Source of the DNA: a virus
Length of the DNA: 24,805 nucleotides
Strand: one strand, 5' to 3'
IMG/VR virus record: IMGVR_UViG_3300047550_001214
Span: 1-24,805 of that record
How positions within the stretch are numbered: position 1 is the stretch's first letter; each line of letters opens with the position of its first letter. Shown piece by piece: positions 1 to 24,805 of this stretch. Made by a program: the position numbers and the translations under genes. The notes under the pieces are model-generated. The model was not told where the DNA came from. It was given only the letters and a program-made list of their open reading frames with translations, and ran no database searches.

Positions 1-683
1 TTGTCACATTAAAATATTATCCAATGGCTTCTTTGGATGTAATTGATGTTGGTGGTATAAAAGGAAATAATGCGGTTGTGACCGCAACTGCTGGTATAGC
101 AAATGGAATTGCCACAACAGTTGAAGTGATTGATAGTGGATATGGGTATGAGAGAGGGGAATATTTAACATTACAAAAAGATGGTTCTAGTTTTAGTATT
201 ACTGGTAGAGCAATATTATTAAAACAAGGAAAGAAAAGCGGCTATTGGAAATCAACCAGAAGTTTTCTTTCCTCCGATAAAAAATTGCAAGATAGTAGAT
301 ATTATCAAGAATATTCATACGAAATACAAAGTGACATAAATTATGAGAGATATAATAATATTGTCAGACGATTGGTGCATCCTGTTGGAACAGAGATGTT
401 TGGTAAATTTCTGCTTACATCAAATAGATTAGATGATGATAGTAATTTAGTAAAATCTGAATTGCGCATACCCGGACAAGGAACAATCACTGTTAATACA
501 ACTTCAAGTAACGTAACCGGAACCAATACAATTTTTTCAACATTTTTCTCCAATGGAGATATTTTGTTTATTAATGGTGATGAACGAACTGTAAATAGTA
601 TTTCCAATAACACATTATTAATTATAGATTCTCCATTTGGAAATTCATATATTTCTAATACATACAGTAAAATCATAATTTAA
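1..683 (+). CDS. C-terminal part of a large T4-like baseplate/virion structural protein (5' end outside window)
   Basis: The frame is open from base 3 with no stop upstream of the first ATG at base 24. That ATG has no Shine-Dalgarno sequence, so this is almost certainly the tail of a longer gene. The segment around GYWKSTRSFLSSDKK and QDSRYYQEYSYEIQSD is, from memory, a signature of big structural proteins in cyanophage- and pelagiphage-type T4-like viruses. Ahead of it lies a GYGY-type beta module (SGYGYERGEYL). After it, the last 65 residues form a GTITVNTTSSNVTGTNTIF module that recurs in the next two large proteins. The position directly before gp8 is where T4 carries the wedge protein gp7, so a gp7-like baseplate role is plausible but rests on position. 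The gene ends 13 bases before the next start. Confidence is high for the reading frame and for a structural role, low for the exact gene equivalence. Confidence 0.75.
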   Translation, partial: VTLKYYPMASLDVIDVGGIKGNNAVVTATAGIANGIATTVEVIDSGYGYERGEYLTLQKDGSSFSITGRAILLKQGKKSGYWKSTRSFLSSDKKLQDSRYYQEYSYEIQSDINYERYNNIVRRLVHPVGTEMFGKFLLTSNRLDDDSNLVKSELRIPGQGTITVNTTSSNVTGTNTIFSTFFSNGDILFINGDERTVNSISNNTLLIIDSPFGNSYISNTYSKIII

Positions 684-696
684 TTAGGAATTTTTA

Positions 697-3600
697 ATGG
701 CGGGTAAATTAACAAAAAAACATTCTATTAATAATGCTAGAGAATTTGTGGATTCTGTCTTATCCACAAATACTAATTATTATATGTTTGCGTCGCATCA
801 TCAACCATGGTCCGATGAATCGTCCGCTCCTACAACTAATACCAGTATTGATTCAACGGAACATTCCATCTACAATCACATTTTGTTTGGAAAAAATGTC
901 ACAATAAATGATGTGAAATACATGGTTCCTCGATATAATTGGACATCCGGAACTGTTTACGCCACCTACGATAAAGATAATTCTAATTTATATAGTAACA
1001 ATTTTTTTGTTGTCACGCCGGAACAACATGTGTATAAAGTATTAAACAATAATAAAAATTCAACATCAACCATCAAACCATTGATAGTTAGTAATTCTAT
1101 TTTCAGAACTAGTGATAATTATGTTTGGAAATACATGTACACTATTGATGACACCACAATGAGAAAATTCGCCACGCGAGAATATATTCCAATTGTTGCA
1201 AATACAACGGTTCAACAATCTGCCAATCCGGGCGGTATTGATATAATTAAAATTGTATCCGGTGGTTCCTTGTGGTCCACTTATCAAACAGGGTTTATAC
1301 AGTCTGTTACTTCTGCTAATGAACTTATTATAGATTCCGCTAATTCTTCTTCTAATTCTAATTATTACACAGGTTCTTCAATATATCTTAAAAGTGGTTT
1401 AGGTTCTGGTCAAATTTCAAAAATTACTAGTTACAATGCCACAACAAAAGCAATTCAATTAGAAGATTCTTTAGATATTTCATTTAATTTAGAATTAAGC
1501 AATACAAGTGGAACATTCCTAGTTGGTGATATTGTAACAGAAGAAACTTATTTTTTGAATATCAGCTTCATAACAGGAACCTTTGATATTGGTGATACCA
1601 TAACACAAAGTTCAACCGGTGCAACTGGTGAAATTATACGAACAACTCTTGATAAAAATAATTTCACAGTAAAGAAAATTTCTGGAAATTTCACAGCGAA
1701 TTATGCCATAACTTCCGGCGATTCTCCCGTTCTTGGAACTGGAACTGTGACAGCGAATACTTCATCTAATACTATAGTTGGAACCGGAACAAATTTTACC
1801 ACATTTTTCCCCACTGCAACATTACCTCATTACATTCAAATTGGTGATTATTTTAGGCGCGTCACATCAATAACAAATAGTACAAGTTTGACAATTGATG
1901 GTTCCGGTTTTAATGGAAATTACACCGCTAATGTGTTTTATAAAGTTCCGTCTGCTGCGTATGTAACATACAGTTCAAATAATAATGCTAGTGGAACAAT
2001 TCTGTTTTCTGATTTAAATAGTGTTAAATTAGATTTGGCTAATATAAATAGAAAATTTTTTATAGGTGAAGTTGTATCACAGCCTGGATCGTCTAGCAAT
2101 GGTTCGGTTGTGTATGTTTCAAATACATATGTTATAGTTTCTGATGTTCAAGGACCCGGATTTCAAGCTTCCAATTCCACAACCACATTTACTATTTCTG
2201 GTTATACATCAAATGCAACTGCAAATGTTTCTGTTGTTGTATCGCGTCCATCCATTACTCTCAATGAAACTAGTGGAAGATTTGTGGTTGGTGATTACAT
2301 AACCACTACAACAGGAAGCAGCGCCAAAATTAAATCAGTATCTTCTCTTCCTAATGATGATACAGAATATGTAATTGCTCCAACTATTACGATAACTGGC
2401 GACGGGTATAATGCAAAAGCATATCCTGTTATCAATACATCTAATTATAGTATTGAGACTGTTAATATAATAAATCCTGGCACTGGTTATACACAGGCGA
2501 ACGTCACAGTAACAGCCAATTCGACATATGGTAATGGCGCCACACTGAGAGCGTCCATTGGACCCGTGAGAGGTCACGGGCATGATCCTGTTGATGAACT
2601 TGGTGGAAATTATGTTATGATTGTGTCTGATTTTGGAAAAGCATCAGATGAATCATATGATTTTCCATCATACGGAACATATAGAACAGTTGGATTAATA
2701 CGCAATCCGTTATTTAATGACGTAACTATAACAACACCGACCGCTAATGGTAATTTTAAAAGAGGATTGTTGACTGTAAATAATATATCGGGAAGTTTCA
2801 CTAATGGAGAAATAGTATATCAGCAAAATACAAATTCAACTGCTGTAATTTTAGTGGTGACAACAAACGGTTCCAATGCTTCAATATATTTGGATGATAT
2901 TAAGGGAAGTTTTATAGCGAACACTGCCAGTGACAATATTAAAGGATTGCAATCAACCGCAACAGCAAATGTAAGATTATCTAATACTTTTACATTTAGT
3001 AAAAATCCCGGAACACAAATAATTCAACAACAAAATACTGGTGCTAAGGGTATTCTAGTTGCAGTTAGTTCAAACGCTGTCAATATAACAAATGCATCGG
3101 GCACATTCGCTGTTGGACAAATTATATACGATTCCTCGACAAATACTTATTCAAACGCAGCATCCTTTAGTTTAGCATCTAACACAAAACCAACTACATT
3201 TTCGCGTTTCAATCAACTTGCCCGTGTTACTCTTTCATCAAATACAATATCGTTCACTAATAATGAGGTTGTTGAATTTAAGGCAAATATAACAAATACT
3301 AAATTAGGTGATGCGGTAATTTTTTCCACGACAGATGAAATTGATCTTCGTATAAGTGGCAACGCAATTCCATTTACGCAAAATGAAAAAATTACACAAA
3401 CAACAAGTGGTGCAACCGGAATTATGCGTTATTCAAATTCTGTTCACATGAAACTTACAAGTGTTGTTGGAACTTTTTCAAATCAAGCAGGTTATTCCAT
3501 AACAGGTGAAAGTTCTAGTGCAAGTGCTAATGTTAATTTAGTTCTTCCTGTATTGATGCTTTCTGATTATGACGGAACATGGGCTGAAAGTAATACAAAT

Positions 3601-3771
3601 TACATATACGGAATTAATTCTACTGCTAACGGTTATATTGCATACAGCAATACTATTATAAAACCAGAATTAGTTAGAGAAAGCGGGGATGTATTATATA
3701 TAGAAAATAGAGAATATATTACACGATCCGCGAATACAAGCGAAACAGTTAGATTACTAATTAAGTTTTAA
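697..3771 (+). CDS. 8: Expanded gp8-like baseplate wedge protein
   Basis: Gp8 is a wedge subunit of the T4 baseplate. T4 gp8 has 334 residues and this protein has 1024. Both ends match the family. Near the N-terminus are HQPWS (residues 35-39), a VPRYNW segment and YVWKYMY (142-148, T4 YVWEYLF). The last 28 residues, starting GDVLYIENREYI, correspond to the T4 end with EMIYMENRPPI. An internal block RGHGHDP (625-631) followed by ELGGNYVM and later TVGLIRNP also looks conserved in gp8 proteins of environmental T4-like phages. The extra length lies mostly at residues 180-600 and 690-985. It is made of beta-rich repeats of the form F-x-x-G-D/E-x-I/V plus one GTGTVTANTSS module. AGGA lies 7 bases before the ATG. 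The gene is followed 9 bases later by the DUF4815-type gene. The gp8 assignment is confident; the function of the inserts is unknown. Confidence 0.88.
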   Translation: MAGKLTKKHSINNAREFVDSVLSTNTNYYMFASHHQPWSDESSAPTTNTSIDSTEHSIYNHILFGKNVTINDVKYMVPRYNWTSGTVYATYDKDNSNLYSNNFFVVTPEQHVYKVLNNNKNSTSTIKPLIVSNSIFRTSDNYVWKYMYTIDDTTMRKFATREYIPIVANTTVQQSANPGGIDIIKIVSGGSLWSTYQTGFIQSVTSANELIIDSANSSSNSNYYTGSSIYLKSGLGSGQISKITSYNATTKAIQLEDSLDISFNLELSNTSGTFLVGDIVTEETYFLNISFITGTFDIGDTITQSSTGATGEIIRTTLDKNNFTVKKISGNFTANYAITSGDSPVLGTGTVTANTSSNTIVGTGTNFTTFFPTATLPHYIQIGDYFRRVTSITNSTSLTIDGSGFNGNYTANVFYKVPSAAYVTYSSNNNASGTILFSDLNSVKLDLANINRKFFIGEVVSQPGSSSNGSVVYVSNTYVIVSDVQGPGFQASNSTTTFTISGYTSNATANVSVVVSRPSITLNETSGRFVVGDYITTTTGSSAKIKSVSSLPNDDTEYVIAPTITITGDGYNAKAYPVINTSNYSIETVNIINPGTGYTQANVTVTANSTYGNGATLRASIGPVRGHGHDPVDELGGNYVMIVSDFGKASDESYDFPSYGTYRTVGLIRNPLFNDVTITTPTANGNFKRGLLTVNNISGSFTNGEIVYQQNTNSTAVILVVTTNGSNASIYLDDIKGSFIANTASDNIKGLQSTATANVRLSNTFTFSKNPGTQIIQQQNTGAKGILVAVSSNAVNITNASGTFAVGQIIYDSSTNTYSNAASFSLASNTKPTTFSRFNQLARVTLSSNTISFTNNEVVEFKANITNTKLGDAVIFSTTDEIDLRISGNAIPFTQNEKITQTTSGATGIMRYSNSVHMKLTSVVGTFSNQAGYSITGESSSASANVNLVLPVLMLSDYDGTWAESNTNYIYGINSTANGYIAYSNTIIKPELVRESGDVLYIENREYITRSANTSETVRLLIKF

Positions 3772-3780
3772 GGATTATAA

Positions 3781-6700
3781 ATGCCATTACAAACAGATTT
3801 AAATAGAGTTCCATATTATGATGATTATGATCCAGATAAAAAATTCCACAGAATTTTATTTCGTCCGGGAACTGCTGTTCAGGCTAGAGAATTAACACAA
3901 GTTCAATCAATCTTTCAAAATCAAATTGAAAGTTTTGGTAAGCACATATTTACCGATGGTAGTATTGTTGATGGATGTGATATTTCTTTTGACAGAAATA
4001 TGAATTATGTTAAGGTAACTGACAATTATACTAACGGATCGGCTATTTCTGTATCTGATTTGGAAGGTAAATTTTTAGTAGCAAATAGTACACTGAAAGC
4101 TTATGTTTTTTCTGTTACAGATGGTTCGGAGGGAACACCACCAGACTTAAAAACCGCATATATTAAATATATTAATAGTGGAATATATTCAAATGGCGCA
4201 CAACAATCTGTATTTGACGCAGATGAAATTTTGAATGTTTACACCACTGCAAATGTAAATTTTGGTATTATAAATGTTGCAAACAGCACTTCTTCTGCAA
4301 CCGGAAATAGTTTCTCTGCTTCTGTTACATCCGGCGTTGTTTTTCATCGTGGTGTTTTTATTGGAGTGGATTCACAAAAATTAATAGTTTCAAAATATAA
4401 TAATTCACCACACAAAGTTACTGTTGGTTTCACCACAGTTGAAGAAATTATAACTCCGGAAATTGACACTTCCCTACTGGATAATTCCCAAGGGTCTTTT
4501 AACTACAACGCTCCTGGCGCACATAGATTAAAATTAACTCCCACGTTGGTTGTTAAAGAAACTTCAAATGTAGATTCAACAGATACTTCCGATTTCTTCT
4601 CCGTTGCAGATTTTCAATACGGTAATGCAACCCGCACATACATCGATCCACAATATGCTTCTCTTGGTGTTGAAATGGCACGTAGAACATATGAAGAAAG
4701 CGGTAATTACGTTGTAAATCCATTTCCTGTAAGCACAGAGGTTATTTCCAGTAATACATCACACTTCAATACAATAGTTGACAAAGGTATTGGTTATGTG
4801 CATGGTTACAGAATTGAATACGAAGATAAAGTATTCATTCCAACAAGGAAGGGTAATGATACTGAAATAGTTCAAGATGTTACCATAACTGGAAATTTCG
4901 GTAATTACGTATTTGTCAATGAATTGGCCGGGTCTTTTGATTTTAATAATTTAGGATCAGTTAGTTTACGTAATACTGTTGCAAATGCTGTATCAACAGG
5001 AACATTAACATCTGGTGCTGCACCGGGTTCTGAAATAGGCACTGCAAATATAAGAACTATTGTTTATTACAGTGGAACGCCTGGGTTGGGTAGTGCGCAG
5101 TATAAATTATACTTGTCAAATATTAAAATGAATAGTGGGCAAACATTTAAAAATGTTCGTTCTATCTATGGTATTTCTGGTGGTAATAAAGGGTTTGCTG
5201 ATGTTGTTCTAACGAGCGGAAATGCCGTTTTACAAGAAACAAATCTTTCCAGCCTAGTTTTACCTTTAGGTAAAAACGCAATTAAAAATTTGAGAAACGG
5301 TGAATCTGCCCCTAATGATTACACAACGTATTACACATTTAGAACAAGCAATACTGTCACATTCACAGCATCATTAGGTTCTGTTGCTACTTTAACTATT
5401 CCATCAAGCGGTGTGGGAACATCAGGTCAAGAATTACCATATGGCGGTGGAACACTATCAACGACAGCGGAAGCAGATTTCGTTATAATAGCAACCGGCT
5501 CTGCAAATACTGCAAATTTGACGGGAACAGTTTCAACCAGCGGAAATACGGTTACTGGCGTTGGAACAGATTTCAATAATTCTAGTTCTGGTTTGAATTA
5601 TTTACAGAGCGGAGATTTTGTCTACGTTGTAAATTCAACTGCATCAGAGCTTAGACAAGTATCTGTTGTGACGAATTCAACTGTTTTCACGGTTAATACA
5701 AATTTCGTTGGAACTTTCCCTGCTGGCGCAACAGTAAAGAGACATATACCATCTGGTAGTATTCTCAATATGGCAAAACCAACTGCCAATATTTCAGTAT
5801 CTAATACAACGTCTGCCAACATCTATCCGGGCACTGCGTTCAACGTTGATTTGAACACAATCGTGTATTATAATTTGAAACGTTCCACGGCGGTTGGTGC
5901 GTCAAAGGTGATTAATAAAGATAGATATGTCAAAATTAGTTTGGCATCTAACACAACTGGACCATGGTGTTTAGGTATTCCTGATGTTCTACGAGTTGCC
6001 GGTGTTTATATTGGCAACTCTTCTTCTGTTCATGGAGAATACAGTACATCAAATAGAAACATTGTAAACCAATTTACTTTAGATGATGGTCAGAGAGATG
6101 ATAGATATGATCTAGCATATCTTAAAAAATCCACCACACAAACATTTTCCACAACAGATAGACTACTAGTAAAATTACACCATTTTACTCATAATAAATC
6201 AAGTGGGGTTGGTTTCCTTTCAGTTGAATCTTATCCAATTGATGACGCTAACACATCAAATACGACTGCTATAACTACCATGGAAATTCCTAGATATATG
6301 ACAACCGGTGGTAATTTACTAGATTTGAGAGATTGCATCGATTTTAGACCAATACTTGCAAATACCGCCAATAGTGCAACAACTGTAAACACTGCTACAA
6401 TTAACCCATCAAATAGCTCTACATTTGATATTATTTCCGGTGGCGCATATTCATTTGTTCCTGATGAAGAATTTGTGACGGATTTTACTTTCTATAAAGG
6501 TAGAGTGGATAAAGTCTATATGGAACCGACTGGAACTATTGGTATGGTTGAAGGTAAAGCTTCACTAACTCCAAAAACCCCAAATGATAAACCAAATACA
6601 ATGACTTTGGGTATTTTGAAAATACCTCCATACCCATCACTTCCATATAATTTTTCACTAAAATATCGTAGACCAGATTACGCAGTTCTGTTGACAGTTC

Positions 6701-8271
6701 AACAAATCAAAAGATTTACCATGAGAGATATTGGTGTTCTTGAAGATAGAATTAAAAGACTGGAATATTACACCACTCTTAATATGTTAGAATTGAACAC
6801 TAAACAAATCTCTGTTCTTGACGCTAATGGTAATGATCGTTTCAAAAATGGCTTCCTTGCCGATCCATTTGATGATGCAAATATAGCTGACACTGATAAT
6901 GTTGAATTTATAAATTATTCATGTGGGTTTGATTTAGTTAATAGTGAAATTGCGCCACGCCAAATAATAAATTATGTTCCGTTGGATGTATATTCAAAGA
7001 GCAATGTTGTTCAACTTGGTAGATATACTCATAATAAAAATATGATACCAAATAGGGTGCTAACATTTGGTGGTTACGGTTCACCATTTTTAACACAGTT
7101 GGGTGCAAGCAAAAAAAGAAATGTGTCGGAAGGAAATATTTTCAGATTCAAAGGTACAGTTTCATTAAATCCTCCGGGGTCGCATAAAATAGATGTTACA
7201 ACAAATCCTGCACTGACCGCACAATTTGCAACATTAGGAAATGTCAAAGTTACAAATCAGGTTTTAATTGGTGCATCATATAGAATTACCGATACAGGAA
7301 CGGAAATTCCTCTTTCTTCTAATTTGAGTGCCACAGTTAATCCTTCTCAATCAGCGGGAACAACATTTACATTTAACGATTTGATACAAGATATTTCAGT
7401 TCAACCATATCTTGATCCATTGTTAATTAAATTTTCTGCTAATGGATTAAAACCAAACACGAATATGAATGCGTTTTTTGACAATATAGATATAAATTCA
7501 TATTGCCAGGAAGCAAATTCTTCTTTTGCTGTCACTAAAACTTTGGGCGCGCAGTTGAAAACTGATAGCACCGGTAATTTGTATGGATTTTTCTTTATGC
7601 CTAAAGGCATCTTTAGAACAGGGGAAAGAATTTTCAAATTGTGCGATATAACAAATCCAATTACTTCCTCTGAGGTTATGACATCCGAGGCATCTACTAT
7701 TTTCTATGGAAGTAATATTGATATTGCAAAATCTTCAATAAATCTTCAATCGCAACCACACGATGTTGATTTAATTTCTGCAATAACTCGCCCTGTTATG
7801 TCTATACCAACCCCTGTCATGAATAATACATACAATACAAATATAACAAATAATAACACCTATCAACAAATAATAAATGAAATAACACAGATAAATCAAA
7901 CCATTAATAATATCACTAATACTACAACTATTGTTGCCTCTGGTGATACTGATCCAACAACGACTCCCGATCCAACCGTAACACCAATAAACGAATTACC
8001 GGCTACTATTTCTCTTCCACCAATAACCTATGCACCACCAGGGGTTCTTGTTGGATTGCCAGTTCCTTCTCAATTTACATATACTGCGCCTGCCATTTCA
8101 GACAATGCTAATAATGCTTTCTACAATGGTGCGGATAATGGTTCTGGTATAATGGTGCAAGTAGTTGATTTAAGCGGCGAAGGTGGTCCGGGGTGGTTTA
8201 AATTAGTTCCTTTAGAATCTTTAGGTTCAACAGATACATATGTTGGCGATGGCGTTAGTAACGAAGGATAA
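3781..8271 (+). CDS. DUF4815-type giant virion/baseplate protein, N-terminal portion (split gene)
   Basis: The protein has 1496 residues. The N-terminus carries the family signature: PYYDDYDPDKKFHRILFRPG (11-30), then AVQARELTQVQ and a QIESFG segment. A second conserved block runs from RRPDYA (963-968) through RFTMRDIGVLEDRIKRLEYY to LDANGNDRFKNGFL (1013-1026). Between them lie beta-rich stretches, including a GTVSTSGNTVTGVGTDF module encoded near 5521-5763. Residues 1347-1386 are very Asn/Thr-rich with a heptad-like QQIINEITQINQTINNI segment, suggesting a short trimeric coiled coil. A Pro-rich linker follows to about residue 1440. In homologues I recall, the chain continues into a D-P-x-AQTF domain; here a TAA ends it and that domain is the next gene, in the same frame. 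AGGA stands 7 bases before the ATG. A structural, probably baseplate or adhesion-related role is likely; the molecular function is not known. Confidence 0.82.
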   Translation: MPLQTDLNRVPYYDDYDPDKKFHRILFRPGTAVQARELTQVQSIFQNQIESFGKHIFTDGSIVDGCDISFDRNMNYVKVTDNYTNGSAISVSDLEGKFLVANSTLKAYVFSVTDGSEGTPPDLKTAYIKYINSGIYSNGAQQSVFDADEILNVYTTANVNFGIINVANSTSSATGNSFSASVTSGVVFHRGVFIGVDSQKLIVSKYNNSPHKVTVGFTTVEEIITPEIDTSLLDNSQGSFNYNAPGAHRLKLTPTLVVKETSNVDSTDTSDFFSVADFQYGNATRTYIDPQYASLGVEMARRTYEESGNYVVNPFPVSTEVISSNTSHFNTIVDKGIGYVHGYRIEYEDKVFIPTRKGNDTEIVQDVTITGNFGNYVFVNELAGSFDFNNLGSVSLRNTVANAVSTGTLTSGAAPGSEIGTANIRTIVYYSGTPGLGSAQYKLYLSNIKMNSGQTFKNVRSIYGISGGNKGFADVVLTSGNAVLQETNLSSLVLPLGKNAIKNLRNGESAPNDYTTYYTFRTSNTVTFTASLGSVATLTIPSSGVGTSGQELPYGGGTLSTTAEADFVIIATGSANTANLTGTVSTSGNTVTGVGTDFNNSSSGLNYLQSGDFVYVVNSTASELRQVSVVTNSTVFTVNTNFVGTFPAGATVKRHIPSGSILNMAKPTANISVSNTTSANIYPGTAFNVDLNTIVYYNLKRSTAVGASKVINKDRYVKISLASNTTGPWCLGIPDVLRVAGVYIGNSSSVHGEYSTSNRNIVNQFTLDDGQRDDRYDLAYLKKSTTQTFSTTDRLLVKLHHFTHNKSSGVGFLSVESYPIDDANTSNTTAITTMEIPRYMTTGGNLLDLRDCIDFRPILANTANSATTVNTATINPSNSSTFDIISGGAYSFVPDEEFVTDFTFYKGRVDKVYMEPTGTIGMVEGKASLTPKTPNDKPNTMTLGILKIPPYPSLPYNFSLKYRRPDYAVLLTVQQIKRFTMRDIGVLEDRIKRLEYYTTLNMLELNTKQISVLDANGNDRFKNGFLADPFDDANIADTDNVEFINYSCGFDLVNSEIAPRQIINYVPLDVYSKSNVVQLGRYTHNKNMIPNRVLTFGGYGSPFLTQLGASKKRNVSEGNIFRFKGTVSLNPPGSHKIDVTTNPALTAQFATLGNVKVTNQVLIGASYRITDTGTEIPLSSNLSATVNPSQSAGTTFTFNDLIQDISVQPYLDPLLIKFSANGLKPNTNMNAFFDNIDINSYCQEANSSFAVTKTLGAQLKTDSTGNLYGFFFMPKGIFRTGERIFKLCDITNPITSSEVMTSEASTIFYGSNIDIAKSSINLQSQPHDVDLISAITRPVMSIPTPVMNNTYNTNITNNNTYQQIINEITQINQTINNITNTTTIVASGDTDPTTTPDPTVTPINELPATISLPPITYAPPGVLVGLPVPSQFTYTAPAISDNANNAFYNGADNGSGIMVQVVDLSGEGGPGWFKLVPLESLGSTDTYVGDGVSNEG
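8264..8268 (+). promoter_or_regulatory. Shine-Dalgarno AAGGA for the second half of the split DUF4815-type gene
   Basis: AAGGA lies six bases before the ATG at 8275 and directly before the TAA that ends the upstream gene. A good ribosome binding site at this point favours real re-initiation of the downstream half as a separate protein over a simple sequencing error. It does not exclude stop-codon readthrough. Confidence 0.5.
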
Positions 8272-8274
8272 TAT

Positions 8275-10098
8275 ATGTTAGCACAAACTTTTTATGTAAC
8301 TGATCCAACATTTGAAAATACTGGTTTTTATGTTACAGATGTTACATTATTTTTATCAAAAAAACCAACTGATAATAATATAGGTATTACTGTAACGATT
8401 AATGAAGTTGAAAATGGTATTCCTACATCAAATATTATACCATTTGCAAAATGTAGGTATCTGCCCGATGTAATAAACACATCAACGGATGGTAGCACTG
8501 GTGTGGGATTTACATTTGGTATACCCATTTTTCTTAAATGTCACACACAATATGCTATTGTCGTTTCCGCCGATGGCGATCATCCTGATTATGAATTATG
8601 GACAGGAAAAATAGGTGAAGTAGATCAATCATCGGCATCAAAGACTTTAATTAAAACTAATAGTTCTGTTGGTGTTCTATTATCTTCATCTGATGGTAGA
8701 ACATGGACCGCATACCAAGAAGAAGATTTAAAATTCACTATTTCCCGTGCGGTATTTTCTTCTAATAGTGGTAATGTAATTTTCACAAATGCAAATACCG
8801 ATTATCTGGTGAGAGATTCCATTTCTCAAAGAAATTCCTTTTTGAATGGAGAAAGAATTTATGTTTCAAATGGTGTCATTGGTTCAACCAATGTTACAAC
8901 AAACTCTTCATCAACAACTATTACTGTTTATCCAGCAAACAGTGAATACAGTAATGCAGCAAATAAATTAATTTATCTGGCAACGGAAAATTATTCACAA
9001 ACAGATATACGGCAAATTTTAAGTATTGTCAATAATCCGGGTAGCAATACACAGATAACATTGAATGGTGCGCCAACATTCACAACAACTAATGCATCCG
9101 TTGGATTTTTATATAGTAATGGTGCTTTATACGGAGATGAATGTTATACTAGCGGACCACGCCACTTAATTTTGTATCGATCCACTGCAAATACCACGAT
9201 GAATTTTAGAGAATTGTTCGTATCTAAAAATGTAAGTCCTTTATTAATTGGAAAAATGTCCGGAACTGCTGCTAATTTACATGGTCTTGCTGCTGTTCAA
9301 TATGATGAAGCGGTTGCACAATTTGCTCATTCCATACCACCAAAAACAAATCTTCAAGTATCTGCCAAAGGATTGCTTGCTGTTAGCAACACGATGGATA
9401 CAGATTTTATTCCTCTAATTTTCGACAAAAATCAAAAATTTATTGATAATCTTCGCTATGTAAGATCGCGCTCTGATGAACTTTATTATGCAAGTGGAAC
9501 AAAATCCCTACAAGTTAAAATACAATTCAATAGTGAAGCACAATCTATGGTCACTCCATTATTGAATGATATTAAACAATCGATGTTATTAATTCATAAT
9601 AGAATATCAAAAGCAAATACTGTTCTTCTTGATTTGGAAACAAATCCATCCGGTAGTCAATTACCAAATAAATATATTTCTAAACCAGTTGAATTATTAC
9701 AAGAAGCAGAGGATTTAATAGTTTATTTAACTGCTTACAGACCAATGAATACTGATATTCATGTGTATTGTAAATTATTGAATCAAGAAGATACTGATGC
9801 GTTTGCAAATAAATATTGGACTTTGATGGAGGAAGTTACTCCTAAACCATATTCCAGTAAAGTAGAATTAACGGATATGAGGGAACTGCAATTCAAAATT
9901 CCAACGGGTAACAGTTCAATAACTACCACAACTGGTTTTTTGAATGCCAATAATAGTAATGTAGTTCGCTATTACACAAATGAAGGTGATTATTTTGATG
10001 GGTATAACACATTTGCAATTAAAATAATATTAACGGCAGATCAATCATTTATAGTTCCACGAGTAGACGATATGAGAGCGATAGCGGTGCAAGTATAA
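8275..10098 (+). CDS. DUF4815-type virion protein, C-terminal portion (AQTF domain)
   Basis: The protein has 607 residues and begins MLAQTFYVTDPTFENTGFYV. In homologues I remember, the equivalent D-P-x-AQTF-x-V segment is an internal domain boundary of a single very long protein. This is followed by FLSKKPTDN, VTINEVENGIPTSNIIP, STDGSTGVGFTF and YAIVVSADGDHPDYELW, a lectin-like or beta-sandwich pattern of that family. The C-terminal 200 residues include PVELLQEAEDLIVYLTAYRP and a WTLMEE segment, also typical of the end of the long form. It is in the same frame as the upstream gene, separated only by TAA-TAT. The stop overlaps the next start as TAATG. It is probably assembled with the 1496-residue partner in the virion. 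Confidence is good for being the missing half; the function is inferred. Confidence 0.78.
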   Translation: MLAQTFYVTDPTFENTGFYVTDVTLFLSKKPTDNNIGITVTINEVENGIPTSNIIPFAKCRYLPDVINTSTDGSTGVGFTFGIPIFLKCHTQYAIVVSADGDHPDYELWTGKIGEVDQSSASKTLIKTNSSVGVLLSSSDGRTWTAYQEEDLKFTISRAVFSSNSGNVIFTNANTDYLVRDSISQRNSFLNGERIYVSNGVIGSTNVTTNSSSTTITVYPANSEYSNAANKLIYLATENYSQTDIRQILSIVNNPGSNTQITLNGAPTFTTTNASVGFLYSNGALYGDECYTSGPRHLILYRSTANTTMNFRELFVSKNVSPLLIGKMSGTAANLHGLAAVQYDEAVAQFAHSIPPKTNLQVSAKGLLAVSNTMDTDFIPLIFDKNQKFIDNLRYVRSRSDELYYASGTKSLQVKIQFNSEAQSMVTPLLNDIKQSMLLIHNRISKANTVLLDLETNPSGSQLPNKYISKPVELLQEAEDLIVYLTAYRPMNTDIHVYCKLLNQEDTDAFANKYWTLMEEVTPKPYSSKVELTDMRELQFKIPTGNSSITTTTGFLNANNSNVVRYYTNEGDYFDGYNTFAIKIILTADQSFIVPRVDDMRAIAVQV

Positions 10099-10325
10099 TG
10101 AAACATAATTTTTTAAAAGTAATTGATAACCCCGAGTTAATTAGAGATAGTGACAATAAAGCTATACTAAATACCAGTAATGAGCAGTTGGAAATTTACA
10201 GAAAAAAGAGAGAAAGAGAAAGAAAATTATCTTCTCTTGAACATGATGTGAAAGAAATACAGAGAACTTTATCACAAGTGAAACATTTATTAGATGAGCT
10301 AGTAACTTTACGGGGAAATAATTAA
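10098..10325 (+). CDS. Small coiled-coil protein of the fibre locus
   Basis: The gene encodes 75 residues and starts inside the preceding stop codon (TAATG), which suggests translational coupling. The N-terminal part reads VIDNPELIRDSDNKAILNTS. The rest is a highly charged helix, with RKKRERERKLSSLEHDVKE followed by a leucine-spaced segment to about residue 70, so a coiled coil is likely. Short proteins with an N-P-E-L-x-R-D start and a C-terminal coiled coil are, as I recall, common at this position in T4-like phages of marine bacteria, where they are annotated as hypothetical. There is no signal peptide or membrane segment. Its place between the DUF4815-type gene and the fibre gene suggests a virion or fibre-assembly role, but that is inference. 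Confidence 0.72.
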   Translation: MKHNFLKVIDNPELIRDSDNKAILNTSNEQLEIYRKKRERERKLSSLEHDVKEIQRTLSQVKHLLDELVTLRGNN

Positions 10326-10327
10326 CA

Positions 10328-12553
10328 ATGTCTATATCTGTTGCCAATATTGATGTATCTGTTGACACTTTTAATGTTATGTTCAACAGATTTAATCAAA
10401 TTGCTTCTATTGTAAGTAATTACACCGTCACTGTTGACACTACTGCTGTTGGCAACAATTCCACTGGTAATGGATATGTTATAGGTATCTTTGGTGCCGA
10501 TACATTAACCGCCGGTAATTATCTTCGTGGTGGTTCTATTTTAAGTCCAAATACATTAACTATTTCTTCAAATGTTGTGGCTAGTTCAAATGTTGCGTTA
10601 TCAGATCGTTTAACCGTTTCTGGTAATACATCTATTGCCAATACATTAATTGTTTCTGGTAATACAACGGTAAGCGGGTTGCTTACAGCAACATCTAATG
10701 TTTCATTAACAAATGCCTTGACTGTTTCTGGTAATACTTCAATTGCAAATACATTAATTGTTTCGGGTAATACTACCGTCAATGGGTTATTAAATGTATC
10801 CGGTAATACTTCTTTAACAGATCGTTTAACTGTTTCCGGAAATACATCTATTGCAAATACATTAATTGTTTCTGGTAATACAACTGTCAGTGGATTACTG
10901 TCTGTATCTGGTAATACTTCTATCTCTAACACATTAATAGTTTCTGGCAATACAACTATAAATTCTGTTTTGTTCGTGTCCGGTAATACTTCCGTTGGTG
11001 GATTATTAACTATTTCAGGTAATACATCTATTGCAAATACATTAATAGTTTCCGGTAATACAACTGTAAGCGAATTACTGTCTGTATCTGGTAATACTTC
11101 TATATCCAATACATTAATTGTTTCTGGTAATACAACTGTCAGTGGAAGAACAACTTTAACAGGAAACACAACCGTATCAGATCGTTTAACTGTTTCTGGT
11201 AATACCTCTATTGCAAATACATTAATTGTTTCTGGTAATACAACTGTCAGTGGATTACTGTCTGTATCTGGTAATACTGCGATTTCCGGAAATACATCTA
11301 TTGCAAACACATTAATTGTTTCTGGTAATACAACTGTCAGCGGTCTCCTAAATATTTCCGGTAATACAACTGTATCAGATCGTTTAACTGTTTCTGGAAA
11401 TACATCTATTGCAAACACATTAATTGTTTCTGGCAACACGACTGTCAGCGGAAGAACAACTTTAACAGGAAACACAACTGTAAGTGGATTACTAACTGCT
11501 TCCGGCAATACAACTGTCAGTGGTCTTTTAAATGTATCCGGCAATGCTTCATTAACCGGGTCATTTACTTTAAATGCATCTACAACTGATACTGCATTTA
11601 AAGTTCTTCAAAGAGGGACTGGTAATTCATTTGTAGTTGAAGATGTTTCGGGGGATTCTTCTCCATTTTTAATTGATACACAAGGATATGTTGTTGTTGG
11701 TTATAATGCTACATTTAGTTTCGGTGACGATAATCAAATAGGAAAAATAGCAACGCATTCTAACGGTGGATCGCACCAATTAGATATGTTACAATGGTCA
11801 AACAACACCACTGCTGCTAATAAAGTAATAGCATTTAAATCGCGATCAACAACTGTTGGAACATATGATACATCTGGAAATACATTTGCTAGTTCTGATC
11901 AATTTTTTCGAATAGATTGTATTGGTGACAATGGAGGCGGTTCAGATGTTCTGTGTGCAAGACTTATGGCAATTACAGATGGAACAGCTACAATAGGAAA
12001 TACAACACCGGGGACTGGTATAATTCCAATTTCTTGGAGATTTTACACTGACGCTAGTAATAGTAGTCCTTTAGCAGGTGGATCAAAATTCAATATTAGT
12101 GCGAATGGTAATATTGGTTTAGGAACAGATACGCCTGACGCTAAATTGAAAGTTATCGGAACTGCAAATGTAACTGGCAATGCTGGATTTTCCACTATAG
12201 TAACTATTTCTGGAAATACAACTATCAATGGTTCTTTGACTTCAAATAACGCAATATCATTTAAAGCACCACCAACTGTAACCGCCACATCATACACTGT
12301 GGTAAATTCCGATTACACGGTTATCTTCAATACAAGCGCAAATTGTAATGTTGTCATGCCATCGGCTTCGACTTTCACGGGAAGAGTTTTAATATTTAAA
12401 TCTTCAAATACAACAACCATTAACAGCACGTCTACTAATATTGTTGCTTTAGCCGGTGGCGCTGCTAGTAATAATATATTAGTCAATACTGCCGGAAAAT
12501 TTGCAATGCTGCAATCGGACGGAACTAATTGGGTTGTGATGATGGGGAATTAG
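10328..12553 (+). CDS. Repeat-rich tail-fibre-like protein
   Basis: The protein has 741 residues. Residues 1-76 form a non-repetitive head (SVANIDVSVDTFNVMFNRFN), a plausible attachment domain. Residues 77-412 are about 27 copies of a 12-residue unit with consensus L-x-V-S-G-N-T-x-V-S-G-x, a regular beta-strand pattern expected for a trimeric beta-prism or beta-helix shaft. Residues 413-600 are a globular section, including AFKVLQRGTGNSFVVEDVSG. Two more diverged units appear near 610-640 (VTISGNTTINGSL). The last 95 residues, with SYTVVNSDYTVIF and MLQSDGTNWVVM, resemble C-terminal domains common in phage fibres. No peptidase S74 chaperone is visible. GGGGAA stands about 10 bases upstream of the ATG. 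It probably forms a fibre or spike for host recognition; no T4 gp12, gp34 or gp37 similarity is obvious. Confidence 0.8.
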   Translation: MSISVANIDVSVDTFNVMFNRFNQIASIVSNYTVTVDTTAVGNNSTGNGYVIGIFGADTLTAGNYLRGGSILSPNTLTISSNVVASSNVALSDRLTVSGNTSIANTLIVSGNTTVSGLLTATSNVSLTNALTVSGNTSIANTLIVSGNTTVNGLLNVSGNTSLTDRLTVSGNTSIANTLIVSGNTTVSGLLSVSGNTSISNTLIVSGNTTINSVLFVSGNTSVGGLLTISGNTSIANTLIVSGNTTVSELLSVSGNTSISNTLIVSGNTTVSGRTTLTGNTTVSDRLTVSGNTSIANTLIVSGNTTVSGLLSVSGNTAISGNTSIANTLIVSGNTTVSGLLNISGNTTVSDRLTVSGNTSIANTLIVSGNTTVSGRTTLTGNTTVSGLLTASGNTTVSGLLNVSGNASLTGSFTLNASTTDTAFKVLQRGTGNSFVVEDVSGDSSPFLIDTQGYVVVGYNATFSFGDDNQIGKIATHSNGGSHQLDMLQWSNNTTAANKVIAFKSRSTTVGTYDTSGNTFASSDQFFRIDCIGDNGGGSDVLCARLMAITDGTATIGNTTPGTGIIPISWRFYTDASNSSPLAGGSKFNISANGNIGLGTDTPDAKLKVIGTANVTGNAGFSTIVTISGNTTINGSLTSNNAISFKAPPTVTATSYTVVNSDYTVIFNTSANCNVVMPSASTFTGRVLIFKSSNTTTINSTSTNIVALAGGAASNNILVNTAGKFAMLQSDGTNWVVMMGN
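10556..11563 (+). repeat. 36-bp in-frame tandem repeat array encoding the fibre shaft
   Basis: About 27 units of 36 bp (12 codons) run without interruption, centred on the codons for V-S-G-N-T. Alternate units differ, giving a 72-bp super-repeat (SIANTLIVSGNTT or SISNTLIVSGNTT occurs nine times). Most units vary at synonymous third positions, while one 72-bp stretch is identical at 10847-10918 and 11207-11278, exactly 360 bp apart. The first and the twentieth units are 18 codons long instead of 12, a half-unit insertion. The pattern is consistent with growth by unequal recombination under selection on the protein. Confidence 0.9.
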
Positions 12554-12554
12554 T

Positions 12555-12884
12555 ATGGCCGATAAAGTAGATTTAATAATTGATCAAGGAACAACCTTTG
12601 AAGTAGATTTTTTAATAAAAGATAGTTCAAATAATATTATAGATTTGACAACATATACCGGAACTGCTAAGGCTAGAAAATTTATTAGTTCAAATACTGC
12701 TGTCACGATGCAGATCAATACATTTTCTAATGGAATTGTTAGAGCATCCCTCACTGCCAATCAAACTGCTAATATGGTTTATTCAGATAGATATCTGTAT
12801 GACATTAAATTAAACACTCCAACAAATACAGTTATTCGTATTGTTGAAGGACAAATAACAATTTCACCACAAGTATCATACTAA
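12555..12884 (+). CDS. Small beta-rich virion-associated protein downstream of fibre gene
   Basis: The gene encodes 109 residues: MADKVDLIIDQGTTFEVDF, then an alternating hydrophobic/polar pattern, a run LTANQTANMVYSDRYLYDIKL, and an end with RIVEGQITISPQVSY. This layout (D-x-x-I-x-Q-G-x-T-F near the start, R-Y-x-Y-D-I, then V-x-E-G-x-I-T-I-x-P) recurs in short proteins next to fibre genes of T4-like environmental phages. It also recalls the N-terminal beta-sandwich of BppU-type baseplate proteins of other phages, a comparison I hold weakly. GGGG lies 7 bases before the ATG and the start is one base after the fibre stop, so it is probably co-translated with the fibre. A connector or fibre-accessory role is inferred from position only. 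Confidence 0.75.
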   Translation: MADKVDLIIDQGTTFEVDFLIKDSSNNIIDLTTYTGTAKARKFISSNTAVTMQINTFSNGIVRASLTANQTANMVYSDRYLYDIKLNTPTNTVIRIVEGQITISPQVSY

Positions 12885-13003
12885 TGCACACGATAAAATT
12901 AAAAAATACTGAACAATATATTATAAAATTAAAAAATAATATATTTGAAATTAAAATAAATACAAATATCGTGAAATATGTAATTAAAACAGATAAAATA
13001 TAA
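12884..13003 (+). CDS. Possible 39-aa basic peptide, unknown
   Basis: An ATG overlaps the preceding stop as TAATG and opens a 39-codon frame ending at TAA 13001-13003, filling the only sizeable gap between the fibre locus and gp13. The peptide is rich in Lys, Ile and Asn, with IKLKN occurring twice. The same TAATG junction is used at 10098, which supports translational coupling. Against it: there is no Shine-Dalgarno sequence, the composition is extremely AT-rich, and the sequence could simply be a leader or spacer with a late promoter (ATAAATA at 12956). No family is recognised. Confidence 0.35.
   Translation: MHTIKLKNTEQYIIKLKNNIFEIKINTNIVKYVIKTDKI
12893..12938 (+). repeat. 16-bp direct repeat pair in the fibre/gp13 junction
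   Basis: ATAAAATTAAAAAATA occurs at 12893-12908 and again at 12923-12938, with starts exactly 30 bp apart, so the copies are in the same codon phase of the small ORF. In a region this AT-rich it could arise by slippage, and no function is evident. Confidence 0.45.
12956..12962 (+). promoter_or_regulatory. Candidate T4-type late promoter upstream of gp13
   Basis: ATAAATA, 53 bases before the gp13 ATG, matches the NATAAATA late-promoter consensus reported for T4-like cyanophages and the T4 TATAAATA element. It is the only full match near this junction. The surrounding sequence is nearly all A/T, so a chance match is quite possible. Confidence 0.25.
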
Positions 13004-13014
13004 GGAATTAAAAA

Positions 13015-13755
13015 ATGGCAGTACCATCATCCCGCGACGATTTAATTGAATATTGTCTGAGAAAATTAGGTAAGCCTGTAATAGAAATTAATGTTTCCGA
13101 TGATCAAATACAAGATAGAATTGATGAAGCATTGAAAATGTATTATGATTATCATTTTGACGGCTCCGAAAAAATGTATTTGAAATATCAAATTACACAA
13201 GAAGATATAACAAACAAATACATTACCATACCACAGAATATAATAGGTGTTGTTAACATATTTGATATAGGTAGTGCTATCAGTAGTGCAAATATGTTTG
13301 ATATTCGTTATCAAATAGCATTAAATGATTTATATCAATATACCAATGATTCTATAGTCCCATATTATGTCAATATGCAAAGAATCAGAATGTATGAAGA
13401 AATTTTAGTTGGTAAACAACCAATACGATATAACAGACATATTAATAAATTATACATTGATATGAGTTGGGCAAAATTAAAAGTTGGTGCATTTGTCATT
13501 GTTGAAGCATATCAAGTTGTTGATCCCGATGTTTATTCTGACGCATGGGGCGATCGATGGTTGGCTAAGTATGCAACCGCATTAATTAAAAAACAGTGGG
13601 GATCAAATTTAACAAAATATACTAATGTTCCTTTAATGGGCGGTTTGACATTTAATGGACAAGCCATTTTAGCAGAAGCAAACAGAGAAATAGATGAATT
13701 GGAATCTGAAATGATTTCTTCCTACTCATTACCTGTTGTGGATTTACTGGCATAG
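13015..13755 (+). CDS. 13: Neck protein gp13
   Basis: Gp13 forms part of the T4 neck that closes the filled head and receives the tail. This protein has 246 residues against 309 in T4. Matching blocks are the N-terminal EINVSDDQIQDRIDEALKMY (24-43, T4 VELTPDQIYDCIQRALELY) followed by YHFDG (46-50), and the C-terminal VIVEAY (161-166), DRWLAKYATALIKKQWG (180-196, T4 NRWVKDYATALAKELNG) and GGLTFNGQAILAEA (T4 GGVTIDGQRLIEEA). The shortening falls in the middle of the T4 protein. GGAA precedes the ATG by about 8 bases. The gene is followed after three bases by gp14, as in T4, and the two are likely translated together. The assignment is confident. Confidence 0.92.
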   Translation: MAVPSSRDDLIEYCLRKLGKPVIEINVSDDQIQDRIDEALKMYYDYHFDGSEKMYLKYQITQEDITNKYITIPQNIIGVVNIFDIGSAISSANMFDIRYQIALNDLYQYTNDSIVPYYVNMQRIRMYEEILVGKQPIRYNRHINKLYIDMSWAKLKVGAFVIVEAYQVVDPDVYSDAWGDRWLAKYATALIKKQWGSNLTKYTNVPLMGGLTFNGQAILAEANREIDELESEMISSYSLPVVDLLA

Positions 13756-13758
13756 TTT

Positions 13759-14475
13759 ATGGCAACAAATATTCACTTCAATAAAAGTTACGGACAGGAA
13801 CAGAATTTAATTGAAAGTTTAGTTGTGGAAACAATTAAAATTCATGGTATTGACGTGAAATATTTACCAAAAACTATTGTTAATCTAGATACAATATTTC
13901 AAGAAGATTTGATTTCTCTTTTTGATAGAGCTTATACAATAGAAGCATACCCAAAAGATTATAGCGGATTTCAGGGCAATGGCGACATGCTTTCTAAATT
14001 TGGTTTAGAGATAAGAGATACAATAAATTTTTGTATATCTAAAAAAAGATATAGAGAACAGATAGGAAATTTTCAAAATAATATGAGACCAATAGAGGGA
14101 GATATAATATATTTTCCAGTTGAAGGAAGTTTTTTTGAAATAAAATATGTTAATAACAGAATTCCTTTTTTTACTTTAGGTGCTAATCATGTGTTTGAAT
14201 TGAAATGTGATAAATTAGAATACAATTCTGAAAGAATTACTGTCGGTATTCCTGAAATTGATGATAAAATAACATATTATTCTATTGCTAATACAGGCAT
14301 AGATTATATAACAACAGATAGAGATGCCGTATTACAAACAGAAGATGGAAATAATTTACAAATTGAAACAGATAAAGAAGTTGATATGGAATTAAATATT
14401 CAAAATAAAAAGATACAAGATTATTCTGATACCATAATAAATTTCAATGAAGAAAATCCATTTGGAAATGTGTAA
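13759..14475 (+). CDS. 14: Neck protein gp14
   Basis: Gp14 joins gp13 in the neck complex beneath the portal. This protein has 238 residues against 256 in T4. Recognisable blocks are LIESLVVETIKIHGIDVKYL (T4 [20 protein letters not shown]), the EDLISLFDRAYTIEAY helix, LSKFGLEIRDTINF, GDIIYFP (114-120, T4 GDLIYFP) with SFFEIKYV, then PFFTLGANHVFEL. The C-terminus ends NEENPFGNV, parallel to the T4 end with SSPFDND. No clear Shine-Dalgarno sequence stands before the ATG; the start lies three bases after the gp13 stop and is probably reached by coupled translation. The assignment is confident. Confidence 0.92.
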   Translation: MATNIHFNKSYGQEQNLIESLVVETIKIHGIDVKYLPKTIVNLDTIFQEDLISLFDRAYTIEAYPKDYSGFQGNGDMLSKFGLEIRDTINFCISKKRYREQIGNFQNNMRPIEGDIIYFPVEGSFFEIKYVNNRIPFFTLGANHVFELKCDKLEYNSERITVGIPEIDDKITYYSIANTGIDYITTDRDAVLQTEDGNNLQIETDKEVDMELNIQNKKIQDYSDTIINFNEENPFGNV

Positions 14476-14477
14476 TA

Positions 14478-15512
14478 ATGCTTAAAAATAATTTTTACTA
14501 CCATAAACTTTTTAAGAAATATGTTGTTTATTTCGGCTCATTATTTAATGATATTTTTATTCAAAGAACTGATTCAAATGACAAATTAATTCAATGGGTA
14601 AATGTCCCTTTAGCATATGGACCAAAAAGTGCATGGATAGCTAGATTAAATCAAGACCCGGATGGAAAAAGAGATGAAACCGCTATAACTCTTCCTCGTA
14701 TGTCATTTGAAATAGGTAATATACAATATGATTCAACTAGAAAAATATCTGTTCACCAAAAAATTGCTTCGCCCACTTCAAATAATCCAAATGATTTTAA
14801 TTATGTACCAACATTCATTCCATATAATATAACATTTGCGCTTACTATATACACTAAGAATGTTGAAGAAAATCTGCAAATAATGGAACAAATTTTACCA
14901 TTTTTTGCACCAGAATGGACATCTTCCGTTATTCTAATACCAGAATTAAATATCGTCAAAGATATACCAGTTTCAATACAAAATGTTCAGATGAATGATC
15001 GGTATGAAAATCAAATAGGTCAACCTAGATTTATAATGACCACAATTCAATTTGTAATGAAAGCCGAATTGTATGGACCAATTAAAACTAAAGGCACAAT
15101 TAAAAGAAATAGTATCAATATTTTTGATCAAGATTTATGGAATACTGTTGATTTAGCAGTTAGTTCAAATAATAACCCGGCATTTAAACAGGGTGAAATT
15201 GTTTATCAAACAAATGGAAAATATGTTACAGCAAAAGGTGTTGTAAAATACAGCACTGGAAATTTAGTTCAAGTTATGCAAGTGAAGGGATTGTTTAATA
15301 CTTCCAATACTTTGATTTCTACCGATACTTTCAATCGCGCAAATGTGGTTTCCATTACTTCAAATTCATACCCATCTGGAAATTCCTATGTAACTCCCGC
15401 ATTAACTGCTAATGGAACCCCAACAACTAATTCACAATTATCAATTTCCATAGATAGAATACGTGCCACAGATGATTATGGTATTAGTGTAAATATAGAA
15501 GATATAGGATGA
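14478..15512 (+). CDS. 15: Tail terminator / sheath stabiliser gp15 with C-terminal extension
   Basis: Gp15 caps the tail tube and sheath and connects the tail to the neck. T4 gp15 has 272 residues; this protein has 344. Family matches include FYYHKLFKKYVVYFGSLFND (6-25, T4 YNSSFRRYATLMGDLFSN), WVNVPLAYGPK (40-50), ITLPRMSFEI and MEQILPFFAPEW (136-147, T4 VEQILPYFQPHF). From about residue 235 an extension begins with FKQGEIVYQ and ends SIDRIRATDDYGISVNIEDIG. It resembles the F-x-x-G-E-x-V-Y-Q modules inserted in the gp8-like protein of this phage. The ATG follows the gp14 stop after two bases with no Shine-Dalgarno sequence. Its stop overlaps the gp16 start as ATGATGA. The assignment is confident; the extension's role is unknown. 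Confidence 0.9.
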   Translation: MLKNNFYYHKLFKKYVVYFGSLFNDIFIQRTDSNDKLIQWVNVPLAYGPKSAWIARLNQDPDGKRDETAITLPRMSFEIGNIQYDSTRKISVHQKIASPTSNNPNDFNYVPTFIPYNITFALTIYTKNVEENLQIMEQILPFFAPEWTSSVILIPELNIVKDIPVSIQNVQMNDRYENQIGQPRFIMTTIQFVMKAELYGPIKTKGTIKRNSINIFDQDLWNTVDLAVSSNNNPAFKQGEIVYQTNGKYVTAKGVVKYSTGNLVQVMQVKGLFNTSNTLISTDTFNRANVVSITSNSYPSGNSYVTPALTANGTPTTNSQLSISIDRIRATDDYGISVNIEDIG

Positions 15513-15934
15513 TGAACAAAGACGATAATAATGATAAAATTTCTAAAGCATTGAAAATACCTCCTTTAGATAATTTTAAAAAACAACTATCTTTACCAGA
15601 GAATGGTAAATATCAAGATATGGATATTGCAAAGGAAAATATTAAAGATATAATCAATAAAGGCACAGAGTCTTTTGATGAATTAATGGAAATTGCAAAA
15701 TCATCTCAGCATCCACGAGCATTTGAAGTTCTCGCTAATTTAATGCGAGTCATCGTAGATGCCAACAGGAATCTTGTGGATATTAATATTAGAGAAAATA
15801 ATATTAAAGTTCTTCATGATAATAGACAAATAAATCAAAATTTTTTCTATGGAACTACAAATGATATGTTGAAACAATTGAGGGGCGGTAATGGTAAAGA
15901 TGTAATTAGTGGAGAAGTTGAAGATAATGATTAA
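15509..15934 (+). CDS. 16: Terminase small subunit gp16
   Basis: Gp16 binds DNA and stimulates the packaging ATPase gp17. This protein has 141 residues against 164 in T4. The centre reads ELMEIAKSSQHPRAFEVLAN followed by LMRVIVDANRNLVDI, matching the T4 pattern with SPRHMEVFATLM and TTTNREIL, two antiparallel helices that form the oligomer core. The FYGTTNDML segment corresponds to T4 FMGSPTELM. Two adjacent start codons are possible: ATG at 15509 overlaps the gp15 stop by ATGA, and ATG at 15512 starts at the last base of that stop. They differ by one residue. The gene overlaps gp17 by 8 bases. The weak primary similarity is offset by the exact position between gp15 and gp17. Confidence 0.88.
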   Translation: MMNKDDNNDKISKALKIPPLDNFKKQLSLPENGKYQDMDIAKENIKDIINKGTESFDELMEIAKSSQHPRAFEVLANLMRVIVDANRNLVDINIRENNIKVLHDNRQINQNFFYGTTNDMLKQLRGGNGKDVISGEVEDND

Positions 15935-17582
15935 TAAAAATGATCCAATAATGGATAAGAAATTTTATTATCTCGGAAATCAAAAATTAAAAAGAGTTAA
16001 TGTTCCCATGAATTATGGGAAAAAGGAAATTCGGGAATTTAAAAAATGTTCAGAAAATCCAATTTATTTTATAAGAAATTATGTAAAGATTATTCATGTA
16101 GATAAAGGTCTTATAAATTTTGATTTATGGGATTGGCAGGAAGAAATGGTTAACGCATTTGTGAATAACAGATACACCATATGTAAAATTCCTCGCCAGT
16201 CCGGTAAAACACAAACTGTTGCCGCATTGCTTTTATGGTATTCATTATTCCACGAAAATTATTCAATATTAGTATTAGCACATAAAGCAGTGCAGTCTAG
16301 AGAAATTTTAAGTAGAATACAATTAGCATATGAAAATCTTCCTAAATGGCTTCAACAAGGTGTTGTTGAATGGAACAAAGGTATGATTGAATTGGAAAAT
16401 GGTAGTAAAATAGAAACTTCCGCAACATCTGCATCCGCTGCGCGAGGAACGGCAAGAAATCTTGTGTACTGTGATGAGTTTGCCTTCGTTCCATCAACTA
16501 TTCAAGCAGAATTTTTTGCATCAGTGTTCCCAACTTTATCCTCTGGCACAACAACAAAAATGATTATAACATCAACTCCAAATGGAATTGATTATTTTTA
16601 TAAAATTTGGAGAGACGCCGAAAGAAATAAAAATGATTTCGTTCAATTTTCTGTTCATTGGTCAAATATTCCTGGTCGTGATGACAAGTGGATGCAAAAA
16701 GAAATTGGAATTATGGGGCCAGAGAAATTTCGTCAGGAATATGGGTGTGATTTCATTGGTTCATCTAATACCTTAATTTCGCCAGAAAAAATATTGCAGT
16801 TATCATCCGCTGAACCTATTTCAAGAAATGACACCACACAAATTTATAAACAAGCAAAAACTGGAAATAATTTATATGTAATTGTTGTTGATACTTCTCG
16901 TGGAGTTGGTGGGGATTATTCTTCTTTAGTAGTTTTTGATGCGTCAAAAATACCTTATGAAGTTGTGGCGGTGTATAAAAATAACAAAATATCTCCGTTA
17001 ACTTTTCCAAATATAATTTATCAATATGCAAAAAGTTACAATGACGCATATGTGTGTATTGAAGTAAATGATAACGGCCAACAGGTTGCAGATATTCTTT
17101 ATCGTGAATTAGAATATGAACACATGGTTTTTACACAAATGAAGGGTAGAGCCGGTCAAATTTTAAGTGGAGGTTTTGCTAATAGACCTGGGGTTGGCGT
17201 TAGAACTACGAAAACAGTTAAACGTATCGGTTGTGCAAACTTAAAAACATTAATTGAAACAGATAAATTATTCGTAGAAGATCAATGGATTATAGATGAA
17301 TTGACAACGTTCATTGAAATTGGCGATTCATTCCAAGCGGAAGAAGGACATCATGACGATTTAGTAATGTGCTGTGTCTTGTTTAGTTGGTTAGTTCAAC
17401 AGCCTTATTTCAAAGATTGGACTGATACAAACGTGAGAGAAAGATTGATCAGAGAAAATTTCAATTTAATAGATGAGGAAATTCTTCCTTTCATGGGGGA
17501 GGATCATATGGATACTTTATACACTAATGAAATAACAACAATATCAAACAGGGAATTTGAAAGATTTTTACGTGAAGATTAA
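15927..17582 (+). CDS. 17: Terminase large subunit gp17 (packaging ATPase-nuclease)
   Basis: Gp17 is the motor that pumps DNA into the prohead and cuts the concatemer. From the ATG at 15927 it has 551 residues (T4 610). ATPase domain: Walker A PRQSGKT (89-95), Walker B LVYCDE (179-184) with catalytic E184, and coupling motif TSTPNG (215-220). Nuclease domain of RNase H type: VVDTSRG with D322, CIEVNDNGQ with E379, and HHDD (475-478) supplying the last acidic residue, in line with T4 D401, E458 and D542. I chose the ATG at 15927, which overlaps the gp16 end, over a GTG six codons upstream. The gene is intact, with no intron or intein. It is followed by a 62-base gap carrying a promoter-like motif. 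Confidence 0.95.
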   Translation: MINKNDPIMDKKFYYLGNQKLKRVNVPMNYGKKEIREFKKCSENPIYFIRNYVKIIHVDKGLINFDLWDWQEEMVNAFVNNRYTICKIPRQSGKTQTVAALLLWYSLFHENYSILVLAHKAVQSREILSRIQLAYENLPKWLQQGVVEWNKGMIELENGSKIETSATSASAARGTARNLVYCDEFAFVPSTIQAEFFASVFPTLSSGTTTKMIITSTPNGIDYFYKIWRDAERNKNDFVQFSVHWSNIPGRDDKWMQKEIGIMGPEKFRQEYGCDFIGSSNTLISPEKILQLSSAEPISRNDTTQIYKQAKTGNNLYVIVVDTSRGVGGDYSSLVVFDASKIPYEVVAVYKNNKISPLTFPNIIYQYAKSYNDAYVCIEVNDNGQQVADILYRELEYEHMVFTQMKGRAGQILSGGFANRPGVGVRTTKTVKRIGCANLKTLIETDKLFVEDQWIIDELTTFIEIGDSFQAEEGHHDDLVMCCVLFSWLVQQPYFKDWTDTNVRERLIRENFNLIDEEILPFMGEDHMDTLYTNEITTISNREFERFLRED

Positions 17583-17603
17583 AATATGAAAATTGTCATT
17601 TCT

Positions 17604-17610
17604 CTAAATA
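17604..17610 (+). promoter_or_regulatory. Candidate T4-type late promoter upstream of gp18
   Basis: CTAAATA lies 35 bases before the sheath ATG, in the longest gene-free gap of the tail region (17583-17644). It resembles T4-type late elements (TATAAATA, or NATAAATA in cyanophages) and recurs as CTAAATA upstream of gp23. T4 also starts late transcripts near gene 18. A GGAG ribosome site follows at 17634-17637. Confidence 0.4.
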
Positions 17611-17644
17611 ACACATAGAATAAGAATATATATGGAGAAAAAAA

Positions 17645-20032
17645 ATGGCAATTAACAGAGTTAGTCCTGGCATTGAAATTAGAGAATTTGACAGAAGTAT
17701 CGTAGCCCGTGGTCCAAGAGCGCCATCGGGTGCTTTAGCAGGTGTTTTCCGTTCTGGTCCTATCAATACACCTGTATTAATTGGAAATAAATCTCAATTA
17801 ATTGAAACTTTCGGTGAACCTTCCGCCGATAATATGGAGACTTTTTACACTGCATTTAATTTTTTAAATTATACCGACAAAATATATGTTGTAAGAGTTG
17901 CCAATAATTCATTAAGTTCCTATGCAAAATCAACCATTGAATTAGAATCTGTATCTATTTTAAGCCAAAGTGGCGCATTTACAAACTCTGATATCATTCA
18001 TGTTCTTGGTGGTAATACGACTACATCTGCTAATCTATCAATTGTGACAAATAGCTCGGGAACTATTACTGCCATTAGCATTGTGAATGGTGGTATTTTT
18101 GATTCCAGTTCCTTTCCAATTGGCAATAATGGTATTTTAAATATTGCTGCTAACAATTCTACTACTGCCGATACAACTCTGTATTTGAATGTAACATACA
18201 AACCTGTTTCTGTCGCTAACCAGCAAGCATTTTCTGTGGAAACTTCAATGGTTTCTGAAAGAGGGGTTTCTTATTATGATGATACAGATTGGCGTTCAAA
18301 AGTAGATTATGATGGTTGGTCTACAGATACAAATCTTACATTTATTTCAAGAACTCCAACGGACGATTTTAATAACTATCGCGTTTCTATTGTACACAGT
18401 AAAAATGCATATTCTTCTAGTTTAGTAAGTGCATTTAATTCAGCAAGTGCTAATGTGTCTATCAGTAGCGGTGCAAAACAAGTTACAATTCAAACTGCCA
18501 ATTCTACTCATGCTGCTAATTTAGTTAATAGTATTGGTTTCAGAGATAATCTGTTTATCAATCTCCCTGCTGCTAAAGGCGCGGCTGCAATTTCTGGTCA
18601 GAATTTAATTACTGGTAAAGTAGTGGATCAGGCAAATGTTATTCTTTATTTCCAAAATCCATGGAATATCGGCACTCGCACAATTTACGCGAATTCAACC
18701 CATTTCTACAGTGGATCAGGTAATACTTTACAAGCTTCCACACAAGGTATTGTGAGAAAATGGGAATTTGCTGGTAAAGCCGGATTTAGTGAGTTGTCAA
18801 CCACTGGTTATTCCGATGTATCTGCATTAACAAGACCCGATGGAACTAAAATTGTTGATAAAGTTTATGTTGCTGTAACAAATGACAAAAACGAATTACT
18901 GTGGTCAACTACTGGTTCTCGTGTAAGATCGGTTGCTACTAATTTTAAAAATAATTATTATGTTGATAAAATTAATAAAGATGTCAACAACAAATACATT
19001 TGGTGGGCAAATCATATTTCAGGTCTTACCACAAGTAATACTGCCGGTGCATTAATTGACTCCACACAATCATTACCATTTCATTCATTCTTAGGGCGTG
19101 GTTCCGATGTTGTAACAGAGAATAGCGTAACTCTCGCAACCTTAATGGATGGTTATGATAAATTTGCCGATAAAACCACCATTGATATTGATGTTATCAT
19201 GACTGGTAAATCTGTTGGTGGAACAAATGGCGAGGGATTGACTAATTATATTATCGAAAATATTTGCGAAAAAAGACGTGATTGTATCGTATTTTCTTCA
19301 CCACAAAAAGATGATCTTACTAATGAATTCAATAAAAGAATATATCAAAAAATAAATGATTTCAGTGAAAGCGTTATCAATAGCTCTTTCTGTTTCTTGG
19401 ATAGTGGTTATAAAACAATCTATGATAGATACAGCGATTCATTAGTGGATGTTCCATTGAATGGTGATATTGCTGGCATTTATATGAGAACTATAAGAAG
19501 ACTAGGTCCGTGGTGGTCTCCGGCCGGCTATAACAGAGGCGAAGTCATAGGTGGGCGTAGTCTATTATATAATCCATCTGAATTTGATCGTGATCAATTA
19601 TATCCAGCATGTGTTAATCCGGTTGTTAAATTCCCCGGAGAAGATATACTTTTATTTGGCGATAAAACTACATTAAATCAAGGTTCTGCATTTGATCGTA
19701 TCAATGTTCGCGGTCTTTTCATCTATCTACAAAAAGTAATTGCGGATATTTCAAAATTCACTCTTTTCGAGTTCAACGATGAATTCACAAGAGCAAGATT
19801 TGTTGGTCAAATCGATCCAATTCTTCGTGACGTAAAAGGACGCAGAGGTATTATTGACTATCGTCTAATTTGCGATGAAACAAATAATACACCTGATATA
19901 ATTGATGCTAATGGATTTGTAGCAGATATATATATTAAACCATCAAGATCAATCAATTACATTCAATTGAACTTTGTTGCTTTGGCAACAGGCACGCAAT
20001 TTAATGAAATTATTGGTCAATTCGAGATTTAA
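17645..20032 (+). CDS. 18: Contractile tail sheath protein gp18
   Basis: Gp18 polymerises around the tube and contracts on infection. The N-terminus is typical: MAINRVSPGIEIREFDRS, then GALAGVFRSGPINTPVLIG and FLNYTDKIYVVRVANN. The conserved C-terminal sheath domain begins near IAGIYMRTIRRLG and PWWSPAG (622-628), continues with VNPVVKFPGEDILLFGDKT and FDRINVRGLFIYLQKVI, and ends NYIQLNFVALATGTQFNEI. The length is 795 residues against 659 in T4. At least part of the excess is a beta-rich insertion at about residues 105-190 with GTITAISIVNGGIFDSSSFP, which resembles modules found in the phage's baseplate proteins. GGAG precedes the ATG by 7 bases. Gp19 follows after 14 bases. The assignment is confident. 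Confidence 0.95.
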   Translation: MAINRVSPGIEIREFDRSIVARGPRAPSGALAGVFRSGPINTPVLIGNKSQLIETFGEPSADNMETFYTAFNFLNYTDKIYVVRVANNSLSSYAKSTIELESVSILSQSGAFTNSDIIHVLGGNTTTSANLSIVTNSSGTITAISIVNGGIFDSSSFPIGNNGILNIAANNSTTADTTLYLNVTYKPVSVANQQAFSVETSMVSERGVSYYDDTDWRSKVDYDGWSTDTNLTFISRTPTDDFNNYRVSIVHSKNAYSSSLVSAFNSASANVSISSGAKQVTIQTANSTHAANLVNSIGFRDNLFINLPAAKGAAAISGQNLITGKVVDQANVILYFQNPWNIGTRTIYANSTHFYSGSGNTLQASTQGIVRKWEFAGKAGFSELSTTGYSDVSALTRPDGTKIVDKVYVAVTNDKNELLWSTTGSRVRSVATNFKNNYYVDKINKDVNNKYIWWANHISGLTTSNTAGALIDSTQSLPFHSFLGRGSDVVTENSVTLATLMDGYDKFADKTTIDIDVIMTGKSVGGTNGEGLTNYIIENICEKRRDCIVFSSPQKDDLTNEFNKRIYQKINDFSESVINSSFCFLDSGYKTIYDRYSDSLVDVPLNGDIAGIYMRTIRRLGPWWSPAGYNRGEVIGGRSLLYNPSEFDRDQLYPACVNPVVKFPGEDILLFGDKTTLNQGSAFDRINVRGLFIYLQKVIADISKFTLFEFNDEFTRARFVGQIDPILRDVKGRRGIIDYRLICDETNNTPDIIDANGFVADIYIKPSRSINYIQLNFVALATGTQFNEIIGQFEI

Positions 20033-20046
20033 GGGAGCAACTATAA

Positions 20047-20607
20047 ATGCCTTATCCAAATATAGACGAATTTAGAGTATCATTAGCAACAGGGGGTGCG
20101 CGTCCCACCCTCTTTTCTATTAATTGTGTATTTCCAACAGCACTGCAAGCACAAGCTGGTAATGGGCTGCAAACACCACAGAGAAAATTATTCTTTTCTG
20201 CAAGAGCAGCATCCATTCCAGAAGATTCTATTGGTCAAATTGGTATTGCCCATTTCGGACGTATAATTAAAGTTCCTGGCGATAGAACATATTCCAATTG
20301 GACTACCACTGTTATCAATGACGAAGATTTTACGGTTAGACGTGCATTAGAGCAATGGCATCAAGGACTGAATAGAGTTATTGAAAATAATCGTATTCCT
20401 GAATTTTCCGTGCAAGCTGGTTATAAAACTATCGTCAACGTAATTCAATACAACAAAATTGGCGATCCAATTAAATCATATGATCTTTATGGTGCATGGC
20501 CCATGAGTGTTTCTGGTATTGATTTGAATTGGAATGATCAAAATACCATTGAGGAATTTTCCGTAACTTGGTCATATGATTATTGGTTAACCAACGACGT
20601 TCAATAA
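20047..20607 (+). CDS. 19: Tail tube protein gp19
   Basis: Gp19 hexamers stack to form the inner tail tube through which DNA passes. The protein has 186 residues (T4 163). Family landmarks are the SARAASIPEDSIGQI segment, HFGR (69-72), a KVPGDRT loop (75-81) and VINDEDF (89-95), then RALEQWHQ and an end with EEFSVTWSYDYW, the pattern of T4-like tube proteins. A strong AGGGAG ribosome site lies before the start, as expected for a protein needed in many copies. The gene lies between sheath and portal exactly as in T4. The assignment is confident. Confidence 0.95.
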   Translation: MPYPNIDEFRVSLATGGARPTLFSINCVFPTALQAQAGNGLQTPQRKLFFSARAASIPEDSIGQIGIAHFGRIIKVPGDRTYSNWTTTVINDEDFTVRRALEQWHQGLNRVIENNRIPEFSVQAGYKTIVNVIQYNKIGDPIKSYDLYGAWPMSVSGIDLNWNDQNTIEEFSVTWSYDYWLTNDVQ

Positions 20608-20634
20608 TAACAATAATATAAAAAAGTTATTAAT

Positions 20635-22251
20635 ATGAAGCTTTTTGGTTTTGAAATTCGTCGTCAACAAGATTTAATGCCACCACAATCATTTGCGCCA
20701 CCAATATCAGATGATGGTGGCGTAAATCTTGTTACGGGTGGTTTTTCTGGTAGCTATGTTGACTTAGAGGGTTCTTCTAAAACTGAATCCGATCTTATAA
20801 CCCGATACAGAGATATGTCATTGCAGCCAGAAATTGAAATGGCGGTTGATGAAATAACTAATGAAGCAATATCTGTTGATCCGCAAAATAATAGAATAAT
20901 TGATATTAATCTAGATCAAATTAATATCAATGCAAAAATTAAGCAAATTATCAAAGATGAATTTGAATACTGTTTGAATTTATTAAATTTCAATAACAAA
21001 GCATATGAAATATTTCGCCAATGGTATATTGATGGGCGTTTATATTATCACGCTATTGTTGATAATGCTAATATAGATAACGGTATAGTTGAATTAAGAT
21101 ATATTGATCCTAGAAATTTGCGAAAAGTTAGAGAAATACGACAAGATAAATCTCAAAATTTGGATATGACGCAATCAATTCCAAATCAAAAAATAACAGA
21201 ATATTTTTTATTTTCTAATAAAGGTTCCACGTCAAAAGATTTTTCAGCACAATACACATTACGTATAGCAAAAGATTCTATTGTGTATTGCACATCGGGA
21301 CTTACTGATAAATCAAATCAAATGGTTTTATCATATTTACATAAAGCAATTAAACCCTTAAATCAATTGCGCGTTCTTGAAGATGCAACAGTAATATATC
21401 GTATTTCGCGCGCACCAGAAAGAAGAATTTTCTATATCGATATCGGCAATTTACCAAAAATGAAAGCCGAACAATATGTTCGTGACATAATGGTAAAATA
21501 TAAAAACAAATTAGCATACGATTCTTCAACTGGCGAAATTCGCGATGATCGTAAATTCACTACAATGTTAGAAGATTTTTGGGTTCCTCGCCGCGAAGGA
21601 GGTAGAGGAACCGAAATATCAACTCTTCCAGGCGCGTCTAATATAGATCAAGTTTCTGACTTAACATATTTCAAAGATGCTTTATATAATTCATTAAATA
21701 TTCCTATTAATAGAACACAGTCCGATTCTCCGTTTATTTTTGGAGAAACAGATAATATAACTAAAGCAGAAGTAAAGTTTTTCAAATCAATTCAAAGAAT
21801 GCGCGTAAGATTTCAAGGATTATTTTTAAGTTTTCTTGAAAAACAATTAATTCTGAAAAATATCATGACCTTTGAAGATTGGGAAAAAATTAAACAATAT
21901 ATTAAATTTGATTACACTGTCGATAATTTTTTTGCAGAATTAAAGCAAGGCGAAATATTAAAACAACGAATTAATATTGCCACTATGATTGAACCATATA
22001 TTGGAAAATATTATTCCGAAGAATTTGTTCGCAGAAATATTCTTCAACAATCAGATGATGATATTGCGTTGATAGATTCTCAAATTGAGTTGGATCGTCA
22101 AAAAGCATTGGAAAGAGCATTAGTTCAAGCAAATCAAGATTCACAAGTTTCATTGGTTACAGGTAGGGCACAAATGCAATTACAGGCAGAACAGATGCAG
22201 ATGATAAATCCATCGGAACAAGAAAAGTCGCCAGTATCGGCAAAAAAATAA
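20635..22251 (+). CDS. 20: Portal vertex protein gp20
   Basis: Gp20 forms the dodecameric portal, the entry ring for packaging and the head-tail joint. The protein has 538 residues (T4 524). It starts MKLFGFEIRRQ, a typical portal start in this group. Conserved blocks are YRDMSLQPEIEMAVDEITNE, the LRYIDPRNLRKVREI strand, RISRAPERRIFYIDIGNLPK (256-275), a segment with DDRKFTTMLEDFWVPRREGG, LPGASN (331-336), and LYNSLNIPINR. The C-terminal 90 residues are helical and Gln-rich, as in other gp20 proteins. There is no good Shine-Dalgarno sequence in the 27 bases before the ATG. The gene ends in seven A bases followed by TAA. The assignment is confident. Confidence 0.95.
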   Translation: MKLFGFEIRRQQDLMPPQSFAPPISDDGGVNLVTGGFSGSYVDLEGSSKTESDLITRYRDMSLQPEIEMAVDEITNEAISVDPQNNRIIDINLDQININAKIKQIIKDEFEYCLNLLNFNNKAYEIFRQWYIDGRLYYHAIVDNANIDNGIVELRYIDPRNLRKVREIRQDKSQNLDMTQSIPNQKITEYFLFSNKGSTSKDFSAQYTLRIAKDSIVYCTSGLTDKSNQMVLSYLHKAIKPLNQLRVLEDATVIYRISRAPERRIFYIDIGNLPKMKAEQYVRDIMVKYKNKLAYDSSTGEIRDDRKFTTMLEDFWVPRREGGRGTEISTLPGASNIDQVSDLTYFKDALYNSLNIPINRTQSDSPFIFGETDNITKAEVKFFKSIQRMRVRFQGLFLSFLEKQLILKNIMTFEDWEKIKQYIKFDYTVDNFFAELKQGEILKQRINIATMIEPYIGKYYSEEFVRRNILQQSDDDIALIDSQIELDRQKALERALVQANQDSQVSLVTGRAQMQLQAEQMQMINPSEQEKSPVSAKK

Positions 22252-22258
22252 ATAAATA
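22248..22258 (+). promoter_or_regulatory. Candidate late promoter (overlapping ATAAATA copies) before the gp67-like gene
   Basis: Two overlapping ATAAATA words (22248-22254 and 22252-22258) lie 25-30 bases before the ATG at 22283. The first includes the gp20 stop codon. The motif fits the T4-type late element, though local A/T content is nearly 100 percent. Confidence 0.35.
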
Positions 22259-22282
22259 TATAAAAAAAATTGGAGAAATATA

Positions 22283-22771
22283 ATGCAATACAATACTAAA
22301 GATTTAATTAATTTTGCTTCAACTAAAAATTCTATAGATTTTACTACTGCTTTAAATAATATTCTTGCTAGTAAAATGCAGGATAGTGTAGCAAATTTTG
22401 AAGAAAATATATGTTCTAATATTTTTAAAACTGGATATGGTCCCCATAATCCCGATGAAGAAGAATTTATGAATAAACATATTCCTTCTGTAGTTGATTA
22501 TCCTGTTGAAAATCATAATGACCTTCCCTTTAAAGATAATAGATTAAAAATGTCTCGCACGGAAAACATAATTCCTGATTCATATGACAAAGATGAAGAC
22601 GAAGATGAAGATGAAAAATATTACAAACATAATATTCATGAAAGAAAATTAACATCTTCCGAAATAAAAAAACGTGAAGAAATTGCAAAAGCATTAGAGC
22701 GAAAATATCCAAAAATGCCAATGGAAAGAAAAATGGCAATAGCAACTGCACAAGCTAAAAAAAGCGTATAA
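22283..22771 (+). CDS. Prohead core protein, gp67-like (acidic)
   Basis: The protein has 162 residues. The N-terminal 45 residues (SIDFTTALNNILASKMQDSV, then a Glu-rich helix ending in ICSNIF) follow a pattern common in prohead core or capsid-maturation proteins of T4-like phages, where F-x-x-A-L/I and K-M-x-D-x-V are frequent. A run of ten residues at 102-111 is nearly all Asp/Glu (DKDEDEDEDE). The C-terminal 40 residues are basic and helical (REEIAKALERKYPKMPMERK). Its place between portal and protease is that of T4 genes 67 and 68, whose products are small charged core proteins cleaved by gp21. The equivalence is by position and composition rather than clear similarity. GGAG lies about 7 bases before the start. 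Confidence 0.7.
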   Translation: MQYNTKDLINFASTKNSIDFTTALNNILASKMQDSVANFEENICSNIFKTGYGPHNPDEEEFMNKHIPSVVDYPVENHNDLPFKDNRLKMSRTENIIPDSYDKDEDEDEDEKYYKHNIHERKLTSSEIKKREEIAKALERKYPKMPMERKMAIATAQAKKSV

Positions 22772-22774
22772 TAT

Positions 22775-23023
22775 ATGAGAATTATTAAACCTCTAGGCAA
22801 TTTAATAACTTTAACAAGCACTGCAAATAGTTTCAGTAATGCTACTTTAGTATACATTGCCACCGGAAATCAAGCAACTATTAATGTTGCCTACAGTAAT
22901 GGAACAAATAGATACTCATTTTCCATTCCGGCAAGCAATTTCATGTTTGTTGAAAAATCTCCAACAGATGTTCTAACTGCTAATGTGGCTGTTAGTGCTA
23001 CTGCTGCGGCATATAAAGGATAA
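22775..23023 (+). CDS. Conserved small beta-rich protein beside gp21, unknown function
   Basis: The gene encodes 82 residues, beginning MRIIKPLGNLITLTSTANSF, with a middle NATLVYIATGNQATINVAY, a segment FVEKSPTDVLTANV and an end with AAAYKG. The layout (K-P-x-G-N-x-L near the start, x-V-x-K-x-P-T-D late, A-Y-K-G end) is one I associate with short proteins in the head genes of cyanophage-type T4-like viruses, annotated as hypothetical or virion protein. It is strongly beta and has no charged helix, unlike T4 gp68 which sits here. A head-decoration or capsid-associated role is conceivable but unproven. The start is three bases after the previous stop, with no Shine-Dalgarno sequence, so coupling is likely. 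Its last bases carry the gp21 ribosome site. Confidence 0.75.
   Translation: MRIIKPLGNLITLTSTANSFSNATLVYIATGNQATINVAYSNGTNRYSFSIPASNFMFVEKSPTDVLTANVAVSATAAAYKG
23015..23020 (+). promoter_or_regulatory. Shine-Dalgarno AAAGGA that fixes the gp21 start
   Basis: AAAGGA lies 7 bases before the ATG at 23028. The alternative upstream ATG at 22983 lies inside the preceding gene, lacks such a site, and would add a hydrophobic 15-residue leader that prohead proteases do not have. Confidence 0.6.
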
Positions 23024-23027
23024 GCAT

Positions 23028-23687
23028 ATGTATCTTATAACCGAATTATCTGAATCTGTCACCTTCTCGGAACAAAATGTCAATGATGGTAAAAAAAGCT
23101 ATTTCATTGAGGGGGTATTTATTCAAGGTGCCATTCCCAATAGAAATGGTCGCATATATCCAATGCCTGTTCTTGAAAAAGAAGTTACTAGATATATTAA
23201 AGAAATGATAAATGACAACAGAGCCGTGGGCGAATTGGGACATCCAGACGGACCAACTATTAATTATGATAGAGTTAGTCACAAAATTATTTCTTTAACA
23301 CGCGAAGGTAATAATTATATCGGTAAAGCGAAAATTTTATCAAATCAACCATGTGGTAAAATTGTTGAAAATTTATTGGAAGAAAATGTAAAATTCGGCG
23401 TTTCCACAAGAGGAATTGGTTCTCTTGTACAAAAAGAAGGCGTCATGGAAGTTCAGGAAGATTTTAGATTATTCACTGCCGCCGATATCGTTTCTGATCC
23501 ATCTGCACCTAATGCCTTTGTTAATGGTATTATGGAAGGTCGGCAATGGATTTTTGACATCGCATCCAATTCATGGAAAGCTTTACAACTTGTCGAACAA
23601 ACTAAAAAAGCTGGCAAAAAGCTCAATGAGCAAGAAATGCTAAATATATTTCAGAATTATATCAAAAATTTGAAAAATAATAAATAG
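23028..23687 (+). CDS. 21: Prohead protease gp21
   Basis: Gp21 is the serine-type maturation protease that digests the scaffold and trims capsid proteins inside the prohead. The protein has 219 residues (T4 212). Aligned blocks: YFIEGVFIQGAIPNRNGRIY (25-44, T4 LYIEGIFMQAEVVNRNKRLY); AVGELGHPDG with candidate catalytic His72 (T4 ALGELNHP, His85); GVSTRGIGS with candidate nucleophile Ser126 (T4 GVSSRGLGS, Ser140); and the AADIVSDPSAPNAFV block (T4 VDAVWGPSAPDAWV), whose acidic residue(s) could complete the site. It is complete and lies between the core protein genes and the scaffold, as in T4. It ends with TAG within a promoter-like ATAAATAG. The assignment is confident. Confidence 0.95.
   Translation: MYLITELSESVTFSEQNVNDGKKSYFIEGVFIQGAIPNRNGRIYPMPVLEKEVTRYIKEMINDNRAVGELGHPDGPTINYDRVSHKIISLTREGNNYIGKAKILSNQPCGKIVENLLEENVKFGVSTRGIGSLVQKEGVMEVQEDFRLFTAADIVSDPSAPNAFVNGIMEGRQWIFDIASNSWKALQLVEQTKKAGKKLNEQEMLNIFQNYIKNLKNNK
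23680..23686 (+). promoter_or_regulatory. Candidate late promoter upstream of gp22
   Basis: ATAAATA overlaps the TAG stop of gp21 and stands 25 bases before the gp22 ATG. With the preceding A it matches NATAAATA. The position mirrors the motif before gp23. Chance is not excluded in this AT-rich DNA. Confidence 0.35.
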
Positions 23688-23711
23688 TAATTGTATAAAA
23701 GGAATAGAATT

Positions 23712-24713
23712 ATGTCAAAAGTAAAAACTGAAAATCTTTCTGAAACAATGGCATCAGATACTTTAGCTCCAAATTCAAATCCAGCGGATGGTTTAACAAA
23801 AGCTGGGATGATGGCGTCTATGATGGCGCACATGAACGGCATGAGCAAAGGCGATATGGTTGATTTCTTCAATAAATCAATGGCGCAATTTGGTCCAAAT
23901 GTAGATTTGGGTGTTCCTGATGGTACTGCGGAAACAAATCTACAATCTGTAATGACCAAAGAAGATGTTGATGATATGTTTGACGGTCAAGACTTATCAG
24001 AAGAATTTAAGACAAAAATTAGTACTCTTATTGAATCTGCTGTAAATGCCAATGTTTCTCTGACTATTTCACAAATTCAAGAAGAGCAAGAGCAATTATT
24101 TGATCAATTGGTAGAGGAATATAAAGAAGAAATTTCCGAACAATTGGACGAATATTTGAATTATGCCATCAATGAGTGGATTGAGACAAATAAATTACAA
24201 TTGGAAAATGCAATTAAAATAGAATTGCATAATAGTTTCATGGATGGTTTAGTAAATCTGTTCAAAGAACATTATATTGATATTCCAGAGGAAAAATATG
24301 ATGTAATTGGCGCACTTCAAGATGAAATTGCCAAATTAAAAGAAAAAATGAATGAAGTTGAAAATAAAAACATTAGTCTGGCTTCTGCTAATGAAGAGTT
24401 GGAATGCGAATTAATCTTCAATCAAATGAAAAAAGGTTTAACTGAAACTGACGCTGTTAAATTTGCCGATTTAATTGAAAATATTACCTACACTGATTTA
24501 GATAATTTCAAAAATAAATTAGGTATTATTAAAGAATCATATTTCTCTCAAAATACTAAAACGACAAAAACAACCACCCCAACTGATGAAGCTATGGGCA
24601 TTAGTTCATTGAATGAAGAAGTTGATGGTAAAGACAATAACAGTGCAAACGTAAATGTTGATCCAGAAGTTGAAAGATTAGCACGTTTATTATCAAAAAC
24701 AGCAAGACGCTAA
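23712..24713 (+). CDS. 22: Major prohead scaffold protein gp22
   Basis: Gp22 forms the internal core on which the gp23 shell assembles, and is then destroyed by gp21. From the ATG at 23712 it has 333 residues (T4 269). I preferred this ATG because AAAAGGA (23697-23703) stands 8 bases upstream; a TTG at 23691 would add seven residues and lies before that site. The protein is strongly acidic and mostly helical. Family-like segments are LSEEFKTKISTLIESAVNAN, LDEYLNYAINEWIETNKLQL, LFKEHYIDIPEEKYDVIG and a long coiled coil at about 205-245. The N-terminal 60 residues are Met/Gly-rich (MMASMMAHMNGMSKGDM), and the C-terminus ends LARLLSKTARR. Tripeptides such as LSE and LTE fit the gp21 cleavage style. 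The gene directly precedes gp23, as in T4. Confidence 0.92.
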   Translation: MSKVKTENLSETMASDTLAPNSNPADGLTKAGMMASMMAHMNGMSKGDMVDFFNKSMAQFGPNVDLGVPDGTAETNLQSVMTKEDVDDMFDGQDLSEEFKTKISTLIESAVNANVSLTISQIQEEQEQLFDQLVEEYKEEISEQLDEYLNYAINEWIETNKLQLENAIKIELHNSFMDGLVNLFKEHYIDIPEEKYDVIGALQDEIAKLKEKMNEVENKNISLASANEELECELIFNQMKKGLTETDAVKFADLIENITYTDLDNFKNKLGIIKESYFSQNTKTTKTTTPTDEAMGISSLNEEVDGKDNNSANVNVDPEVERLARLLSKTARR

Positions 24714-24716
24714 ATA
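24710..24716 (+). promoter_or_regulatory. Candidate late promoter upstream of gp23
   Basis: CTAAATA overlaps the gp22 TAA stop, 28 bases before the capsid start; a second weaker TTAAATA follows at 24720-24726. The same CTAAATA stands before gp18. T4 gene 23 also has its own strong late promoter, so a promoter here is expected. Confidence 0.45.
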
Positions 24717-24743
24717 GAATTAAATACAAAAGGAGTTATTTAA

Positions 24744-24805
24744 ATGTATCTTAACGAAGAAGTCATCACCAAATGGGGTCCAATTCTGGAACATAGTGAT
24801 ATGCC
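24744..24805 (+). CDS. 23: Major capsid protein gp23, first 20 codons (3' end outside window)
   Basis: The frame begins MYLNEEVITKWGPILEHSDM and is open to the window end. The K-W-x-P-x-L-E motif matches the T4 gp23 start (LLNKWKPLLEGE) and the KWGPVL start I recall from cyanophage gp23. A strong AGGAG ribosome site (24731-24735) lies 8 bases before the ATG, as fits the most abundant virion protein. The place after gp22 is that of gene 23 in T4. Only the N-terminal segment, which gp21 removes during maturation in T4, is visible. Confidence 0.9.
   Translation, partial: MYLNEEVITKWGPILEHSDM

Follow-up and report, generated by a model that had tools for sequence, protein, structure and literature searches.

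A VrlC-type baseplate protein encoded by two genes in an uncultured T4-like phage, very probably through an old gene fission at a domain boundary

Proteins of the DUF4815/VrlC family are usually, though not by strict definition, single polypeptides. In a 24.8-kb IMG/VR virus record (24,805 nucleotides; the whole stretch analysed is called the window), the corresponding sequence is divided by an in-frame TAA into two open reading frames, ORF1 and ORF2. Does this stop mark a boundary between two subunits of a normally fused protein, a site of occasional readthrough, or an error in the sequence? All three readings were offered by a preliminary description of this DNA. We treated the pair as a variant of the family because annotated members, such as that of Stenotrophomonas phage DLP_6, are also split.

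The window carries the structural cluster of an uncultured, T4-like contractile-tailed phage. The C-terminus of a wedge protein is followed by a gp8-type wedge protein (697-3771), ORF1, ORF2, a repeat-rich fibre gene, a small fibre-assembly-like gene, and neck genes of the gp13/14/15 type, and then by terminase, sheath, tube, portal, protease, and scaffold genes. With the gp8-type gene upstream and the fibre, neck, terminase, sheath, tube, and portal genes downstream, the pair sits in the baseplate cluster, as a DUF4815/VrlC protein should. We found no near nucleotide relative of the window among 50,697 phage records, and none turned up when GTDB genome contigs were scanned. The fibre-like gene (10328-12553) contains a degenerate repeat array at 10598-11482, with periods of 36, 72, 108, and 180 nt, that encodes N/T/S/V-rich repeats. 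The product of the tail sheath gene (17645-20032) is 795 aa long and aligns nearly from one end to the other with a sheath profile of 496 columns, which implies a large internal insertion.

The features of the split gene are as follows, all on the plus strand.
3781-8271 (+): ORF1, N-terminal subunit of the split VrlC/DUF4815 baseplate protein, 1496 aa, with Pfam, phrog_358, and PDB 9euf matches
7411-7710 (+): GLKPNT beta-domain of ORF1, about residues 1211-1310, the last folded domain ahead of the break
7714-8268 (+): disordered N/T/P-rich linker at the ORF1 C-terminus, residues 1312-1496, of a length that varies between relatives
8264-8268 (+): AAGGA ribosome-binding site for ORF2, identified by sequence, within the last codons of ORF1
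8269-8271 (+): TAA stop of ORF1, the same in contigs L007/L118 and L008/L094/L119
8275-10098 (+): ORF2, C-terminal subunit, 607 aa, a multi-domain beta protein with carbohydrate-binding-like folds
8278-8784 (+): AQTF domain, residues 2-170, more strongly conserved than the rest of ORF2

Both reading frames belong to one family. The N-terminal module is identified by the match of ORF1 to Pfam DUF4815 (PF16075; E 1.7e-46, 159 bits against a curated cut-off of 30). In phrog_358, which is VrlC in annotated phages, ORF1 matches columns 1-1239 of 2056 (E 3.2e-225) and ORF2, with the AQTF and later C-terminal domains, matches columns 1424-2055 (E 2.6e-73), so that the two matches are consecutive and do not overlap. 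A single chain of known structure, 9euf from the baseplate of S. aureus phage phi812, is likewise matched by both, by ORF1 with E 1.2e-19 and by the AQTF domain at residues 794-951 with E 1.7e-30; the same domain matches residues 773-927 of the A511 gp106-type protein (E 1.1e-21, 36% identity). The model of ORF2 also finds 9EUF as its best PDB fold match (E 4.8e-12, about 620 columns); the TM-scores are low (0.38), perhaps because the several domains of the chain are posed differently. Among its best matches in viral predicted structures are separate proteins of 787 and 555 aa, and from these lengths, which equal those of the second genes of Caulobacter phage Cr30 and DLP_6, we take their identity. 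By homology and fold, the window protein is the VrlC/A511 gp106-type "pyramid" of double-layered baseplates.

The break lies at a predicted folding boundary. Ahead of it, the GLKPNT domain carries the motif FSANGLKPNT (ORF1 residues 1218-1227), which is conserved among homologues. We modelled ORF1 residues 1171-1496 and ORF2 as one chain, a forced readthrough model in which the GLKPNT domain (model residues 41-140) had pLDDT mostly above 80 and nearly all of residues 142-326, a linker of about 185 aa, fell below 50. This linker aligns poorly among relatives and varies in length; against L011, the last 150 aligned codons of ORF1 are 35% identical, compared with 62% for the whole of ORF1. The disordered stretch stops and the next strand starts at ORF2 Met1, and thus the stop and the new start fall where a linker predicted to be disordered gives way to a folded domain. 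Modelled alone with AlphaFold, ORF2 had a mean pLDDT of 85, was modelled from residue 1, and began with a confident strand at residues 2-8.

The junction itself reads GGA-TAA-TAT-ATG. As had been described, frames of 1496 and 607 aa share one phase with only TAA-TAT between them (TAA 8269-8271, TAT 8272-8274, ATG 8275), and an AAGGA ends 6 nt upstream of the new ATG; both points are borne out by the coordinates. The same AAGGA precedes the ORF2 start in the relatives L009 and L011, as well as the start of ORF1, aaggattataaATG. ORF2 begins MLAQTF. The statement that this is an internal D-P-x-AQTF boundary in single-chain homologues also proved correct, since the equivalent sites read NGTDPISQTF (phiM12), GRGDPIAQSI (RHph_I1_18), GGPDPVAQTF (OC), WKDPLAQTF (L012), and, in the A511 gp106-type Listeria protein, YDPLAQSF. 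The 3-nt in-phase spacing is by itself unremarkable, as three further gene pairs of the window show a stop-NNN-start arrangement (13755/13759, 22771/22775, which is also TAA-TAT-ATG, and 23687/23691). What goes beyond chance is the match of the two frames to successive parts of a single protein family. A promoter and terminator scan gave counts equal to the shuffled expectation.

We then asked how the split is distributed among homologues. Both halves could be scored at 84 non-redundant loci, of which 62 were single-chain and 22 split (L107 included), frequencies that are not unbiased because the loci were gathered by similarity to the window. Homologues are therefore not all two-gene, and the first proposal, that the window pair provides as two functional subunits a baseplate protein that is usually one chain, is supported. 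On a quick LG+G4 tree (75 rows) built from the N module alone, the split or fused label required nine changes, at least eight of them on well-supported branches, or eight changes if the dubious L032 was counted as fused. A single split clade was rejected (p-AU 2e-30). The window's own six-member clade (SH-aLRT 96) is split in all six members, 0-4 aa ahead of AQTF. Across the family, the breaks fell into three classes: 0-24 aa ahead of AQTF (the window clade, DLP_6, L038, L070, and L056); about 130-230 aa ahead, before or near the GLKPNT region (Cr30, L023/L034, L044/L046, L054/L060, and L085); and about 420 aa ahead (L100/L101/L105). In addition, at L048:4358-7826 the N module is itself divided into frames of 287 and 883 aa, the latter in another phase, by fission or frameshift.

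The distribution bears on the direction of change. Had the two genes been ancestral, the single-chain proteins would be fusions. The 11-row subclade that includes the window, with ten split members and one fused (RHph_I1_18), does make a local re-fusion in RHph_I1_18 possible. However, all distant outgroups examined (Listeria phage LP-124, whose gene is 98.9% identical to A511 gp106, Bacillus phage BvP, Vi01, and Kuja) are single-chain, as are the sampled cyanophages and phi812, and so fission is the likely direction. The split points also differ among lineages in a way that fits separate fissions. We regard an ancestral two-gene state as very unlikely; the window split is instead one of several independent fissions in the family.

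It is also highly improbable that the TAA is read through at low frequency, so that a little fused chain is made along with the two separate chains. ORF1 and ORF2 share a phase in the window, L009, and L011, and the in-phase TAA-TAT-ATG would permit a rare readthrough product in the window phage. Genes of this kind have a single conserved in-frame stop and a conserved downstream phase, but L009 has three in-phase stops ahead of the ORF2 ATG and L011 has two, while ORF2 is in another phase in the next nearest relatives, the three remaining members of the window's clade (L015, L017, and L020), and also in DLP_6. In L017, a third gene of 382 aa with the GLKPNT domain even sits between the two. 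The extra stops and shifted frames mean that this is not conserved readthrough, and the readthrough alternative of the preliminary description is disfavoured accordingly. The stop-NNN-start spacing, being common in the window, speaks against it too. We found no unusual RNA structure (z 0.20) and no Rfam match at the junction. In the middle gene of the three-gene VrlC of L017 (L017:11328-12476), the GLKPNT domain is followed by a Cys-containing, helical-looking tail for which we found no Pfam match.

We give almost no credence to a sequencing or assembly error, or to a fresh nonsense mutation in one contig. Such cases may occur in the set: at L032:4694-4696, a single in-frame TAA lies inside the conserved N module with no start or ribosome site nearby, and, unlike the genuine splits, it looks like an error or a nonsense mutation in one contig. 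In the window, by contrast, the ribosome site and ATG are placed exactly at a domain start. When the same stop was sought in related genomes, the exact TAA junction was present in two other IMG/VR contigs, which match the window with 100% identity across 11,132 and 19,291 nt, and diverged relatives keep the split with independent spacers. The break falls at the same residue in L009/L010 and L011/L014, whose aa identity in ORF2 is 73% and 61% and whose AAGGA-containing spacers are 15 and 24 nt long, respectively. Identical or conserved junctions in independent contigs thus rule out a sequencing error. Relative to L009, pN/pS was 0.28 for ORF1 and 0.28 for ORF2, rough values with synonymous sites near saturation, and both frames are under purifying selection.

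A chance meeting of unrelated frames is ruled out by the phrog_358 continuity across ORF1 and ORF2, and a reassigned TAA by the 13 of 17 other genes checked in the window that also end with TAA.

Based on these results, we are confident that the VrlC/A511 gp106-type pyramid protein is encoded here as two genes that arose long ago, when a fission divided one gene at a domain boundary, with ORF2 made from its own start. The analysis establishes the homology, the continuity of the two halves, the retention of the split among relatives, and, as a prediction, the folding boundary. ORF1 carries the DUF4815 module, presumably the baseplate-attaching part, followed by the GLKPNT beta-domain and a tail that is disordered; ORF2 is a separately folding C-terminal subunit with lectin/CBM-like beta-domains that presumably face the host surface. 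Translation of ORF2 from its own ATG and AAGGA is probably by coupled reinitiation just past the end of ORF1, judging from the spacing. Both chains are presumably incorporated in the virion and joined in one complex.

We propose the anchoring role for ORF1 and the host-facing role for ORF2 by analogy, because of the literature on related baseplates. The A511-type pyramid or tripod is trimeric, attaches to the baseplate wedge, and reorients on host contact (PMC9863714, PMC11406892), and A511 gp106 pyramids produce the double-layered baseplate and turn toward the cell wall on contact (PMC9863714). Bacillus-phage homologues of A511 gp106 carry a pair of CBM-like folds at the C-terminus (PMC11406892); in one homologue the first fold spans residues 811-959, a position that matches that of the AQTF domain. 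In pelagiphages, VrlC is considered part of the two-layer baseplate (PMC7029224).

A broader idea, which we hold to be rather unlikely, is that repeated fission frees the host-facing end of VrlC as an exchangeable receptor-contact subunit. Its copy number or identity could then vary apart from the DUF4815 anchor, and split lineages could gain new host specificity by swapping ORF2-type genes. VrlC, a large part of the double-layered baseplate in abundant cyanophages and pelagiphages, is little characterised. The natural split points show where it tolerates a chain break and supply manageable parts for structural and binding studies, namely an anchor and a host-side subunit of 607 aa. For annotators, a two- or three-gene VrlC is normal and should not be labelled a frameshift or error. 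In the record of Pseudomonas phage Cygsa01, a whole VrlC-type frame is unannotated (L112:6480-11315).

Compared with known systems, the window pair is of the same family over its full length as VrlC of the T4-like phages of cyanobacteria, SAR11, and rhizobia (phrog_358), which also lies downstream of a gp8-type wedge gene and has the DPxAQTF boundary, but as a single chain of roughly 1800-2750 aa rather than two. A511 gp106 and the phi812 DUF4815 protein (9EUF), which have a structural baseplate role (PMC9863714, PMC11406892), share the order of DUF4815 module and AQTF domain; they are single chains of about 1134-1152 aa, whereas ORF1 plus ORF2 exceed this length and include a long linker and additional sequence at the C-terminus. 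Two-gene versions have already been annotated, without comment, in DLP_6 (the VlrC pair AAY80_267/AAY80_268) and Cr30 (AGS81093.1/AGS81092.1), and in the part of the literature covered we found no paper describing the split in these phages or otherwise. Both are of the same family, fall outside the window's six-member clade, and differ from the window in having the second gene in another phase. In DLP_6, the start codon overlaps the stop and lies 11 aa before AQTF; its first gene (L004:2494-7968) has a linker of about 689 aa from N module to AQTF, compared with about 300-480 in most relatives. In Cr30, the break lies 134 aa before AQTF. The window pair is thus a well-supported variant and, given the annotated splits of DLP_6 and Cr30, not the first of its type.
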